A DNA stretch of 64,000 nt from an uncultured Candidatus Melainabacteria bacterium (GTDB lineage: Bacteria > Cyanobacteriota > Vampirovibrionia > Gastranaerophilales > Gastranaerophilaceae), in contig CANOTP010000001.1 of NCBI GenBank assembly GCA_947570135.1, positions 1 to 64,000 of the forward strand. The letters run 5' to 3'. The translations under genes and the position numbers were made by a program. Positions 1 to 64,000 of this stretch are shown one piece after another (positions within the stretch are counted from its first letter, which is position 1; the number at the start of each line of letters is the position of its first letter). Below the pieces are notes generated by a model that made no database searches, had not been told where the DNA came from, and worked only from the letters and a program-made list of their open reading frames with translations.

Positions 1-686
1 GTCCCGAAGGCGGCGGGAATGATGCAAAATGCTGCGGGGAGTCAACATATTTTGGCGCGCATAAATCAAGCTGTTGCAGTAATATCTATGCAGGCCAGGG
101 CGAATCTGTCTTCAAATCAAAAGGCTGCTGCGCTCCTGATGCTCTTCCTTCGCACTCTTTTTGTGAGAATAATCCTGTTGAACCTCCTTCAACAGGCAGA
201 ATATGGTTAGACGTTGGGAATACAAGTAATTTTTATTGTAGTGACAATTATTGTTCAATTACAGGACAGTTAAAGTCGCAAAATACAAAATATCAATATA
301 AATATACACTTAAAGTTACAACATCAGGAGGTAATTTAGTAGATTCTACAGGATTTCCATATAACCCGACAAAAACTGCTGAGTGCAACAGTAAGGGTGG
401 AATCATAAGGTATGTTAGAGTTAATGCTGTCGCAGCAAACGGGCCGTATTGTTGTTCTCCGAGTTTTTCATATTCCGATAGAGATTTTATAACGAATGCC
501 GGGACACACAACAGTGCGCCGGGTTCTATACCGAAAAGATGTATAGAAACAACAAGTTTTAATAAATATTCTTGCACTCTCAGTCAAAATAAGGGCAGCG
601 GCTGGGTGACAGTTTGGACAGGTCAAGATTGGGACGGTTGTATTGTTGGTACACCTCGAGGTGGCTGGTCTGAAGATAAACTGTAA
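1..686 (+). CDS. C-terminal part of a Cys-rich, probably secreted protein (5' end outside window)
   Basis: An open frame runs from base 3 to the TAA at 684-686 without a stop and lacks its start, so it is the end of a gene that begins before the window. About 227 residues are visible. They contain some 15 cysteines, including four adjacent Cys-Cys pairs (for example KCCGE, SSCCSN, KGCCAP), many Asn/Ser/Thr/Gly residues and the C-terminus GGWSEDKL. High Cys with polar, Gly-rich sequence suggests an extracytoplasmic, disulfide-bonded protein. I do not recognise the family. A hairpin terminator follows. The short frame at 19-210 lies inside this gene and is a shadow. Confidence 0.7.
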   Translation, partial: PEGGGNDAKCCGESTYFGAHKSSCCSNIYAGQGESVFKSKGCCAPDALPSHSFCENNPVEPPSTGRIWLDVGNTSNFYCSDNYCSITGQLKSQNTKYQYKYTLKVTTSGGNLVDSTGFPYNPTKTAECNSKGGIIRYVRVNAVAANGPYCCSPSFSYSDRDFITNAGTHNSAPGSIPKRCIETTSFNKYSCTLSQNKGSGWVTVWTGQDWDGCIVGTPRGGWSEDKL

Positions 687-730
687 CTTGACAAAATTAT
701 CGTACTTTATACACTAATTGTTAAGAATGT

Positions 731-755
731 AAAGTCCGCTCATAGAGCGGACTTT
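731..755 (+). terminator. Hairpin terminator after the Cys-rich gene
   Basis: An 11-bp perfect stem, AAAGTCCGCTC with GAGCGGACTTT, encloses a 3-base loop. It is followed by an AT-rich stretch rather than a clean T-run. It lies 45 bases after the stop of the Cys-rich gene. Confidence 0.7.
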
Positions 756-920
756 AGCTATATAAATTTTTGTGATTCGACCCATGGGGGTTGAAATTTT
801 AAATTTTTGTAATATTATAGTGTCATAAACATATTCAAAGAAAACGAAAATCTTATCAGAAAGTAGGAACAAAAAAGTAGTTTTCCAAGAATTTTCAATT
901 TACAACTAGAGGATTACATT

Positions 921-1556
921 TTGAAAAAATTATTACTATTCACTATTGCACTGGTGTATATGTCAATTTCGCCTGTGCACGCAGCCAATGTCAATACAGT
1001 GAAGGCAGCGATAGTAAAACATTCTATCGAAATGGGCGTAGATCCGGCAATTGCGCTAAGTATCGCCAAAACAGAGTCAGGATTCAGGCACGAAGCAAGA
1101 AGCTCTCACGGAGCTGTAGGTGTCTTTCAACTTATGCCTTCAACCGCAAGAAGAATGGGCTTAAACCCTTATTCACTTGATGATAATATCAAGGGCGGAA
1201 TTATGTATTACAAATCAATGTACAAAATGTTCGGGTCAATGGAATTAGCTTTAGCAGCATACAATGCAGGCCCGGGTAATGTTAAAAAATATCGCGCGGT
1301 TCCTCCGTTTAGCGAAACAAGAAGATTTGTTGCAAAAATCACTGCGGATTACAGACAGTATAAAGCTCATCCTGATCCTGCAATGATAGCGGCATCAAAA
1401 GCTCCAACTTCAATTAAAGGAAGCGTTATTGCTCAAACTCCTTCAAAAGCAGCAGTGCCGATGGTTAAAATCGAACAGGCAAGAACTCTTAATGTTCAAA
1501 TGCTGAAAGAAACTCCGATAGAAGTTGAGGTTAAATCGCAATCAGTTGCAATATAA
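921..1556 (+). CDS. Lytic transglycosylase, SLT domain, secreted
   Basis: This 211-residue protein probably cleaves peptidoglycan glycan strands outside the inner membrane. Residues 1-21 form a signal peptide (MKKLLLFTIALVYMSISPVHA). The SLT/lysozyme-like domain spans about 25-135. The catalytic Glu is E52 in the motif AKTESGFRHEA, followed by the family motifs GAVGVFQLMPSTA and ALAAYNAGPGNV. The tail from 140 onward is Ala/Pro/Lys-rich with no recognised domain. Translation starts at a TTG with AGAGG just upstream. It appears monocistronic and ends at a strong terminator. The domain call is firm; the physiological role (turnover or assembly of an envelope machine) is not determined by the sequence. 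Confidence 0.9.
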   Translation: MKKLLLFTIALVYMSISPVHAANVNTVKAAIVKHSIEMGVDPAIALSIAKTESGFRHEARSSHGAVGVFQLMPSTARRMGLNPYSLDDNIKGGIMYYKSMYKMFGSMELALAAYNAGPGNVKKYRAVPPFSETRRFVAKITADYRQYKAHPDPAMIAASKAPTSIKGSVIAQTPSKAAVPMVKIEQARTLNVQMLKETPIEVEVKSQSVAI

Positions 1557-1580
1557 TTTTTGGTTATGAAATTTTAATAT

Positions 1581-1612
1581 AAAAAGACAGGATTTATTTC
1601 CTGTCTTTTTTT
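1581..1612. terminator. Bidirectional terminator between convergent genes
   Basis: AAAGACAGGA and TCCTGTCTTT form a stem flanked by A's on the left and a T-run on the right, so it can serve both strands. It separates the transglycosylase from the minus-strand glycosyltransferase and overlaps the last codons of the latter. Confidence 0.8.
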
Positions 1613-2568
1613 GCGAATTTATATTGTAATTTTGCTTTTAAGTATTCGAGTTTAATACATAAGTAAGAACAGTTTTCTTTTAGGCTAAAATAATTCCACC
1701 AGCCTTTTTCTTTTTGTTCTTTTTGGTGTGCGATTAAAATAGTGACTTTTTCAAAATATTCCGATTTTATCTTGTCGCTGCATTTCGGGTAGCGGCTGAC
1801 GGCTTTTAGCAGATTCCTGCTTATGATTTTTTGTTTTAAATCTTTACGGACGTCGAATTTATTAATAATTTCTTCGATATAATAGAAATTTTTTATCGGA
1901 GCAAAATCGGATTTCTTTTTTGCTCCCGTTAGTGACGTTCCGCGCTGCTTTCTATAGATGTATAAATCTTTTTTTAGAATAACAATTTTTTTTGCGGCAA
2001 GTATAACTTGTATGAAAAACGGTTGATCTTCAGCCATTCTTGTGTCAATAAAGCTGATATTGTTTTTAATAAGAAAATCACGGCGGTAAACTTTGTTCCA
2101 GCAAATAGGGTGAAAAGAATATAATTTGTTTATGTCAAATTCTTTTTTAAAATTTTTTGAAGAGTATTGACCCTGTCTCAGTTTTCCTGACTTGCTGTAA
2201 TATGTTTTGGCACCAAAAATAATAATATCAGGTGAAGCGGAGGTTTTTGCAAAGATTTCTTCAAAAAATTCCGGCACTATAAAATCATCAGAATCTATAT
2301 AGCAAATATATTTGCCTTTAGCGTGCGGGAATCCTGTGTTTCTGGCTTGCGCAAGTCCTTGGTTTTCTGTTGTGATTATTTGATAATTGTCGAATTTATC
2401 TTTATATCGTTCAAGAATTTCAAGACTATTATCGGTTGAACCGTCGTTTACGCATATTATTTCAAAATCTTTGCAGGTTTGTTCAAGCAAACTGTCTAAA
2501 CATTTTTCCAAACAGTCAGATACATTATAAACAGGTAAAATAATAGAAAATTTGATATTATTTTTCAT
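1594..2568 (-). CDS. Glycosyltransferase family 2 (GT-A fold)
   Basis: This 324-residue protein is a family 2 glycosyltransferase, probably adding a sugar to a surface polysaccharide at the inner face of the membrane. The N-terminal motif FSIILPVYNVSDCLEKCLDS is typical. It is followed by VNDGSTDNS (nucleotide binding) and YIDSDDF, which supplies the metal-binding DxD-type motif near residue 92. AEDQPFF near 180 is the usual acceptor-side ED motif. The C-terminal third is Lys-rich and probably helical. The start ATG is preceded by TAGGAGG. It stands alone on the minus strand, 145 bases from the divergent EF-hand gene. Its substrate cannot be read from sequence. Confidence 0.9.
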   Translation of the reverse strand: MKNNIKFSIILPVYNVSDCLEKCLDSLLEQTCKDFEIICVNDGSTDNSLEILERYKDKFDNYQIITTENQGLAQARNTGFPHAKGKYICYIDSDDFIVPEFFEEIFAKTSASPDIIIFGAKTYYSKSGKLRQGQYSSKNFKKEFDINKLYSFHPICWNKVYRRDFLIKNNISFIDTRMAEDQPFFIQVILAAKKIVILKKDLYIYRKQRGTSLTGAKKKSDFAPIKNFYYIEEIINKFDVRKDLKQKIISRNLLKAVSRYPKCSDKIKSEYFEKVTILIAHQKEQKEKGWWNYFSLKENCSYLCIKLEYLKAKLQYKFAKKDRK

Positions 2569-2711
2569 AAAATCCTCCTATTTAATTATACATGTATATC
2601 TTTTTCGTGTGAAATGTTAAGTTGTGTTTACAAAATCCAGTAGTAATTTAAAGATTTTTCAAAATATGTCGATAAGCATTATATCTCGTAAAAATGTACA
2701 AGGAGAATACT

Positions 2712-3791
2712 ATGGCAAATGTAAACAATGACCAGCATATTAGGAATATGCAATCGCAATATGGGAATAAAACCATTAAGATTGGTACAGGTAAAGATGC
2801 ACAAAAAATTAATACAAGCGTTTTTTCAAACGGTATGAGTATAACATCTGATGTTAAGGTGTTTTTAAACCGTTTTGACAGTGACCAAAATGGTAAGATT
2901 GATGAAAAAGAAGCTGTTGTTCTTCAAAAAGTTCTGGTTGATTATGCAGGCAAAAATAAAGCTCTGAGTAAAGAAGAGTTTGCTCAAATGGTTGGTCAGG
3001 ATGTAAATTCTCCTCAATGTGAAAAGATGTATAAATCTTTTCAGGTTTTGGTTGAACGCCAGACAAAAGGTTTAGCTCAAACAACAATAACGAATAAAGA
3101 CGGTAGTAAAGTTACTTCAAACTTTAATGCTGACGGCTCAGGAACCCAGGTTACAGAGGGTAAAGATGTGAACGGTCAACCGTTTAAATTAACAGAAATC
3201 TTTACAAAAGGCGGAGTTAAAATAAAAGGTGTAAGAGTAAAAGCTGACGGTACAACAATAACCTCTGATTATACAAATAATGCGGACGGAAAACCTATTA
3301 AAATAACTTCTACTGTTGTTGATAAAGACGGCAAATTGCAAAATGTTTCGGTTTCAGAACGGACTTATGATGATAAAGGTAATATGCTGACCAATAAAAC
3401 AGTTACGGCAGGTCCTGATAAAAAACCGATAAAGTCAAGTATGGTGACAAATACCTATAATGATGACGGTAAAAAAGTATCATCAAATACAGTTATTCAA
3501 GACGGTAAAAAAGGTACTAAAGTTACAAAAGATGCAACTTATAATCCTGAAACAGGGAAAATTACTACCGAAAAATCAGAAATCCAAAAAGTTGTAAACG
3601 GCAAGCTTGAGACTGTAGATACAGCTGAAAGTACTTGGACGTACGGCGAGAATGGTAATTTAACTAAGTGGGAAACAAATGGCATAAATAGTAAGGGTAA
3701 ACCTTACAATATAGTTGATAATTATGCACCAGACGGTAAAATCGTAACTTCAAGAGAACACACTTATTATAAAGGTGAAAGACAGTTATAA
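2712..3791 (+). CDS. EF-hand and repeat region, N-terminal part of a frameshifted calpain-like protein
   Basis: The start at ATG 2712 is chosen over the in-frame ATG 2694 because AAGGAG lies at 2700-2705. The product is 359 residues with no signal peptide. A canonical 12-residue EF-hand loop (DSDQNGKIDEKE, about residues 56-67) is followed by a weaker second half (KALSKEEFAQMV), suggesting calcium binding. From about 110 on, the chain consists of degenerate 30-residue repeats rich in DG, TIT and SN, resembling YD/MORN-like beta repeats. The frame stops at TAA 3789-3791, while the repeat pattern and the calpain domain carry on in the next frame from 3775. The two are probably one broken gene of about 810 residues; programmed frameshifting or sequence error are alternatives. 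Confidence 0.8.
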   Translation: MANVNNDQHIRNMQSQYGNKTIKIGTGKDAQKINTSVFSNGMSITSDVKVFLNRFDSDQNGKIDEKEAVVLQKVLVDYAGKNKALSKEEFAQMVGQDVNSPQCEKMYKSFQVLVERQTKGLAQTTITNKDGSKVTSNFNADGSGTQVTEGKDVNGQPFKLTEIFTKGGVKIKGVRVKADGTTITSDYTNNADGKPIKITSTVVDKDGKLQNVSVSERTYDDKGNMLTNKTVTAGPDKKPIKSSMVTNTYNDDGKKVSSNTVIQDGKKGTKVTKDATYNPETGKITTEKSEIQKVVNGKLETVDTAESTWTYGENGNLTKWETNGINSKGKPYNIVDNYAPDGKIVTSREHTYYKGERQL

Positions 3792-5154
3792 CGGTGAAAA
3801 TATTGAAAACAGAAAGAAAGGCGGTATTCCGTCCGAACGATTTATATATGAAGCTGATGGCGTAACCGTTAAAGAAAAAATTGTAAATAAATTTGATGAA
3901 AAAGGCGTAATTATCGGTCAGGAAAAATACGATAAAGATGGTAAACTGATAGAATCAAGAGATTTTTCACAAATTGACGGTAATTTTGATACGGCATATC
4001 AAGGTTCTCGCGGAGACTGTTATCTTTTAGCTGCAATAAACGGTTTAGCTCAATCTGAAGACGGTCAAAAACTTTTACAGCAAAATGTGAAACAAAATAC
4101 TGACGGAAGTTTTGAAATAACTCTTCCCGGTGCTGAAGCTATCAGAAATGATATTTTAGCGGGTAAATTAGGTTCTATTCCTGCGGATAAAGTAAATATT
4201 GAAAGTCCGATTACTATCACAAAAGAAGAACTGGATGCGGCAATGTTAAAAACAGGTGCGTCATACTCTTCAGGTGATAAAGATGTGCTGTTACTTGAGC
4301 TTGCGTATGAAAAATACAGAAACGCAGTGGCTGAATTTTCCGCAAATAATAATTTAAAAGCTGAGGATTGTAAAGGAATTCCTATGTTGTCTCAAACGGT
4401 TAGTTCTATTGAACATAAGATGGGTGGAGCAGGTGATAATTTATCAGGTGGACAGACTTTTGAAGCAACATATATTCTTACAGGTAAATCTTCTGCTGTG
4501 GTAGCCAGAAAACCTGATGAAGTCCCGACCTGCTATGTATCTCAACCTGATATGCAGATGAGTATTCCTACAAATGAAAGTGATGCTAAGCCGATGAGCG
4601 GTGAAAAGTTTGATAAAATGATTGAAAGTTTAATTAAAGATTCTGCAGACGGTAAAATCGATAATTTTAGTGCCACTGTCGGGTTTAATATCAGTCAACA
4701 GGAAGTTAACGGTGAAATTGTTCAAGGAAGCGGGCATGCATTTTCTATAAAAAGTATGACAAAAGATCAAGTTGTACTTGCTAATCCTTGGGATCCTGAA
4801 AAAGATATTGTTATGTCAATGGAAGATTTCAAAAAAGGTGTGAAAAGCTTTTCAATGACACCGTTAAATGATAAAGCAAAAATTGGTGGTGCTGACGCTC
4901 CCGGCGGTTCCGATGGACCAAACGGACCAAACGATTCAAATGGGCCCGGTGGTGCAGGCGGAACCGAACAGCCTACAACTACTTATGAAGTTAAGCGCGG
5001 TGATAATTTGTGGAAAATTGCAAAGCGTCAACTTGGTGCAGGTGCAAAAAATTCTCAAATCGCAGATTTAGTTCAAAAAATTATTAAGGCAAATCCGCAG
5101 ATTAAGAACCCGAATTTAATTTATGTCGGAGATAAGATTAATATACCAAGTTAA
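3775..5154 (+). CDS. Calpain-like (C2) cysteine protease domain with C-terminal LysM, C-terminal part of the frameshifted gene
   Basis: This frame starts at a GTG at 3775 with no evident ribosome site, so it is best read as the continuation of the 2712-3791 gene. Residues 1-70 finish the repeat region. The calpain-type motif YQGSRGDCYLLAAINGL places the nucleophile at Cys82 with the oxyanion Gln just before it. His321 (GSGHAFSIKSM) and Asn337 (VLANPWDPEKD) complete the triad. A Gly/Pro/Asn linker (375-400) leads to a clear LysM domain (about 403-458, YEVKRGDNLWKIAK to YVGDKINIPS), which normally binds peptidoglycan. Calcium-dependent proteolysis next to the cell wall is the inferred role. No signal peptide is present, so the export route is unknown. 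Confidence 0.85.
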   Translation: MKDSYNGENIENRKKGGIPSERFIYEADGVTVKEKIVNKFDEKGVIIGQEKYDKDGKLIESRDFSQIDGNFDTAYQGSRGDCYLLAAINGLAQSEDGQKLLQQNVKQNTDGSFEITLPGAEAIRNDILAGKLGSIPADKVNIESPITITKEELDAAMLKTGASYSSGDKDVLLLELAYEKYRNAVAEFSANNNLKAEDCKGIPMLSQTVSSIEHKMGGAGDNLSGGQTFEATYILTGKSSAVVARKPDEVPTCYVSQPDMQMSIPTNESDAKPMSGEKFDKMIESLIKDSADGKIDNFSATVGFNISQQEVNGEIVQGSGHAFSIKSMTKDQVVLANPWDPEKDIVMSMEDFKKGVKSFSMTPLNDKAKIGGADAPGGSDGPNGPNDSNGPGGAGGTEQPTTTYEVKRGDNLWKIAKRQLGAGAKNSQIADLVQKIIKANPQIKNPNLIYVGDKINIPS

Positions 5155-5171
5155 AAGATATTATTTATATT

Positions 5172-5197
5172 AAAAACCGAGCAATAGCTCGGTTTTT
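5172..5197 (+). terminator. Intrinsic terminator after the calpain-like gene
   Basis: AAAAACCGAGC and GCTCGGTTTTT form an 11-bp stem with a 4-base loop ending in a T-run, 18 bases after the stop. Confidence 0.85.
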
Positions 5198-5335
5198 ATT
5201 TTCCTGTTAATATTTGTAAAGTTATTCACTAGGACTAGTTAAAAAGGATTATATTTTTTACCCGTTTGTGGTATATATAAAGTGTACATAAATGAATTAT
5301 ATTTAAGTATATGATTCAGCAGAATGGAGGAAAAA

Positions 5336-7060
5336 ATGTCAGTAGGACAATTCGTTTTTATGTTACACAGTCACCTTCCTTACTACAGAAAAGCGGGGAT
5401 GTGGCCGTTTGGAGAAGAAAACCTTTATGAATGTATGGCAGAAACATATATTCCGCTTTTGAATGCTATTTCAGAATTGTATGATGAAGGTATAAAAGCT
5501 AAGTTAACTGTTGGGATTACTCCGATTCTTGCTGAACAGTTAAATGATGAACACTTGAAACACGGTTTTGTTGAATATTTGGATTCAAGAATTAAAAGTG
5601 TTTCTAAGGATTTGGAACGTTATCCTGATGAAAAAGTTCCACATTCTCAACATCTAAAATATTTGGCAAAATATTATTTTGACTGGTTCAATAATATTAA
5701 AAATTCATTTATAAACAAATATGATATGGATTTAATTGCAGCATTTAAAAAATATCAGGATTTGGGTTGTATAGAAATTACAACATCAGGTGCTACTCAC
5801 GGATTTTCTCCGCTGTTGGCAACCGATAACAATTTGAATGCTCAATTCAAAGTAGGTTCAGATACTACAAAAAGATTTTTCGGTAAGAAAGCAACAGGCT
5901 GTTGGCTGCCTGAATGTGCTTACCGTCAAGGTTATGAATATGTGGGCAAAGACGGTCAAAAACACTGGCGTCCTGCTATTGAATTAACCCTGCAAAATAA
6001 CGATATTGAATACTTCTTTACGGAATCTCACGTAATTGAAGGCGGAAATTCAATAGGAACACGTCGTGTTGTCGGTATTTACGGAAATATTGAGTATATT
6101 CCGCTTCCTGAACGTGAACCGACAGGTTATGACACTTATTCTGCATACTGGCTTCCTGATGCGCAAGTAGCTGTTATGGGAAGAAATGACAGAGCAGGTT
6201 ATCAGGTTTGGTCGGCAGCTGACGGATATCCGGGAGACGGAGTATTTAGAGAGTTCCACAAAAAAGATGATAAATCAGGTATGAATTACTGGAGAATTAC
6301 ATCTTCTAAAACTGATTTAGGTGATAAAATGCTTTACGATCCTGTTTTAGCCTTAAATAAAATTAATGAAAACTCAGACCATTATACAACAATGCTTTAC
6401 CATTTGTTAAACGATTATAAAAACTCTCACAACGGTAAAGAAGGTTTGATTATGGTATCGTTTGATACGGAATTATTCGGACACTGGTGGTTTGAAGGTA
6501 TTGAATTTATAAAACAGGTAATTAAAAAATTCAACAATTACTTGCCGCAAGTTGAAAGAATGACCGCAGGTGAATACTTGCACGCTCATCCGCCGACAGA
6601 AGCTATCCAAATTCCTGAATCTTCTTGGGGACAAGGCGGACACTTCTATGTATGGAATAACCACTTAACAGAATGGATGTGGCCAATTATTCACTCTTGT
6701 GAAAAAAGAATTACATCTATTGCTGATAAGTATCAGGAAATTCCGCAAGATAAACTTTTGCATAGAGCATTAAATCAACTTGCAAGAGAAAATCTGTTAT
6801 TGCAAAGTTCGGATTGGCCTTTCCTTATTACAACTTGGCAGGCTAAAGATTATGCAACAGACCGATTTAGAGAACATGTTGAAAGATTTGAATTTATCGC
6901 TGATATGATTGAATCAGGTGATATTAATGACGAAGAATTGCAAAAAATCGAAAGTATCGATAATTGCTTCTCTGAAATTGATTACCGAGTGTATGTTTCA
7001 ATCGAAGAAGGTGTAATTCCGCAACAGTCTAAGAAATTAGCACCTTTATATCAGGATTAG
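5336..7060 (+). CDS. GH57 family glycoside hydrolase, 1,4-alpha-glucan branching enzyme type
   Basis: This 574-residue cytoplasmic protein matches GH57 branching enzymes (DUF1957 type), which create alpha-1,6 branches in glycogen. The opening FVFMLHSHLPYYRKAGMWPF is the family's first conserved region. CWLPECAYRQGYEY carries the catalytic nucleophile Glu193, and SFDTELFGHWWFEG carries the acid/base Asp377. ATHGF near 154 is another GH57 motif. The start at 5336 is preferred over the ATG at 5324 because GGAGG (5326-5330) sits at the proper spacing. It is flanked by terminators and so seems monocistronic. Amylase or 4-alpha-glucanotransferase activity is possible within GH57, but the motif set favours branching. 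Confidence 0.85.
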   Translation: MSVGQFVFMLHSHLPYYRKAGMWPFGEENLYECMAETYIPLLNAISELYDEGIKAKLTVGITPILAEQLNDEHLKHGFVEYLDSRIKSVSKDLERYPDEKVPHSQHLKYLAKYYFDWFNNIKNSFINKYDMDLIAAFKKYQDLGCIEITTSGATHGFSPLLATDNNLNAQFKVGSDTTKRFFGKKATGCWLPECAYRQGYEYVGKDGQKHWRPAIELTLQNNDIEYFFTESHVIEGGNSIGTRRVVGIYGNIEYIPLPEREPTGYDTYSAYWLPDAQVAVMGRNDRAGYQVWSAADGYPGDGVFREFHKKDDKSGMNYWRITSSKTDLGDKMLYDPVLALNKINENSDHYTTMLYHLLNDYKNSHNGKEGLIMVSFDTELFGHWWFEGIEFIKQVIKKFNNYLPQVERMTAGEYLHAHPPTEAIQIPESSWGQGGHFYVWNNHLTEWMWPIIHSCEKRITSIADKYQEIPQDKLLHRALNQLARENLLLQSSDWPFLITTWQAKDYATDRFREHVERFEFIADMIESGDINDEELQKIESIDNCFSEIDYRVYVSIEEGVIPQQSKKLAPLYQD

Positions 7061-7087
7061 TAATAAGTGTTTTTTACAATTCATTTT

Positions 7088-7115
7088 TAAGCCTTGGTTA
7101 TTACTGAGGCTTTTT
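7088..7115 (+). terminator. Intrinsic terminator after the GH57 gene
   Basis: AAGCCT-t-GGT pairs with ACT-g-AGGCTT around a 4-base loop and ends in TTTTT. Confidence 0.7.
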
Positions 7116-7174
7116 ATTTTGACAATAATGATTATCAATAATATAATTGTTTTGTTAAATAAGGAGAATGTTGA

Positions 7175-7699
7175 GTGGCAGATTTAAGTTCTATAGTAAA
7201 GAAGGATTATGTTGAAGGTGATGAGAAATATTATTTTGACACAATTCCGATGTGGAAATTCATATTTCTTACTATAGTAACATTTGGTCTGTATCATATT
7301 ATTTGGATATATAAATTATGGAAAAGGCTGAGTAATAATTTTGGATATGATATTTCACCGTTTTGGCGTACTGCATTTGCTATTGCTACATGTTTTACAT
7401 TGTTTCCGCTGTTGGGAAAATATGTAAAGGCGTATTGTTTGTCTTCATTTCCGGGTTTGTTATTTGCTATATTGTATTTAATTTTGAATTTTACTAATAA
7501 ATTACCTGACCCATATAGTTATTTAGTATTTTTTGCTTTAATAATACCAACAGTTATACAGTTAAAATTAAATCGGGTAAACGTGCAGAATTTTCCGAAT
7601 GCAGAAGTGAACGGTTGGAATATATATAATACTTTGTGGTCAATTCCTTTTGTGTTATTTTGGGTATTGTTCATAATAGGAACAATTTTTCCTGAATAA
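7175..7699 (+). CDS. Small multi-pass membrane protein, DUF4234-like
   Basis: This 174-residue protein starts at a GTG with AAGGAG at 7161-7166. About four hydrophobic helices are visible. The segment FGLYHIIWIYKLWKRL resembles the DUF4234 signature, an aromatic helix followed by Tyr/Trp/Lys, which occurs in small uncharacterised bacterial membrane proteins. A Trp-rich last helix (SIPFVLFWVLFIIG) follows a short loop. No catalytic motif is seen. It sits alone between the GH57 gene and tRNA-Asp. The family assignment is from pattern memory and is moderate; the function is unknown. Confidence 0.65.
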   Translation: MADLSSIVKKDYVEGDEKYYFDTIPMWKFIFLTIVTFGLYHIIWIYKLWKRLSNNFGYDISPFWRTAFAIATCFTLFPLLGKYVKAYCLSSFPGLLFAILYLILNFTNKLPDPYSYLVFFALIIPTVIQLKLNRVNVQNFPNAEVNGWNIYNTLWSIPFVLFWVLFIIGTIFPE

Positions 7700-7764
7700 A
7701 ATTTAAAAAAAGTTGTTGCATTTTAAAATTTAGCAAATATAATAAAGAAGTAGCCAAAATAAAT

Positions 7765-7842
7765 GGGAGCGTAGCTCAGTTTGGTTAGAGCGCATGCCTG
7801 TCACGCATGAGGTCGCGAGTTCGAGCCTCGTCGTTCCCGCCA
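7765..7842 (+). tRNA. tRNA-Asp (anticodon GTC), CCA encoded
   Basis: A full cloverleaf folds. The acceptor pairs GGGAGCG with CGTTCCC, the D stem pairs GCTC with GAGC, and the anticodon stem CATGC/GCATG holds the loop CTGTCAC, which gives GTC. The T arm has the TTCGAGC loop. The discriminator G is followed by encoded CCA, unlike the other three tRNAs here. The last 22 bases plus flank recur at 8036-8057. Confidence 0.95.
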
Positions 7843-7847
7843 TTAAG

Positions 7848-7873
7848 AAAGAACCCTTTAGGGGTTCTTTTTT
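7848..7873 (+). terminator. Intrinsic terminator after tRNA-Asp
   Basis: AAAGAACCC and GGGTTCTTT form a perfect 9-bp stem with a 5-base loop and a run of T's, beginning six bases after the tRNA CCA. Confidence 0.85.
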
Positions 7874-7916
7874 AATGGCTGAAAGATAGTGGATAGAAGC
7901 GTAAATAGCGAGTTCG

Positions 7917-8036
7917 GCGGATTTGCGGACGGATGGAGTGAGCAAAGCGAACAAATCCGGATAGCGAACAGATTGAGCCTTCTGTTGCGAAGCAACTTTG
8001 GCGAAACTCTGTGAGCGTGGAGCAAATCCAAGACAA
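7917..8036. repeat. GC-richer dispersed repeat, copy 1
   Basis: This segment shares an ordered set of blocks with 37641-37765: GCGGATTT, GCGGACGGA, GAGCAAAGCGA, GCGAACAGA, GGCGAAACTCTG, a GTG-AGC block and ATCCAAGAC. Divergent spacers separate the blocks. It is far richer in G and C than its surroundings and holds no credible gene. Both copies lie downstream of an intrinsic terminator. It may be a mobile non-coding element or a structured RNA. Confidence 0.7.
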
Positions 8037-8057
8037 GCCTCGTCGTTCCCGCCATTA
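8036..8057 (+). repeat. Direct repeat of the tRNA-Asp 3' end (att-like)
   Basis: This is a perfect 22-base copy of 7824-7845, covering the last 19 bases of tRNA-Asp including CCA plus three flanking bases. It lies 212 bases downstream and directly abuts the end of the dispersed repeat. Duplicated tRNA 3' ends are the usual mark left by site-specific integration, but no integrase is present. Confidence 0.8.
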
Positions 8058-8146
8058 TATCAAGGGTTTCAGTATTTTGGGTTTTCTCAAAATAACAAAA
8101 TTGTTCCAAATAGAATTTTTTGTTTCTGAAATCTTTAAAATATTTT

Positions 8147-8172
8147 AAAAGTCCTCGTAAAGAGGACTTTTT
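8147..8172 (+). terminator. Hairpin terminator in an otherwise empty stretch
   Basis: AAAAGTCCTC pairs with GAGGACTTTT around a short loop and continues into T's. No gene is recognised immediately upstream on the plus strand, so this may be a leftover of a lost gene or the end of an unrecognised transcript. The rest of 8058-8290 shows nothing I can support. Confidence 0.6.
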
Positions 8173-8290
8173 TATGTAATTCTTTTGAAGTGTCATTGCA
8201 CACGTGCCGTGTAGTTTTTGAAATAGAAAACAGTTTGGTGCTCGGCGTTCAGAGCGCACAATACCGTTGGTGGTTACTTGTACGAAAGCC

Positions 8291-8694
8291 TTACGTAAAA
8301 GTATGTTCTTTATTATTCGAGTTAATTTGTTTATTATAAAAAGTATTATTTTCTATTGGAACATTCTGTTCTTGTTTTATGGAATTTTGAAATTCTATAG
8401 ATGTTTTATGTTTTTCATCGATTATAGCAAGTGTCAAGTCAGTAAACAGATAAGTAGCGGACTTATGATAATTATAATAAAAATTGTTGTTTTCATTTAT
8501 ATTTATTTCAGGTTGTTTTAGTAATTTTATTTTATAAAGTGTAAATTCAATATCATTTGATAAGTTGTGAAGGCAAGTAAGCTCAGTCCTTTTGTTCCTA
8601 AACCAAAGTAAGCAGGAGAAAAGATTATCCAAATTACACCAACTATTAACAATAAGATTATAATTATAATGTTTGTCAATTTAAGTTCTGACAA
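8291..8694 (-). pseudogene. Frameshifted small membrane protein (remnant)
   Basis: On the minus strand a frame from a TTG at 8694 encodes a polar start and a strong transmembrane helix (LTNIIIIILLLIVGVIWIIF), then stops at 8527. An overlapping frame, 8632 down to 8291, continues with a polar Asn-rich domain. The switch would fall near 8560-8575. A one-helix anchored protein broken by an indel explains both pieces better than either alone. No ribosome site precedes either start. The family is not recognised, and it could be noise in an AT-rich stretch. Confidence 0.35.
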
Positions 8695-8815
8695 GTGTTA
8701 AAAATGTGGTTATCGTTGCATAATTTTACTTCACCTGTTGAGATAATCCGATTAACTGATATATTTTCCGCCGATTTTTTTTAATTTATCAATAGCTACA
8801 ATTTAAGGAGAAAAT

Positions 8816-9832
8816 ATGAGTATTAAGGTGTCGGTAATTATACCTGTTTATAACGTAGAAAAATATCTTTCTGTATGTTTGGAAAGTGTTTTGAACCAAT
8901 CATTAAAGGATATTGAAATAATTTGTATAAATGATGGTTCAAAAGATAATTCAAGAAAAATTCTGGAAAAATATCAAGTTCTTGATAGTCGGATTATTAT
9001 AATAGACAAATCTAATGGGGGTTATGGTGCTGCTTGTAATTGCGGTTTAAGACTGGCAAGCGGTAAATATACAGCAATAGTTGAATCAGATGATTTTATA
9101 GATATTGAAATGTTAAAGGATTTGTACAATATGGCAGAATCTAATGGTGCGGATATTGTAAAATCGGCTTATTATGAGTATAGGGATGGAATAGAAGAAA
9201 ACTCTTCTTTAAAAATTAATTGGTCAAATGATTATAAAATGCCTGAAAATATTTTCAGAATAAAAGATTGTCCGCAATTTTTGTATTTTCATCCGAGTAT
9301 TTGGTCATGTCTTTATAAAACTGAATTTTTGAAACAAAACGGTATATGTTTTGTAGAGGCAAAAGGTGCAGGTTGGGCAGATAATCCGTTTCAGGTTAAG
9401 ACTTTATGCAGAGCTGATAAAATCCTTTATACGGATAATGCATATTATCACTATAGAATTACCAACCCTGAATCCTCAAGTACTGTTGTAAATATCAATA
9501 ATCCGTTTGACAGAAGTGATGAAATTCACATGTTTTTGGATGAAAACAGTATTAATGATGAAAATTTACTGGCACATTTATATAAAAGAGAATTTAGTTA
9601 TATAGATATCGTTTTGGCTTGTATTACTCCAGATTTGGTTAATTATGCGTACGATAAAATTTTTGCACTAATTAGAAGAATGAATGAAAAAATTGTAAAT
9701 AATAATAAGTATATTAATGATTATGAAAAACGTGCATATCGAGAGTGCAAAACCAAGGAAGGATTAATAAGAAAAATGCATGAGGTAAAAAGCCGTCCTG
9801 ATAATATTGCACAAAGAGCAGTTGTTAATTAA
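8816..9832 (+). CDS. Glycosyltransferase family 2
   Basis: This 338-residue family 2 glycosyltransferase probably acts on a cell-surface glycan in the cytoplasm. KVSVIIPVYNVEKYLSVCLE opens the GT-A fold, INDGSKDNS is the nucleotide-binding motif, and VESDDF (about residue 93) supplies the DxD-like metal site. AGWADNPFQV (about 188) takes the place of the ED acceptor motif. AAGGAG precedes the ATG. The gene stands alone, with tRNA-Asp and repeat debris upstream, so it may have moved in with neighbouring accessory DNA. It is related in fold to the gene at 1594-2568 but is not a close copy by eye. Confidence 0.9.
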   Translation: MSIKVSVIIPVYNVEKYLSVCLESVLNQSLKDIEIICINDGSKDNSRKILEKYQVLDSRIIIIDKSNGGYGAACNCGLRLASGKYTAIVESDDFIDIEMLKDLYNMAESNGADIVKSAYYEYRDGIEENSSLKINWSNDYKMPENIFRIKDCPQFLYFHPSIWSCLYKTEFLKQNGICFVEAKGAGWADNPFQVKTLCRADKILYTDNAYYHYRITNPESSSTVVNINNPFDRSDEIHMFLDENSINDENLLAHLYKREFSYIDIVLACITPDLVNYAYDKIFALIRRMNEKIVNNNKYINDYEKRAYRECKTKEGLIRKMHEVKSRPDNIAQRAVVN

Positions 9833-9871
9833 CAAATTTTTTTTATTTTTTTGTTTTACTGTTTTTGTGTA

Positions 9872-9877
9872 TATAAT
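9872..9877 (+). promoter_or_regulatory. -10 box for the 40-residue gene
   Basis: TATAAT at 9872-9877 has a weak TTGTTT at 9851-9856, 15 bases upstream. It lies 14 bases before the start codon of the small gene at 9892. Confidence 0.5.
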
Positions 9878-9891
9878 AGAAAGGTTAAGAA

Positions 9892-10014
9892 ATGAATGAA
9901 ATTTTACAAAAGTTTATTAATCGTGTTTCTAAAAAAGGTATACATCTTATGAGAAAGGAAGGGCTCCTGAAACTGTCAGGTCTTCAGTTACTAATATTTG
10001 CCATTCGTTATTAA
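9892..10014 (+). CDS. Small 40-residue protein, unknown
   Basis: ATG at 9892 opens a frame for MNEILQKFINRVSKKGIHLM and 20 further residues, ending at TAA 10012-10014. Three signals support it: a TATAAT box, the ribosome site AAAGG at 9880-9884 with seven-base spacing, and an intrinsic terminator 30 bases after the stop. The peptide is basic and amphipathic, with a hydrophobic C-terminus (SGLQLLIFAIRY). It could be a complete small gene or the truncated start of a larger one. I do not recognise it. Confidence 0.5.
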   Translation: MNEILQKFINRVSKKGIHLMRKEGLLKLSGLQLLIFAIRY

Positions 10015-10043
10015 AAGTATAATTTATAATTCTATAAAAAAAT

Positions 10044-10068
10044 GACCCGTTTTGTACGGGTCTTTTTT
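10044..10068 (+). terminator. Intrinsic terminator after the 40-residue gene
   Basis: GACCCGT and ACGGGTC form a 7-bp stem with a short loop, followed by TTTTTT. Confidence 0.8.
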
Positions 10069-10138
10069 AATATTCCTAAATCCTTTAATTTTTGTTATTT
10101 CCTTTTTTTCCTATATTCCAACGAACTTTTTTAAGTTG

Positions 10139-10315
10139 TTATGCGATAAAGTTTGTTCCGAATCGGTTTGCACCGTGGAAGAATGATTGCTTCATAATCT
10201 GTGTTAAAGTCTTTTTAACAACTTTTTTATCACCTAATTCAACTTCTTTCAAAGCTTTTGATGTATCTTTATAAGCACTTGTTACCGCATCAGAAAATAA
10301 TAGCACTGTAGCCAT
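10139..10315 (-). CDS. Small 58-residue protein, unknown
   Basis: The minus strand encodes MATVLLFSDAVTSAYKDTSK and 38 more residues, ending HGANRFGTNFIA, with TAA at 10139-10141. GAGAGGA lies about seven bases before the ATG, a good ribosome site. The peptide is probably alpha-helical, with a basic middle (GDKKVVKKTLTQIMKQ), and has no transmembrane helix. It is divergent from the 480-residue gene at 10522. The plus-strand frame at 10092-10274 is its shadow. The function is unknown. Confidence 0.65.
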   Translation of the reverse strand: MATVLLFSDAVTSAYKDTSKALKEVELGDKKVVKKTLTQIMKQSFFHGANRFGTNFIA

Positions 10316-10394
10316 TTGTTTATCCTCTCTTTATGATTCTTACTTAAACTTATTTATCTCTTACATATATATAAAAACTTCCTATAAAAAAATA

Positions 10395-10422
10395 TTGACT
10401 TTTTATATTCAATTTATATAAC
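10395..10422 (+). promoter_or_regulatory. Promoter upstream of the coiled-coil gene
   Basis: TTGACT (10395-10400) is 16 bases from TATAAC (10417-10422). The transcript would have a leader of about 90 bases before ATG 10522. Confidence 0.5.
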
Positions 10423-10521
10423 TTTTGTTACATAACTTAATAAACAGCCAAAACAACTAAAGAAAACATGGAAATATGCCGAATATATGAGTAATAAAAG
10501 TTATGAAAGGAATGTTCTATA

Positions 10522-11964
10522 ATGGGAATATCAGCTTCACAAGCAAGATTACTATCCATAACGGCAAGATTAACTTCTAACGAATACGAATCCCAACAGG
10601 TATCTAATTCAAAGATGAGATTGGCTATTCAATCACAGGAAGCAAGCCGTGAATATCTTGCTGCGCTGAATACAACCCAATATATGTATACATCTTTTGA
10701 TGCGCATGGAGATGCTCAGAATACCGCATTAACCGCAAATGTTTTGTATCAATATTCTGATATGAAAAATCAGTATTTGCTTTCTAATCCTGCGGGACAG
10801 GTATTGTTATTATCAGATGATGCCAGAAAGTACAGAGAATCTGCAAATTTAGATGCATTCTTGGAAAAATACGGTGTTACAAAGGTATTTAAAAGCAAAT
10901 CTTTGGAAGAAAATTATAACAAGCTTAACGGTGAGCATTTCACAGCTGTTTATAACCAATGGGAAGAATTGGTTAATCAAGCTCGTTTAAAGAATGATTA
11001 CAGCGGTAATTACACTACAGAAAAAATTAATGTGACAGTTGATGAATACGGTAAGGAGATTGTTGAAACCGAATATCCGAAAGAAAGTTATGGACCTTGT
11101 TCTTCAGATGAAGCTTATAAGTTTGAATCACATGGGGCTTATATAGACTATAGACGTGCTGAATTAGCTTATAAAAATGCATATGCTAAAACCCTTGAAA
11201 CAAATAAATATGGAGAATACATATCAGCAACCCCGGGTATTGTAGATGAAGCTATATATAATGCGTATATTAGTGCTCAACAAAAGCTTTGGGATTGTTC
11301 AACTTATCAAACCTGGTTGAATGCTCAGGCAATGGCAGCTGCAGGCGGTGTTGATTCTGAATTAGGTCAAGCAATTACCGAGTATTATGAAATATTATCA
11401 GAATTTACCACTGAAGCTGAAGACTTAGGTTGTACAACTTTAGAACAAACTTATACATATTCTGATGAAGACAAAGCAAAATGGTATACAAACCTTTGGT
11501 ACCGCTTGAATGGCGAAAGTTCTGTAAAGAACGAGATGACTCAAAATAATGTTGCAGAATTAGACCATAATCTGGCTTCAAGCTCTGATTGGATTCAGGA
11601 TTGCTTAAAACAAGGTATTATTACAATTGAAGCAGCATCAAACGAAAATGTTGATAATGTTATTCAAAACGAAATAGAATCCTTACAAGATACATTGCAC
11701 GTAAAATTAAACGGTATTAAGTGGGAATCTAAGGTTCACACATCATGTCAAGATATTACTCAGCAGGATAATGAAACCGCAGTTGCTCGAGCAGAAGCCG
11801 ATTATGAAAGAAAGAACCGTGAAATCAGTGCAAAAGATTTGAAATATCAAAACAAAATCAAATTACTGGATACTGAGCATACAACATTAGAAAAAGAGTA
11901 TGAATCAGTTAAGTCCGCGTTAGACAAAAACGTTGGCAGATCATTTAAAACATTTAATTCATAA
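10522..11964 (+). CDS. 480-residue protein with helical ends, unknown
   Basis: Start ATG 10522 has GAAAGGA about 11 bases upstream. The N-terminus MGISASQARLLSITARLTSN is amphipathic, lacks a signal peptide, and is followed by NSKMRLAIQSQ. The last 65 residues form a charged coiled coil (AVARAEADYERKNREISAKD to KSALDKNVGRSFKTFNS). The central 300 residues are polar, with many Tyr/Asn/Glu and two short Cys-containing stretches. The layout, two helical termini around a variable middle, recalls flagellin- or needle-like axial proteins, but this is an architectural analogy without a recognised domain. I have seen similar N-termini associated with Gastranaerophilales proteins. The function is not assigned. 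Confidence 0.7.
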   Translation: MGISASQARLLSITARLTSNEYESQQVSNSKMRLAIQSQEASREYLAALNTTQYMYTSFDAHGDAQNTALTANVLYQYSDMKNQYLLSNPAGQVLLLSDDARKYRESANLDAFLEKYGVTKVFKSKSLEENYNKLNGEHFTAVYNQWEELVNQARLKNDYSGNYTTEKINVTVDEYGKEIVETEYPKESYGPCSSDEAYKFESHGAYIDYRRAELAYKNAYAKTLETNKYGEYISATPGIVDEAIYNAYISAQQKLWDCSTYQTWLNAQAMAAAGGVDSELGQAITEYYEILSEFTTEAEDLGCTTLEQTYTYSDEDKAKWYTNLWYRLNGESSVKNEMTQNNVAELDHNLASSSDWIQDCLKQGIITIEAASNENVDNVIQNEIESLQDTLHVKLNGIKWESKVHTSCQDITQQDNETAVARAEADYERKNREISAKDLKYQNKIKLLDTEHTTLEKEYESVKSALDKNVGRSFKTFNS

Positions 11965-12048
11965 GATTTATTAATATTTATTTCCCCTAACATTTTTACA
12001 ACCCCTCCCGTTTATAGTATAATTCTTCTATCAACAGGAGGTTTTTTT

Positions 12049-13041
12049 ATGCGCAGAATTACATTGATAAATGGTGACGGAATCGGACCTGAAATTTCTG
12101 ATAGTGTTATGAGAATAATAAAAGCAAGCGGGCTTGAAATTGATTGGGATATCCAAACTGCGGGTGCCGATGTTATTGAATCTGAAGGAACTCCGTTACC
12201 TCAAAGAGTTTTGGATTCAATAAAAGAAAATAAAGTAGCTCTGAAAGCTCCCGTTACAACACCGATTGGTAAAGGGTTTCGTTCTGTGAATGTTCAATTA
12301 CGAAAAGATTTGGACTTATATGCAAACTTGAGACCTTGTAAGAATATGCCGAATGTTAAAACCCGATTTGAAAATGTTGATTTGGTTGTTGTAAGAGAAA
12401 ATACGGAAGACTTATACGCAGGAGTTGAAGAACAAATTGATAAAGATACCGCACACAGTATAAAAATTATTACACGAAAAGCTTCTGAAAGGATTTGTCG
12501 TTTTGCGTTTAATTATGCCGTGAAAAATAACAGATATGAGGTCTGCTGTGTGACAAAGGCTAATATTATGAAGCTTTCTGACGGATTGTTTTTGGAATCA
12601 TTCAGAGAGGTTGCAAAAGAATATCCGAATATTTCTTCCCGTGAAATTTTGGTTGATAACCTTTGTATGCAGCTTGTACAAGACCCGACAAGGTTTGATG
12701 TTTTAGTTTTGCCAAATTTATACGGTGACATCGTATCTGATTTAACTGCGGGTTTAATCGGAGGGTTAGGTGTTGCGCAGGGGGCAAATATAGGACTTGA
12801 TTGTGCTGTATTTGAGCCTGTTCATGGCTCGGCTCCTGATATTAAGGGGCAAAATAAAGCTAATCCGACAGCGCTTTTGATGTCTGCTGTTGAAATGCTT
12901 AAATATATTGGTGAGAATGTTTACGCAGAAAAAATCGAAAATGCCTTATTTAAAACACTTGCAAGTGGTGCGAAGACCGCAGATTTGGACGGAAATCTTT
13001 CAACTTCCGAGTTTGCGGATGCTATTATTGCAAATTTATAG
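12049..13041 (+). CDS. NAD-dependent isocitrate dehydrogenase (isocitrate/isopropylmalate dehydrogenase family)
   Basis: This 330-residue enzyme oxidatively decarboxylates isocitrate, or a close homologue, in the cytosol. The start INGDGIGPEISDSVM is the family N-terminus. SVNVQLRKDLDLYANLRP has the substrate-binding Ser and three Arg side chains in the isocitrate-type arrangement. VVVRENTEDLYAGVE is the IDH-type loop, and NLYGDIVSDLTAGLIGGLG contains the metal-binding Asp residues. EPVHGSAPDI is the NAD-binding signature. AGGAGG precedes the ATG, and TATAAT lies 25-30 bases upstream. Isopropylmalate dehydrogenase is less likely because of the YANLRP/ENTEDLYAG pattern. The gene stands alone. 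Confidence 0.88.
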   Translation: MRRITLINGDGIGPEISDSVMRIIKASGLEIDWDIQTAGADVIESEGTPLPQRVLDSIKENKVALKAPVTTPIGKGFRSVNVQLRKDLDLYANLRPCKNMPNVKTRFENVDLVVVRENTEDLYAGVEEQIDKDTAHSIKIITRKASERICRFAFNYAVKNNRYEVCCVTKANIMKLSDGLFLESFREVAKEYPNISSREILVDNLCMQLVQDPTRFDVLVLPNLYGDIVSDLTAGLIGGLGVAQGANIGLDCAVFEPVHGSAPDIKGQNKANPTALLMSAVEMLKYIGENVYAEKIENALFKTLASGAKTADLDGNLSTSEFADAIIANL

Positions 13042-13100
13042 CCACATGGCTACTATTTTGCGTAACTCTTGACAAAATCCGAAAAATCGTAAATAATGTG

Positions 13101-13159
13101 CATATAGGGGAAGCCCTAAGAAAATCTGACTTCCTTAGTGCTTCACTTAGTACCCTATG
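13101..13159 (-). ncRNA. Structured 3' region / hairpin next to the micropeptide gene
   Basis: An outer stem (13101-13109 with 13153-13159, pairing AGGG/CCCT and CATA/TATG) encloses a long inner stem in which GAAGC-c-CTAAG pairs with CTTAG-t-GCTTC. The element begins five bases after the stop of the toxin-like peptide on the minus strand and probably folds the end of its transcript. It is drawn on the minus strand for that reason, although the fold is near-symmetric. Confidence 0.55.
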
Positions 13160-13164
13160 TTTGA

Positions 13165-13230
13165 TTATAGTTTAAATGCTATTATTAGTGATATTGCTGC
13201 TAGTAATAGCATTATTATTTTGTCAATCAT
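13165..13230 (-). CDS. Type I toxin-like hydrophobic micropeptide (21 residues)
   Basis: The minus strand encodes a 21-residue peptide beginning MIDKIIMLLLAAISLIIAFK, almost entirely a single transmembrane helix with a Lys on each side. Its ribosome site is exceptionally strong: AAAGGGGGTGAT ends four bases before ATG. Its -10 box TATACT (minus strand, at 13259-13264) overlaps a plus-strand TATAAT at 13261-13266. Length, hydrophobicity, the near-perfect ribosome site and the folded 3' end match bacterial type I toxins of the Fst / TxpA / holin-like class. That is an inference from architecture; no sequence homology is claimed. Confidence 0.6.
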   Translation of the reverse strand: MIDKIIMLLLAAISLIIAFKL

Positions 13231-13260
13231 AGTTATCACCCCCTTTCCACCGATTCTTAG

Positions 13261-13378
13261 TATAATTCGTGTGTGGGAGGCGGGTTTAGGTACTACCCTG
13301 CAAACCTATCCTAGCATATATTTACCCCATTGTCCAGTTTTCTTAATAATATTTCCATGTTGCTTTTATATAAAGAAA
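13261..13378 (+). ncRNA. Possible RNA divergent from the micropeptide promoter
   Basis: TATAAT at 13261-13266 on the plus strand faces away from the micropeptide. The region behind it (GGGTTTAGG...CCTGCAAACC around 13282-13312) can fold into a hairpin. No real gene is visible on the plus strand; the frame at 13157-13417 is not supported by a ribosome site. Together with the toxin gene this fills the 395-base gap 13042-13436. Speculative. Confidence 0.3.
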
Positions 13379-13401
13379 AAGTGTCCGATTTTCGAACACT
13401 T
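13372..13401 (-). terminator. Intrinsic terminator for the 556-residue TPR gene
   Basis: On the minus strand AAGTGT-t-CGA pairs with TCG-g-ACACTT and is followed by TTTTTCTTT. It lies about 35 bases beyond the TPR gene stop. Confidence 0.75.
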
Positions 13402-13436
13402 AAATTACCTCATTTAGTAAATGTATAAATATATCC

Positions 13437-15107
13437 TTATAATTCAAATAAACTGTGAAGTCTTGCTTGAATATCTTCTTCGTCAAGTTCTTCGGTTAAT
13501 CTGTTTAAATCTATTGCCATTTGATAATAATGCGCCGCATCGTTTGTGAATCCCATTTCCTGGCTTGCACGTCCTGCGTTGAAGTATGCAAGTGTGTAAT
13601 TAGGGTTTAAAGCAATTGCTTCTTCAAAGTATTCAAGGGCTTCTTCAGGGTTTACAAGTCCGTCTAAATAGAGTATTCCCAAATTATTTTGGGCGTATTC
13701 GTTTTCAGGTTTAAGTTCAACCGCTTTATGATAAGCTACAAGCGCTTCTTCAAGGTAGTCTTTTTCCCAAAGCGCGATACCGACTTTTGAATAAGCCCTG
13801 TAATCCTCAGGGTTTAATGTAATCGCGTCGCAATATGAGCGGATAGCCTTATCCAAATCATAATCTGCCATGTGAATATCGCCAAGCGCTATGTATAAAT
13901 CATAGTTTTTCGGGTCTAAAATAATTCCTGCCTGATAAGTCGACACAGCAGCTTCAATATTGCCTTTTTGCTCGGCATAAATTGAACCTAAAGCTTGACA
14001 TACAATTGATGTCCACTCCGCATCAGGGTTTATTGAAATTGCTTTTTGATAATGTTCAATCGCATCATCATATAACTCTGCTTTAGCGTAAGCATAACCC
14101 AATGAATTGTTGAAGAACGGATTTTCAGGGTCATGGTCTACCGCAAGTTTAAATGCGCTGACCGAATTTAGTTTGTCTTCTTTAGACATATATAAGTGAC
14201 CGAGTTCGTAGTAAATTTGCGCGGTATCAATTTTAAATTCCAATAATCGTTCATAACAATCAATAGCTTCTTCCGTGTTTTCAGGGAAGTAAGTTTGGAT
14301 GATTGTTGCAAGTTTTATTAAAATCTCGCGATTCAGCGGGTTAGCTTCCAAAACTTTTCTGTAGCAATCTACTGTTGTTTCAATATCTTTACTGCGTAGT
14401 GCCAAATCTCCGATTTTATTGTAAAAATGTTCTGAGTGAACGGTATTTTCGATTGCCTGTTGATAAACTTTTTGGGCAGAATCGTACATTTTAAACTTTT
14501 CGAAGAATTTTCCGACCGTGTTGTATGAGAAAATAGAAACATCTTTTGTCATGTTTTTGTAAAACATTTTCATAGTCGGTCTGTCCCAGGCAAGCATAAG
14601 ACTTCCTGTTAAAAAGTAATACAAAAATCCTGCATAATCTTTATATGTACAGTTATCCTGCGTATTAATTTTCTGTAAAATAGATTGAGATAAAATCATG
14701 CGCGGTCTGCCTGATGATAAAGGATTCATATCAATTGCAGACTTAAATTCTTTTTCTGCTGATTGAAAGTCTTGTGCAAGCTGCATAAAATATCCCGTAT
14801 AAAGGTGTGCATCTTTATTGTTTGGAGATAATGAAATTGCAGTTTTACACTGTTCAATGGCTGTTCCGACACTGATTTGTCCTTGTTCCCACATCAAAGT
14901 TGCCAGACGATAGTATGTTTCAGGTATTGTCGGGTCATATTTTACTGCATCAACATAGTGTTCTACGGCTTCTTGTAAGTCGTTATTGCGCTGTCCGATT
15001 AAGTATTTTTCGTGTGCAATTCTGGCCTTTTCCAGTGAATCTTTTGCTCTTTCTTTATTTTCTATGTTGTTTGTGCCTATCATTGGCATTAAAACTTGTT
15101 CTGACAT
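13437..15107 (-). CDS. Large tetratricopeptide-repeat (TPR) protein
   Basis: The 556 residues are almost entirely TPR units, about thirteen by eye from about residue 45 to the end. Each carries the helix pattern with conserved Gly, Ala, Tyr and Pro (for example AIEHYQKAISINPDAEWTSI, ALVAYHKAVELKPENEYAQN). There is no signal peptide or transmembrane helix, so it is probably a cytoplasmic scaffold for protein-protein contacts. GGAG precedes the ATG at about ten bases. It has its own terminator, and the next gene upstream ends 149 bases away behind another terminator. The partner proteins cannot be identified from sequence. Confidence 0.9.
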   Translation of the reverse strand: MSEQVLMPMIGTNNIENKERAKDSLEKARIAHEKYLIGQRNNDLQEAVEHYVDAVKYDPTIPETYYRLATLMWEQGQISVGTAIEQCKTAISLSPNNKDAHLYTGYFMQLAQDFQSAEKEFKSAIDMNPLSSGRPRMILSQSILQKINTQDNCTYKDYAGFLYYFLTGSLMLAWDRPTMKMFYKNMTKDVSIFSYNTVGKFFEKFKMYDSAQKVYQQAIENTVHSEHFYNKIGDLALRSKDIETTVDCYRKVLEANPLNREILIKLATIIQTYFPENTEEAIDCYERLLEFKIDTAQIYYELGHLYMSKEDKLNSVSAFKLAVDHDPENPFFNNSLGYAYAKAELYDDAIEHYQKAISINPDAEWTSIVCQALGSIYAEQKGNIEAAVSTYQAGIILDPKNYDLYIALGDIHMADYDLDKAIRSYCDAITLNPEDYRAYSKVGIALWEKDYLEEALVAYHKAVELKPENEYAQNNLGILYLDGLVNPEEALEYFEEAIALNPNYTLAYFNAGRASQEMGFTNDAAHYYQMAIDLNRLTEELDEEDIQARLHSLFEL

Positions 15108-15215
15108 TTTGAAGCTCCAATAAAATATATATAGATTTACATGACATGTCGGGGGTAAATTTTATATCTTTAACAATTATCAGAAAAACTCATACATTTG
15201 TATTAGAAATGTCGA

Positions 15216-15246
15216 TAAAAAAGAACGGATTTTAAAATCCGTTCTT
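15216..15246 (-). terminator. Intrinsic terminator for the Bax-inhibitor-like gene
   Basis: AAGAACGGATTTT and AAAATCCGTTCTT form a 13-bp stem, followed on the minus strand by a T-run. Confidence 0.85.
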
Positions 15247-15255
15247 CTGACTTTT

Positions 15256-15996
15256 TTAATTATTTCTGCTTTGTATTTTCATCAGCAGGTTAAGAATTTC
15301 TATATACATCCAAATTATCGTTACCAAAAGCGAGAACCCGCAGTACCATTCAAACGCTTTATCAACTTTTCCTGACAGGCTTTCAACTATGTCAAAATCG
15401 ATTATCAGATTAAAAGATGCAATTGCAACCACAATTACGCTGAATCCGATACCTACAGGGCTGTTTGAAAATATAGCAGGAATACTTAAGTTGAAAAAGC
15501 TCATAATAATTTGCAACAGGTAAATCCCGAAGATTGCGAATGTAGATATAAATAAAACTTTTCTGAACATTCCCGTGTTTTTTATGATATTGGTTTTATA
15601 CAGTAAAAACATACTAAACAGTGCCAAAATAGTTCCGATTGCGGCTTGTGAGGCCACTCCGGGGAACATAGTGTTTGCAATAGCGGATATAAAACCTAAG
15701 ATTAAACCTTCACACAAAGCATATAGTGAAGTTGTAAACATCAAAAATTTATTTTTAGGACCAAAGCAAATTACAAGGCACAGGATAATTCCGCCAAAAA
15801 GTCCGAATTTTGATAAAGCCATGGCTTTATCCACAAATCCTGAGAGTATAAGTCCCCAGTTGTAAGCAAATGTTATTGCCGTTAACAGCCCGAGAAAACA
15901 AGTTTTTAATATAGTACCGTTAATCGTCATAAGATTTTCATGCTCGGTTTCAAGATTTGCACTGAATATTCCTTCTTTTAAAACAGGATTAGCCAT
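15256..15996 (-). CDS. Bax inhibitor-1 / YccA-like membrane protein
   Basis: This 246-residue protein has about seven hydrophobic helices from residue 28 onward. The end of the family pattern is well kept: NLIIDFDIVESLSGKVDKAF followed by EWYCGFSLLVTIIWMYIEIL and a short basic tail, as in bacterial Bax inhibitor-1/YccA proteins. The Asp pair in the DFD segment corresponds to the pH/calcium-sensing site of the BsYetJ-type members. GAAAGGAG precedes the ATG. It is monocistronic with its own terminator. A calcium-leak or membrane-protein quality-control role is known for relatives only. Confidence 0.85.
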   Translation of the reverse strand: MANPVLKEGIFSANLETEHENLMTINGTILKTCFLGLLTAITFAYNWGLILSGFVDKAMALSKFGLFGGIILCLVICFGPKNKFLMFTTSLYALCEGLILGFISAIANTMFPGVASQAAIGTILALFSMFLLYKTNIIKNTGMFRKVLFISTFAIFGIYLLQIIMSFFNLSIPAIFSNSPVGIGFSVIVVAIASFNLIIDFDIVESLSGKVDKAFEWYCGFSLLVTIIWMYIEILNLLMKIQSRNN

Positions 15997-16145
15997 AGGA
16001 AGCTCCTTTCTTTATACACATTAATCAATGTTATCTTAGCATATAAAAAGAAAATCTCAATTAGTCGCATGAAAAATTTTAAAAAAGTACTTTACAATAA
16101 ATTTTTTTTGTTATAGACTAAAGATGTCAGCGGTAAGCTGTATAA

Positions 16146-16217
16146 TCCTCAGTAGCTCAATGGCGGAGCATTCGACTGTTAATCGAAGGGTTGCTGGTTC
16201 GAGTCCAGCCTGGGGAG
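16146..16217 (+). tRNA. tRNA-Asn (anticodon GTT)
   Basis: TCCTCAG pairs with CTGGGGA, the anticodon stem TTCGA/TCGAA holds CTGTTAA (anticodon GTT), and the T arm is GCTGG TTCGAGT CCAGC. The discriminator is G and CCA is not encoded. Confidence 0.95.
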
Positions 16218-16220
16218 AAT

Positions 16221-16250
16221 AAAAAAGACGGTATTTTTACCGTCTTTTTT
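16221..16250 (+). terminator. Intrinsic terminator after tRNA-Asn
   Basis: AAAAAGACGGTA and TACCGTCTTTTT form a 12-bp stem with a T-run directly after the tRNA. Confidence 0.85.
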
Positions 16251-16410
16251 ATTATGCTTAGGTGTTATTTGACAGGACAGTTGCGAATTGGCGGTTAAAA
16301 TGCGAATTTCAGAAGAGAACTTTTGGAATTTTAGTTGGAAATTTTTACGTAAAAGTCGGAAATAAAATTTCATAGAGTTTGAAAAAACGATTTTAAAAAG
16401 GAGAAAAATG

Positions 16411-17640
16411 TCAGGGGAATTGATAAAAGTTCCTTTTTTTTAATTGATACAAAACAGACATAAGTAATGATAAAGAGCTTGCGTTATCAAGTAATGATTT
16501 TAGTCCTTTATACTTTAATCCTACAGCATGCCGTAAGCTTTGGTCCCCTGCCGGTTTCAATATGTTGAATATACTTTGACTGTTTGAAACAATCATATTA
16601 TCTAACTGACTTAATGTCAGATTTTCATTTGCATGTTTTAATAAATCAATATTTTTATCAAAATATTCCAAATATGTTTTTAAAATGGAGCGTTTTTTAG
16701 CCGGCAAATTTGTTATTGTTGTAGTATCTTGAATGTTTAGTGTTTCAAATTCCAACTTTCTGGCAATAAAATTATCCAAAAATTGCGGAGAGTTTTTTGC
16801 TTCACGAATAATTAACTCCAGATTATCAGCAGAAAAATCCCAATCTACATACGGATAATTTTTTAGAAGCTCTGAAGTATTTAGTAATTTGTCAAAAATT
16901 TCAGGATTTTCTCTTCTGATATTGAATAGTTTTTCTATGTCGCTACCTGTGAATGCGGTTCTTTCCGTATAATTATCACTTGAGATTATTTTTGATTTAC
17001 GGTTCCGACAGCTTTTGCTGATTGTTGAGCAGGTTTAGATAAGTATTTAACCAAAGGTCCGATAACTGTTTCGTTCAATAATCCGCCCATTGCACCAAAT
17101 CCGAAAGATTCCAGGCTTGCTATACCTGTTTGTTTCCAGGTAGAAAGGCTGCCCGAGTCGCGCATAGGGTTTGTAATATTATCTAAAGTTTCTTTTGTTA
17201 ACGTAAATCCTGCTAAAGACGCTCTGCCCATAACTATTGAGGTTTCGAGTTTTGCGGTTTTTGAGCCTTGTTGCCCGAAAGTATTTTTCCTGCACCTTTT
17301 TCTAACGATTTAAACAGCGAAGTCGTCAGTTTACCCATTAGTTTGGTTTTTGAAACAGCACCAAGAGTTAAAAGCATCAATACAATATCGCCTAACCCGT
17401 CAACGGTTGAGCTGCGTTTTACATATTTTTCCTGTTTTTCTGTACTTTTTAATCCGAATGCTTTTTCACAAAGCGCCTTAAATTCATCGCTTTCCGTGTC
17501 GACACCCAGTTCATAAACCCGTGTCATAAGCTCTTTTATATTATTTTCATTATATTCAACGCCTGAAAGTTTTGTACATCGGCATCTAACGGCTGTGATT
17601 TTTCCGAAGATTTATCAATTCGCCGCCCGAAGTGAATTTG
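16411..17640 (-). pseudogene. Decayed relative of the giant calpain/RelA-type protein
   Basis: Four minus-strand reading segments follow one another in different frames. A short piece near 17640-17560 reads DKSSEKSQPLDADVQN. Then come 17527-17234 (97 residues), 17231-16986 (81 residues, ending GTVNQK), and an open frame without a start from about 16990 to 16411, which reads through ERTAFTGSDIEKLFNIRREN to the 122-residue tail. The segment SGSLSTWKQTGIASLESFGF with GAMGGLL resembles the region of the 2377-residue protein around residue 760 (SKLDVSNYIQSVAVSTGFGA). I read this as one ancestral gene broken by several indels. Residues for the RelA-like or calpain domains are not visible in it. Confidence 0.65.
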
Positions 17641-17724
17641 TGTTTGTAAACACAAATTTTCCCTAATATATTCCTAAAGTTATAAACGAAATTTTTATAG
17701 GGAAATTGCTTTTTTTATAAAATT

Positions 17725-18675
17725 TTACATTGATAAATCTTTTAGAATTTCTTTTTCAAATTCTGTATCGTTTAATGAAGTTGAGATTTTACCTGTTTTT
17801 GATTCATTTACATATTTGTTTTTTATCGGAACTTTTTTTGTTGCACCTTGCAGGAACCATTCGTATTCGATATCAAGGTGTCCTAAATCGATTGCTCTGT
17901 ATCCTGATTCTGCCAAATCGTAAGCTAAAACGGTTGCTGTTGGTCCAAGCGCTATGATAAATAAATTGTCTTTTGAATGTTGTTTGCATTCTGTTAAAAT
18001 TTCAGAGTATTTTTCGTAAGCGTTTTTAGCAGGGCAAAGGATACGTTTTATTGATTTTGCACGGCTGAATAAATCGTTGTTATAACCAAGTCTTGAAAAT
18101 CTACCTTCTACGGTTATGATATTTTTGTCGGCAAAAAGTTTTTTGAATTTTTCAAAAATTTCTCCGCATTCGGATTTATTTTTGTTTCCCATATACGGTC
18201 TTGTTATTTCAGGGTCGTAATAATGTTTATTCAAATCCAGTATTTTGTAAATATTTGCTCTGTTGTATACCAAAAAGCTTCTCCAAAAATCTGCGCTTCC
18301 TTCGGTTTCGTTTTTAAGGCTTCCGAACTTATTTGGAATTCCAATCATTATATTCGGATTTGCGGATTTTAATATTTCTTTCAGTCTTCCCGCAAGTTCT
18401 TCCGAATAATTCTGAAATGCCAAATCATTTCCGTATATCAGATTAAATTCTCCGTCGCCGTATCTTGAGATTGAATTGTTTGAGTTTAATAACAGCTCAA
18501 GTGTTTCGTGGCGGTTTTTTACTTTTGGAAGGTTAACACAACCATTATTCTCATCCTCAAATATTTTATTAAGCAAACGAATTTCCTTGATGTTTTTTCT
18601 GTTTGTTCGGATTTTTATTTTTAGTCCGAGAAACCTGAAAATTATATGATCGCTTTTGTGTTCAAAAATAGCCAT
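17725..18675 (-). CDS. GT-D fold glycosyltransferase (DUF1792 type)
   Basis: About 316 residues from the ATG at 18675, chosen because AAAAAGG lies directly before it; an in-frame ATG at 18693 has no ribosome site. Two hallmarks of the GT-D family are present: NSISRYGDGEFNLIYG, which carries the metal/nucleotide-binding D-x-E, and IALGPTATVLAYDLAESGYR followed by AIDLGHLDIEYEWF. Such enzymes add sugars to surface glycoproteins or polysaccharides. The N-terminal FRFLGLKIKIRTNRK is a short motif also seen in two transferases at 22-26 kb. It stands alone on the minus strand, with the giant-gene relic downstream. Confidence 0.85.
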   Translation of the reverse strand: MAIFEHKSDHIIFRFLGLKIKIRTNRKNIKEIRLLNKIFEDENNGCVNLPKVKNRHETLELLLNSNNSISRYGDGEFNLIYGNDLAFQNYSEELAGRLKEILKSANPNIMIGIPNKFGSLKNETEGSADFWRSFLVYNRANIYKILDLNKHYYDPEITRPYMGNKNKSECGEIFEKFKKLFADKNIITVEGRFSRLGYNNDLFSRAKSIKRILCPAKNAYEKYSEILTECKQHSKDNLFIIALGPTATVLAYDLAESGYRAIDLGHLDIEYEWFLQGATKKVPIKNKYVNESKTGKISTSLNDTEFEKEILKDLSM

Positions 18676-18729
18676 AGCTTTTCCTTTTTCCATGAGCTAT
18701 TTTATAATAAAAACATATCTTGTAAATGT

Positions 18730-20082
18730 TTATTTGTGAAATCCGACTGAAGCTCTTGTTTGTTTATCTTTGTATTGGGATTCTTTAACTTTCATGTTTT
18801 GATTTTCTCGAACCGGAACAATGTAGTCATCTGCTGTAATGACTCTTCTGTTGTCTTTTCTTGCAATAAGTGATGCTTTATCCGTGAGGATTGCAATATC
18901 TCGGTTAGAAAATCCTTGGGTTAGAGCTACAACTTTTTCAAGTTCATCAGGATTTTGCGCTAAAGCTTGACCTTTTGTTCTTCTGTTTAAGTGGATTTGG
19001 AGAACTCCGCGTCTTGTATCGGCATCAGGCAGTCCTACATAAACTTTATCGTCAAATCTGCTTCTTATAGCTTCGTCAACCATATCAAAACAGTTAGTCG
19101 CACCAAGTACGATAACCCCTTTACCTCTGGCTTCTTCAATAATTTGCAGTAAGGTTCCGACCATTTTGCTGTCTTCCCTTGATTCTCCGTCGCGTTTAGG
19201 GGCAAGAGTTTCAAGTTCATCTATTACAAAAAACACGGGCTTTTCTGTTTCTTTTGCAACATTGCATAAATATTCATAGCCATTTTGAATATTGTTGGAG
19301 CTTTCGTTTATGTATTTAGAGCCTGCTTTTGAAATTTTTAATTTATACATCGGCAAATCCGCTTCTGCAGTTAATGCTTCAATACTCGTTGTCTTACCGC
19401 ATCCCGGAGGTCCGTAGAACATTGTTCCGCGCGGGTATTTCTTTCCGTATTCTATTTCATCAAGTTTTGCCATTTCAGGGTTTCTTAAAGGGAATAAAAT
19501 TTTATCTTCCAATAAGTTTTTAACTCCTTGCATTCCGCCGATACTTACAAAACCTACAGGTGAAGTCGGAGTCGGAATAAATTTTTCCAAGCAAGCAGGA
19601 CACTTATCCTTAGAGGTTGTCGTTGATGAAGACGCTGTCTTTGTGGTAGCGTAGGTTTCTTCTGTATTGTATTTGATTTCGTCTATTAATTCGCCGTCCA
19701 ATATTGCGTTATCAGATATTTCATCAGTAATTTGGTCAAGCCAGTGATATTCTTCACCAAGATTTAGTTCTTTTTTCTCTTGTTGGTATGTTTCAAGCTC
19801 TGTTTGGCGGTAGTTTAACAGTGGAAATCTGCTGTTAAGTTCCTCTGTTATTGCAGGTTTTATATTGATAAACAAATAACTGTATAAATCTACCAAGCTT
19901 GTATTATTTTCCTTTTCGGCTTTTCTTAACAAATCTTCTGTTTTATTACATATATTGTTAAGTTCCATAAGATGTAATGCGGTTTCTTTGTTTCTTTTTG
20001 CTTTTTTTAGTTTATTGTTTACTGTTTCGTTTAACTCTTTGTTATATCCGAAAGAAGTGTTGTTTATATTATTAATTCTCAT
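18730..20082 (-). CDS. AAA+ ATPase with an N-terminal F(x)G tag
   Basis: The 450 residues comprise a helical N-terminal part (about 15-115), a linker with a single CPAC motif (161-164), and one AAA+ module (about 175-430). Walker A is GPPGCGKTT (224-232) and Walker B is VFFVIDE (283-289). Further motifs are GATNCFDMVDEAIRSRFD (sensor 1 and Arg finger) and GFSNRDIAILTDKA (sensor 2 region). It resembles the FtsH/spastin/CDC48-like remodelling ATPases without a protease domain, so an unfoldase or remodeller role is likely. The N-terminus NNTSFGYN carries the tag shared with other proteins here. AGGAG precedes the ATG. Confidence 0.88.
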   Translation of the reverse strand: MRINNINNTSFGYNKELNETVNNKLKKAKRNKETALHLMELNNICNKTEDLLRKAEKENNTSLVDLYSYLFINIKPAITEELNSRFPLLNYRQTELETYQQEKKELNLGEEYHWLDQITDEISDNAILDGELIDEIKYNTEETYATTKTASSSTTTSKDKCPACLEKFIPTPTSPVGFVSIGGMQGVKNLLEDKILFPLRNPEMAKLDEIEYGKKYPRGTMFYGPPGCGKTTSIEALTAEADLPMYKLKISKAGSKYINESSNNIQNGYEYLCNVAKETEKPVFFVIDELETLAPKRDGESREDSKMVGTLLQIIEEARGKGVIVLGATNCFDMVDEAIRSRFDDKVYVGLPDADTRRGVLQIHLNRRTKGQALAQNPDELEKVVALTQGFSNRDIAILTDKASLIARKDNRRVITADDYIVPVRENQNMKVKESQYKDKQTRASVGFHK

Positions 20083-20161
20083 GTAAAAATGCTCCTTAGG
20101 TAGTTTTTAAACCCCCTAAATATAAAATTTGATATTTTTATTACAAAAATTTACATAACAC

Positions 20162-20479
20162 TTAATATAACAAACTTTTTAAAAATTTATGGATAATTAT
20201 AATATCTTTTTCTTTAGCTCCGGTTATCATTTTGTTTATGTCGGTAATCAGTTCTTGTTTAGTATTGACGTTGTTTATTGACAAAATTTCCGAAACATCT
20301 AATTTCAGAACTTTTGCGTACATTTCCAGAAGCTCTGAGGATGGAAAATTTCTGCCTGTTTCTATGCAACTTTGAGTTTTTGTTGCGATTCCTACCAGTT
20401 CAGCCAGTTCGGATTGCTTATAATTGTACTTCATTTTTAACTCTTTTATCCGTTTACCCAGTCGCTTTTTTAAATCCAT
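20162..20479 (-). CDS. XRE-family helix-turn-helix regulator
   Basis: In this 105-residue protein, residues 5-62 form a Cro/C1-type HTH with KQSELAELVGIATKTQSCIE as the recognition part and ILSINNV ending the domain. The C-terminal 40 residues are helical and may dimerise. AAGGAG precedes the ATG at good spacing. It lies 80 bases downstream of the AAA ATPase start, on the same strand, and 157 bases from the divergent polysaccharide cluster that starts at 20636. It could therefore control either, but no operator was identified. Confidence 0.85.
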   Translation of the reverse strand: MDLKKRLGKRIKELKMKYNYKQSELAELVGIATKTQSCIETGRNFPSSELLEMYAKVLKLDVSEILSINNVNTKQELITDINKMITGAKEKDIIIIHKFLKSLLY

Positions 20480-20635
20480 ATCTGACTCCTTAGTGCCATA
20501 TTAGGTTTTACGGATTAAATTTAGAACTTATTTAAATGTAATATATTTGATTAAATTCTTAGTTTTATGTATAGAGAATTACATATTATTGGAATTAAGA
20601 AAGAAATTCCCTTGTAAAAGGTAATATGAGGGGTT

Positions 20636-21723
20636 ATGAATACTGATATAATCAATGATGAAGATTTAATGTTAAAACACTTGGATGTTGTTTCAAGTGA
20701 TGTTCCTGCCAAGAAAAATGCGTTAATAACTTATTCTTATAATAATAACGAAAAAGATAAAGAATATTACAATCCGAAAGATATGAATATCGGGGATTAT
20801 ATTCAATCGCTTGCGGCAGCTCAATTCTTCCCGGAACCTTGCGATACCTTTTTGGACAGAGATTTTTTAAGCTTGTATGAAGGAGAAAAAGTTAATGTTT
20901 TCCTTAACGCATGGTGGTATATATGGAAAAAGAATAAATCTTTTTCAGAAAATATAAGACCGTTGTTTGTTGCATTTCATTTTAATAATTATGAAAATGT
21001 TCCGTCCGAAACCTTGGAGTACTTGAGAGCTCATCAACCTATAGGCTGTCGAGATTATCAAACTCGTGATTTTTTGAGAAGTCATAATATAGAAGCTTAT
21101 TTTGGGGTTGTATGACGCTTACTTTGGGTAAATCTTATAAGGCTGATGATTCTGAAAGAGAAAATAAAGTTTATTTTGTAGATTATTTTATGAACAGGTT
21201 TCAAAATCGTAAAATTGATAAAGCTTTATATTCGATTCTTAAAAAATATGATGATTGTGAGTTTTATGAACTAACTCATATTTATAAGAAAAGTTCGGAT
21301 ATAAAAGGGTGTTTTGCAGAAGCTCAAAATCTTTTGAAAATGTATGCGAAAGCCAGTCTTGTTATTACCAAACGTATTCATTGCGCTTTACCTTGTCTTG
21401 CAATGGGTACTCCTGTTATACTGATTACAAAAAAGTTTGATAAAAAACGATTTAAAGGTCTTATCTCATTTTTTAATTACATCGGAAAAGATGTTGAAGG
21501 TAAGTTTACCGTATGTGTTAATGAAGATTCGGAAGGTTTTGTATGTAACAGCAATAAACATCTTAAATATAAAGAGTATCTTACAAAGATTTCCGAATCG
21601 TTTGCCCGAAAATCAACCGCTTCAAATATAGCGGATTATGATTCCTCAAGTTTTAAATTCCACCAAAAACCTAAGAAAATCTCTAAATCTTTTCTTAAAT
21701 TTATGCAAAATTTTAATTTATAA
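20636..21723 (+). pseudogene. Polysaccharide pyruvyl transferase, split by a single frameshift
   Basis: Two frames (20636-21115 and 21112-21723) together make one polysaccharide pyruvyl transferase, the family that adds a ketal pyruvate to a sugar. The first holds NIGDYIQSLAAAQFF and PIGCRDYQTRDFLRSHNIEA and ends AYFGVV. The second begins with an internal Met in the expected continuation (GC)MTLTLG and contains VITKRIHCALPCLAMGTPVI, the usual C-terminal motif. The family normally reads AYFSGCLTLTL here, so one base is missing around the TTTTGGGG at 21101-21108. A four-G run makes either a real frameshift or a sequencing error plausible. It opens the polysaccharide cluster. Confidence 0.75.
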
Positions 21724-21827
21724 ATATATGTAACATGAGCTGTTGAGGTTATTTATTTTTATAAATGTTAGTTGTAAATTATAATTAAGATTAAGATTGT
21801 TTAGTAGAGCAGGGAGAATTAATAATA

Positions 21828-22631
21828 ATGTTTTCAATTATTATTCCGACATTACAAAAGAATTTGAAAGTTTTAACTATGCTTATTGATGAACTTTTAA
21901 AAGATTCAAAAGTCGGTGAAGTTATAGTAATTGATAATTCATTAAAAGGTTTGGAATATAATTCGGATAAAGTCAGAGTTATTGTTCCTGAGGAAAACCT
22001 TTTTGTTAATCCTTCATGGAACTTAGGGATGCGTGAAGCTAAGTTTGATTATATAGGCATCTTAAATGATGATATTTTAATCCCCGAAAATTTGTGCTCC
22101 GAAGTTTTTAGTTTCCTGCAAGATGATAATGCGGGACTTGTCGGAATTGATTGGGATTCGATTGTAATCTGTCAGGATAAAAAATTAGCACAGTACCCGA
22201 AACCTTGTACAAACTGTATTTATTCTAACCAGGAAGATGAGTTGTATCTTGATTACTGGGGTATTGCAATTTTTGGAAGAAAATCAAATTTTAATGAAAT
22301 TCCCGAGAATATAAAAATCTGGTGCGGGGATAATTTCCTGATAAAAATGAGTGCTGACAGTGGAAAGAAAAATTATAAAATTCATTGTGGAGAACTTTAT
22401 CATATAGGTTCCCTAAGCTCAAGGTCTTCCGTATATGATAAAATTAAGCAAAGAGATGTAGAGCTTTACGCAAAAATCGATAAAAAATTTAAATATCACG
22501 ACAAAGGTATAAAAATGCCGAAATATAAACCTTTGGAATATATATTTTCGGTTAAAAACACAATAAACAAAAGATATAAAGTAATTACAATTTTAGGGCT
22601 GCAGATAACCCGACGAAGAAGAGGAATATAG
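21828..22631 (+). CDS. Glycosyltransferase, GT2-like
   Basis: This 267-residue protein has a GT-A type start (MFSIIIPTLQKNLKVL), VIDNSLKG as the nucleotide-binding strand, and GILNDDILIP supplying the acidic metal site near residue 80. WNLGMREA is the usual helix before it. The C-terminus KVITILGLQITRRRR is a mini-motif shared with the neighbouring fusion transferase and the GT-D enzyme. GGGAG lies about 12 bases before the ATG. It ends two bases before rfbC, so it belongs to the same operon. The sugar and acceptor are unknown. Confidence 0.8.
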   Translation: MFSIIIPTLQKNLKVLTMLIDELLKDSKVGEVIVIDNSLKGLEYNSDKVRVIVPEENLFVNPSWNLGMREAKFDYIGILNDDILIPENLCSEVFSFLQDDNAGLVGIDWDSIVICQDKKLAQYPKPCTNCIYSNQEDELYLDYWGIAIFGRKSNFNEIPENIKIWCGDNFLIKMSADSGKKNYKIHCGELYHIGSLSSRSSVYDKIKQRDVELYAKIDKKFKYHDKGIKMPKYKPLEYIFSVKNTINKRYKVITILGLQITRRRRGI

Positions 22632-22633
22632 TA

Positions 22634-23191
22634 ATGCCATTTGAATTTGAAAGACAGAGTATAGAAGACGTTATTTTGGTTAAACCGAAAGTTTTCGGTG
22701 ATAACCGCGGTTTCTTTATGGAAAGTTATAAAAAATCGGATTTTTTTGAAAACGGAATAGATGTTGAATTTAATCAGGATAATCATTCAAAATCAACAAA
22801 AGGTGTATTAAGAGGTTTGCATTATCAGGCAAAACCTTACGGGCAGGCAAAACTTGTCCGATGCTCTAAAGGCAGAATTTATGATGTTGCGGTTGATATA
22901 AGACCAAATTCAAAAACTTTCGGTAAATATGTTAAAGTAGAATTATCGGAAGATAATAAGCAAATGCTGTTTATTCCTGAAGGATTTGCTCACGGTTTTG
23001 TCGCTTTAACAGATGAAGTTGAACTTTTATATAAAGCAAGCGGGGAGTACGCTCCGCAGGCTGACAGAGGTGTTCTGTGGTGCGATAAAAATATTAATAT
23101 TGATTGGGAAATTGACTTTGAACCGCTTTTGTCAGATAAAGATAAAGTTCAACCTAAATTATGCGAGATTAACAAAGAGGAATTAATATAA
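22634..23191 (+). CDS. rfbC: dTDP-4-dehydrorhamnose 3,5-epimerase
   Basis: This 185-residue cupin-fold enzyme catalyses the third step to dTDP-L-rhamnose. DNRGFFMESYKKSDF, FNQDNHSKSTKGVLRGLHYQ (catalytic His region), LVRCSKGRIYDVAVDIRPNS and IPEGFAHGFVAL are all the canonical family blocks. GAGGA precedes the ATG. It starts the rhamnose set, and its stop overlaps the next start as TAATG. Length is normal for the family. It acts in the cytosol on the product of the next gene. Confidence 0.95.
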   Translation: MPFEFERQSIEDVILVKPKVFGDNRGFFMESYKKSDFFENGIDVEFNQDNHSKSTKGVLRGLHYQAKPYGQAKLVRCSKGRIYDVAVDIRPNSKTFGKYVKVELSEDNKQMLFIPEGFAHGFVALTDEVELLYKASGEYAPQADRGVLWCDKNINIDWEIDFEPLLSDKDKVQPKLCEINKEELI

Positions 23192-24171
23192 TGAAAATTT
23201 TAGTAACAGGCGGTGCGGGATTTATCGGAAGTTGTTTTGTAAGACACATGCTTCAAAAACATCCTGATTATAAAATTATAAATTTAGACGCATTAACTTA
23301 TTGCGGTAATCTTGAAAATCTTAATGATGTTAAAGATAACCCTAATTATACTTTTGTTCACGGAAATATTTGTGACAGAAATTTAGTAAGAGATTTAATC
23401 TCGGAATGCGATTGTGTTGTAAACTTTGCGGCAGAATCCCATGTTGATAACTCTATTAAACACCCTGAAATTTTTGTTGAAACTAATGTCCAGGGAACTC
23501 TGAACTTATTACAAGCAAGTAAAGAGCTTGGAGTAGACAGATATTTGCAGGTTTCAACCGATGAGGTTTACGGAACTTTAGGTAAAACGGGTTATTTCTA
23601 TGAAACAACCCCTCTTGCTCCAAACAGTCCGTATTCTGCTTCAAAAGCAAGTGCGGATATGCTTGTCAGAGCTTATTTTGAAACCTATAAATTACCTGTT
23701 TTAAATACAAGATGTTCAAATAATTACGGACCGTATCAGTATCCAGAAAAACTTATACCGTTCTTTATTTCACAACTGCTAAAAGGTGAAAAGGTTCCTG
23801 TATACGGCGATGGGTTAAATGTTCGTGATTGGTTATATGTTTATGATCATTGTGAAGCGATTGATGTAGTTCTGCATAAAGGTCAAGTTGGAGGAGTTTA
23901 CAATATCGGCGGGCATAACGAAAAAACTAATATGGAAATTACTCACCTTATTTTAGACGCTATGGGTAAAGATGAATCTTCAATTAAGTATGTTGAAGAC
24001 AGATTAGGTCATGACAGACGTTATGCGATTTCTAACGATAAAATAACCTCAGAACTTGGTTGGAAACCGTCTTTGACTTTTGAAGAAGGTATTAAAATTA
24101 CTATTGATTGGTACTTAAACAATCAAGATTGGATGATAAATATCGAAAATAAGAAAGCGAGTCTTGTATAA
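23191..24171 (+). CDS. rfbB: dTDP-glucose 4,6-dehydratase
   Basis: This 326-residue extended short-chain dehydrogenase catalyses step two of dTDP-rhamnose synthesis. The NAD site is VTGGAGFIGSCFVRHML. SHVDNSI and STDEVYG are family-specific, and YSASKASADMLVRA holds the Tyr-x-x-x-Lys catalytic pair. NNYGPYQYPEKLIPFFI and GDGLNVRDWLYVYDHC are the substrate loops. The gene overlaps rfbC and rfbD by TAATG junctions, so translation is probably coupled. All expected residues are present. Confidence 0.96.
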   Translation: MKILVTGGAGFIGSCFVRHMLQKHPDYKIINLDALTYCGNLENLNDVKDNPNYTFVHGNICDRNLVRDLISECDCVVNFAAESHVDNSIKHPEIFVETNVQGTLNLLQASKELGVDRYLQVSTDEVYGTLGKTGYFYETTPLAPNSPYSASKASADMLVRAYFETYKLPVLNTRCSNNYGPYQYPEKLIPFFISQLLKGEKVPVYGDGLNVRDWLYVYDHCEAIDVVLHKGQVGGVYNIGGHNEKTNMEITHLILDAMGKDESSIKYVEDRLGHDRRYAISNDKITSELGWKPSLTFEEGIKITIDWYLNNQDWMINIENKKASLV

Positions 24172-25007
24172 TGAAAAAAATATTGGTAACTGGTGCAAAC
24201 GGAATGCTCGGACAGGATTTGTGTCCGATATTGGAGGATAACGGTTATTCTGTTGTAAGAACAGATGTTGATACAATGGATATTACTGATTTAGGAAATG
24301 TTTCTGCTGTGTTATCGTCCGAATCTCCCGATATAGTTGTTCATTGTGCTGCGTATACCAATGTTGACAAGGCAGAAGAAGATTTAGAGACCGCAAGACT
24401 GATAAACGCCAAAGGTACTGAAAATCTTGCAAAAGTATGCTCATCTAACGGTATTACATTGGTTTATATTTCAACTGATTATGTGTTTAACGGTGAAAAT
24501 GATAAACCGTATTTGCCGACAGATAAAGCCGATCCCGTGAATAATTACGGATTAACAAAATGGGAAGGCGAGGAAGCTGTCAGAAAATTTTGCGAAAAAT
24601 ATTTTATTGCACGCACAAGCTGGTTATACGGAATCCACGGTCGTAATTTTGTTGAAACAATGATATCATTAGCATCTAAGCCTGAACTTAAGGTTGTTGA
24701 CGATCAAATCGGATGTCCGACTTGGACTGTTGAACTTGCCAATGGTATTGTCAAACTTTTAAATACTACTTCTTACGGCACATACCATGTTTGCGGTTCA
24801 GGGGTAACAACCTGGCATGGGTTTGCAAAAGAGATTTTTGAATTGGCAGGGTTAGAAGTTAATTTAAAACCTTGTGTAACCGATGAATTTCCACGTCCGG
24901 CCAAACGTCCTCATTACAGTGTTATGCAAAATGACGGGATTTGCAGGGATTGGAAAGAAGCCTTAAATGATTATATGGAACTCAGGAAACAAGAGGTAGT
25001 GGTGTAA
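24171..25007 (+). CDS. rfbD: dTDP-4-dehydrorhamnose reductase
   Basis: This 278-residue NAD(P)H-dependent reductase makes dTDP-L-rhamnose. [12 protein letters not shown] is the cofactor site, and [14 protein letters not shown] plus [11 protein letters not shown] (Tyr and Lys) form the catalytic region. [17 protein letters not shown] and DDQIGCPTW are further family motifs. It overlaps both neighbours by TAATG. Length matches the family. Confidence 0.95.
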
Positions 25008-25873
25008 TGAAAGGAATTGTATTAGCAGGCGGAAGTGGAACAAGGTTATACCCGAGTACTATTGGGATTTCAAAACAATTGCTGCCGATATATGATAAAC
25101 CGATGATTTATTATCCGATTTCGGTTTTGATGCTTGCGGGAATCAGAGAAATCCTGATAATTTCAACACCTCAGGATTTACCTAATTTTGAAAAACTGCT
25201 TGGTACAGGCGAACAATTCGGGTTAAAGTTTTCATATAAAGAGCAGCCGAGTCCTGACGGATTGGCTCAGGCATTTATTTTGGGCGAAGAATTTATCGGA
25301 GATGATTCTGCGGCACTTGTTTTGGGTGATAATATTTTTTATGGCCCGGGTTTTAGCGGTATGCTTAAAAATGCAGTAAAAAGAGCTGAAAATGACGGGG
25401 AAGCTACAGTTTTCGGGTACCCCGTGAAAGACCCCGAAAGATTCGGGGTTGTAGAGTTTGATGAAAACGGTAAGGCGATTACAATCGAAGAAAAACCTCA
25501 GCATCCGAAATCAAATTATGCTGTAACAGGTTTGTATTTCTACGATAACAGCGTAGTTGAGTATGCTAAAAACTTAAAACCTTCAGCTCGCGGTGAGTTA
25601 GAGATTACGGATTTAAACAGAATTTATCTTGAAAAAGGTAAGCTTAATGTTGAACTGTTCGGGCGCGGATTTGCGTGGTTAGACACTGGAACCCATAAAT
25701 CGCTATTGCAGGCAGGGCAATATGTGGAAACTATAGAAGAAAATCAGGGAATTAAGATTGCTTGTCTTGAGGAAATTGCTTATAGAATGGGCTTTATGAC
25801 AAAAGATGAGCTTGTTAAATATTCGGATTCTTATAAGAATAACGAATATTATTCATACGTCAGAGGATTATAA
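25007..25873 (+). CDS. rfbA: Glucose-1-phosphate thymidylyltransferase
   Basis: This 288-residue enzyme makes dTDP-glucose from glucose-1-phosphate and dTTP, step one of the rhamnose pathway. [20 protein letters not shown] is the pyrophosphorylase signature. [12 protein letters not shown] carries the metal-binding Asp, and [20 protein letters not shown] plus [13 protein letters not shown] complete the sugar site. It starts on the TAATG of rfbD and is followed directly by the fusion transferase, showing that rhamnose supply and its use are linked. Confidence 0.96.
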
Positions 25874-28423
25874 ATGGAAATGTTAAATAGCTTAAAGAAA
25901 CTTTTTTATACACGCAGCGGAGAAAAGAAAAAATATAAAGTTTTAGGTTTAACTGTTGTAAAAACAGATAAAGATTCAACCAGAAAAATGGTTAATATTT
26001 TAGGAATTAAGATTTCAAAAAAACACAAATCAAGAACAAGAATTAATGCAAGAAATTTGAAAATAGTCAAAGAATCAAGGCTTTTTGATTACGATTGGTA
26101 TTGTGAGCGTTATGACAGAATAAAAAAATACAATGTAAGTCCTTATGTAGATTATTTGAGATATGGATATTCAGGTTCAGTAACCCCCGGGCCGATATTT
26201 AATTCAAAAGAATATCTTTTAATGCATCCTGATGTAAAGGCTGCAAAAATTGACCCGTTGATTCATTACGAATTTTGGGGCTGGAAAGAAGGAAGACGGG
26301 TTTCTCTGGCTGATAGAAAATCTCCGAAATTTCCTGCTGAGGCTAAGTCGTTTAATGCAGAATTTTTTGAAAGAAAAAGTTTTGATAAACATAAGGTTTC
26401 TGTTTTTGCGTCATATTCGGGAAATGGTAAAATTGAAAATTATGTTATATCTTTACTTAAAGGATTAAAAGATATCAGTGATTATATTATTTTTGTTGCC
26501 GATAATCCATTAATTCCCGAAGAGGCTGATAAAATAAAAGATTTATGCAATGTTTGTATTTTTAACAGGCATGAAGAATATGACTTTGGTTCTTATAAAA
26601 GAGGCTACTTATATTTAAAAGAGAATAATATTTTAACATTGGAAGATGATTTGGTGTTTTTAAACGATTCAAATTACGGTCCTGTTTATCCGTTTAGTAA
26701 TGTAATTGATGATTATAATACTAAAAAATGTGATTTTTACGGATTAACGGTCAGTTCGGATCCTCAGAAACATTTGCAAAGTTTCTTTTATATTTTTAAG
26801 CCGCAGGTTTATAATTCAAAGGCTTTTGATAAATTTATGCGCTCAGTTAAAAAAGAGATAAGTGCAGCTTGTGTTGTATATAATTATGAAATGACCTTTA
26901 CACAATATTTGGCAGATGAGGGTTTTTCATACAGTTCTTATGTTCCCGAAGAAAGTTTTAAGTCTGATGTAAAACGCAGTGCATATATTCCGACTAAATG
27001 GGGTAAAACATTATTAAAAAATTACAGATATCCGCTGGTAAAAATTAAAGCAATACAAGGTTCTACAGTTGAAGCACCTGAAGATATTCTGGATTATGTT
27101 AAACAAGAAAACGAAGAACTTTATAACATAATTTTGCCTCATGCCGATAAAAGAAGACAGTCTGTTGTAAAAAGGAAATTTAAAAAAGTATCAAAGTATA
27201 CTCTTCACGAGCAATACCAAAAATCTGTCGAAAATGTCAGAGTAAAAGTTCAAAACGGTGAAAAAGTAAATGTTGTATTTTTGGTAAATATGCTGAGTAT
27301 GTTTCCCGCAGAAGCCTTGATGAATGAAATGTTAAACGATGAAATGTTTGATGTTCGTTTGTTTGTTATTCCTGATTTTCGCTTCGGGCATGATGAAGAA
27401 ATTTCAATGGTGAATGAAACTTATAATACTTTGAAAGAAAAATATCCGTTTGTTAAATGTGCTGTTGATATAAAAAATGATGAAATCGTTGAGTATAATG
27501 ATGTAATAAAAGGTGCTGATATTGTTTGTTATCCGTCGCCTTACGATGTTTCTTATTCTTTGTATAATCCTTATTATGCAGCTCAAAACGGAATTTTATC
27601 AATACATATTAACTATGGATTTTTCAGGTCAAAATACGACAGATTTATTTATAGTTTAGATAATTATAATAATTTCTGGAGAGTATTTTTAGAAACCGAA
27701 TTAAACATGGAAGAATACCGCGAGTACGGGCAAAATCAAGGCAGTAATGCTGTGGTTACGGGATATTCGAAAATGGACAGAATGAGTGAGTATCTGTCTG
27801 ATAGAAAAGAAAACGAAAGAAAGACGATTATTATCGCACCTCATCATAGCGTGAAAGGCGGTCATAACGATACTCTTGCATTATCAAATTTTGAATCATA
27901 TTCTGATTTATTTTTGGAGCTTCCGAAGTTATATCCGCAAATAGATTTTATATTCAGACCACACCCTGTTTTATTTAAGTTCTTACGAGGTAAGTCAAAC
28001 TGGGGCGAGGAAAGAGTTGATGCTTATTTAGAAAAAATGCTTTCTAATAAAAATGTTGTATACAGTACAGAAGGTGATTACCTGGAAACCTTTGCAAAAT
28101 CTGACGGAATTATTCAGGATTGCGGATCGTTTTTAGTGGAATATTTTTATACTAAAAAGCCATGCTGCTATATGTTGAAATCACCTGAGGATATAGATGA
28201 TAAATTCTCTGATTTAGGAAAACATTGTTTAAATAATTGTTATCTTGCTTATAAAAAAGAAGATATAATAAATTATATTAATGATGTAATTATAAACGGA
28301 AATGATAATCAAAAAGCTGCAAGAGAAGAATTTGCGCAAAATGAGGTAATGGTAAACTTTCCGAATGCAACTTTAAGTATAATAAATACTATAAAAAATA
28401 TTTTTAAGGAGAAAGTTCAATAA
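25874..28423 (+). CDS. Rhamnan synthesis F-type glycosyltransferase fused to CDP-glycerol glycerophosphotransferase-like domain
   Basis: This 849-residue cytoplasmic protein has two catalytic regions. Residues about 175-440 match the rhamnan synthesis protein F (RgpF) type, with [38 protein letters not shown] and [12 protein letters not shown]. Residues about 480-830 match the TagB/TagF CDP-glycerol transferase fold, with [39 protein letters not shown]. The N-terminal 60 residues repeat the mini-motif [15 protein letters not shown] precedes the ATG. The next gene supplies CDP-glycerol, so a rhamnan-type chain decorated with glycerol phosphate is inferred. The exact order of reactions is unknown. 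Confidence 0.85.
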
Positions 28424-28812
28424 TGAGAAAAGTTATAACATACGGAACATTTGATATATTGCATTACGGGCATATAAACCTGTTAAGACGAGCAAGAGAG
28501 TTAGGCGATTATTTGATTGTTGTGTTATCAAGTGATGAGTTTAACGCTTTGAAAAATAAAAAATCATATTATACTTATGAACAAAGAAAAATGATTTTAG
28601 AAGCTTGCAGATATGTTGATTTGGTTGTTCCCGAAAATACTTGGGAACAAAAAATCGATGATGTTAAAAAATACCAAGCAGATGTCTTTGTTATGGGAAA
28701 TGACTGGGAAGGTAAATTCGACTTTTTGAAAGACTATTGCGAAGTTGTTTATCTACCTAGAACCGAGGGTATTTCAAGTACTCAGGTTAAAGAATTTTTA
28801 AAATCCAATTAG
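28423..28812 (+). CDS. tagD: Glycerol-3-phosphate cytidylyltransferase
   Basis: This 129-residue nucleotidyltransferase makes CDP-glycerol. [20 protein letters not shown] contains the HxGH motif, [17 protein letters not shown] is the CTP-side motif, and [14 protein letters not shown] holds the ISST signature. The start overlaps the fusion transferase stop as TAATG. Teichoic acid synthesis uses this enzyme in Gram-positive bacteria, and here it sits with a CDP-glycerol-transferase-like domain, so glycerol phosphate is probably added to the surface glycan. Ethanolamine- or FMN-type relatives are less likely given its size and context. Confidence 0.9.
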
Positions 28813-28829
28813 TAATGAAAGTGATAAAA

Positions 28830-30635
28830 ATGGCAGAAAAAGAAACTCTTAAAGATAAAATAAAGAAACTTTTAAATAACCAGCGTTTTATAAATAACTA
28901 TAAGCGTATGTGGCCGTATGTTAAGCCGTTTTGGTTCAGAGCATTGTGTTCAATGTTAATTTGTATTCCTATAGGCTCGTTGGACGCGGTTATTGCTTTG
29001 GCGTTAAAACCTTATATGGATATTGTTATGGTTGATAAAAGTATTCAATCTCCTTGGTACATTCCGCTGGGGATTGTCGCTTTTACCTCTATTCAAGGCG
29101 GTTTAAAATATATGTCATCTTATCTTTCAACCTGGGTTGGGGGAAAGATTACAAACGGTTTGAAACTGACGTTATTTAAAAAGCTTTTAACTTTTGAAAC
29201 GGCTTTTTATGATAAGCGAAAATCAGGTGATATCGTATTTCAGTTTAATAACCAGGCGGATAATGCTTGCGCGGGATTGTTAAACAATTTAAGCGTTTTT
29301 ATGCAAAGAATTTTCTCATCTGTTTCATTGGTTTGCGTGTTATTTTATAACTCATGGCAGTTGGCTTTAATTGCTGTTGTTGTGTTAGGTTGCGCGTTTG
29401 CACCTGTCGCAAGACTGCAAAAACGTATCAAAGATGTTATGAGTAAGACCGTTGTTGCGGATGCTGCAATTATTACCGAATACAATGAAGTTTTTGCAGG
29501 TAATAAAACAATTACTTCTTATAACTTACAAAATCATGAAACCGAAAAATTCAAATGGATTTTAGGTAACATATTTAACTTAAAAATTAAAATGGTTCAA
29601 AAAACCCAGTGGTTATCACCTATGATGCACGTAATTGTATCTGTCGGTATTGCTGCTGCAATCGGTTACGGTTCGCATTTGATTATGACTAACCAAATCA
29701 CAAGCGGTAACTTTGTTTCATTTATTACTGCTTTGATTTTACTTTATACACCTGTTAAAAATATCGGTAATAACTTAAATTCTGTTCAATTCTCATTCTT
29801 TGCGATTGAGAGAATCTTTGATATGCTTGATTCTCAGCCGAAAATTAAAGATAGAGAAAATGCTAAAGTTTTACCAAGAGATTATAAAAAGATTCAAATT
29901 AAAGACGTTAATTTTGAATACAATCCTAAGGTTCCGATATTGAAGAATATTAATTTAGAAATAAACAGAGGCGAAACCGTAGCGTTTGTCGGAAATTCGG
30001 GCGGTGGAAAATCTACAATCGTAAGCTTGATTCCAAGATTTTATGATGTAAAATCAGGCGGAATTTTTATTGACGATGTTGATCTGAGAGATTACACGCT
30101 TGCTTCTTTGAGACAAAATATAGCGGTGGTTTTCCAGGATAATTTCTTGTTCTCGGGAACTATTAAAGAAAATATAATGCTCGGTAATGAAAAAGCTACG
30201 GAAGAACAGCTTAATCAGGCAATAAAAATGGCGTATTTGGAAGACTTTATCGCTGAATTAAAAGACGGATTAAATACTCAAATCGGTGAACGCGGTATAA
30301 GACTTTCAGGCGGTCAAAAGCAGCGTGTTGCAATTGCCAGAGCGTTTTTGAAAGACGCACCGATTATTATCTTAGATGAAGCGACAAGTGCACTTGATAA
30401 TAAAGCTGAAGCTATTGTTCAAAAAGCTATTGATAACCTGATGCAGGATAAAACGGTGTTTGTAATTGCGCACAGATTATCAACAATTCAAAATGCTGAT
30501 AAAATTGTTGTAATAAATCAAGGTGAAATTGCTGAAATCGGAACTCACGAAGAGTTATTAAATGTCGAAAACGGTGCTTATCAAACACTTTATAATATGC
30601 AGTTTAAAAAACAGCAGCAAGAAGTTAAAGCTTAA
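28830..30635 (+). CDS. ABC transporter, MsbA-type exporter half (fused membrane and ATPase domains)
   Basis: About 601 residues from ATG 28830, chosen because an in-frame ATG at 28815 lacks a ribosome site. The first 330 residues hold six transmembrane helices of an ABC exporter. The ATPase follows, with Walker A GNSGGGKST, Q-loop VVFQDN, signature LSGGQKQRVAIARAFL, Walker B IIILDEATSALD and switch His in VIAHRLST. Position directly behind the polysaccharide operon suggests a lipid-linked glycan, lipid A-like or O-unit substrate, but MsbA-type exporters also move lipids and drugs. It would work as a homodimer in the inner membrane. Confidence 0.9.
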   Translation: MAEKETLKDKIKKLLNNQRFINNYKRMWPYVKPFWFRALCSMLICIPIGSLDAVIALALKPYMDIVMVDKSIQSPWYIPLGIVAFTSIQGGLKYMSSYLSTWVGGKITNGLKLTLFKKLLTFETAFYDKRKSGDIVFQFNNQADNACAGLLNNLSVFMQRIFSSVSLVCVLFYNSWQLALIAVVVLGCAFAPVARLQKRIKDVMSKTVVADAAIITEYNEVFAGNKTITSYNLQNHETEKFKWILGNIFNLKIKMVQKTQWLSPMMHVIVSVGIAAAIGYGSHLIMTNQITSGNFVSFITALILLYTPVKNIGNNLNSVQFSFFAIERIFDMLDSQPKIKDRENAKVLPRDYKKIQIKDVNFEYNPKVPILKNINLEINRGETVAFVGNSGGGKSTIVSLIPRFYDVKSGGIFIDDVDLRDYTLASLRQNIAVVFQDNFLFSGTIKENIMLGNEKATEEQLNQAIKMAYLEDFIAELKDGLNTQIGERGIRLSGGQKQRVAIARAFLKDAPIIILDEATSALDNKAEAIVQKAIDNLMQDKTVFVIAHRLSTIQNADKIVVINQGEIAEIGTHEELLNVENGAYQTLYNMQFKKQQQEVKA

Positions 30636-30641
30636 AAAAGC

Positions 30642-31151
30642 TTATTTCCACTCAGGATAATAATAAATTGTTATAACATGGTCAGTTTTAATTTGAGCGT
30701 GTCCGCCTTTAATAAGGTTTGTGAAAGATCCTACAGGCGGAACAGGTGTTAATGCCCATTTTAACGGATAAACCCAAATACAGCGGTTTTGACCTGTTTT
30801 TATATATTCATCCATAAGCTGTGAATCTTTAATCCCCGGGATTTCAAAGTGATTAAGAATGATTTCATCAGGAAATCCGTTCATTCCGCTTGTAATCAAG
30901 GTTTCGATTTTTGCACTGACGGGGGTTCCTTTTTCAAGTATTTTTGTGTTATGAACATAAACGTCTTCAATTGTTTTAAATTGAAGTATATCGCCTTCAT
31001 TAAGCGGCTTTTTGGTCGAAAAATTCTCGGTTATAGATAATTTTATGGGTACAGAATATGTAGATTGATAATTATAATCAAGGTTCTGTGCGTTTGCTGT
31101 CGGTAAAATCAACAAGCTTAAAACTAATAAAAAACCTGCAAATTTATTCAT
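30642..31151 (-). CDS. Secreted protein of unknown function
   Basis: About 169 residues from ATG 31151, which has AAAGGAAATTG upstream; an in-frame ATG at 31190 lies inside the preceding gene. Residues 1-22 form a signal peptide (MNKFAGFLLVLSLLILPTAN). The mature part is beta-rich and contains GDILQFKTIEDVYVHNTKIL and KGTPVSAKIETLI, which recall SH3-like or OB-like envelope proteins with no firm match. The start overlaps the stop of the degenerate M48 gene by eight bases, so the two are one operon and probably work together at the cell surface. Confidence 0.7.
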   Translation of the reverse strand: MNKFAGFLLVLSLLILPTANAQNLDYNYQSTYSVPIKLSITENFSTKKPLNEGDILQFKTIEDVYVHNTKILEKGTPVSAKIETLITSGMNGFPDEIILNHFEIPGIKDSQLMDEYIKTGQNRCIWVYPLKWALTPVPPVGSFTNLIKGGHAQIKTDHVITIYYYPEWK

Positions 31152-31824
31152 AATCAATTTCCTTTGTTGATTTTGTTTTAATTTTTTCATCTAACTTCTT
31201 TCTGTTTTCGATAGATGTTAACAAAAAGTTTTGATAATATTGATTATTGATATATTCATTGTTTTCAAGATATTGCGGATATTTGTAAGTAATGTATTCG
31301 TAAATTTTTGCAAGTCTTTTTGACGTTAAATTATGTCTTGAAAATCTGTCAAAACGTTTCTGAGGACAGGTTTTATTTATAAAAACTATTAGTGCTAAAG
31401 GATTATAACCTGCGTTTACCATATAATCCACAGCTCTTTTATCTGCGACCGTTTCAAATTTTTTAGCACCAAGCGTTACCTGAGCACTGTCAATGATTCC
31501 GTTATATGCTTTTAATACCGTAGAAATCTCACGTGATAACATAGCCGCGAGTTCATCATCTGTTTGTATCGATTGGTACAAGCCGTCATAAATTACTACT
31601 TGTCTGTTAGAAATTGATTTGTCAGCAGACAATGCTTTCTTTTTAGTCTGTTTGTTATATGTAAAAACAATACGTTTATCTGTTTTATTTTTATTTAAAA
31701 GTGTTGTTCCGATTCTGTCAACTCTTGTTTGAATGGTGTTTTCGTTTTCTAATGTTGTATTTTCTATTGCCTGAGCAGCTAAGTTCAGGGATGCAATTAT
31801 TAATAGTATTAAGACTAATCTCAT
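31144..31824 (-). CDS. Degenerate M48-like protein without zinc ligands, secreted
   Basis: This 226-residue protein has a signal peptide (about 1-19). The middle follows M48 peptidases: TDDELAAMLSREISTVLKAY stands where relatives have DDxLAxVLAHExxH, so the HExxH is R98-E99-I-S-T102, with both His zinc ligands gone. ADKRAVDYMVNAGYNPLALI keeps the ADxxAVDYM block after the third ligand. The protein cannot bind zinc in the usual way and is probably a pseudopeptidase. It is divergent from the intact M48 gene at 31933 and overlaps the downstream secreted gene. Confidence 0.75.
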   Translation of the reverse strand: MRLVLILLIIASLNLAAQAIENTTLENENTIQTRVDRIGTTLLNKNKTDKRIVFTYNKQTKKKALSADKSISNRQVVIYDGLYQSIQTDDELAAMLSREISTVLKAYNGIIDSAQVTLGAKKFETVADKRAVDYMVNAGYNPLALIVFINKTCPQKRFDRFSRHNLTSKRLAKIYEYITYKYPQYLENNEYINNQYYQNFLLTSIENRKKLDEKIKTKSTKEIDYE

Positions 31825-31932
31825 ATATTCTCCTGTTATCGAGAGTATAACATATTATACCCGACTGGACAATATTTTATATTGCAAAAACAAGCGTGTT
31901 CGTGTACAATAAAAAAGTGAGGTGGAAATATT

Positions 31933-33147
31933 ATGAAGAAATTATTAATTGCGTTGTTGGCTATATTGTTTCCTATGACAGCGTTTGCAAGGAATTCTTA
32001 TATAGAAAATCAACTGAAAGATGTTAAGAATAATGTCGAATATAATACGGTAAAAAAATACAAAAGAAGTTATCAAACTCTTGATTTTAAAACACGTAAT
32101 ATTTCTAATCTGAAAGACCCGAAATTAATAAATTTACCTCAATATGAAAAAATTACCGATAGAAATTTTAATGCAAAACTTGCAAAAGATGATGAAATTT
32201 ATAAAAGATTAAAGGCTAAAATTAAATCAACAAATGACGTTGATTATTATAATGTTTACAGAATCTCTGAAAGACTGATTCGGGCTAATAACCTTGACTA
32301 TGTAAACTGGCGTATTGCAATCAGAAAAACCGTCGATAAAGTTAACGCCGAATCTTCTAACGGTAATTTTGTATGTATTTATACACCACTTTATGATTCA
32401 TTGGAATCTAACGATGATGCTTTAGCGTTTGTCTTGGCTCATGAAATGTCTCATCTGATTCTTGGACACGGTCAAAGACAATTAAACGATGCAACAAGCT
32501 ATTTTTCTGATTCAGTTTTTTCATACAGTAAAGCTATGAAAAATTCCAGAACTATGGAATATATGGCAGATGCAGAGGCTTTAATTCTGCTTTATAAAGC
32601 TGGTTATTCTCCGCAAAAAGCCTTGGATGCATTGTATATTCTGGATGCAATTCCGAATGTTAACAGTGCATTCAGTTCTCATCCCGTTACAAAAAAGCGG
32701 ATTCAAAGTGCTATGGAAAATATTGCTGTTTTAAATCCCAATTGGGTAGATGAAGGCAGAAAAAATATTTATAACAGTGAAGTTCTGCCTGCTAAAAAAT
32801 CATCTGACAGAGTTTCATTTATTATCAATAAATCAGCTTATCCTAAAGATTTTTATCAGCCAGAAAATTACGAACAGCGTTTGACACGTATTGCCTACAT
32901 GAGTTACCTGAACGGTGATATGGAAAGTGCCGACAGGTTGTTCGGGAAATTAGCTAAATTAACGGGTAAATATGAACATTACCTGTATTTATCATACACA
33001 GAACAATATTTATATAATTTTACAAGGAAAAAACAGTATCTGAAAAAATCTGTTGATGCTGCTAAAAAAGCGTCAGAAATTAAGTCCGATAATAAATATG
33101 TTGCACAACAGCTTAAAGACATACTATGGTTAGAAAACGCATTATGA
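31933..33147 (+). CDS. M48 family metallopeptidase with C-terminal extension, secreted
   Basis: This 404-residue protein has a signal peptide (MKKLLIALLAILFPMTAFA). The M48 domain carries the intact motif LAHEMSHLILGH (H170, E171, H174), with the third ligand Glu209 in MEYMADAEA. The C-terminal 150 residues contain helical TPR-like hairpins (MSYLNGDMESADRLFGKLAK, SVDAAKKASEIKSDNKYVAQ), as in BepA-type chaperone-proteases. GAGGTGG precedes the ATG. Quality control of envelope proteins is the likely role. It faces its inactive relative across 108 bases. Confidence 0.85.
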   Translation: MKKLLIALLAILFPMTAFARNSYIENQLKDVKNNVEYNTVKKYKRSYQTLDFKTRNISNLKDPKLINLPQYEKITDRNFNAKLAKDDEIYKRLKAKIKSTNDVDYYNVYRISERLIRANNLDYVNWRIAIRKTVDKVNAESSNGNFVCIYTPLYDSLESNDDALAFVLAHEMSHLILGHGQRQLNDATSYFSDSVFSYSKAMKNSRTMEYMADAEALILLYKAGYSPQKALDALYILDAIPNVNSAFSSHPVTKKRIQSAMENIAVLNPNWVDEGRKNIYNSEVLPAKKSSDRVSFIINKSAYPKDFYQPENYEQRLTRIAYMSYLNGDMESADRLFGKLAKLTGKYEHYLYLSYTEQYLYNFTRKKQYLKKSVDAAKKASEIKSDNKYVAQQLKDILWLENAL

Positions 33148-33194
33148 TTGTTTTAATAACAAAAGACACCTTTAATAATTAATACTATTTAGGG

Positions 33195-33223
33195 TTGACA
33201 AATCGGGTATCATAATTTATCCT
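33195..33223 (+). promoter_or_regulatory. Consensus promoter placed for a leaderless transcript
   Basis: TTGACA (33195-33200) and TATCCT (33218-33223) are 17 bases apart. The expected start of transcription falls on or next to the ATG at 33231, and no ribosome site is present. Confidence 0.55.
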
Positions 33224-33230
33224 TTTATAT

Positions 33231-34031
33231 ATGAGGATTTCTGTACTGGTTGACAATAATACAAGTATGGGTAATACCCTTACTCCCGAACATGGTTTGT
33301 CTTTTTATATTGAAGAGGCAGGGAAAAAACTCGTTTTCGATTGTGGTACAACTGATGCATTTATTAAAAACGCCTATAAAATGGGAGTGGATTTGGAACA
33401 TGTAACCGATATTATTTTGTCGCACAGTCACAGTGATCATGTCGGCGGTTTTTTAAAGTTACAATTGCTTTATCAAAAACTCAAAAGTATCGGGCTGGAT
33501 GTCGGCCAGAAAAATATTTTCTCTCATCCTGATGTGTTTATGGAAAATACTATAGACGGTCTTTTTGGTGATGAAGATAATATTCATTTTAATAAAGATA
33601 CTCTTGACAGTTTCTTTAATTTGGTTTTGGCAAAAGAGCCGCAGGAAATTTCTGATAAGTTATATTATTTAGGCAGTATTCCTATCGAAAAAGCCGTAAA
33701 GCTTGATTATACCCCTGATGAAACCGCACTTGCATATAAATCGGAAGAAGGGTTAATTATTATATCAGGATGTTCTCACAGTGGGGTTGAGAATATTATA
33801 GAACACGCAAGAAAAGTTACGGGTGAACAAAAAGTAAAAACTTTAATCGGCGGAATTTATTTAATAAACCGTTCAGGAGAAGAAGTTAACGAGCTTGGAA
33901 AATATTTAAGTTCTCAAGGTATTGAAAAGATTTATCCTTGTCACTGTACCGATTTAGAATCAAGAATTATACTTTCCCGTTATGTTAAAATCGGTGAAGT
34001 AAGTGTCGGTAGAGCATTTTCCTGGAATTAA
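33231..34031 (+). CDS. MBL-fold metallo-hydrolase (COG1237 type)
   Basis: This 266-residue cytoplasmic enzyme has the metallo-beta-lactamase fold. LSHSHSDHVGGF carries the HxHxDH metal motif. Further metal-site blocks are IFSHPDVFM, ISGCSHSGVENII and KIYPCHCTDLESR. The pattern with a short N-terminal strand (MRISVLVDNNTSM) matches the family annotated as dihydropterin ribofuranosyl phosphate synthase-like, whose bacterial function is mostly unknown. The ATG has no ribosome site, so leaderless initiation is probable. It stands alone between the M48 gene and tRNA-Gln. Confidence 0.85.
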   Translation: MRISVLVDNNTSMGNTLTPEHGLSFYIEEAGKKLVFDCGTTDAFIKNAYKMGVDLEHVTDIILSHSHSDHVGGFLKLQLLYQKLKSIGLDVGQKNIFSHPDVFMENTIDGLFGDEDNIHFNKDTLDSFFNLVLAKEPQEISDKLYYLGSIPIEKAVKLDYTPDETALAYKSEEGLIIISGCSHSGVENIIEHARKVTGEQKVKTLIGGIYLINRSGEEVNELGKYLSSQGIEKIYPCHCTDLESRIILSRYVKIGEVSVGRAFSWN

Positions 34032-34083
34032 ATTTAAGACTTGTATTTAAATTTTCAAATGTTAAAATGAGTGTGTAAAATAA

Positions 34084-34154
34084 TCCCGGATCGTCTAGTG
34101 GCAGGACGAAAGATTCTGGCTCTTTTAACGGTGGTTCGAATCCATCTCCGGGAG
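34084..34154 (+). tRNA. tRNA-Gln (anticodon CTG)
   Basis: TCCCGGA pairs with TCCGGGA. The anticodon stem AAAGA/TCTTT holds the loop TTCTGGC, giving CTG, and the T arm has the TTCGAAT loop. The discriminator is G, and CCA is not encoded. The D arm (TCGTCTAGTGGC) resembles other Gln/Glu tRNAs. Confidence 0.9.
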
Positions 34155-34253
34155 TATTTTAACAAGTAATACCAGTAAGTCGTTTTAAATGAAGATTTTA
34201 CCAAATAGTATCTGTTTTCTCTTCCCACCATGTGCGTAACGGAATGATTCCGT

Positions 34254-34394
34254 CATATAGAAAATACGGTTATAGACTGGGAGTGTGCAAGGTTAACCAA
34301 ACCCGATAAGCTGCTCACTGCAAAAGAAACTTATGAAAAATTTTACTCTAAGGTTCCCGGGGGTGAAGATGTTTTGAAAAAGTTCGGGTTGTAA
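34254..34394 (+). pseudogene. 3' remnant of a protein-coding gene downstream of tRNA-Gln
   Basis: An open frame without a start runs to TAA 34392-34394 and encodes a protein-like tail: DWECARLTKPDKLLTAKETY, then EKFYSKVPGGEDVLKKFGL. A different frame just upstream reads HHVRNGMIPSYRKYGY, suggesting an indel near 34265. The parent family is not identified. With the inert sequence around it, this is all I can find in the 326-base gap 34155-34480. Confidence 0.5.
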
Positions 34395-34480
34395 AGTCAA
34401 ATATAAAGTTTATATTAATGCTCTAAAACCTATGGTATAATAATCTTATATAGTTTGGTAGTTTAATAAAGGAGATAAAA

Positions 34481-35605
34481 ATGATTCCTATTTTTGATTC
34501 AAAGCGCCAATATGCACAAATTGGCGAAGAAGCTGAAAAAGCAGTATGTGAAGTAATGAGATCTGGATGCTATATCTTGGGGCCTAATGTAAAAGCGTTG
34601 GAGAGCGAATTGGCAAGTTATATCGGATGTAAGTACACTGTAGCATTAAACTCAGGTACAGATGCTTTGCATATCGCATTACGCGCATTAGATATTGGAG
34701 CAGGTGATGAGGTTATTACAACAGCGTTTACATTTGTAGCTACAGCGGAAGCAATCGGCATGGTTGGCGCTAAACCTGTATTTGTTGATATTAATTCTGA
34801 TACATTTAATATTGATCCTGCAAAAATAGAAGAAGCGATTACTCCTAATACAAAAGCTATCATACCTGTTCACTTATACGGACAACCTTGTGATATGGAT
34901 GCAATTATGGCGATTGCAAAAAAACATAACTTAAGAGTTATTGAAGACTGTTGTCAGGCAATCGGTTCATCATTCAAGGGTCAAAGAGTCGGAACATTTG
35001 GAGATATAGGATGTTACAGCTTCTATCCTACTAAAAACTTAGGAACAATGGGTGATGGCGGACTCTGTACGGTTAACGATGAAACTTTAAAAGACAGATT
35101 GATTGCATTAAGAAACCACGGTTCTATGGTTCGTTACCATAACGATGAATTAGGTGTAAATAGCCGTCTTGATGAAATTCAGGCAGCTATTTTAAGAATT
35201 AAAGCAAGACATATTGATGAATGGAACTCATTAAGAAGAGAACATGCTGCATATTATAATAAATTGTTCGCAGGTTGTTCTGATATCCAGACTCCTGTAG
35301 AACTGGATGATACATATTGTGTTTATCACCAATATACGGTTAAAATTCCTAACAGAGATGAAGTTCACAAAATGTTAGGCGAAGCAGGAATCGGCGCTAT
35401 GCTTTATTATCCTATTCCGCTTCACTTCCAAAAAGTTAACTCTTGGCTTGGCATGGGTAAAGGTTCATTACCTGTAACCGAAGAAAATACTGATGTTGTA
35501 ATTTCTCTGCCTATGTTCCCTGAATTAACAAAAGAAGAACAAGATACGGTTGCTCAAACATTGATTTCTTGTATCGAAAAATCAAAGGGTAAATGTTGCT
35601 GCTAG
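34481..35605 (+). CDS. DegT/DnrJ/EryC1/StrS family sugar aminotransferase
   Basis: This 374-residue PLP enzyme transfers an amino group to a keto-sugar nucleotide. MIPIFDSKRQYAQIGEEAEK is the family start. GTDALHIALRALDIGAGDEV, VIEDCCQAIGSSFKG and SFYPTKNLGTMGDGG are present, the last with the PLP-binding Lys and the helix behind it. ARHIDEWN and LPMFPELTKEEQD complete the family blocks. AAGGAG precedes the ATG. The chain ends in three Cys (KGKCCC), which is unusual. No other amino-sugar gene is adjacent, so the product sugar (for example QuiNAc-, Fuc4N- or perosamine-type) is not known. Confidence 0.9.
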   Translation: MIPIFDSKRQYAQIGEEAEKAVCEVMRSGCYILGPNVKALESELASYIGCKYTVALNSGTDALHIALRALDIGAGDEVITTAFTFVATAEAIGMVGAKPVFVDINSDTFNIDPAKIEEAITPNTKAIIPVHLYGQPCDMDAIMAIAKKHNLRVIEDCCQAIGSSFKGQRVGTFGDIGCYSFYPTKNLGTMGDGGLCTVNDETLKDRLIALRNHGSMVRYHNDELGVNSRLDEIQAAILRIKARHIDEWNSLRREHAAYYNKLFAGCSDIQTPVELDDTYCVYHQYTVKIPNRDEVHKMLGEAGIGAMLYYPIPLHFQKVNSWLGMGKGSLPVTEENTDVVISLPMFPELTKEEQDTVAQTLISCIEKSKGKCCC

Positions 35606-35628
35606 TAATATTAGATTTTGTATTATAA

Positions 35629-35662
35629 TAAAAAGCTCTCGCTATTTGGTGAGGGCTTTTTA
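35629..35662. terminator. Bidirectional terminator between convergent genes
   Basis: AAAAGCTCTCGC pairs over 12 positions (with G-U pairs) with GGTGAGGGCTTTT around a TATTTG loop. It serves the aminotransferase and the minus-strand 80-residue gene. Confidence 0.75.
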
Positions 35663-35902
35663 TCCTATCCAACCCATTTTATCAGGGTTGGCTTTTAATC
35701 CGTTTTGTTGAAATAAATCGCTGTTTGCAAATTGTCCGATATTATCTGTTTGCTTGCCTTGAAACATTACTTGTAAAAGATTATATAAAGGTGAAGATTT
35801 TGCCAGTGTAGTATTATTGGTCAAGCCGGTATCAGGCACACTGTATTGTGTGTTGAAATCCATTCCTAATTTTGAATTTAATTGTACGCCGTTTAGTTGC
35901 AT
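35660..35902 (-). CDS. 80-residue protein of unknown function
   Basis: A small polar protein, MQLNGVQLNSKLGMDFNTQY and on, with many Asn, Gln and Ser and a hydrophobic stretch LYNLLQVMF. No signal peptide is visible. AAGGAAG precedes the ATG. It follows a 115-residue gene on the same strand by 15 bases, so the two form an operon. The plus-strand frame at 35817-36008 is its shadow. The function is unknown. Confidence 0.6.
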   Translation of the reverse strand: MQLNGVQLNSKLGMDFNTQYSVPDTGLTNNTTLAKSSPLYNLLQVMFQGKQTDNIGQFANSDLFQQNGLKANPDKMGWIG

Positions 35903-35917
35903 AAATCTTCCTTGTTT

Positions 35918-36265
35918 TTATCCCATAGCCTGCATCGTAAAGACTCCGCCTGAGGGCAAACCTGCCTCATTATATGGTTGCATGTTTCCAACCCCCGGGT
36001 GTGGGTAGAATTTTTTGTTGTTTTTTTCTATGCACTGATTTGGGTCAGTCATTGCGTTTTGATAAGCCATATTTACGTTAGCATTTAACCCGACAGAATA
36101 CCAAAAAGCTTCGAGGTTATTTTTAATATATTGACCGAATGTGTTACTAATTACGTTACGAGTTTCTTCATCTGTTTTTTTGATGCCAAGCTGTTTTGCC
36201 GGAGCATAACCGTTTGTGCTTGCCATTGTTCGGTTAAATGAATCTATTGTACGATTATCAGCCAT
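35918..36265 (-). CDS. 115-residue protein of unknown function
   Basis: A soluble protein, MADNRTIDSFNRTMASTNGY and on, with a helical middle (ETRNVISNTFGQYIKNNLEA) and a Gly/Pro-rich tail (HPGVGNMQPYNEAGLPSGG). Its one Cys is in PNQCIEK. AGGATTG precedes the ATG at good spacing. It forms a two-gene operon with the 80-residue gene downstream, upstream of a terminator. No domain is recognised. It sits between the aminotransferase and the pilin-like gene. Confidence 0.6.
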   Translation of the reverse strand: MADNRTIDSFNRTMASTNGYAPAKQLGIKKTDEETRNVISNTFGQYIKNNLEAFWYSVGLNANVNMAYQNAMTDPNQCIEKNNKKFYPHPGVGNMQPYNEAGLPSGGVFTMQAMG

Positions 36266-36364
36266 TCTATATCAATCCTTATAAACTCTGCTCTTATATA
36301 TAATAAGTATATAAAAGGCAGATAATTGCTTTTTTAAATGATGTGGTGTTAATATATCTTAATA

Positions 36365-37075
36365 TTATTTTTTATATGGAACTTTTTTATTCCAAATCTT
36401 AGTAGGAATTTTCCAGTCATTACTTATTACTTTGTTCAGGCAGTAAAAACCGTTACCTGAATAGCAGTTTGTTTCAATTTGAGCAGAAGTTTTGGAATAT
36501 CCTGCAGGGATCAGTCCTTTTTCTGTCCATGCCATAATGAATACATCTTTACCTAAAACATTTGGTTTAGTTTTACCGTTAGCATCAAAGTAGAAAATTA
36601 ATCCGCTTTCATTTGTATCAATGCCGTATACATTTGTCATATTATTTGCATTATAACCGTCCAAAGTTACGGATACTCCTTTGGCTGTTGTAAATCCTAA
36701 TATGCCTGTGCCGATACCATCGGCATCTCCGTGTTTAAGACCTGAAGGGTAATAGACTTGATGCCAACAACCTTTTGGATTTCTGTCTACACAAACCTGT
36801 TCGACTTTCAAATGTTTGGATAAAAATGAATCAAACCATTCTTTTAAATATCTGCTACTGCCGTCAGCAACAGTTTTGTAGGATATGTCTTCGTATTCTG
36901 CATATCGTAGTGTTTGTTGAATATTTGCATAGGTGACTTTTACTTGAGCTTCAAGCTGTTTTTTACGATAAGTTGAAATTAACGTTGGTATTGTGATTGC
37001 TGCAACAATGCCTATTATACTTAGAGTTATCAATACTTCAGCCAAAGTGAATCCTGACTTTGATGTTTTATTCAT
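36365..37075 (-). CDS. Type IV pilin-like / pseudopilin protein
   Basis: This 236-residue protein has the prepilin cleavage and methylation motif KSGFTLAEVLITLSIIGIV with Gly(-1) and Glu(+5), then a helix of about 25 residues. It ends with a beta-rich C-terminal domain bearing Cys at QVCVDRNPKGC and a second Cys pair (NCYSGNGFYC). A prepilin peptidase would remove the short leader. Such proteins form pili or the pseudopilus of a secretion system, and they are abundant in Gastranaerophilales. AAAAGG lies about 11 bases before the ATG. It faces an XRE gene across 66 bases. Confidence 0.85.
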   Translation of the reverse strand: MNKTSKSGFTLAEVLITLSIIGIVAAITIPTLISTYRKKQLEAQVKVTYANIQQTLRYAEYEDISYKTVADGSSRYLKEWFDSFLSKHLKVEQVCVDRNPKGCWHQVYYPSGLKHGDADGIGTGILGFTTAKGVSVTLDGYNANNMTNVYGIDTNESGLIFYFDANGKTKPNVLGKDVFIMAWTEKGLIPAGYSKTSAQIETNCYSGNGFYCLNKVISNDWKIPTKIWNKKVPYKK

Positions 37076-37094
37076 TACTATTTTCCTTTTATTG

Positions 37095-37130
37095 TTAATA
37101 GTCAGCTAGCAATATTAATACTTTAATAGT
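37095..37130. promoter_or_regulatory. Direct repeats between the pilin-like and XRE genes
   Basis: Two copies of TTAATAGT (37095-37102, 37123-37130) lie 28 bases apart, with an ATTAATA between them. They lie in the shared upstream region of the divergent pilin-like and XRE genes. They look like an operator for the XRE protein. Speculative. Confidence 0.35.
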
Positions 37131-37141
37131 TAGATAGAAAA

Positions 37142-37384
37142 ATGTCAAGATTATACAATAAAAAAATGAGAGATGAGTTTTTATTTAAATTAGGACAAAG
37201 TGTCAGGTACTTACGGATGAAAGAAGGCATATCGCAGGAGGAGCTGGCGTTTCGTGCAGAATTAAATATGAATTCAATAAGTACCTTAGAACGCGGAATA
37301 AACAATGTTAAGATAAAAACTCTTTACTCAATAGCAAAAGCGCTTGGGGTAAATGTTGAAGATATTTTGAATTGTCAATTCTAG
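37142..37384 (+). CDS. XRE-family helix-turn-helix regulator, 80 residues
   Basis: The protein is one Cro/C1-type HTH domain from about residue 15 (GQSVRYLRMKEGISQEELAF, MNSISTLERGINNVKIKTLY, IAKALGVNVEDIL). The start could be ATG 37142 or the internal ATG at 37166; neither has a clear ribosome site. It diverges from the pilin-like gene and ends just before the candidate sRNA. Local autoregulation or pilin control is inferred from position only. Confidence 0.8.
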   Translation: MSRLYNKKMRDEFLFKLGQSVRYLRMKEGISQEELAFRAELNMNSISTLERGINNVKIKTLYSIAKALGVNVEDILNCQF

Positions 37385-37466
37385 CAGCTTGTTAAGTTTT
37401 GTAAAGTGTAAATTGTACACTATTATTAGCCTTTCGGCTAATCGAAAAATTTATGAAATAAGTTTA

Positions 37467-37495
37467 TTGACATATAAAAAAGGATGTGTTAATAT
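37467..37495 (+). promoter_or_regulatory. Strong consensus promoter for the candidate sRNA
   Basis: TTGACA (37467-37472) and TAATAT (37490-37495) are 17 bases apart, with TATAAT overlapping at 37493-37498. Transcription would start near 37502. Confidence 0.65.
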
Positions 37496-37502
37496 AATTA
37501 CA

Positions 37503-37640
37503 TAAGATTTAAGTGTAGTCGAAACACTAAATATAAATAGTTCATTAACCCCAAAAACATATAAACTCCTAAATAATAAACACTAAAAGAGACCATTAGG
37601 ATGCAGAAAACGACCCACTCACTTGTGAGTGGTTTTTTTT
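37503..37640 (+). ncRNA. Candidate small RNA with consensus promoter and terminator
   Basis: About 138 bases run between a consensus promoter and an intrinsic terminator whose stem is CCACTCAC/GTGAGTGG (37615-37632), followed by eight T's. No reading frame with a ribosome site exists inside. It is AC-rich and largely unstructured before the terminator, as expected of a base-pairing regulator, although no target was sought. Minus-strand frames through this region look like noise. Confidence 0.55.
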
Positions 37641-37765
37641 GCGGATTTAGTGGGCGGACGGAGCAAAGCGAGTTCGGTTGGCGAACAGAATGAACCGACA
37701 GGAGCAAAGCTCCGAAGGTGAAACTCTGAGAGTGTGAAGCAAAATCCAAGACGCGGATTTTGCGG
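37641..37765. repeat. GC-richer dispersed repeat, copy 2
   Basis: This starts immediately after the sRNA terminator T-run and shares with 7917-8036 the ordered blocks GCGGATTT, GGACGGA, GAGCAAAGCGA, GCGAACAGAATGAACCGA, GTGAAACTCTGAGAGTGTGA and AAATCCAAGACGCGGA. It contains a small hairpin, GGAGCAAAGCTCC. A tail (GCACTGCGCTACCAA) looks like the complement of a tRNA D arm. The rest of the gap to 37823 is unremarkable. Confidence 0.7.
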
Positions 37766-37823
37766 ACGGGGCACTGCGCTACCAATAGTGGCGAATTTTT
37801 GCAATATGCAGTGCAAAAATTTT

Positions 37824-38297
37824 TTAATACTCAAATCTGTTCTTTTTCTCTGATTCGGTTAAAATTTTATCAAGTTCGGCTTTATATAATTTCGATTTCG
37901 GACAGGTATTGTAACTGTCCAAAAGTGTTCTTAGTGCTTTTACATTATCTTTTGCCGTTTTAAGTTTATATTCATCGGCTTCAAGCCTTGTATCCGTCAG
38001 AGAGTAAAGTTCAATCGCGTTATGCTGTGCAAAATCCAGGTAAACGCAAGACGAATTTTTTACGGGCAGATTTTTGTTTTTGTTTATTTTTTGGTTTAAG
38101 TAGTCTGCTATTGTTAAGTATTTATAATACTTTTCGGAAGATGACAGACTGTTATTATCATCAATCAGTTCAAAATCTATTTTTTCACCTAGGGATTTTA
38201 TTTCCGTATACGTAGCAATTGAATATACTGCAAGCAGCAGTCCTACTATCAATAAAAAAACCCCTAACATTAGCCAATCATTTGAACTTTTTTCCAT
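37824..38297 (-). CDS. Membrane-anchored protein of unknown function
   Basis: About 157 residues from ATG 38297, chosen because AGAGGGC lies before it; an upstream in-frame ATG at 38372 has none. Residues about 9-30 form one transmembrane helix (LMLGVFLLIVGLLLAVYSIA), followed by a charged, mainly helical extracytoplasmic part with two Cys (SSCVYLD and NTCPKS). It is divergent from the tandem secreted genes at 38385. No domain is recognised. Confidence 0.65.
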   Translation of the reverse strand: MEKSSNDWLMLGVFLLIVGLLLAVYSIATYTEIKSLGEKIDFELIDDNNSLSSSEKYYKYLTIADYLNQKINKNKNLPVKNSSCVYLDFAQHNAIELYSLTDTRLEADEYKLKTAKDNVKALRTLLDSYNTCPKSKLYKAELDKILTESEKKNRFEY

Positions 38298-38384
38298 TAT
38301 GCCCTCTTTTTCTGTGATTATATAATAAAATCTGTTAAAAAGCGAATTATGTGTTATAATGTTAAATAACAAAGATGAGGAATT

Positions 38385-39005
38385 ATGAAAAAGATTAGTT
38401 TTGGTTTTTTAGCGATAATTATTTTAGCTATGTCTTCGCAGGTGTTTGCGGATGTTGTGACGACAAGAAGAATTAATAAGCCTCAGTCGCAAACGCAGCA
38501 AGCTCCTAAAAGAACGCAAACTTCATCAACAAAACCTATGTCTGCAACGACAACCAGACTTGTTAATAATGTTAAAATATGTAAGCCGTATTCAGAGAGC
38601 AATACTTTTGATGTTGACGGTATGAATTTTAATTTTAGTATTAAGATTTTAGGTTGGGTAAATAATAAATGCAGAATGGATTTTGTATCCGATACTGCGG
38701 GAATTGCCTCATCATTTCAATCTTTGTACGGGGTAGATGCTTCTCAGGCTGAGATTTTCAGTTTCGCACCAAAGTTCAGGTGCGAGTTTACAAAACAACA
38801 GCTTGCTGATGTTGGTGATTCTATTTTGCAAGAAGAGGCAAGAAAAAACGGCGAAAAGATGTTAAAAAATCCTAATGAAATTGATATAGTTCCTATGTCA
38901 GCTAATGATATGAAACTTATGAGCATGCTAACTGATGGCAAGACTTGTCAGATGTTAAATACGGGTGATGTTAATAAAATTTTGGATTCATTGTTTGGAT
39001 ATTAA
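38385..39005 (+). CDS. Secreted protein of unknown function (first of two tandem paralogues)
   Basis: This 206-residue protein has a signal peptide (MKKISFGFLAIIILAMSSQV FA), a Thr/Gln/Pro-rich linker and a domain with four Cys. The domain reads KICKPYSESNTFDVDG, ILGWVNNKCRMDF, FRCEFTKQQLADVGDSIL and GKTCQML. The same skeleton recurs in the next gene (GWNNDKCEYRLG, LECNFTKEQLNLMVDAI, GNVCTV), so the pair arose by tandem duplication. GAGG precedes the ATG. A disulfide-bonded periplasmic or surface role is likely; the function is unknown. Confidence 0.75.
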   Translation: MKKISFGFLAIIILAMSSQVFADVVTTRRINKPQSQTQQAPKRTQTSSTKPMSATTTRLVNNVKICKPYSESNTFDVDGMNFNFSIKILGWVNNKCRMDFVSDTAGIASSFQSLYGVDASQAEIFSFAPKFRCEFTKQQLADVGDSILQEEARKNGEKMLKNPNEIDIVPMSANDMKLMSMLTDGKTCQMLNTGDVNKILDSLFGY

Positions 39006-39017
39006 GAAAGGGTTAGT

Positions 39018-39761
39018 ATGAAAAAGATTAAAATTTTAGCGGCTGCAGCGATATTGGTAATGCTTGGGCAAACAGTTTCAAACGCGATACAGAGCGGTAA
39101 TTTACCTGCTCAAAAAGAAGTTAATAAAAATACGGTTGAGCAGGTTCAGTCAGGTAAGTCTGATTATGTTACCGTATCGGTTCAAAAGCTAAATGAGTTG
39201 ACCGACAGATACTATAATAATATCAGGACTTGCGAACCTTTGCATATTCATCATTCTTCAGAAATTTTCGGGTCAAAGTTCGGGTTCAATATTGATATTA
39301 ACGGTTGGAACAACGACAAATGCGAATACCGTTTGGGGGTTAATTTAGATTCATTAGGTAAAGATATCAGAGAAGTATATGATGTGAAGGTAACGGATGA
39401 GCAACTTGGGAAATTAAAACCCGTATTAGAGTGTAATTTTACCAAAGAACAGCTTAATTTAATGGTGGATGCAATTATTGCAAGAAACCGGCTCAAAGAA
39501 GAGCAGCTTAAGGAAATGCTTGCTAATCCTAATGAAAAATACGTAAACAACAAAAAATACTCAAAAATGACACCTGAAGAAGAAAAACTTGTTGCTGTAC
39601 TTATGGGCGGAAATGTATGTACCGTACCAAATAAAGATGAGTTAATGAATCAGTTTACAGAGATTATGTCAACAATTCAACCTAAAAAAGAATGTCCGAA
39701 GAAAACTGCACCGCAAAGTGACAGTGTAATCCAAAAACCACAAGCTCCTCAATCGTTCTAG
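39018..39761 (+). CDS. Secreted protein of unknown function (second tandem paralogue)
   Basis: This 247-residue paralogue of the gene just before it starts 12 bases after that stop, with AAAGGG before the ATG. It has a signal peptide (about 1-24), a polar linker, the four-Cys domain (TCEPLHIHHS, NDKCEYRLGV, LECNFTKEQL, GNVCTVPNKD) and an extra Lys/Pro/Gln-rich tail (KKECPKKTAPQSD). The two are co-transcribed and have diverged considerably, so they may make different contacts in one complex. Confidence 0.75.
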   Translation: MKKIKILAAAAILVMLGQTVSNAIQSGNLPAQKEVNKNTVEQVQSGKSDYVTVSVQKLNELTDRYYNNIRTCEPLHIHHSSEIFGSKFGFNIDINGWNNDKCEYRLGVNLDSLGKDIREVYDVKVTDEQLGKLKPVLECNFTKEQLNLMVDAIIARNRLKEEQLKEMLANPNEKYVNNKKYSKMTPEEEKLVAVLMGGNVCTVPNKDELMNQFTEIMSTIQPKKECPKKTAPQSDSVIQKPQAPQSF

Positions 39762-39762
39762 G

Positions 39763-40488
39763 TTATTTTTGCTTACGGTCGCCTGTTCCCGAGCGGTAGC
39801 CGCAGATTGAATAAATAAACGGTAATGCGCGTTCTATGTGAATCTTATCGACAAACGGTATTTTTGCAAGAACGCATATTGCTACTGCATCATCAAGGTT
39901 TGCAATCATATCTTTGAGTTTAAGTTCTCTCTTAGGTTTTTTAGCTTCTTTTTCGGAACGAAGAGAATTAAACAGTGCTGCTGCAGAATTTGAACCGATT
40001 GTAACCCCGAGAATTGAACAGATTATCTTTGTAAAATTATTATTAATTATAGGTTTCTTTGATTTGGAGCAAAGCGCGATTGAACCGTCAACAAGCAGCA
40101 GCGGAGCAGATGTTAGTGCCATTTGAAATGCTCCTTCTTTCCACTTTTTCTTTATATCTTCTTTCGGTTCGCCTATTGAACTCATCAGAATACCCCCGAT
40201 GTTACCGCAGGCTGCCATTGTTAGCATGTGCTGAACTTTGTATTTTACTTTAAAAATATTAGGGGCTTTTTGGTGTTTCATAAATGCTAAAAGCGGAATA
40301 GTTACCCCCGTAACTGCACCAAAACCTGCAAGAACTTTATCCCGGGTTGTAATATCTTTTCCGTGTTGTTGGACATCAGGGGCTTTTTTCATATTAATAT
40401 GACCGTATGAAATCTTATTTCCGTTAATAAAATTTTGCATACGATTGTGTCGGGTTGAAAAATTATGAGGTGTAATTTGGGTTACCAT
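39763..40488 (-). CDS. Membrane protein with an N-terminal [IS]YG tag, unknown
   Basis: This 241-residue protein begins with polar sequence and the stretch NGNKISYGHINM, similar to the F(x)G tags in this window. Hydrophobic segments follow at about 50-68 (VLAGFGAVTGVTIPLLAF), 90-106 (MLTMAACGNIGGILM), 125-140 and 155-175, indicating several membrane-inserted helices. The C-terminal part is Lys-rich and cytoplasmic-looking. AAGGA precedes the ATG. It converges with the tandem secreted genes, with one base between them. No family is recognised. Confidence 0.65.
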   Translation of the reverse strand: MVTQITPHNFSTRHNRMQNFINGNKISYGHINMKKAPDVQQHGKDITTRDKVLAGFGAVTGVTIPLLAFMKHQKAPNIFKVKYKVQHMLTMAACGNIGGILMSSIGEPKEDIKKKWKEGAFQMALTSAPLLLVDGSIALCSKSKKPIINNNFTKIICSILGVTIGSNSAAALFNSLRSEKEAKKPKRELKLKDMIANLDDAVAICVLAKIPFVDKIHIERALPFIYSICGYRSGTGDRKQK

Positions 40489-40557
40489 AATGATGTCCTT
40501 ATCAATTGTTTATTTTACACCAAATTTTAAAAAAGTAAATATCCTAAGTATATCTTA

Positions 40558-41310
40558 TTATACTAATGTGAATTTCTGTTCACATTTTTTAATTTGTCTT
40601 AACTTTTCAACGCGTTTTAGTACAAGGTTTGCATTTTCTGATTCAGGCATTGCTGATAGAAATTTTCTGTAATATCTTTTAGCATCAGTTGTTTTGCCGA
40701 GTTTGTCAAGGCATAAGCCTATATCTGAGTATACTTTGGTGAATTTAGGATTAATTTTAAGGATTTCAAGATTTAATCCCAGTGCCTGTTTATAAAGTTC
40801 CATTTTCATAAACAGTGCGGATTTTCTAAGGTAAGCGTTAACGTAACTTGGCGAGTTTTCAATAAGCTTTTGATAAATCATTAACGCCATATCCTGTTCT
40901 TCGCATTGTTCGTGAGCTAGACCCAGTTGATAGATTGCTTCGGGGTTATCGGGTTCCAGTTGGATTGCCTGAATGAAACATTTTATGGCTTTACAAGGGG
41001 TTTCATCTTTTAAGTGGCAAAGCCCGAGTTCGTAAAAGGTTTCATATTTGCTGTTATCAAGCAGAATTGATTTTTCCAAATATTCGATTGCTTTTTGTGT
41101 TTTTCCAAGGTTTTTGTAACAAACACCTAATCCAAAGTAAGTTTCTGCGTTATTTCTGTCAATCAAAATTGAATTAAGATAAGTTCCGACGGCTTCTTTA
41201 AACGAGTCTTCGGCTCTTAAAGTGTCGGCTTTTTTCTGTAATTCTTTTTGCTGCTTACGACGGAGCAGGGGAGTGCTCATATATTCGGATTTTGATTTAC
41301 TGTTACTCAA
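40558..41310 (-). CDS. TPR repeat protein, 250 residues
   Basis: Six or so TPR units from about residue 20 onward, for example TYFGLGVCYKNLGKTQKAIE and AIYQLGLAHEQCEEQDMALM. There is no signal peptide or membrane helix, so it is probably a cytoplasmic scaffold. The start is a TTG with GAGGA upstream; ATG at 41280 is an alternative. It is separated from the next minus-strand gene by 69 bases and divergent from the secreted pair at 41428. It is related in type to the other TPR genes here, but its partner is unknown. Confidence 0.85.
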   Translation of the reverse strand: MSNSKSKSEYMSTPLLRRKQQKELQKKADTLRAEDSFKEAVGTYLNSILIDRNNAETYFGLGVCYKNLGKTQKAIEYLEKSILLDNSKYETFYELGLCHLKDETPCKAIKCFIQAIQLEPDNPEAIYQLGLAHEQCEEQDMALMIYQKLIENSPSYVNAYLRKSALFMKMELYKQALGLNLEILKINPKFTKVYSDIGLCLDKLGKTTDAKRYYRKFLSAMPESENANLVLKRVEKLRQIKKCEQKFTLV

Positions 41311-41391
41311 CTCTTTTTCCTCTTACATATTCATTCTAGAAGTTTTTTTACTTTTGAAGAACAATCGTAAGATTTAAAGATTAATCAACCA

Positions 41392-41421
41392 TTGGATTTA
41401 TTATCGAAATTGTGCTATAAC
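41392..41421 (+). promoter_or_regulatory. Promoter for a probable leaderless transcript
   Basis: TTGGAT (41392-41397) and TATAAC (41416-41421) are 18 bases apart and end six bases before ATG 41428, which has no ribosome site. Confidence 0.45.
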
Positions 41422-41427
41422 TTTATT

Positions 41428-42255
41428 ATGAAAAAGGTATTAATTATATTAGGGATAGCTTTTGGTGTTTTGGTGCAGCCGTGTGTGTTTGCGCTTGATG
41501 AAGTTCAGCTTGGAGATGTTGAATCAACAAAGATTGAGCTGCCGAAAGTTGACTATAAAGATAAAGAATCTCTTGTTATCAGCGATAAAGAAATTATGGA
41601 TGAAATTGTAAAGCTTCAAAAAGAAAAAGACCTTGAAGATATTGATAATTTGTGGAAAGGTACGGTTGAGAATAATCAGGTTATCGGGTTTGCGCTGAAA
41701 AAACTTTCAACTCCCGAAAGCCAAAGAAGGATTCATTCATCACTTATGGCAAAAACGCTTTCTGCTGTAGTATCTGGTGCATCGCTGGCTCCTGCTTTGA
41801 TTGGTGCTGATTATATGGTTCAATCGGGGTCTTATGCTGCGGGAAGACTTGCTCAAAATTTATTGAACCGCAAAAATATTCCGCAGGAAGTTCCGTTAAC
41901 AGATACCGAATTGATTGAACTTGCAGGGCTTGTGGAAAGTCTTCAGGATAAAATTATTAATGCATACTATAACTACAAAAGTTCGCTTTCCCAGTTGAAA
42001 GAAATTCGTTCACGCGAGCTTTTGTATAGCAGAAACTACGTAAAAGCAATGGATGAAGAAGATTTTCTGGAAATTGCGATATCATCTGCTTTATATAAAG
42101 ATATGGAAATCGAAGAATTTAAGTATATGCAGTTATGTAAAAAATATCACTTGGAATTACAAAGACTTGCGGGGAAAAAAGTAGTTGACGGATTGAATTT
42201 GTATCAGTATAATTACGATACTGCGCTGTTGGGAGGTAAAAATGTGGTTAAATAA
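41428..42255 (+). CDS. Secreted helical protein, paralogue of the following gene
   Basis: About 275 residues from ATG 41428; the longer frame from the TTG at 41392 is unlikely because it overlaps the promoter. A signal peptide ends near residue 22 (LVQPCVFA). The rest is helical: DLEDIDNLWKGTVENNQVIG, FALKKLSTPES, a small hydrophobic Gly/Ala stretch (SAVVSGASLAPALIGADYMV), then LVESLQDKIINAYYNYKSSL. The next gene has the same order of blocks (LSLLWQGA, FALYKLANPDA, VEDLQQNAVNLYYDYMSAKK). The helical hairpin part recalls half of a TolC-type outer-membrane factor. It overlaps the next gene by 14 bases. Confidence 0.7.
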   Translation: MKKVLIILGIAFGVLVQPCVFALDEVQLGDVESTKIELPKVDYKDKESLVISDKEIMDEIVKLQKEKDLEDIDNLWKGTVENNQVIGFALKKLSTPESQRRIHSSLMAKTLSAVVSGASLAPALIGADYMVQSGSYAAGRLAQNLLNRKNIPQEVPLTDTELIELAGLVESLQDKIINAYYNYKSSLSQLKEIRSRELLYSRNYVKAMDEEDFLEIAISSALYKDMEIEEFKYMQLCKKYHLELQRLAGKKVVDGLNLYQYNYDTALLGGKNVVK

Positions 42256-43612
42256 AAAATTAGTAATACTGGCAGGATTTGTTGCCGTTACGGTTTTGCC
42301 TGTGAAAGCTGATGTTTTAAGTGATGTTAATCACCCGAAGGCGCCTGCTTATCGCGTCGGTATTTCAGAATTGCCTGAAACACAATTTATTGAAGCTATT
42401 CAGCAACAAACAAAAATCGAAACAAAATACGCCCAGCTTGATAACTCTCAAAGTAACAATATCGCAGACAGAACTTATGCTGATTTGAGTATAAAAAATC
42501 TGTCAAAAGAAGTTGCACAGGATTTAGAGTTTGAAGAACGGGATATGCTTGCAGATTTGTCATTATTATGGCAAGGAGCTGCGATGCAAAGCGACACCAT
42601 AAATTTTGCATTGTATAAGCTTGCAAATCCTGATGCTGACAAGCCTGATGAAAAATCAATAAAAAATGTTCTAAAAACCATTGCAAGTATGTCAACTTTA
42701 GTCGGTGCGAGTATGGGAAATCCGATTTTGGCGGGTTCCTCGTTAATCGGCGGAAATATTCTCGGGATTATGACACAAGATACCAAGGCGCTAAATTATA
42801 AATATACAAGAGTTAATGATGCCGATATGATTATTCTTATTCGTAAGGTTGAGGATTTACAGCAAAACGCGGTTAATCTTTATTACGATTATATGAGTGC
42901 AAAAAAACAGCTTGACTTTGCAACAAAACTGGTTGAAGAACGTCAGGAAAAATTTAACCTTGCGCAAAAAAATAACGCTGCTCGCGAGCTTGTTGTAATA
43001 ACCGATGCCTATTACAGGACTGCACTTGACAGACAAAGAAGTGCAAAATCAGAATTTTTTGCAAAACGTGCGGCTTTAGAACAGTTTGTCGGAAATGAAA
43101 CATTTGTTCAATTTGAACAAGAACTGCTTGCCCGCGAAAACGGAGAAAAAACATCCACCGTGGTTCCAGAACAAAACGAAGAAGTGCAGATTCAGGTTCC
43201 CGAAATAAAAATCCCCGAGCCTGAACAGGAAAACGAAACCGAAGTTATGACAGGTTCGTCTTCAAATATAGAAGATGTAGTTGAAGAGGATGAGGACGTT
43301 CAGCCTGAGAAGAAAACTAAAGTTAAAAAACAAAAGAAAGAAAAACAAATAAAAGAAAAAAAAGTAAAAGAAGATAAGGTTAAAGAGAAAAAAGACCCGT
43401 TGAAAGGTTTAATATTCCTGCACGGGGAAGATAAAAAGAATGCAGAATCTCCTTCTAAAAAAGAACCTTATTATATTGATGACGAACCTGATTTTCCGAT
43501 AAAAGTACAGCCTTTGCCAATTAATCCTTACGGGTTCGCTCCGTTAGATGAAATAAAGCCTCCAGATTTAACCCGCGGTGGATATTCTATTCATTCGGAT
43601 TTGTCATATTAA
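42242..43612 (+). CDS. Secreted TolC-like helical protein with Lys-rich tail
   Basis: This 456-residue protein starts with GGGAGG before ATG. A signal peptide of about 22 residues is followed by the domain shared with the preceding gene. Then comes a coiled-coil stretch (VEDLQQNAVNLYYDYMSAKK, LVEERQEKFNLAQKNNAARE, DAYYRTALDRQRSAKSEFFA) that follows the helical pattern of outer-membrane efflux proteins. From about residue 300 the chain is low-complexity Glu/Val/Pro, then a run of Lys/Glu (KVKKQKKEKQIKEKKVKEDK). It ends in a Pro-rich segment. The tail is unusual for TolC and may bind wall polymers or another protein. The link to TolC is structural, not proven. Confidence 0.7.
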   Translation: MWLNKKLVILAGFVAVTVLPVKADVLSDVNHPKAPAYRVGISELPETQFIEAIQQQTKIETKYAQLDNSQSNNIADRTYADLSIKNLSKEVAQDLEFEERDMLADLSLLWQGAAMQSDTINFALYKLANPDADKPDEKSIKNVLKTIASMSTLVGASMGNPILAGSSLIGGNILGIMTQDTKALNYKYTRVNDADMIILIRKVEDLQQNAVNLYYDYMSAKKQLDFATKLVEERQEKFNLAQKNNAARELVVITDAYYRTALDRQRSAKSEFFAKRAALEQFVGNETFVQFEQELLARENGEKTSTVVPEQNEEVQIQVPEIKIPEPEQENETEVMTGSSSNIEDVVEEDEDVQPEKKTKVKKQKKEKQIKEKKVKEDKVKEKKDPLKGLIFLHGEDKKNAESPSKKEPYYIDDEPDFPIKVQPLPINPYGFAPLDEIKPPDLTRGGYSIHSDLSY

Positions 43613-43627
43613 GGAGGTTTAGGTTTT

Positions 43628-44281
43628 ATGAGATATATTCCTTATGCTGTTTATACAGGACAAAAAAATATGGATATTGACTCAAACCTGCTTGATGAAG
43701 CAATAGAAAAGAATCTTCAAGAACCGATTTTTCGGTTGTACGGCTGGGAGCCTGCATGTGTTTCTTTAGGTCGAAATCAGGATGATAAATTTATTGATTA
43801 TGGCTTTTTAAAATCAAAAAATATTGATGTCGTAAGACGTTTAACAGGTGGTCGAGCGCTTTTACATGATAACGAGATTACCTATAGTTTTATCTGTCCG
43901 GTTTCTTATCTTAAACACGGAGAACATGTTGTTTCTTCTTACATCGAAATTTCGCAAATTCTGATAGGTAAATTCAAAAAACTCGGCATTAATTTGGATT
44001 TTGGAAACTCAAAATCTGTTAAAACGGGGTTTGATTATTGTATGCTTGTGTCTACAGGTGCTGATTTATGTTATGATAACAAAAAACTTATAGGTTCCGC
44101 ACAGTGCCGTAAAAACGGATATATATTGCAGCATGGTTCAATTTTATATGATTATGATAAAATTTTATTAGAAACAGTTTTTGGTGAGAAAATTGAAACG
44201 GCTGAAATTACAACTGTTAAGCAAATTAATCCGAATTTGACAAAAAAACAATTGATTGAGATACTTAGTAGTGTGGAATAA
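43628..44281 (+). CDS. Lipoate/octanoate protein ligase family, LipM-like octanoyltransferase
   Basis: This 217-residue enzyme of the BPL/LplA/LipB fold transfers octanoyl or lipoyl groups to lipoyl domains. VVRRLTGGRALLHDNEITYS is the RRxxGGG-type motif, and NKKLIGSAQCRKNGYILQHG holds the catalytic Lys. FDYCMLVSTGAD places a Cys where LipM octanoyltransferases have theirs. AAGGAGG precedes the ATG. The C-terminus is shorter than in LplA, supporting a LipM-type. No lipoylated complex gene is adjacent in the window. Confidence 0.8.
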   Translation: MRYIPYAVYTGQKNMDIDSNLLDEAIEKNLQEPIFRLYGWEPACVSLGRNQDDKFIDYGFLKSKNIDVVRRLTGGRALLHDNEITYSFICPVSYLKHGEHVVSSYIEISQILIGKFKKLGINLDFGNSKSVKTGFDYCMLVSTGADLCYDNKKLIGSAQCRKNGYILQHGSILYDYDKILLETVFGEKIETAEITTVKQINPNLTKKQLIEILSSVE

Positions 44282-44296
44282 GAGAGGTTTGTGATT

Positions 44297-45049
44297 ATGA
44301 ATTTGAAAAAGTTTGGTGCGATAACACAATTACAAACATTGTTGATTGTGGGTATTGTCGGATTAATCATATTTTTTATGATATGTGTTCCTTTTTACAA
44401 TTCTTGTAAACAAAAAGAAGTTATATCAAAACTTAAATTCATTCATACAAGAATTTTATCTGCTAACAGAATGTATTCTTATGCTGCCGGTGAGCCTATG
44501 GATTATTATGATTTGACCAGTAACTCTGCGAGTGAATTCGGTGAAAAATACTTTACGCCTTATTTAAGTGTTGCAACTATTTGTAAAGATTCTCAGACTT
44601 CTTGCTGGAAAGATATTAATTATACGGATTTGACGGGTAATAAATTCAAAGATAAAATCACATATAGTATTATTCTACTTAATAATGCCGTGTTAGGGTT
44701 TACCAAGGATGAAAAAACGGGCTTGATTTCAATGCTTGTTAATATTGATGGAAATGCAGGAGAAAACAGGCTTGGTCGCGATGTTTTTGTATTCTCTTTT
44801 TATAATGCCGATTATCCTCCTAAATTGTGTGATGAAAGTGTTTATAAAAATAAAGTTATTAAAAGCGGGATGCATTTTGGCGGATATGATAAATGCGGCA
44901 TTCCTTATGATACTTATACTCATAATGAATTACATAAAACATGTAATAAAAAAGCCTTTAAATCAGAGGACGGTCTGGGTATAGGTTCATCTTGTCTTGC
45001 GCTAATCCAATCAGGATCTTGGACTATAGACAAAAAATATCCTTGGTAG
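44297..45049 (+). CDS. Pilin-like protein with a non-canonical N-terminus
   Basis: About 250 residues from ATG 44297, chosen because AGAGAGG lies at 44281-44287; the GTG at 44291 is too close. The N-terminus LKKFGAITQLQTLLIVGIVG followed by LIIFFMICVPFY resembles a pilin helix but lacks the GFTLxE site: the residues after Gly are A-I-T-Q-L, with no Glu(+5). The C-terminal domain shares features with the 236-residue pilin-like protein, such as a GRDVFVFSF strand and the tail SCLALIQSGSWTIDKKYPW. Six or more Cys could form disulfides. It may be a minor pilin or a membrane-anchored relative. Confidence 0.7.
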   Translation: MNLKKFGAITQLQTLLIVGIVGLIIFFMICVPFYNSCKQKEVISKLKFIHTRILSANRMYSYAAGEPMDYYDLTSNSASEFGEKYFTPYLSVATICKDSQTSCWKDINYTDLTGNKFKDKITYSIILLNNAVLGFTKDEKTGLISMLVNIDGNAGENRLGRDVFVFSFYNADYPPKLCDESVYKNKVIKSGMHFGGYDKCGIPYDTYTHNELHKTCNKKAFKSEDGLGIGSSCLALIQSGSWTIDKKYPW

Positions 45050-45076
45050 TATAATCTACAAAAAAAGGGATATATT

Positions 45077-46078
45077 ATGACAAAAAAGATTAAAGCAATG
45101 GTAATGGCAGCAGGTATGGGTTCAAGACTTGAACCTATAACGTTAAGGTTTCCAAAACCTCTGATTCCTGTGATGAACAGACCTTTAATGGATATAATTT
45201 TATCTCAACTTCACGCTATCGGTGTTAATGAAGTTATTTCAAATACTTATTATCTTGCCGACCAAATTATTGACCGCTATAAAAATAATAAGCTTGGTAT
45301 TAAATTCTCATCAATTAAAGAAACCGAACTTTCAGGGACTGCAGGCGGCGTGAAAAAATGTCAATTCTTCTTTGATAAAGGTGAAGATTTTGTCGTAATG
45401 TCAGGTGATATATTAACAACCGCTGATATTAAAAAAGGTATTGAAATTCATAAAAAATCAGGTGCTATAGCAACTATCGGAGTTAAACAGGTTCCGCACG
45501 AACAAGTTAGCCACTTTGGTGTTGTTGTCACGGGTAAAAATGGTTTTATCACAGAGTTTCAGGAAAAACCTGCTCTTCAAGAAGCTAAAAGTAACCTAAT
45601 CAATACAGGAATTTATATTTTTAACTACAAAATCTTTGATTATATTCCTGAAAATACATTCTATGATTTTGCAAAAAATGTTTTCCCTAAACTGTTAGCA
45701 GAAGGTCAAATAAATACTTTCGAAGTGAAAGAATACTGGAATGATATCGGAACAATCGGACAGTATAAACAATCAATTCAGGATGTATTTAACGGAGTTT
45801 GTAAAATTAACCACGATAAAATTGTTGAAACAAATTTAGGCAACTATATCGCAGGAGATTCAAAAATTCCTTCAACCATCAGGTTTGTAGGTAATTCTGT
45901 TGTTGGTTCTAATGTGAAATTAGGCGAATACATTATGCTTGATAATTGCGTCGTAATGGACGGCGCTGAAGTTAAAACAGGTTCTGAGTTATCAAATTGT
46001 GTAATTCTCCCTGCATTATCTGTTGCTGCACAAAAAAGAGTTTCAAAATCATCATCTAAAGACGCTTTAATGGTTTAA
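45077..46078 (+). CDS. Sugar-phosphate nucleotidyltransferase (NDP-sugar pyrophosphorylase)
   Basis: This 333-residue cytoplasmic enzyme belongs to the mannose-1-phosphate guanylyltransferase / glucose-1-phosphate nucleotidyltransferase family. KAMVMAAGMGSRLEPITLRF and PKPLIPVMNRPLMDIIL form the nucleotide-binding signature. VMSGDIL holds the metal Asp, and EFQEKPALQEAKSNLINTGI plus YWNDIGTIGQYKQS are sugar-site blocks. The C-terminal 90 residues hold a few left-handed beta-helix turns. A weak GGGAT precedes the ATG. Its stop overlaps the convergent FliF-like/TPR gene by 23 bases. The substrate base and sugar are not determined. Confidence 0.9.
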   Translation: MTKKIKAMVMAAGMGSRLEPITLRFPKPLIPVMNRPLMDIILSQLHAIGVNEVISNTYYLADQIIDRYKNNKLGIKFSSIKETELSGTAGGVKKCQFFFDKGEDFVVMSGDILTTADIKKGIEIHKKSGAIATIGVKQVPHEQVSHFGVVVTGKNGFITEFQEKPALQEAKSNLINTGIYIFNYKIFDYIPENTFYDFAKNVFPKLLAEGQINTFEVKEYWNDIGTIGQYKQSIQDVFNGVCKINHDKIVETNLGNYIAGDSKIPSTIRFVGNSVVGSNVKLGEYIMLDNCVVMDGAEVKTGSELSNCVILPALSVAAQKRVSKSSSKDALMV

Positions 46079-47297
46079 ATCCTGATTTATCGGGTTTTGG
46101 AACCGTCGGGTCTTCTAATACTTTCGGGTTTTTAATTTTTGCGTAGTATTCGTTTGCTTTTTTCTTGTCTTTGGCTGCGGTGTATCTGTCAGCAAGTTTC
46201 TTGTATATCATGTCGTTTCCACCAAGATATTTGATTGATTTTTCGTAACTGTCTATAGCATGCTGTTCATCATAAATATTTCTTTCAAGCTTGCAAACGT
46301 CACATCTTCGCCAGCCTACATTTGAATAAGCATCTCCGAGTTTTTCATAAACTTCGTAAGCATTTGGGTTAAGTTCAAGCGCTTTATCATAATCTTCAAT
46401 TGCTCCCTGATAATCTGAGGTTATGCTTGAATTATGTGCGAACATGGAGTATTCTTCAATATTTTGCAAATCGCCTCGTTCAATGTATAACTTGTAATTG
46501 TTTGGATTATTTGCGAGTTTTTTGTTTAATTCAATTAATTTTTTTAAGTATTTGATTGAATTTGAGTATGTTTGCGGCTCTAATTCTTCTGCTTTTTCAA
46601 GATTTTTTATGGCTTTTTTGTAGTCTTTATCCGTAAGCAGTGCTCGTTTTGCCTGACCGTAATAAGTTTTTGCTAAGCATTTGTTATCACAGGCTTCAAA
46701 TTCAAAATTAACTTTGATATTTTCTTTAGTAAGACTCGGAACACTTGCTGTTAGTAAAGACTTTGTTGTGTTTGAGATTCTGTCTAAGTCAAAAGCTTTG
46801 TTTGTATTGATAGTAACAGTTGCAGTTATCGGTTCGGGATGTTCAATAAAAAACATAATCATCGGAATTTTTATATCGGTTTTTGCACTGTAAATTCCGT
46901 CAATATGGGATAAGCGTTTTGATAGTGCACGATTTAGTTTTTTTTCAAGTTTTTGTATCTTTTTAGGTTTTGTACTTGTAATATATAAGTAAACATCCAC
47001 ATTAGGATTAAGCGAAACATCATCTGTTATTATACCTTTTTCAACTAATTCAACCGCTGCATAATCAACCTGTTTTTTGTTTGTTCCAAAAATTGCAATC
47101 ATATATTTTGACCCATCAATGTAGCGGATTGTTGGTCGGGTAAACATTGTCAGCGCGTCTTGAATTTCGTTTGCTTTTTGCGGGTTATCTGTAGTTGCGA
47201 CTACTTGATAGTTTGTTGCAGCAATGTAGTTTCCTAAAAGAAACATAATTACGCCGAATGTAAGGATTGCTAAACTTATTAAAATATTCTTTTTCAT
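46056..47297 (-). CDS. FliF/YscJ-type ring-building domain fused to TPR repeats, membrane-anchored
   Basis: In this 413-residue protein, residues 5-25 are a membrane helix. About 30-210 follow the two-part FliF/YscJ pattern. YQVVATTDNPQKANEIQDAL with YIDGSKYMIAIF matches the first subdomain. KLEKKLNRALSKRLSHIDGI, YSAKTDIKIP, then TATVTINTNKAFDL and SLLTASVPSLTKENIKVNFE match the ring-building second subdomain of MS-ring and injectisome proteins. From about 225 there are four to five TPR units (AIEDYDKALELNPNAYEVYE). A double-Cys site lies in RRCDVCKLE. The start has no ribosome site but has a -10 box eight to ten bases before ATG. FliF proteins do not normally carry TPRs. Confidence 0.65.
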   Translation of the reverse strand: MKKNILISLAILTFGVIMFLLGNYIAATNYQVVATTDNPQKANEIQDALTMFTRPTIRYIDGSKYMIAIFGTNKKQVDYAAVELVEKGIITDDVSLNPNVDVYLYITSTKPKKIQKLEKKLNRALSKRLSHIDGIYSAKTDIKIPMIMFFIEHPEPITATVTINTNKAFDLDRISNTTKSLLTASVPSLTKENIKVNFEFEACDNKCLAKTYYGQAKRALLTDKDYKKAIKNLEKAEELEPQTYSNSIKYLKKLIELNKKLANNPNNYKLYIERGDLQNIEEYSMFAHNSSITSDYQGAIEDYDKALELNPNAYEVYEKLGDAYSNVGWRRCDVCKLERNIYDEQHAIDSYEKSIKYLGGNDMIYKKLADRYTAAKDKKKANEYYAKIKNPKVLEDPTVPKPDKSGFKPLKRL

Positions 47298-47303
47298 ATT
47301 ATG

Positions 47304-47332
47304 ATTATACGGATATTGTTAAAAATAACAAT
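47304..47332 (-). promoter_or_regulatory. Promoter for a probable leaderless transcript (minus strand)
   Basis: On the minus strand, TTGTTA and TATAAT are 16 bases apart. The -10 box ends six bases before ATG 47297, which lacks a ribosome site. Confidence 0.45.
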
Positions 47333-47413
47333 ACATTTTCTACTTGATTTTTTAGTGATTTGATGATATTGTGATGATGTTCCGATTGTGGACGGCAACT
47401 TTGATACAGCTGT

Positions 47414-47485
<72 letters not shown>

Positions 47486-47537
47486 TTTATATTTAAAAAC
47501 TCTTATTATAAGGTTTTTTTGCTTAATAGGAGTTATT

Positions 47538-47588
47538 ATGTTATTTGATATTAAAAAATTATTTGCGAAAGATACTGTACTTTTTTGA
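47538..47588 (+). pseudogene. Severed N-terminus of the signal-peptidase-like gene
   Basis: ATG 47538 with AGGAG upstream encodes MLFDIKKLFAKDTVLF and a stop. Its end FAKDT matches FADT just before the body of the gene continues at 49093 (FADTQLGRFEYLKIVWG). The simplest reading is one gene cut by about 1.5 kb of inserted DNA holding the repeat at 47610 and the TPR gene at 47892. Confidence 0.5.
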
Positions 47589-47609
47589 GTAATTTGCTCA
47601 AAAGTTTTC

Positions 47610-47645
47610 CGTCATTGCGAGGGGGAATAGCCCGAAGCAATCCAG
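47610..47645. repeat. Partial copy of the widespread CGTCATTGCGAG...GCAATCCAG repeat
   Basis: The segment begins CGTCATTGCGAGG and ends CGAAGCAATCCAG, the two ends of a short dispersed repeat found in many unrelated bacteria. It lies within the stretch that interrupts the signal-peptidase-like gene. Apart from it and a GTCGGATT/AATCCGAC hairpin near 47814-47832, the 303 bases from 47589 to 47891 hold nothing I can support. Confidence 0.65.
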
Positions 47646-47891
47646 CTTTTAGTCGCTAGGAAGTCGGTTGAGTATTCAATTTTGAAAATACTCATATTAC
47701 TCTTTTTCTACTCACTCAGAATTTTTATTTCTCTAAAAAATCACCTTATCTTTACACCTCAAGCCAATTTTACCTCAGAGTAATTAAAGAGCAGTTTGAA
47801 TATTTTAAAATTGTCGGATTAGTAAATCCGACCTGTAAAACTGTTTTACAAAAAAATCATTATATAGTATTATTACTTTAGGTGGTGCTGA

Positions 47892-49007
47892 ATGAATATT
47901 GACAATGAAGCAATTGCAAAAAGTTCTGTAAATAAACGAAGTATATGTGCTACAATTTTGGCAACATTTATATTCTTATTTTGTGCAGTATATTGCTTAT
48001 TTGAAATTATAACTACTAACCATAATCCTGTTTCCATTTGGCTTTTAGGCTTAATGTTAATGAATTTATTTTTTCTTGCTGTAATATGTGCTGATTTCAA
48101 AAGAATGAAAGATGAAATCAATACAGAATTAAGACTTACAAAAAATAGTCTGCTAATTCTGAAAAACAATAATATTTACCGGATAATTCCAAAAGAAAGT
48201 CTAAAATTATCAGTATCAAATCATATCCCGGCCTTTACAATATGCACCTTGTTCGATAATAAAACCAAAGTTAAAACATTCAGCAACTTAAATTTAGAAC
48301 CAATATTAACTGAATTGAACTTGAACAATAAAGATGATAAAAATAAGTCTTTAATTTTTATAGGAGTTGTTTGTTTATTTTCAGGTATTTTTTCGGGTTT
48401 GAGCGTTAATCTGTTAAGTGATAATCTCGAATATAATAAAGCTATCAGATGTTTGAATGATAATAGAATTGATGAAGCAATTATACACTTGGACAAAACT
48501 GTTACATCTTGCCGAAAAGGTATAAGATGTGCCGAGTCTTATAGCATAAGAGGTCATATTAAAGAATATAATTTGAACAATAAACAAAGTGCTTTACTTG
48601 ACTATGAACAAGCATTAAGGCTGTTTGACGAAATTATCAAAGCAAAGAATAAACAGAATAACGACAGATTGTATATTGGTAGAGCTATTGTTAAATATGA
48701 TTTGGATGATAAACAAGGTGCCTTAAAAGATTATGATACCGCTTTAAAGATTAATCCTAAAAATATAAGAACATATAATTTACGAGCATTACTTAAAATA
48801 GAATTAAAAGATTACAATGGTGGATTAGAAGATTTAAACAAAATTGAAGAATTAAATCCACATGCTTTGAATATGTTTAAAGATACATATTATTATCGAG
48901 GGAAAGCAAAGTATGAATTGAAGGATATAGAAGGGGCAAAGGAAGATTACAATAAAGCGATTAAAAAGTTCCCCGATGAGAATTTTAAATGGTATGCTAA
49001 TAAATAA
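47892..49007 (+). CDS. Membrane-anchored TPR protein in the interrupting segment
   Basis: This 371-residue protein has two N-terminal transmembrane helices (about 20-45 and 50-70), a short soluble domain, a third hydrophobic helix (about 155-180), then four or five TPR units (DIEGAKEDYNKAIKKFPDEN and others). AGGTGG precedes the ATG. It lies inside the DNA that splits the signal-peptidase-like gene, beside the dispersed repeat, so it probably arrived with that insertion. It has no transposase or other mobility gene. The function is unknown, although PTR-rich membrane scaffolds are common here. Confidence 0.75.
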   Translation: MNIDNEAIAKSSVNKRSICATILATFIFLFCAVYCLFEIITTNHNPVSIWLLGLMLMNLFFLAVICADFKRMKDEINTELRLTKNSLLILKNNNIYRIIPKESLKLSVSNHIPAFTICTLFDNKTKVKTFSNLNLEPILTELNLNNKDDKNKSLIFIGVVCLFSGIFSGLSVNLLSDNLEYNKAIRCLNDNRIDEAIIHLDKTVTSCRKGIRCAESYSIRGHIKEYNLNNKQSALLDYEQALRLFDEIIKAKNKQNNDRLYIGRAIVKYDLDDKQGALKDYDTALKINPKNIRTYNLRALLKIELKDYNGGLEDLNKIEELNPHALNMFKDTYYYRGKAKYELKDIEGAKEDYNKAIKKFPDENFKWYANK

Positions 49008-49123
49008 GAACTTGACAATTTCCCAGAAGAAAATCTTTACACAATAAAATACTCAAACTCTCTGCTAAAAATTATCAAACCGACTGTCTTTTTGCAGATA
49101 CACAACTCGGACGTTTTGAGTAT

Positions 49124-49966
49124 TTGAAAATAGTGTGGGGATTGGCTTTATTCCCGATATTAGCAGTTTATTTAGCTGTCTTAACTCCTGATGAGAATCC
49201 TTTAATTTATCCTGCAGCAATTTTGACTGTGGTTCTTTCATTGTTGTATTTGGTTGTATTTTGGGTTGCGACTTATAAAAGGCTTATGAATATTTTTGGA
49301 AGCAGGATAATTTCAGGGATTTCGTTTGTTGTAATTTTTTTAAGCGGAATAATAAAAATTTTGCGTACTTTATTTAGTATATTACTAATGCTTATCCCGG
49401 GGAAAAAAGAATCCTATAATATTGTTTCAAACAAGTTATTTTATGTGACTATTCCGATTACAATATTATTATTTGTTTTATTTAGTACGTCAGGTGTTTT
49501 TAGATATGTAGACAGTGATGCTATGGCAGAAACGATTAAAACGGGTGATCGTCTTGTTGTAAATGTATTAAAGAAAGATTACAAGCGCGGAGATATAATT
49601 GTTCATAAGGCGAATGGTAATACTGTTTATGTTAAGCGAATAGTAGGCTTGCCGGGGGAAAAAGTCGAAATTAAACAATTAAAAGACGGTTCAAGTTATA
49701 TTTATATTAACGATAAAAAATTAGATGAACCGTATGTAAAAGATATTTATGATTATCCTCAATGTCCTACGGGAAAAGTTGATATCACAGACAATAAAGT
49801 TTTAAAATGCGCACCGATAACAGTTGATAAAGACTGTTATTATGTAGTCGGTGATAATCGAGGTCAGTCTTACGATAGCAGGTATTATGGACCTGTTAAA
49901 AAGGATTTAATCAAAGGTGTTGTATCTCATATTTGGTATCCGATTGACAGGAGAGAAACTTTTTAG
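49124..49966 (+). CDS. Signal peptidase I (S26)-like protein with the catalytic Ser replaced by Ala
   Basis: About 280 residues from a TTG with no ribosome site, preceded in frame by FADTQLGRFEYL. The first 120 residues have four hydrophobic helices. The S26 part begins near 125: YVDSDAMAETIKTGDRLVV has Ala133 before Met where the nucleophile Ser should be (codon GCT). YVKRIVGLPGEKVEIK keeps the general-base Lys171. YYVVGDNRGQSYDSRYYGPV is the normal C-terminal signature. With the severed N-terminus upstream this looks like a decaying gene; an inactive binding paralogue is the alternative. Confidence 0.75.
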   Translation: MKIVWGLALFPILAVYLAVLTPDENPLIYPAAILTVVLSLLYLVVFWVATYKRLMNIFGSRIISGISFVVIFLSGIIKILRTLFSILLMLIPGKKESYNIVSNKLFYVTIPITILLFVLFSTSGVFRYVDSDAMAETIKTGDRLVVNVLKKDYKRGDIIVHKANGNTVYVKRIVGLPGEKVEIKQLKDGSSYIYINDKKLDEPYVKDIYDYPQCPTGKVDITDNKVLKCAPITVDKDCYYVVGDNRGQSYDSRYYGPVKKDLIKGVVSHIWYPIDRRETF

Positions 49967-50024
49967 CCATAAAAATTACCTTTTTGCGCGATAAAAAAAC
50001 AAATGCTTTTTTGTATATTAGGTT

Positions 50025-50273
50025 ATGCAAAAAAGAGATGATGTGTATAAAAACCGTGGACTGTATGAATACGGTGATGTAGAGTTTGCGGATAACGTTA
50101 ATAAAAAATACCCGATTGATACTCCGGAGCATATAAGGGCTGCGTGGAGTTATTTTCACATGCCGCGGGATTACGAAAAATATAACGAAAAAGATAGAGA
50201 AACTATTAAAAACAAGATTATAAAAGCGTGGAAAGCCAAGATTTCACCTGACGGCCCTCCGTCAGCCGAGTAA
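50025..50273 (+). CDS. Small 82-residue protein, DUF6582-like
   Basis: The sequence NKKYPIDTPEHIRAAWSYFH with NYEKYxxK-type continuation (PRDYEKYNEKDRETIKNKII) and a final KAWKAKI helix matches a small bacterial domain of the DUF6582 type. That domain is often found on phage or host proteins and has no known activity. The start follows TATTAGGT. It sits 58 bases after the signal-peptidase-like gene and 27 bases before the SDR gene and may be co-transcribed with the latter. The family call is from pattern memory. Confidence 0.7.
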   Translation: MQKRDDVYKNRGLYEYGDVEFADNVNKKYPIDTPEHIRAAWSYFHMPRDYEKYNEKDRETIKNKIIKAWKAKISPDGPPSAE

Positions 50274-50300
50274 TATATTGATAATTGGAAAGGAAATATT

Positions 50301-51035
50301 ATGAACAGAGTTCTTGTAACAGGTGCAATTTCAGGTATCGGACTTGCAACAGCAATCCATTTTCTTAAAAAAGGGTGGAGAGTTGTTATGGCTGATAAAA
50401 ATACTGATAACGAGGTTATGGAAACTTTAGAGAAAAGTTTTGACGATAAAGTTTTATTTGTCAAAACAGATGTAAGTAAAGACCATGACGTAAAAAATCT
50501 TTATAATAAAGTAAATTCGTTTTGTAACGGAATTGATTGTATAGTTAATAATGCGGGAATTATTGCTCACGGATTGCTTCACGAGGCAACGGAAAAAGAG
50601 TGGGATGATTTGATGAACACTGATGTTAAATCAATTTACTTTACGAGTAAATATTTTATTCCCGATATGATTGAAAACGGCGGCGGAACAATTATTAATA
50701 CCGCATCAATTTCAGGTATTGCGGGAGATTACCAAATGCCTGTTTATAATGCCGCAAAAGGTGCAATTGTTAATCTTACAAGGGCAATGGCGCTTGATTA
50801 TGCTAAGTATAAAATCCGAGTTAATAGTGTTTGCCCGTCAGCTGTCAGAACAAATATGCTTAATCCCGATAATATTCCGAAATATGCGGCGGTGAATCCG
50901 TTAAAAAGGATTTGTGAACCTGAAGAGATTGCAAAAGCAATTTACTTTTTGGCTTCAGATGATTCAAGTTATTGTAACGGTGTGAATTTGCCTGTTACAG
51001 GGGGTCTTGATGTGCATTCAGGTCAGCCTAAATAG
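50301..51035 (+). CDS. Short-chain dehydrogenase/reductase (SDR) oxidoreductase
   Basis: This 244-residue classical SDR uses NAD(P)(H). VTGAISGIGLATAI is the cofactor loop (usual form GGSSGIG). VNNAGII, INTASISGIAGDYQMPVYNA with the YxxxK pair in YNAAKGA, and PSAVRTNML are the remaining hallmarks. AAAGGAAAT precedes the ATG. The substrate is not predictable. It is convergent with the second calpain-like gene, ending eight bases away. Confidence 0.9.
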   Translation: MNRVLVTGAISGIGLATAIHFLKKGWRVVMADKNTDNEVMETLEKSFDDKVLFVKTDVSKDHDVKNLYNKVNSFCNGIDCIVNNAGIIAHGLLHEATEKEWDDLMNTDVKSIYFTSKYFIPDMIENGGGTIINTASISGIAGDYQMPVYNAAKGAIVNLTRAMALDYAKYKIRVNSVCPSAVRTNMLNPDNIPKYAAVNPLKRICEPEEIAKAIYFLASDDSSYCNGVNLPVTGGLDVHSGQPK

Positions 51036-51042
51036 CGAGAAA

Positions 51043-51810
51043 TTATTTTTGCACGGTATTTTCTAAATCCGAGCTGAAATAACCCGTTATATACTTAAAT
51101 GTTTTTAAAGCCGTATCAATATCCATTGTTTGCGGCTTATTTTTACGTTTTTCTTTAAATGTTATCGTATTATTTTTTAGGTCAACATCTTGGATAATGT
51201 ATACATGCCATCTTCTGCCGTCGAATTTTTTCTGACCCGTACCGATTACAAAACTGTGATTTTTTTCTTTTTCCATACGTTTGAAAAGTTCCATAACCTC
51301 TGTTTTGTATCCTTTTAAATTCCAGTTAAAGGCTTTTTCTGCAATCGTTCTTGGTTTTACTCCCGTCAGCGTTTCCATAAAGAGTGACGGCAAATTGTTT
51401 TCAAATCGATATTTTTTGAAAATTTCGCTTAATCTGCATATCCAAGGTTTAGCTTTATGTTTTTTTTCATATTCTGCGACTGAAATATCAAGGCTTCTTA
51501 TTATTTCGTTTTCCTGAGTATTATAAAGCTCTTCATATCCTTCAATAGCTTTGTTTGTCGGGATTGAATATTTTTCTTTTTCGCCGTTTTGGGTATAGAA
51601 AAAACAGTTGATAAGATTTGGGTTATCATCATCACGTTCAATTTGATTTTTTAAAACTTTTATACCGTTTTCGCTGTGAGTAAGAGCTTCAAGCGTTGAC
51701 ATCAGGTAACAGTCACTAACGTGCTGGGTTGCACTTCTAAAAGTGTCAATATCTCTATCTGATATTGCACCTTGAAAATTTATTTTGAATCTGTTTAAGC
51801 CTACCTGCAT
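51043..51810 (-). CDS. Calpain-like cysteine protease fold with an incomplete triad
   Basis: This 255-residue protein begins with the tag KINFQGAIS. The motif TQHVSDCYLMSTLEALTHSE places a nucleophile at Cys34, with Gln29 ahead of it. His202 lies in WHVYIIQDV. The third residue, normally Asn in a VKIANP-like strand, reads TITFKEKRKN, so Asn is lost. It may be catalytically weak, a pseudoprotease, or use another residue. It is the last gene of the minus-strand operon led by the 2377-residue calpain protein. It ends eight bases from the convergent SDR gene. The three calpain copies in the window are clearly related but strongly diverged. Confidence 0.75.
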   Translation of the reverse strand: MQVGLNRFKINFQGAISDRDIDTFRSATQHVSDCYLMSTLEALTHSENGIKVLKNQIERDDDNPNLINCFFYTQNGEKEKYSIPTNKAIEGYEELYNTQENEIIRSLDISVAEYEKKHKAKPWICRLSEIFKKYRFENNLPSLFMETLTGVKPRTIAEKAFNWNLKGYKTEVMELFKRMEKEKNHSFVIGTGQKKFDGRRWHVYIIQDVDLKNNTITFKEKRKNKPQTMDIDTALKTFKYITGYFSSDLENTVQK

Positions 51811-51843
51811 ATTTGTATAAAGTATAATTTATCAGATTTTTTG

Positions 51844-52275
51844 CTAGATATCTTCAAGATTTTCAGAAAGACTTATTATTGCAGACTTGATTTGCTGTGG
51901 TAAATCCTTTGATGATAGGGCTTTTAAAATCTCATCTTTGCTTCCTGTTGTGATAATTCTTTCTGCTCTATATGAATGCGGAAGCTTATAGGCACAAACT
52001 TCAAGATTTCTGATTTTTTCGTGACCTTCGATGTTTTTAGGAGGTTTTGCGATTTTTAGGAGAAAGTCTGTAGCGCAAAGCGATTTATCTGTATTTTTGA
52101 ATTGTTCATATACAGGCGAAAAGTCACCGTATTCAGAAACTTCTCTTTGTGCTCTTTCTTGGAGTTTTTTTAGACTTTCATCTATATTTTCATCAAGTGA
52201 TTTGACATTATTATCCATTTTTTGTAATCCTTTAAAATTTGTTTTGTTTAAATTTACCGTATTTATTTTATTCAT
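51844..52275 (-). CDS. 143-residue protein with an N-terminal NFKG tag, unknown
   Basis: The chain begins MNKINTVNLNKTNFKGLQKM, carrying the F-x-G tag seen in other proteins of the window. A helical segment follows (ENIDESLKKLQERAQREVSE), then a short Cys-containing stretch (SLCATDFLLKIAKP) and a helical tail. No signal peptide is present. AAAGG precedes the ATG. It sits 33 bases before the second calpain-like gene and 48 bases after the 98-residue gene, so it is inside the giant-gene operon. The function is unknown; a chaperone or regulator of the calpain proteins is a guess from position. Confidence 0.65.
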   Translation of the reverse strand: MNKINTVNLNKTNFKGLQKMDNNVKSLDENIDESLKKLQERAQREVSEYGDFSPVYEQFKNTDKSLCATDFLLKIAKPPKNIEGHEKIRNLEVCAYKLPHSYRAERIITTGSKDEILKALSSKDLPQQIKSAIISLSENLEDI

Positions 52276-52323
52276 AAGAAACCTTTCGTTTATTTTATAA
52301 TATTTTTTACTAAATTGCCAGTA

Positions 52324-52620
52324 TTAAGTTAAAAATTTATCTTGGATAACTTTAATTGCATTATCGTATTTATCAGTCGGCAATCCGATTTTTTCAGCCC
52401 AAGCTCTGATATTAGAATACAAGCCTATTTCGATACGTGCTCTTTGAAGTGTATCTATTCCTTCTTTGTCAGCCATTTTAACAAATTCATCGTGATGAGC
52501 TTCCATTAATGCAATTTGACGTTTTACAAGCGCGTCAATAGGCTTTTTTAATTTTTCTGCTTCAAGAACTTGTTGTAAAATCTGTTTGCTCTGCGATACT
52601 AAATCTTTATTATAATTCAT
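52324..52620 (-). CDS. 98-residue helical protein encoded right after the giant protein
   Basis: A small, soluble, all-helical protein (SKQILQQVLEAEKLKKPIDA, VKRQIALMEAHHDEFVKMAD, KEGIDTLQRARIEIGLYSNI). AAGGAG precedes the ATG and lies just outside the end of the giant gene, whose stop is only nine bases away. Translation coupling is likely. Small helical partners directly behind large effector-like genes are often chaperones or immunity proteins; nothing in the sequence proves either. Confidence 0.7.
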   Translation of the reverse strand: MNYNKDLVSQSKQILQQVLEAEKLKKPIDALVKRQIALMEAHHDEFVKMADKEGIDTLQRARIEIGLYSNIRAWAEKIGLPTDKYDNAIKVIQDKFLT

Positions 52621-52629
52621 TTTTCTCCT

Positions 52630-55600
52630 TTATCTTAATCTTGTAATATCAACATGTGATACATATTTTGATAATATATCAATCGGAACTTCAGTTACTG
52701 CCGAATAGCTGTGCGGATTAGCTATTTTAACTTTTTTTGTTACAGGGTCGTATCCGATTATTGAATAAGCATGATTTGAAACAAGGTTATATTCTTTTAA
52801 AAGATTACTTTCTGCTCTTTGAGCAGGTATTGTACCGAAGTTTAGAAGATAATCTTTGTTATTTGAGTAATTATTTAACAAATTTTCAATTCTTGCTTGA
52901 TTTTTATTAACGCTTATGCCGATAGAACTATCTTTAGGAAGTCCGCCAACAGGTATTCTGCTTGAAAATCCAAGATTTTGGAATCCTAATAATTCAGATA
53001 AGGCTTGAGGTGCATATCCACCTTGAATTCTTTGCATAAGGGAATTTGTAGTTACTTCTAAACTTGGTAAGAAATCCACTGTTTGAGGGCGAAGTGCAGT
53101 CTTTGCGTATGTTCGTTCAATCATTTGTAACCCTTTACAACCTATCAGTTGTCTTTGAGTTTTAGGAACTTCTCCGTTAGGGAAAGTATGAGAACCGTTA
53201 AAATCTTCATATCCTTTGATTGTTACGGTTACATCGTTTCCGTTTAGGCTGAATGATTTATACAATTGTGCTCTTGCTGTCGGGTTATTCATACAGGATG
53301 ATAATGAACTAACCAAATAGCAATCCCCCAATGAGCCTTGTACTGTTGCAAAACGTTCAACAGGTGGGAATAATTCAAGGAATTTTTCTTTTGTCATGTT
53401 CCATTCAACAAGGGAATTTCCGTCGTTGATAAACATTTTATCCCCGATTTCAATCGCATCTCCGCATTGAGTTTTAGTGAAAACTTCTTCAATCGGGGTT
53501 CCAGCCTTAAATTCAGGAACAATTGATTTTCCTGATTTTATTAAGTTCAGGTCGTTATAAATATCTTCGCTTAAATCGGAATTACTGTTGAGCATTTTTA
53601 ATGCTAGAGGATCTAATTTCTTTGATTTAACCAAATCAATTATACCTGAACTTAATATTTTATTGTATTGAGCAGGGTTGTGAAGTTTCATTTCTATTAG
53701 GTTTGGATGAGTAAATATATCTCTGTTGAATCCTGTTTCTTCTCCCGCTTTACAAATTGTTTCCAGTATAAATTCACGATTTTTCGCGTCTTTAAATTCA
53801 GGTATATCTTTTACTGTTTTTAAAATTTGCGAAAGTTCTTGAGGGTTAATTTTACCTTTTCTTGTCATTTCCATTAGAAAATCTATGTTGTTTTCTGAGA
53901 CCCCGCTCAAAAGATACCCGAAATTAACTTTTTCATATTGTTTAAAATGCTCTATTACAGATAATAATTTATCAATATCAAACTTTTCTGCAAAATCTAT
54001 TGCCGCAGGAACTCCGTTTGCATCAAGAATATTTCGATTGTCTAATAATTTCAATCTTAATCTTGTTTTTTGTGGTTCCGGAAGTTTACATTTTTCAAAT
54101 TTTTCTGCTATGTGATTAATTTGCATGATTCCTAATCGTCCTTGTCCAAAACTTGCAGCAGTCTTAATTAAGTCAGGAGTTTGACTTGCTATTCTTAAAA
54201 TATTCAGCATAGCTTTGCTACAGTCTTGAATTTCTTTTGGAGAAAAGATATTACCTTTTGATTCATTGTTTATTATATTTTGATTTATATTTCTTGAATT
54301 AGCTGACAAATATGATAATATATTTTTCATATAAATTTTATCTTTAGCGTTTGCTAACAAATCAAGTATTTCACTTTGGCGGGAAGGGTCTATTTCGATG
54401 ATTTGCTTGATAATAGCTTGGTCATATCCTGCAAGTTCAGGTGTTTGTCTTAATTTTTGTTCAGTACTTGTTTCTATTCCTTCAAATAAATTATAAAAAT
54501 AGTTATCATCAATTTTGTCGTCAAATTTGAGGTTTTCTAACAGTTTAGCATTTAGTGAACCCTTCTTTATTTCTTTAAATCCTTTAGAGTGGATTAATTC
54601 ATTGTATCCTTCGGGATTTAATTCTTTCATTAATGCAAGGTTAAATTTTATTTTAGTTTTTACCATAGGATCAACATTGCTTTGGTGTGCAAATATTTGA
54701 TCCATTTCTGACATTGTTTTTAAGAATTTCGGACTCAGTTTATTATCACATATATTATTGATAATTTCAGGATTATCAACATATTCTGCAAGTAATCTGA
54801 AAAATGTGTTTTCCTGCATTGATATTGGAGAATTTGTTATTAATATTTGATGCAATAATTTGTCTTGAGTAGATTTATCTAAATTGTTAAACGCACAATC
54901 TTTTGTTGCAAAGCTGTTTGATAAAATTGCTTTGTAATTCATTTCTGCAAAGTTACATTTGTTTTGAAGAGTGTAACCTTCATTAAAGAATTGTTCAAAT
55001 ATTTTTAATGTGTTTTCGTTAAATGAATTCTTGCTGGTTAAATTTGATATAAAGTTAAGTATATTTTGATTATTAAACATTCCTGAATCAAAAGCTTCGA
55101 TTAAGTATTTTGAAAATTTCGGATAATCTTTTACCATAGCATCAATATCGCCAATGCTTCCAAACATTTTTTTTATTGGTTCAAGAATAGCATCAACAGT
55201 AGGAGAATCTTTTATTGTTTTAAAATATTCAGTTACTTTTGCCATATCAAAAGTTCCGTCAGTATTTTTTAACGGAGAAAAATCAAAGAATCGGATAGTT
55301 CCTTTTGCTCCGTTTGCACCCAATTGGAGTTGTAAAAACGGACTGCTTGCAGTTTGTGCTTGTCCTATCGGGTCATTGAAAAGACTGTTGATGTAGGCCA
55401 TCATTTTTTGGCTTGTATCTATTTTATCAAACGGAAGTTTTGCAAATTCGGGTTTCCAGTTTTGTATAATTCCATGCAGATATACTACAGGAAAGTCTAC
55501 TTTTTTCATTGCTTCCAATGGCAGACTGTTTAAGGATTCAGGATATTTCAATAATTGTTGTTTTAAATAATCGTTTATTCTGCCCTTGCACATTGAAGTA

Positions 55601-58600
55601 ATAATTTGCAAACTTTCTTCGGTTGTTCTTTGGTGTTTTACGGAGGTTTCAATTGGAGAAGTTTCACTTGTTTGCATTTCTACAGTTGCAGGGTTAAATG
55701 AAACCGTTTCATAGTAATCATTCAGTGCCAGTTCTTGGGTAATTTCACCTTTTTTAAGTTTTTCTGCTACTTCGTGAAGTTTTACCAGGTTTTCTGCTTT
55801 AAGTCTTGCATCAAATTTAAAACCTTTTCCGTAGTCTTCAAGTTTTGGCTCTGTGCTTTCAAATCCGAGTTCAAGTTTTCTGAGGTGGGTATAGTAATCA
55901 GTAAGATAACGATTGTATTCCTTATAAGTTTCTTCGCTCATTGTTTCTTTAGATAAAAGTTCTTTAATCGGATTGTAAAGTGGTTCAAGTTCTTTATGTT
56001 CCCCTATAATGTTTTTATTTGTCCTCAAATCGTACGGAATATGTTCACCTTCCGCAAATTCGTTAACTTTGTCTCCGCGGAATTGCCATTCCATAATTTC
56101 GCCTGTTTTGGTTTTGAAGTTTATTTGCAGTGCTGTGTAGCCTGAAGGTTGAGCTTTTGTTGTCGGTTTTTTGCCTTCGGCTTTCATTTGGGAGTAAAGC
56201 GGGTCGGATTTGTCAACTTTGACTACGTAATCAATATTTACACCGTGTTGGGCTCCGAATTGTTTTAATTCTGCAAGCTGAGCTTCTGAAAAATACGGAA
56301 TACCGTTTTCTGATACGTAGTTGCTGATTCTTGCTGTTTCAAGTCCTTCTTTGCCTTGGGCTTGGGACAGAATCATTCCTTTCAGTTTTTCCAGTGCGGG
56401 TGCTGATTGAAGTTCTGCTGCGCGGAGTTGTGCTCCTTTGATATCTCCTGCTTCTATTAAGGCTTTTACCTCAGGATGAGTTGTAAAGTCTTGAGATTGG
56501 ACAACCGTTCTTGCTCCGAAGGCATCACGAACACTTTTTACCGCATCTTCAAGGGGTGCATTCGGATTGTCTTCAAGATAGTTTGTAATTTTATCGTATA
56601 AACTTTGTTCACCTTTTACACGGGATGTCATTTTCCCGATTTGATCAAGTCCCGCGTCTTTTAACATCTGATTAAGACGGTCTGTTTGATTGGTGTATCT
56701 TTCTCTCAGTGAACTTACTTCTTCACGGACAGCTGTTTCTTTCGGTTGTTTGTCTGTAGTAATGGTTGCTCCGTTTTGTTCTTGAAGTCTTGAATCCATA
56801 AGTATTGCGGATTCTGCACTCATAAGAGTTTGACAAAGTGTAACAGCCTCAGCGGGAGAATTTATTTTGAAATTACCATTCGGTGTTTTTGCAACTAGAA
56901 CTTTTTGACCGTTAACTTCAGTATGTTGAAATTCTATATTCTTTAAGCTATTAAATGATTTTAACTGTTCTTGCATTATGCCTGCTTGAGTATTTTTCTT
57001 ACTGCAAAATGCCATAAGAATTTTAGTTAAACCTTTACAGCTTGTAAGTCCTTCCAGTTGATGTCCGAGTTCTTGTTTAATTAAGCCCAAAAAAGATTCT
57101 TCATTGGAATATTGAGCTTTTAGTGTTCCGTCTTTGTCAAAAGCCAATGCCGTGAATTTTGCAATCATTCCTGCCGGTACCGAGTAACCTGTAAATGCCA
57201 GAATTTCAGTGACAAATTCCGCGGCTTTTCCTGCAATATTTGAACCCGGTGCTGTCAGATAATTTGCCATAAGTTCTGCCCCACTTACGGTTTTTCCTGC
57301 TTCAATCGGTTTTGTTATTACGGCAAGTTTTTTAGCATCAGGTGCTTTAAATAATTTAGGTAAGGTAGTTGCAGCTCTGTTTGAAACTGTAGCACAAACT
57401 TTTTGAAATTTTGGTGCCATATAACCCGCAAAGGCTCCAAAACCTGTTGAAACAGCAACGCTTTGAATATAATTTGACACATCAAGTTTGCTTATGGGGG
57501 TATCTTTTACGGCTAAATCCAAGCCTTCTATAGCTGCTGTGGAACTTCCCATAAGCACTGCATTGGCAATAATATTACCTCTTAATCCTCCGCCGATTGC
57601 TCCTGCAAAACGGCTTGTTAATCCTCTTGAAAGCGGGTTCATCATAGCGTAAATACTTAGTGTTAAGTTTCCGCATCCTGCCCAGAAGGCTTTGCTTTCA
57701 ACAAATTTGCTTGTATTATCAACAAGCCTTGAACCAAAAGCTTTTTTAAATGCATTTTGATATTGAGGTGTATTCGGATCAACTTTGTTATTTACAAGTT
57801 CGATAAAGTCTTGGATATTCTTTTCGTTAAATTCAATACCTGTTGTTTGGTAAAAAGCGTTTCTGTAACCATGATTATTGCCTGATGATAGTTTAGTATT
57901 GTCAAGCATTTTCAAGATTTGTTCTTTTTCCTTTTTTAAGTGTTCAATATATTCTGTTGCACTGTGAGCTTGTTTACAGTCAAAAGTTTTATCTATGCCT
58001 GTTGCAAATCCTTCATAAATTTTTGCTAACATTCCGCTGTTATCTTTATATTGTTGAAGAATTGTGATACCTTGATCATATTGAGTTTCAATTATTTTAG
58101 CTGCATAGTTTTGTGTTCGTAATCTCGGAATCTCAGGCATGACCAATTCGCATCCCATGTAATTTACGGCATTGTTTTGGATTTCGTCTTTTGTCATTAT
58201 AGATATGCCTGTCGCTTCAAATGCCATTATTACCTGATCTAAAGATTCGGGAGATTTGTTGCCCAGTGCTGCTGCAACTTTTTTTAAGTCTGTTTGGCTT
58301 AAGTTCTCTTGTGGAATCGCACTAAGGCGTTGATAAATTATGTGACCTAAAACTCCTTCGATATTTAAGCCCAGGTGTTCTTTTATTGCATATTCAAGCG
58401 GTTTTATCGTGTTTCCTGCTTTTATTGTTTTGCCTGAATCAAAAAGGGATATTCCCGTTTTTGTAAAGACTCTTTTCTTTATTTCTGTTAAATCGGTAAT
58501 TTTAGCATTTTTACATTCCTGAATAGCTGCGATAGCTTTTTGACGGTCTTTTTTTGATAAGCTGTTCAAAACCTGATAAAAGGCATTATTTCCCTGATTT

Positions 58601-59763
58601 GGAGCAAATCCTGCGGCTTTTGCCACTGCAATTGAGGTCTTATCTCCTTCAAGTGCTACGGTGATTTTTTCGCCCGGATTAAGTCGTTTAACAAGGTCTT
58701 TATTTACCATTTGGAGCCGAAGGGCAAGTGTTCTGATTTGTTCTTTTGTTCCGTTTGGTAAAATTTCACGTGCAAGGCTTTCAACAGAGGTATGCTTTTT
58801 CTTTATTGTATGTTCGGAAAGTGTGCAGGTTAACAAATCTGCCTGCTCATGTTTAACATTCCAATTGAAAAACTCTGCCTGAGCTTCTTTAGATGTTTTT
58901 CTGTTTTTTACGGATTTATCATCTGCGGCAACTTCGTTTGGAACACGAATTATTCCGCCTACTTGCATATTATCGTAATTAAAGTTGCCTTTGTTTAGTT
59001 TATCAAGTTGTTGTTTTGTAGTTTTAAAATCTTTTGTTAAATCGGCAATACAATCTCCGTTTTGTAAAACAACGTAGGTGTTTCCTTCTCCGTCGTAACG
59101 TATATTGTATGAGTGTCCGTTTACTTCAATGTTTTGAGCCAATCGGTTAAGGTTTTCATTGTTTTTATTGCCATATTTATCAATGTCGGTACTGTTGTAA
59201 ATATTGGTTGTAATTTTATCCTGCGTGATAATAACTTCGCGCAGCAGACCGTTTAAGGCAAAATCATTTGTAACAACGGTAACTGTACCGTCAGGTTTTG
59301 TCGTTGTTCTGTTTATGAAATCGGTTTTATTTATTTCTCCTGTTTCAGGGTTAACGTTAAGCGCGGTTGTCGTAATTTCCGTTCCGTCAGCTAAAGTTGT
59401 ATGGATAACAGCAAATTCTATACCGTCATCATTTCTGAGATATGTGTATGTGGTTTCTGAGCTGCAGTCAGTAGCTTTTTTTGATTTAATTTTACCGTTT
59501 TCGTATTCGATTGTTTCTTTATCGGTTTTTTCTACGTCTTGAGTTTCTGAACAAGATTCACTGCGTTCTATACTTAAGCCCATTGTTCTGCTGTTGGAAA
59601 ACCCCGTTCCGAATGCGGAGTTTTGACAGGCTTGTTCGTATTCTGCACGGGAGATTATGCCGTTTGTCATCATTGCAGATAATATAACCTGTTCGGGTTT
59701 TCCTTTTAATTCCGAATTCGAAGCAATAAAACTGTTAAGCTTTTCTTGGACATTAATATTCAT
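52630..59763 (-). CDS. Giant 2377-residue protein with RelA/SpoT-like and calpain-like domains
   Basis: Domains by rough residue: 60-220 degenerate T/DG repeats like those of the 2712-5154 protein; 225-276 LysM-like (VVLQNGDCIADL to MQVGGIIRVPNE); 690-870 hydrophobic Gly/Ala helices; 1030-1250 a RelA/SpoT-like nucleotidyltransferase; 1350-2090 helical repeats; 2141-2377 a calpain-like protease. The RelA part keeps SRVKGEQSLYDK (1047-1058), RDAFGARTVV (Asp1080, Arg1085), SGYTALQINF (1207-1216) and MEWQFRGDKVNEFAEGE (Glu1225). The protease has Cys2148 (VQGSLGDCYL), His2331 (SNHAYSIIG) and Asn2349 (KIANPH). No signal peptide. It starts the minus-strand operon and diverges from the 994-residue gene. 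The role, effector or intracellular regulator, is unknown. Confidence 0.8.
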   Translation of the reverse strand: MNINVQEKLNSFIASNSELKGKPEQVILSAMMTNGIISRAEYEQACQNSAFGTGFSNSRTMGLSIERSESCSETQDVEKTDKETIEYENGKIKSKKATDCSSETTYTYLRNDDGIEFAVIHTTLADGTEITTTALNVNPETGEINKTDFINRTTTKPDGTVTVVTNDFALNGLLREVIITQDKITTNIYNSTDIDKYGNKNNENLNRLAQNIEVNGHSYNIRYDGEGNTYVVLQNGDCIADLTKDFKTTKQQLDKLNKGNFNYDNMQVGGIIRVPNEVAADDKSVKNRKTSKEAQAEFFNWNVKHEQADLLTCTLSEHTIKKKHTSVESLAREILPNGTKEQIRTLALRLQMVNKDLVKRLNPGEKITVALEGDKTSIAVAKAAGFAPNQGNNAFYQVLNSLSKKDRQKAIAAIQECKNAKITDLTEIKKRVFTKTGISLFDSGKTIKAGNTIKPLEYAIKEHLGLNIEGVLGHIIYQRLSAIPQENLSQTDLKKVAAALGNKSPESLDQVIMAFEATGISIMTKDEIQNNAVNYMGCELVMPEIPRLRTQNYAAKIIETQYDQGITILQQYKDNSGMLAKIYEGFATGIDKTFDCKQAHSATEYIEHLKKEKEQILKMLDNTKLSSGNNHGYRNAFYQTTGIEFNEKNIQDFIELVNNKVDPNTPQYQNAFKKAFGSRLVDNTSKFVESKAFWAGCGNLTLSIYAMMNPLSRGLTSRFAGAIGGGLRGNIIANAVLMGSSTAAIEGLDLAVKDTPISKLDVSNYIQSVAVSTGFGAFAGYMAPKFQKVCATVSNRAATTLPKLFKAPDAKKLAVITKPIEAGKTVSGAELMANYLTAPGSNIAGKAAEFVTEILAFTGYSVPAGMIAKFTALAFDKDGTLKAQYSNEESFLGLIKQELGHQLEGLTSCKGLTKILMAFCSKKNTQAGIMQEQLKSFNSLKNIEFQHTEVNGQKVLVAKTPNGNFKINSPAEAVTLCQTLMSAESAILMDSRLQEQNGATITTDKQPKETAVREEVSSLRERYTNQTDRLNQMLKDAGLDQIGKMTSRVKGEQSLYDKITNYLEDNPNAPLEDAVKSVRDAFGARTVVQSQDFTTHPEVKALIEAGDIKGAQLRAAELQSAPALEKLKGMILSQAQGKEGLETARISNYVSENGIPYFSEAQLAELKQFGAQHGVNIDYVVKVDKSDPLYSQMKAEGKKPTTKAQPSGYTALQINFKTKTGEIMEWQFRGDKVNEFAEGEHIPYDLRTNKNIIGEHKELEPLYNPIKELLSKETMSEETYKEYNRYLTDYYTHLRKLELGFESTEPKLEDYGKGFKFDARLKAENLVKLHEVAEKLKKGEITQELALNDYYETVSFNPATVEMQTSETSPIETSVKHQRTTEESLQIITSMCKGRINDYLKQQLLKYPESLNSLPLEAMKKVDFPVVYLHGIIQNWKPEFAKLPFDKIDTSQKMMAYINSLFNDPIGQAQTASSPFLQLQLGANGAKGTIRFFDFSPLKNTDGTFDMAKVTEYFKTIKDSPTVDAILEPIKKMFGSIGDIDAMVKDYPKFSKYLIEAFDSGMFNNQNILNFISNLTSKNSFNENTLKIFEQFFNEGYTLQNKCNFAEMNYKAILSNSFATKDCAFNNLDKSTQDKLLHQILITNSPISMQENTFFRLLAEYVDNPEIINNICDNKLSPKFLKTMSEMDQIFAHQSNVDPMVKTKIKFNLALMKELNPEGYNELIHSKGFKEIKKGSLNAKLLENLKFDDKIDDNYFYNLFEGIETSTEQKLRQTPELAGYDQAIIKQIIEIDPSRQSEILDLLANAKDKIYMKNILSYLSANSRNINQNIINNESKGNIFSPKEIQDCSKAMLNILRIASQTPDLIKTAASFGQGRLGIMQINHIAEKFEKCKLPEPQKTRLRLKLLDNRNILDANGVPAAIDFAEKFDIDKLLSVIEHFKQYEKVNFGYLLSGVSENNIDFLMEMTRKGKINPQELSQILKTVKDIPEFKDAKNREFILETICKAGEETGFNRDIFTHPNLIEMKLHNPAQYNKILSSGIIDLVKSKKLDPLALKMLNSNSDLSEDIYNDLNLIKSGKSIVPEFKAGTPIEEVFTKTQCGDAIEIGDKMFINDGNSLVEWNMTKEKFLELFPPVERFATVQGSLGDCYLVSSLSSCMNNPTARAQLYKSFSLNGNDVTVTIKGYEDFNGSHTFPNGEVPKTQRQLIGCKGLQMIERTYAKTALRPQTVDFLPSLEVTTNSLMQRIQGGYAPQALSELLGFQNLGFSSRIPVGGLPKDSSIGISVNKNQARIENLLNNYSNNKDYLLNFGTIPAQRAESNLLKEYNLVSNHAYSIIGYDPVTKKVKIANPHSYSAVTEVPIDILSKYVSHVDITRLR

Positions 59764-59835
59764 ACTAATATCTTATCTACCTTTAAATTTGTATACTTCT
59801 ATTAGTACGGCGGATTTTGGGTAAAACTTTAATGA

Positions 59836-59864
59836 TTGTTAAGAAAATTAACTTTTACTGTCAA
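59836..59864 (-). promoter_or_regulatory. Promoter of the giant-protein operon
   Basis: On the minus strand, TTGACA (59864-59859) and TAACAA (59841-59836) are 17 bases apart, giving a leader of about 65 bases. The region is shared with the divergent 994-residue gene. Confidence 0.45.
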
Positions 59865-59914
59865 AATTTCGGGTTTATATGTTTTATAACAGACGTGAAA
59901 GGTAGTTATAGAAT

Positions 59915-62899
59915 ATGAAAATCCCCGCAATATACTCTCCTAATGTTTTTACCCCGCAAATTAAAAAAGAACAAAGATCACAGAAGCCTTCAGTGACGAC
60001 ACCAATGGAATTAAGGTCACAATTTAATGACCATTTAATAAGTTTTGGCGAACGTGTTGATAAAGGTTTGAACAGGTTTTACAACGAAAATAAAGGTAGA
60101 ATGCCAAAAGCAGTCAGAGCACTGGTTGAGCCGATGCAAAACAGAGGAGTTATTACTCCGCTTGAAGCTCAATATTATGCGTACCAAAAACTAGAAGATG
60201 TTGAAACTGTTGAAGGTATTAAAGAAGCTTATCCAAAAGAGGTTGAACCTTTGTTTGCGGATTTGAAAGAAGTTTCGCAATCAAATGCGACAAGAGGGAT
60301 AATACATTCTATAAATGAAATGTCGGATATCTATGAAAACGGCGTTTTGCAGGGAAAAGAAGACTTTACAGTTTATCTTGTAAAAAAGATATTTTTGGAA
60401 TCAAAAACTATTGATGAAATCAATCAAGACTTAGATGAAGATTTGGATGAAGATTTTAAAACTTATTTCAAAGGAAAAAATCCTGATTCTCCTTATGTTC
60501 GTTCATCTACATTAACCGCACTTGGGGTAAAAATGCCTGATGCGGATTACATGACGTCTTTAAGGTTCACAAGAGACGGATATTCTGATATGATGGGTGT
60601 AAAAATTCGCAAAGGTTTGAATGACTTTTTAAATTCTTTAACCCCGGAACAACGAACAGCCCGTGCGGTTCGTCAAACAAGGGAATTTGAAAAATGGTGG
60701 AATCGTCTTACCATGAATGAAAAAATCGATATGATAGCCGAGACCGAGGCTGAAATCAAAATGTTAAAAGCTTTTAAACGTGAAGAACGTGCTGAAAAGA
60801 AAAGGTTGAAAGAAGCGGGTGTTTTCGTTGAAGAACCTGTAGAAAATCAGGAATCAACTCCAAAAACTCGTACAAAAGTCGGTTCAAAAGAATTAAAACG
60901 TAATGAGCTGTTTAAATTGTGGGCAACACTTAATTTGAAAAAGTTTGCGGCAAGTCTATCTCAGGCTGATATGGATACTTTCCATTTAAGACGTATGCAT
61001 AAGCAGCTTAGTCGTTGGAAAGAAATGACGCCTGCGGAGCGCACGGATTATATTTCAAAGTTGAGAGCAGGAGCAGAACCTGTCAGATATTCTATGATTG
61101 ATGCTTGGAACAATAGTCCTGAAATTATCAAGGCATTATATCTTCATTTGAAAGAAAATCAGGTTTATAAGCCTGCCGATTTATTGTATTCAACAGAAGA
61201 GTTTTCAAAGTTTCAATCAAAAGTAATGACAGAATTTTGGGATAATAATCCTGATTTTGCGCAAATGTTAGGTGACAGAATTCATTTATCACATAATAAA
61301 ATTGAAATGGCAATAAGGCGCGGAACTTTTGAAGATTTAAAGATAGAAATCAACAGAAACAAAAATCAGAGAAAACGTGAACTTGAGGCTTACAAAAAGT
61401 CATTAGATGTTCCTGTAACCACGCCGCAGCCTGAAGTTAAAGAAATTGATTATAAAGAAGAATTTCGTCAGGCTTATGCTACAACTATTCAAGGGATGAT
61501 TCAGTCAACCCCTAAAAATTATTTTACTGATGTTTACGAGTATGGATTGGAAAACTTTCCTGAAAAGGTTATACGTTTATGGACAAGATCGATTAAAGAT
61601 GCTTCTTCGCTAACTCAGGAAGAACTGACGCAGCTTAAGGATGCTTTGCATTTTAGTAATACACAAGAAATTATGAAATTTAATTATGCTTTTGAAGTTG
61701 CAATGGCTGATACTCTTTATAACGCAACAAAGAATCCTGTAGCTTTCGGGTTTAATGCCGCTCATCTCAAATCTGCAATCTACCAACTTGAGCGCGGTGA
61801 AAATCCTATCAGAATCGTTGATGAAACAGGTCAAAATGAAGATGTTGTTTTAAATGTTGATAAGAAACATAAAAGAATTGATAAGGAAAGAATAAATCAG
61901 TTGTATGAATATTATAAAAAAGATTTATCTACTGATGAACTTGCTGATATTATTCGTTATAACTTTGGATTTGATATTCCTGATGATGAAGATAAAAATG
62001 TTAAGGTTAAAACCTTAGAACGGGTGTTGGTAGATTATATCCGATCTTACGGTCGTTCTGTTAATGTGATATTTTCTGATAAGTCAGCTTATCCTCCTGA
62101 GGTTAAATCTGCTTATGTAACTAAATTCCTTGCTAACATGCCTAAAGGTATAAGAAAAAATGTTTATACAACTTTAGAGAAAGATATGGATTTACAAACA
62201 GATACATATATCAGGCATGCTCAAGGTTTATTTGGACGAAGGTTCAGGTTCCTGCCAAATGTCATTGTTGACAATTATTTTAAAGAGTTAGGTTCCAGAT
62301 TGAAGTTTGATAACAGCCGTTTAGAAATAAGTAATTATTTAAGTAAAATTTGTAAAGTTCGTATTAAAGCAAGTGACGGTGCATCTATTGTTATTTTACC
62401 TAAATTATCAATTAAAAATCCTTATATAAAATATCAAATGCTTGCAATGGAACAAGCTTTAGCTGATTCTTTATATGGTGCAACTGAAAGCGAAGATGTT
62501 TATAAGGTTCCGTTTGAGGCTCTTTGCGATAAATTGGAATTGTTTTCTTTAATCAAAAAATATCCGGTAGAAGAAACAACGTCTTGTCCGACGGTTGACG
62601 GTTCAACATCTCAACTTAGTATTAAAAGACGTGTTAATTTAAGTAGTATTCAACAAAAATACAAAGAATATATGAAAGAAATTGATGAATGGATTGAGGA
62701 AACCGAAGAATTATCTCATCCTGATTATCAAGAATTACTTTATATCTTAAACCCTGAAGAAGGTAATACTACAAGAGATTTAAATGTCGCGGAAAGAATG
62801 GCATGTTATTTCCCTGATTTAAGTGAATTGGATTTTACCTCAACTCTTGGCGGTCCAAGTGTTAAACTTACTATAAGACCAAAAGATTCTTCTAAGTAA
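59915..62899 (+). CDS. 994-residue helical protein with N-terminal SFG tag, unknown
   Basis: A very large soluble protein that starts MKIPAIYSPNVFTPQIKKEQ, with the tag NDHLISFGERVDKGL near residue 38-50. It is mostly charged helices. A Lys/Glu-rich segment (MLKAFKREERAEKKRLKEAG) lies near 285-310, and a polar C-terminal part ends in RPKDSSK. There is no signal peptide, transmembrane helix or catalytic motif I recognise. AAAGG precedes the ATG. It shares its promoter region with the divergent giant gene and could be its partner, regulator or target. Function unknown. Confidence 0.75.
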   Translation: MKIPAIYSPNVFTPQIKKEQRSQKPSVTTPMELRSQFNDHLISFGERVDKGLNRFYNENKGRMPKAVRALVEPMQNRGVITPLEAQYYAYQKLEDVETVEGIKEAYPKEVEPLFADLKEVSQSNATRGIIHSINEMSDIYENGVLQGKEDFTVYLVKKIFLESKTIDEINQDLDEDLDEDFKTYFKGKNPDSPYVRSSTLTALGVKMPDADYMTSLRFTRDGYSDMMGVKIRKGLNDFLNSLTPEQRTARAVRQTREFEKWWNRLTMNEKIDMIAETEAEIKMLKAFKREERAEKKRLKEAGVFVEEPVENQESTPKTRTKVGSKELKRNELFKLWATLNLKKFAASLSQADMDTFHLRRMHKQLSRWKEMTPAERTDYISKLRAGAEPVRYSMIDAWNNSPEIIKALYLHLKENQVYKPADLLYSTEEFSKFQSKVMTEFWDNNPDFAQMLGDRIHLSHNKIEMAIRRGTFEDLKIEINRNKNQRKRELEAYKKSLDVPVTTPQPEVKEIDYKEEFRQAYATTIQGMIQSTPKNYFTDVYEYGLENFPEKVIRLWTRSIKDASSLTQEELTQLKDALHFSNTQEIMKFNYAFEVAMADTLYNATKNPVAFGFNAAHLKSAIYQLERGENPIRIVDETGQNEDVVLNVDKKHKRIDKERINQLYEYYKKDLSTDELADIIRYNFGFDIPDDEDKNVKVKTLERVLVDYIRSYGRSVNVIFSDKSAYPPEVKSAYVTKFLANMPKGIRKNVYTTLEKDMDLQTDTYIRHAQGLFGRRFRFLPNVIVDNYFKELGSRLKFDNSRLEISNYLSKICKVRIKASDGASIVILPKLSIKNPYIKYQMLAMEQALADSLYGATESEDVYKVPFEALCDKLELFSLIKKYPVEETTSCPTVDGSTSQLSIKRRVNLSSIQQKYKEYMKEIDEWIEETEELSHPDYQELLYILNPEEGNTTRDLNVAERMACYFPDLSELDFTSTLGGPSVKLTIRPKDSSK

Positions 62900-62964
62900 A
62901 TAATTATGAATTTTATATTATGATGCCTTATTTTTGATATAATCAAAACATAAGGGAGATTGGT

Positions 62965-63447
62965 ATGAAAGAAGAATTGTTATCTATATTAGAAAAAAAC
63001 AGCAGGATTGATTTTTCAGAACTTGCCGTATTATTGGGTAAATCTGAGGAAGAAGTCTTAACGCAACTATCCGAACTTGAAAAAGAAGGTGTTATTTGCG
63101 GCTATCATACGCTTATTAATTGGGAAAAAACATCAATTGAAAAAGTTATGGCACTTATTGAAGTAAAACTTACGCTGCAAAGAGGGCGCGGGTTTGACAG
63201 TATTGCCGAGCGTATTTATAATTACCCTGAAGTTAAGGCTGTTTATCTGATATCGGGCGGGTATGATTTGCTTGCAATTCTGGAAGAAAAAACATTAAAA
63301 GAAATTGCAAGTTTTGTATCGGGGAAATTATCGACAATTGACGGAGTTTTAAGTACAGCAACACATTTTATCCTCAAAAAATATAAAGACCACGGAACAA
63401 TTTTAAATAAAGAAGACAAAGATGAAAGAGAGGTTATTACCCCATGA
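62965..63447 (+). CDS. Lrp/AsnC-family transcriptional regulator
   Basis: In this 160-residue protein, an N-terminal winged helix (ELLSILEKNSRIDFSELAVL, SEEEVLTQLSELEKEGVICG) binds DNA. A RAM-type ligand-binding, oligomerising domain follows (MALIEVKLTLQRGRGFDSIA, IYNYPEVKAVYLISGGYDLL). AAGGGAG precedes the ATG. Its stop overlaps the start of the aminotransferase as ATGA, so the two are coupled, and amino-acid responsive control of that gene is likely. Confidence 0.9.
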   Translation: MKEELLSILEKNSRIDFSELAVLLGKSEEEVLTQLSELEKEGVICGYHTLINWEKTSIEKVMALIEVKLTLQRGRGFDSIAERIYNYPEVKAVYLISGGYDLLAILEEKTLKEIASFVSGKLSTIDGVLSTATHFILKKYKDHGTILNKEDKDEREVITP

Positions 63448-64000
63448 GGAAATTTCTTTCCGACAGTGTTATAAATATTAAACCCTCAGGTATAAGAAAA
63501 TTTTTTGATATCGTAAGCGAGATGAAAGATGCAATCTCCTTAGGAGTTGGGGAACCTGATTTTGATACTCCATGGCATATAAGAGAAGAAGGTATTTACG
63601 CGCTTGAACGCGGTAAGACTTTTTATACATCTAATTCGGGGTTAAAAGATTTACGCATAGAAATTTCAAATTATTTAAAAAGACGTTTTAATCTTAATTA
63701 TGATGCCGATAATGAGATACTTGTGACTGTCGGCGGATCGGAAGCTATTGATATCGGGCTTCGAGCTGTTATAAATCCGGGGGATGAAGTTATAATCCCT
63801 CAGCCTTCGTATGTTTCCTATGAACCTTGTGCTATTTTGACAGGAGCTAAGCCTGTTATTATTGATTTAAAAGCAGAAAACGAGTTTCGGTTAACTGCTG
63901 AGGAACTTTTGGCAGCAATTACCGATAAAACTAAAGTTCTTATTCTTCCTTATCCGAACAACCCTACAGGTGCAATTATGGAACGGGAAAATTTGGAAGA
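63444..64000 (+). CDS. Class I/II PLP-dependent aminotransferase, 3' end outside window
   Basis: About 185 residues are visible. The N-terminus MRKFLSDSVINIKPSGIRKF is followed by SLGVGEPDFDTPWHI, TVGGSEAIDIGLRAVINPGD and LPYPNNPTGAIM, typical of the aspartate aminotransferase fold-type I family. It overlaps the Lrp-type gene by four bases, which suggests an aminotransferase under Lrp-type control. The PLP-binding Lys lies beyond the window, so the exact substrate cannot be told. Confidence 0.9.
   Translation, partial: MRKFLSDSVINIKPSGIRKFFDIVSEMKDAISLGVGEPDFDTPWHIREEGIYALERGKTFYTSNSGLKDLRIEISNYLKRRFNLNYDADNEILVTVGGSEAIDIGLRAVINPGDEVIIPQPSYVSYEPCAILTGAKPVIIDLKAENEFRLTAEELLAAITDKTKVLILPYPNNPTGAIMERENLE

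Follow-up and report, generated by a model that had tools for sequence, protein, structure and literature searches.

Genes and features at the locus

The window (the whole stretch of 64,000 nucleotides that was analysed, from an uncultured Candidatus Melainabacteria bacterium of the Gastranaerophilales) carries on its reverse strand a gene encoding ring-building motifs (RBMs) of the YscJ/FliF type followed by TPR repeats, hereafter the RBM-TPR gene. The features of the gene and its product are as follows.

46056-47297 (-): RBM-TPR gene, 413 aa plus stop; open reading frame confirmed, with orthologues and dN/dS values
47304-47331 (-): promoter-like site TTGTTA-N16-TATAAT, with 6 nt between its -10-like hexamer and the ATG
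47232-47288 (-): single N-terminal transmembrane segment, residues 4-22, hydropathy scan
46710-47219 (-): YscJ_FliF (PF01514) domain, residues 27-196, Pfam
47010-47210 (-): RBM1; in the model, strand 30-36, helix 39-51, strands 56-61 and 64-70, helix 74-86, strand 94-96
46695-46976 (-): end of the linker and RBM2, residues 108-201; helix 111-129, strands 135-143 and 158-165, helix 171-185, strand 194-200
46128-46685 (-): TPR region, residues 205-390; Pfam matches and helical pairs in the model; presumably periplasmic
46059-46127 (-): residues 391-413, C-terminal tail rich in Pro and Lys, with a pLDDT below 50

A convergent nucleotidyltransferase gene (45077-46078, +) overlaps the 3' end of the RBM-TPR gene by 23 bp, and the neighbours of the gene in the window are unrelated to export. 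Divergently from it, 47892-49007 (+) encodes an adjoining membrane-anchored protein with three predicted transmembrane segments and then TPRs; the group has several such TPR membrane proteins. Farther along, 52630-59763 (-) encodes a protein of 2377 aa whose C-terminal part includes a calpain-like stretch (PF00648, 25.5 bits, E = 8.6e-6).

In the RBM-TPR genes of five relatives, the -10-like hexamer (TATAAT; TACAAT in one) stands at precisely this distance of 6 nt from the ATG, and one of these genes is a copy sited elsewhere in its genome. No Shine-Dalgarno sequence was seen upstream of the start codon. A hexamer at this distance from the ATG, together with the lack of a Shine-Dalgarno sequence, suggests that the mRNA is probably leaderless.

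Domain architecture and fold of the RBM-TPR protein

A sequence-only reading of the window had proposed a two-subdomain segment of the FliF/YscJ type fused to TPR repeats in this frame, and both parts of that proposal were borne out. The profile of ring-building motif proteins, PF01514, matched at 48.6 bits (cut-off 24.4, E = 1.1e-12) over positions 3-169 of its 179, and the models matched FliF, EscJ and PrgK. In the same frame, TPR family matches started from residue 210 and exceeded the Pfam cut-offs for TPR_2 (37 vs 27 bits, E = 2.4e-9) and TPR_11 (36.4 vs 26.8 bits, E = 4.1e-9). RBM3 (PF08345) was not among the Pfam matches up to E = 1.

The full-length AlphaFold model was mediocre (pLDDT 61); its TPR part was poor, with low confidence at residues 265-345, and its RBM part showed the order strand-helix-strand-strand-helix, then helix-strand-strand-helix-strand. 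The RBM region modelled alone reached a pLDDT of 78.7. Using VIA-align, this RBM-only model was superposed on the Salmonella FliF ring (8wkq_UI) with a Z of 13.0 over 144 residues (rmsd 3.4), against a background in which unrelated folds scored Z 9.4 and below; the full model was superposed on PrgK RBM2 with a Z of 13.0 over 94 residues (rmsd 2.6). The top Foldseek matches of the modelled protein were FliF, EscJ, PrgK and MxiJ. Searching the PDB by sequence alone returned TPR matches only, and a profile of the RBM part built from four close sequences had no match; Pfam, hhalign and structure were required to recognize this remote kinship. These results confirm that the protein folds as RBM1 and RBM2 followed by TPRs, a domain architecture that is new for this known family. 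No YscJ/FliF protein with a TPR fusion was found described in the openly readable literature.

The hydropathy scan detected no second transmembrane segment, and a cytoplasmic tail as in FliF is absent. The protein also has no lipobox cysteine, its first cysteine being residue 203. Hydropathy predicted one membrane helix in the close orthologues, three in some distant homologues and two in FliF2, the FliF-like protein described below. Because the number of helices is odd (one or three) and the N-terminus is presumably cytoplasmic (positive-inside, MKK), the RBMs and TPRs are predicted to lie in the periplasm. The TPRs had been placed where FliF has its cytoplasmic tail, which did not hold: with a single transmembrane segment in the protein, they should remain periplasmic, occupying after RBM2 the position that RBM3 has in FliF.

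Relatives and selection

Orthologues were found with identities of 80% (G001), 75% (G026), 73% (G007) and 63-64% (G014), and the whole architecture was kept at 80, 75 and 63% identity. The gene neighbourhood was the same as that of the window in G001, G026 and G014, and the gene lay elsewhere in G007. More distant homologues comprised one of 37% identity in G019 and a second, divergent copy in G007. The G007 orthologue (L005, G007:C61:91024-92250) carries one in-frame TGA, reflecting either a pseudogene or an assembly error. In the order-wide sample, homologues with different N-termini were present in G311, G342 and G336; two homologues (L096, L098) have three helices, and in the G297 homologue (L122) the TPRs precede the RBMs, with none behind. 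Another relative (L008) is a TPR form, similar to the 47892-49007 (+) product, without a recognizable RBM.

By Pfam, the RBM-TPR gene was present in 6 of the 36 genus genomes. A peptide-pattern scan of the genome collection retrieved only four close relatives, a count from patterns so narrow that it does not imply absence outside the family. The relatives identified by whole-genome searches belong to a gut lineage named Candidatus Melainabacteria or Gastranaerophilales, with MAG Zag_111 among them. The dN/dS among orthologues was about 0.13 (range 0.11-0.22), with both the RBM and the TPR halves constrained; for the RBM region it was about 0.15-0.22 where dS was measurable. Reading frames were intact in four species. 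The orthologues are thus under purifying selection, and the conserved architecture together with the low dN/dS indicates that the gene is neither a chance nor a misread frame.

A second basal body without flagellin

The same genome encodes an export apparatus (FlhA, FlhB, FliP, FliQ, FliR and the ATPase). Exactly two proteins in the window genome (G000) matched PF01514, namely the RBM-TPR protein and a FliF-like protein of 559 aa (FliF2; PF01514 and PF08345). The latter is encoded in a flagellum-type row of FliE, FliF2, a tentative FliG-like open reading frame, FliH and FlhA; in the FliG slot (L037:8-769), there was only a weak MgtE_N match (E = 0.0055), such that the FliG-like label is tentative. 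The genome also has a SpoA-type switch protein, FliO, FliP, FliQ, FliR, FlhB with its NPTH motif, FliI, and the rod proteins FlgB, FlgC and two FlgF/G-like proteins. Flagellin is absent. The loci are as follows.

C1, 203-210 kb (L036, L037): second basal body and export genes
C5, 93-98 kb (L082): second basal body and export genes
C5, 55.6 kb (L130): second basal body and export genes
C2, 204 kb (L131): second basal body and export genes
C7, 78-80 kb (L129): second basal body and export genes

The impression that nothing else of a flagellum is visible was thus correct for the window and incorrect for the genome; the suggested search for export genes elsewhere retrieved a near-complete flagellum-type set outside the window.

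This set was present in nearly all genus genomes, and it stands beside true flagella in related families. Flagellin was absent from 35 of the 36 genus genomes. The single match (L089, G014:C63) lies on a contig of 3.1 kb in a bin that is 88% complete and 6% contaminated; therefore, we consider it probably misbinned or a contaminant. Across 59 relatives, most genomes of the other families of the order carried flagellin together with two classes each of FliF and FliR; the FliF classes were separated by E values of about 1e-50 and about 1e-31, and the window genus kept the second class only.

In the flagellated relative G041, the second set forms one cluster (FlgG-FlgG-FlgB-FlgC-FliE-FliF2-two open reading frames-FliH-FlhA-FliI). 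The FlhA of the window genome was 76% identical to the second-set FlhA of G041 and 36% to its flagellar FlhA. The corresponding values were 75% and 45% for FliP and 55% and 29% for FliR; FliI was 76% identical to the second-set FliI. An incomplete flagellar gene set in non-flagellated members has been put down to genome reduction or regarded as a remnant without function (PMC3787301, PMC4040986). We rejected a decaying flagellum as the source of the export genes because in flagellated relatives this set occurs in addition to a separate, true flagellum. The retained genes belong to a second, non-flagellar basal body that is paralogous to that of the flagellum. The openly readable literature yielded no account of this order having a second type III system.

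Separately, L038:9796-11274 (G000:C7) encodes a protein of 492 aa in which an unrelated N-terminus precedes the C-terminal cytoplasmic domain of FlhA (PF00771 316-653), the sole part of FlhA present. It is possibly a soluble decoy or a docking platform.

Origin of the RBM part

The RBM region of the window protein showed a mean identity of 30.5% to FliF2 and 17.2% to flagellar FliF. Using hhalign, the RBM part matched FliF2 with a probability of 98.6% (E = 5.9e-16) and flagellar FliF with 22.7% (E = 9e-4). The linker-like motif ITSTKP is common to FliF2 (TSTKEDK). In a maximum-likelihood tree rooted on flagellar FliF, the RBM-TPR proteins grouped with FliF2 (support 97) and formed their own clade (93); the exact branching point is uncertain, given the long branches and the use of only 168 columns. 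It is well supported by these comparisons that the RBM-TPR protein derives from the FliF2 side, and its RBM part is a paralogue of FliF2.

Proposed role and alternative explanations

As the export system has a full FliF2 of its own, there is no need to assume that the RBM-TPR protein forms the ring of a new machine. Its presence in 6 of the 36 genomes, as against the near-universal FliF2, indicates an accessory rather than a core part or the base of a new machine. We infer, at somewhat short of an even chance, that it is a membrane-anchored periplasmic TPR adaptor that docks on, or tunes, the FliF2 ring. RBM1-RBM2 would bind or co-assemble with the periplasmic face of this ring, and the TPRs would form a variable docking collar that recruits an envelope partner, a substrate or a regulator; alternatively, the protein might hold back or time the assembly of the ring. 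Export would be performed by FliF2, FlhA, FlhB, FliI and FliO-P-Q-R, with the RBM-TPR protein as an optional accessory. Work on Salmonella FliF showed ring formation by RBM2 and RBM3, a strictly monomeric RBM1-RBM2, and relief of this block by RBM3 (PMC8786727). Since the RBM-TPR protein kept RBM1-RBM2 and lost RBM3, it is unlikely to form a ring unaided, and it may enter or hinder the FliF2 ring. A TPR collar around an MS-ring also has a precedent in Campylobacter, where the ring is surrounded by a periplasmic disk made of the TPR proteins PflA and PflB (PMC12222027).

Against docking, TPRs can bind anything, presence is patchy, and the gene (G000:C1, 46 kb) is unlinked to the export operons on C1 (203-210 kb), C5, C2 and C7. 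A serious rival, albeit one that we regard as rather unlikely, is a stand-alone envelope adaptor in which the RBM pair has no role in a ring and anchors or spaces a TPR platform for partners unrelated to type III export. The same patchiness and lack of an operon link are in keeping with it, as are the free variation of the rest of the protein among the relatives sampled (three helices, TPRs first, or no recognizable RBM) and the monomeric state of RBM1-RBM2 of Salmonella FliF alone; however, the RBM region is constrained, including the motif shared with FliF2. We consider it improbable that many copies assemble into an RBM2 ring of their own with a TPR crown, outside the FliF2 machine, which would come near to the proposal of the sequence-only reading. 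The RBM fold is confirmed, isolated FliF RBM2 forms rings, and SctJ makes rings with RBM1-RBM2 only, together with SctD (PMC4768692), but FliF constructs with RBM1-RBM2 did not leave the monomeric state without RBM3 (PMC8786727), and no export apparatus was found besides the FliF2 system, except the FlhA C-terminal-domain protein.

As an example of a novel ring, the sequence-only reading had suggested one in an export machine for the giant proteins, and a further alternative is that the RBM-TPR protein is the base of such a dedicated machine, the giant proteins being those of 2377 and 994 aa in the window. Its remark that these lack signal peptides was sound, in that both open reading frames begin with soluble sequence and none is evident, and the 2377 aa protein could be an export substrate. 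Nevertheless, nothing links the RBM-TPR protein to their export: no export genes adjoin its gene, the type III apparatus that is present comes with a ring already, and no evidence connects the giant proteins with either, which makes such a machine very improbable. In G001 and G014, the contig stops short of the giant genes. We give scarcely any more credence to a decaying duplicate without function, for which the in-frame TGA of the G007 copy and the patchy distribution could be cited; the dN/dS of about 0.13 largely refutes a pseudogene, and the frames intact in four species and the conserved promoter-like site also argue against decay.

It is conceivable, if doubtful, that the gut order Gastranaerophilales runs an unrecognized second, non-flagellar basal-body export system with RBM-TPR proteins as its variable periplasmic collar. 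This system would comprise rod proteins, FliF2, a full gate and an ATPase without flagellin, and it would operate in parallel to or instead of flagella; the collar would have arisen by duplication of the ring protein, with TPRs replacing the ring-locking RBM3. If the second system secretes proteins, it would represent a so far unstudied route of export in a lineage that is common in the gut. The order-wide system is worth studying independently of the RBM-TPR protein. In the latter, a ring-building module would have been separated from the domain that closes the ring and coupled to docking repeats instead, offering a direct way to test which portions of FliF ring assembly requires.

Comparison with known systems

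The RBM-TPR protein resembles FliF (PF01514 and PF08345, TIGR00206) in its N-terminal transmembrane segment, RBM1, linker and RBM2, with clear homology through FliF2. However, it has TPRs instead of RBM3, the second transmembrane segment and the cytoplasmic FliG-binding tail, and it scored 33.8 bits against the NCBIfam equivalog TIGR00206, whose cut-off is 129.75. With SctJ, the inner-ring lipoprotein of injectisomes (PrgK, EscJ, MxiJ), it shares a periplasmic RBM1-linker-RBM2 without RBM3, as reflected in the Foldseek matches; it differs in having a transmembrane anchor and a TPR C-terminus and no lipobox, and it scored 35.8 bits against TIGR02544 (SctJ, NCBIfam), whose cut-off is 161.95. We therefore rejected membership in either family, since RBM3, the second helix, the cytoplasmic tail and the lipobox are all absent and both scores fell below the cut-offs. 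PflA and PflB of the Campylobacter motor are likewise periplasmic TPR proteins around an MS-ring, but they have no RBM domain, and PflA has a beta-sandwich and 16 TPRs (PMC12222027); they serve as an analogy for mechanism only, and we claim no homology. The closest relative of the RBM part is FliF2 of the order-wide second basal body (G000:C1, 204 kb), which differs from the RBM-TPR protein in its length of 559 aa, its two transmembrane segments, its PF08345 domain, its place in an export operon and its nearly universal presence in the group.
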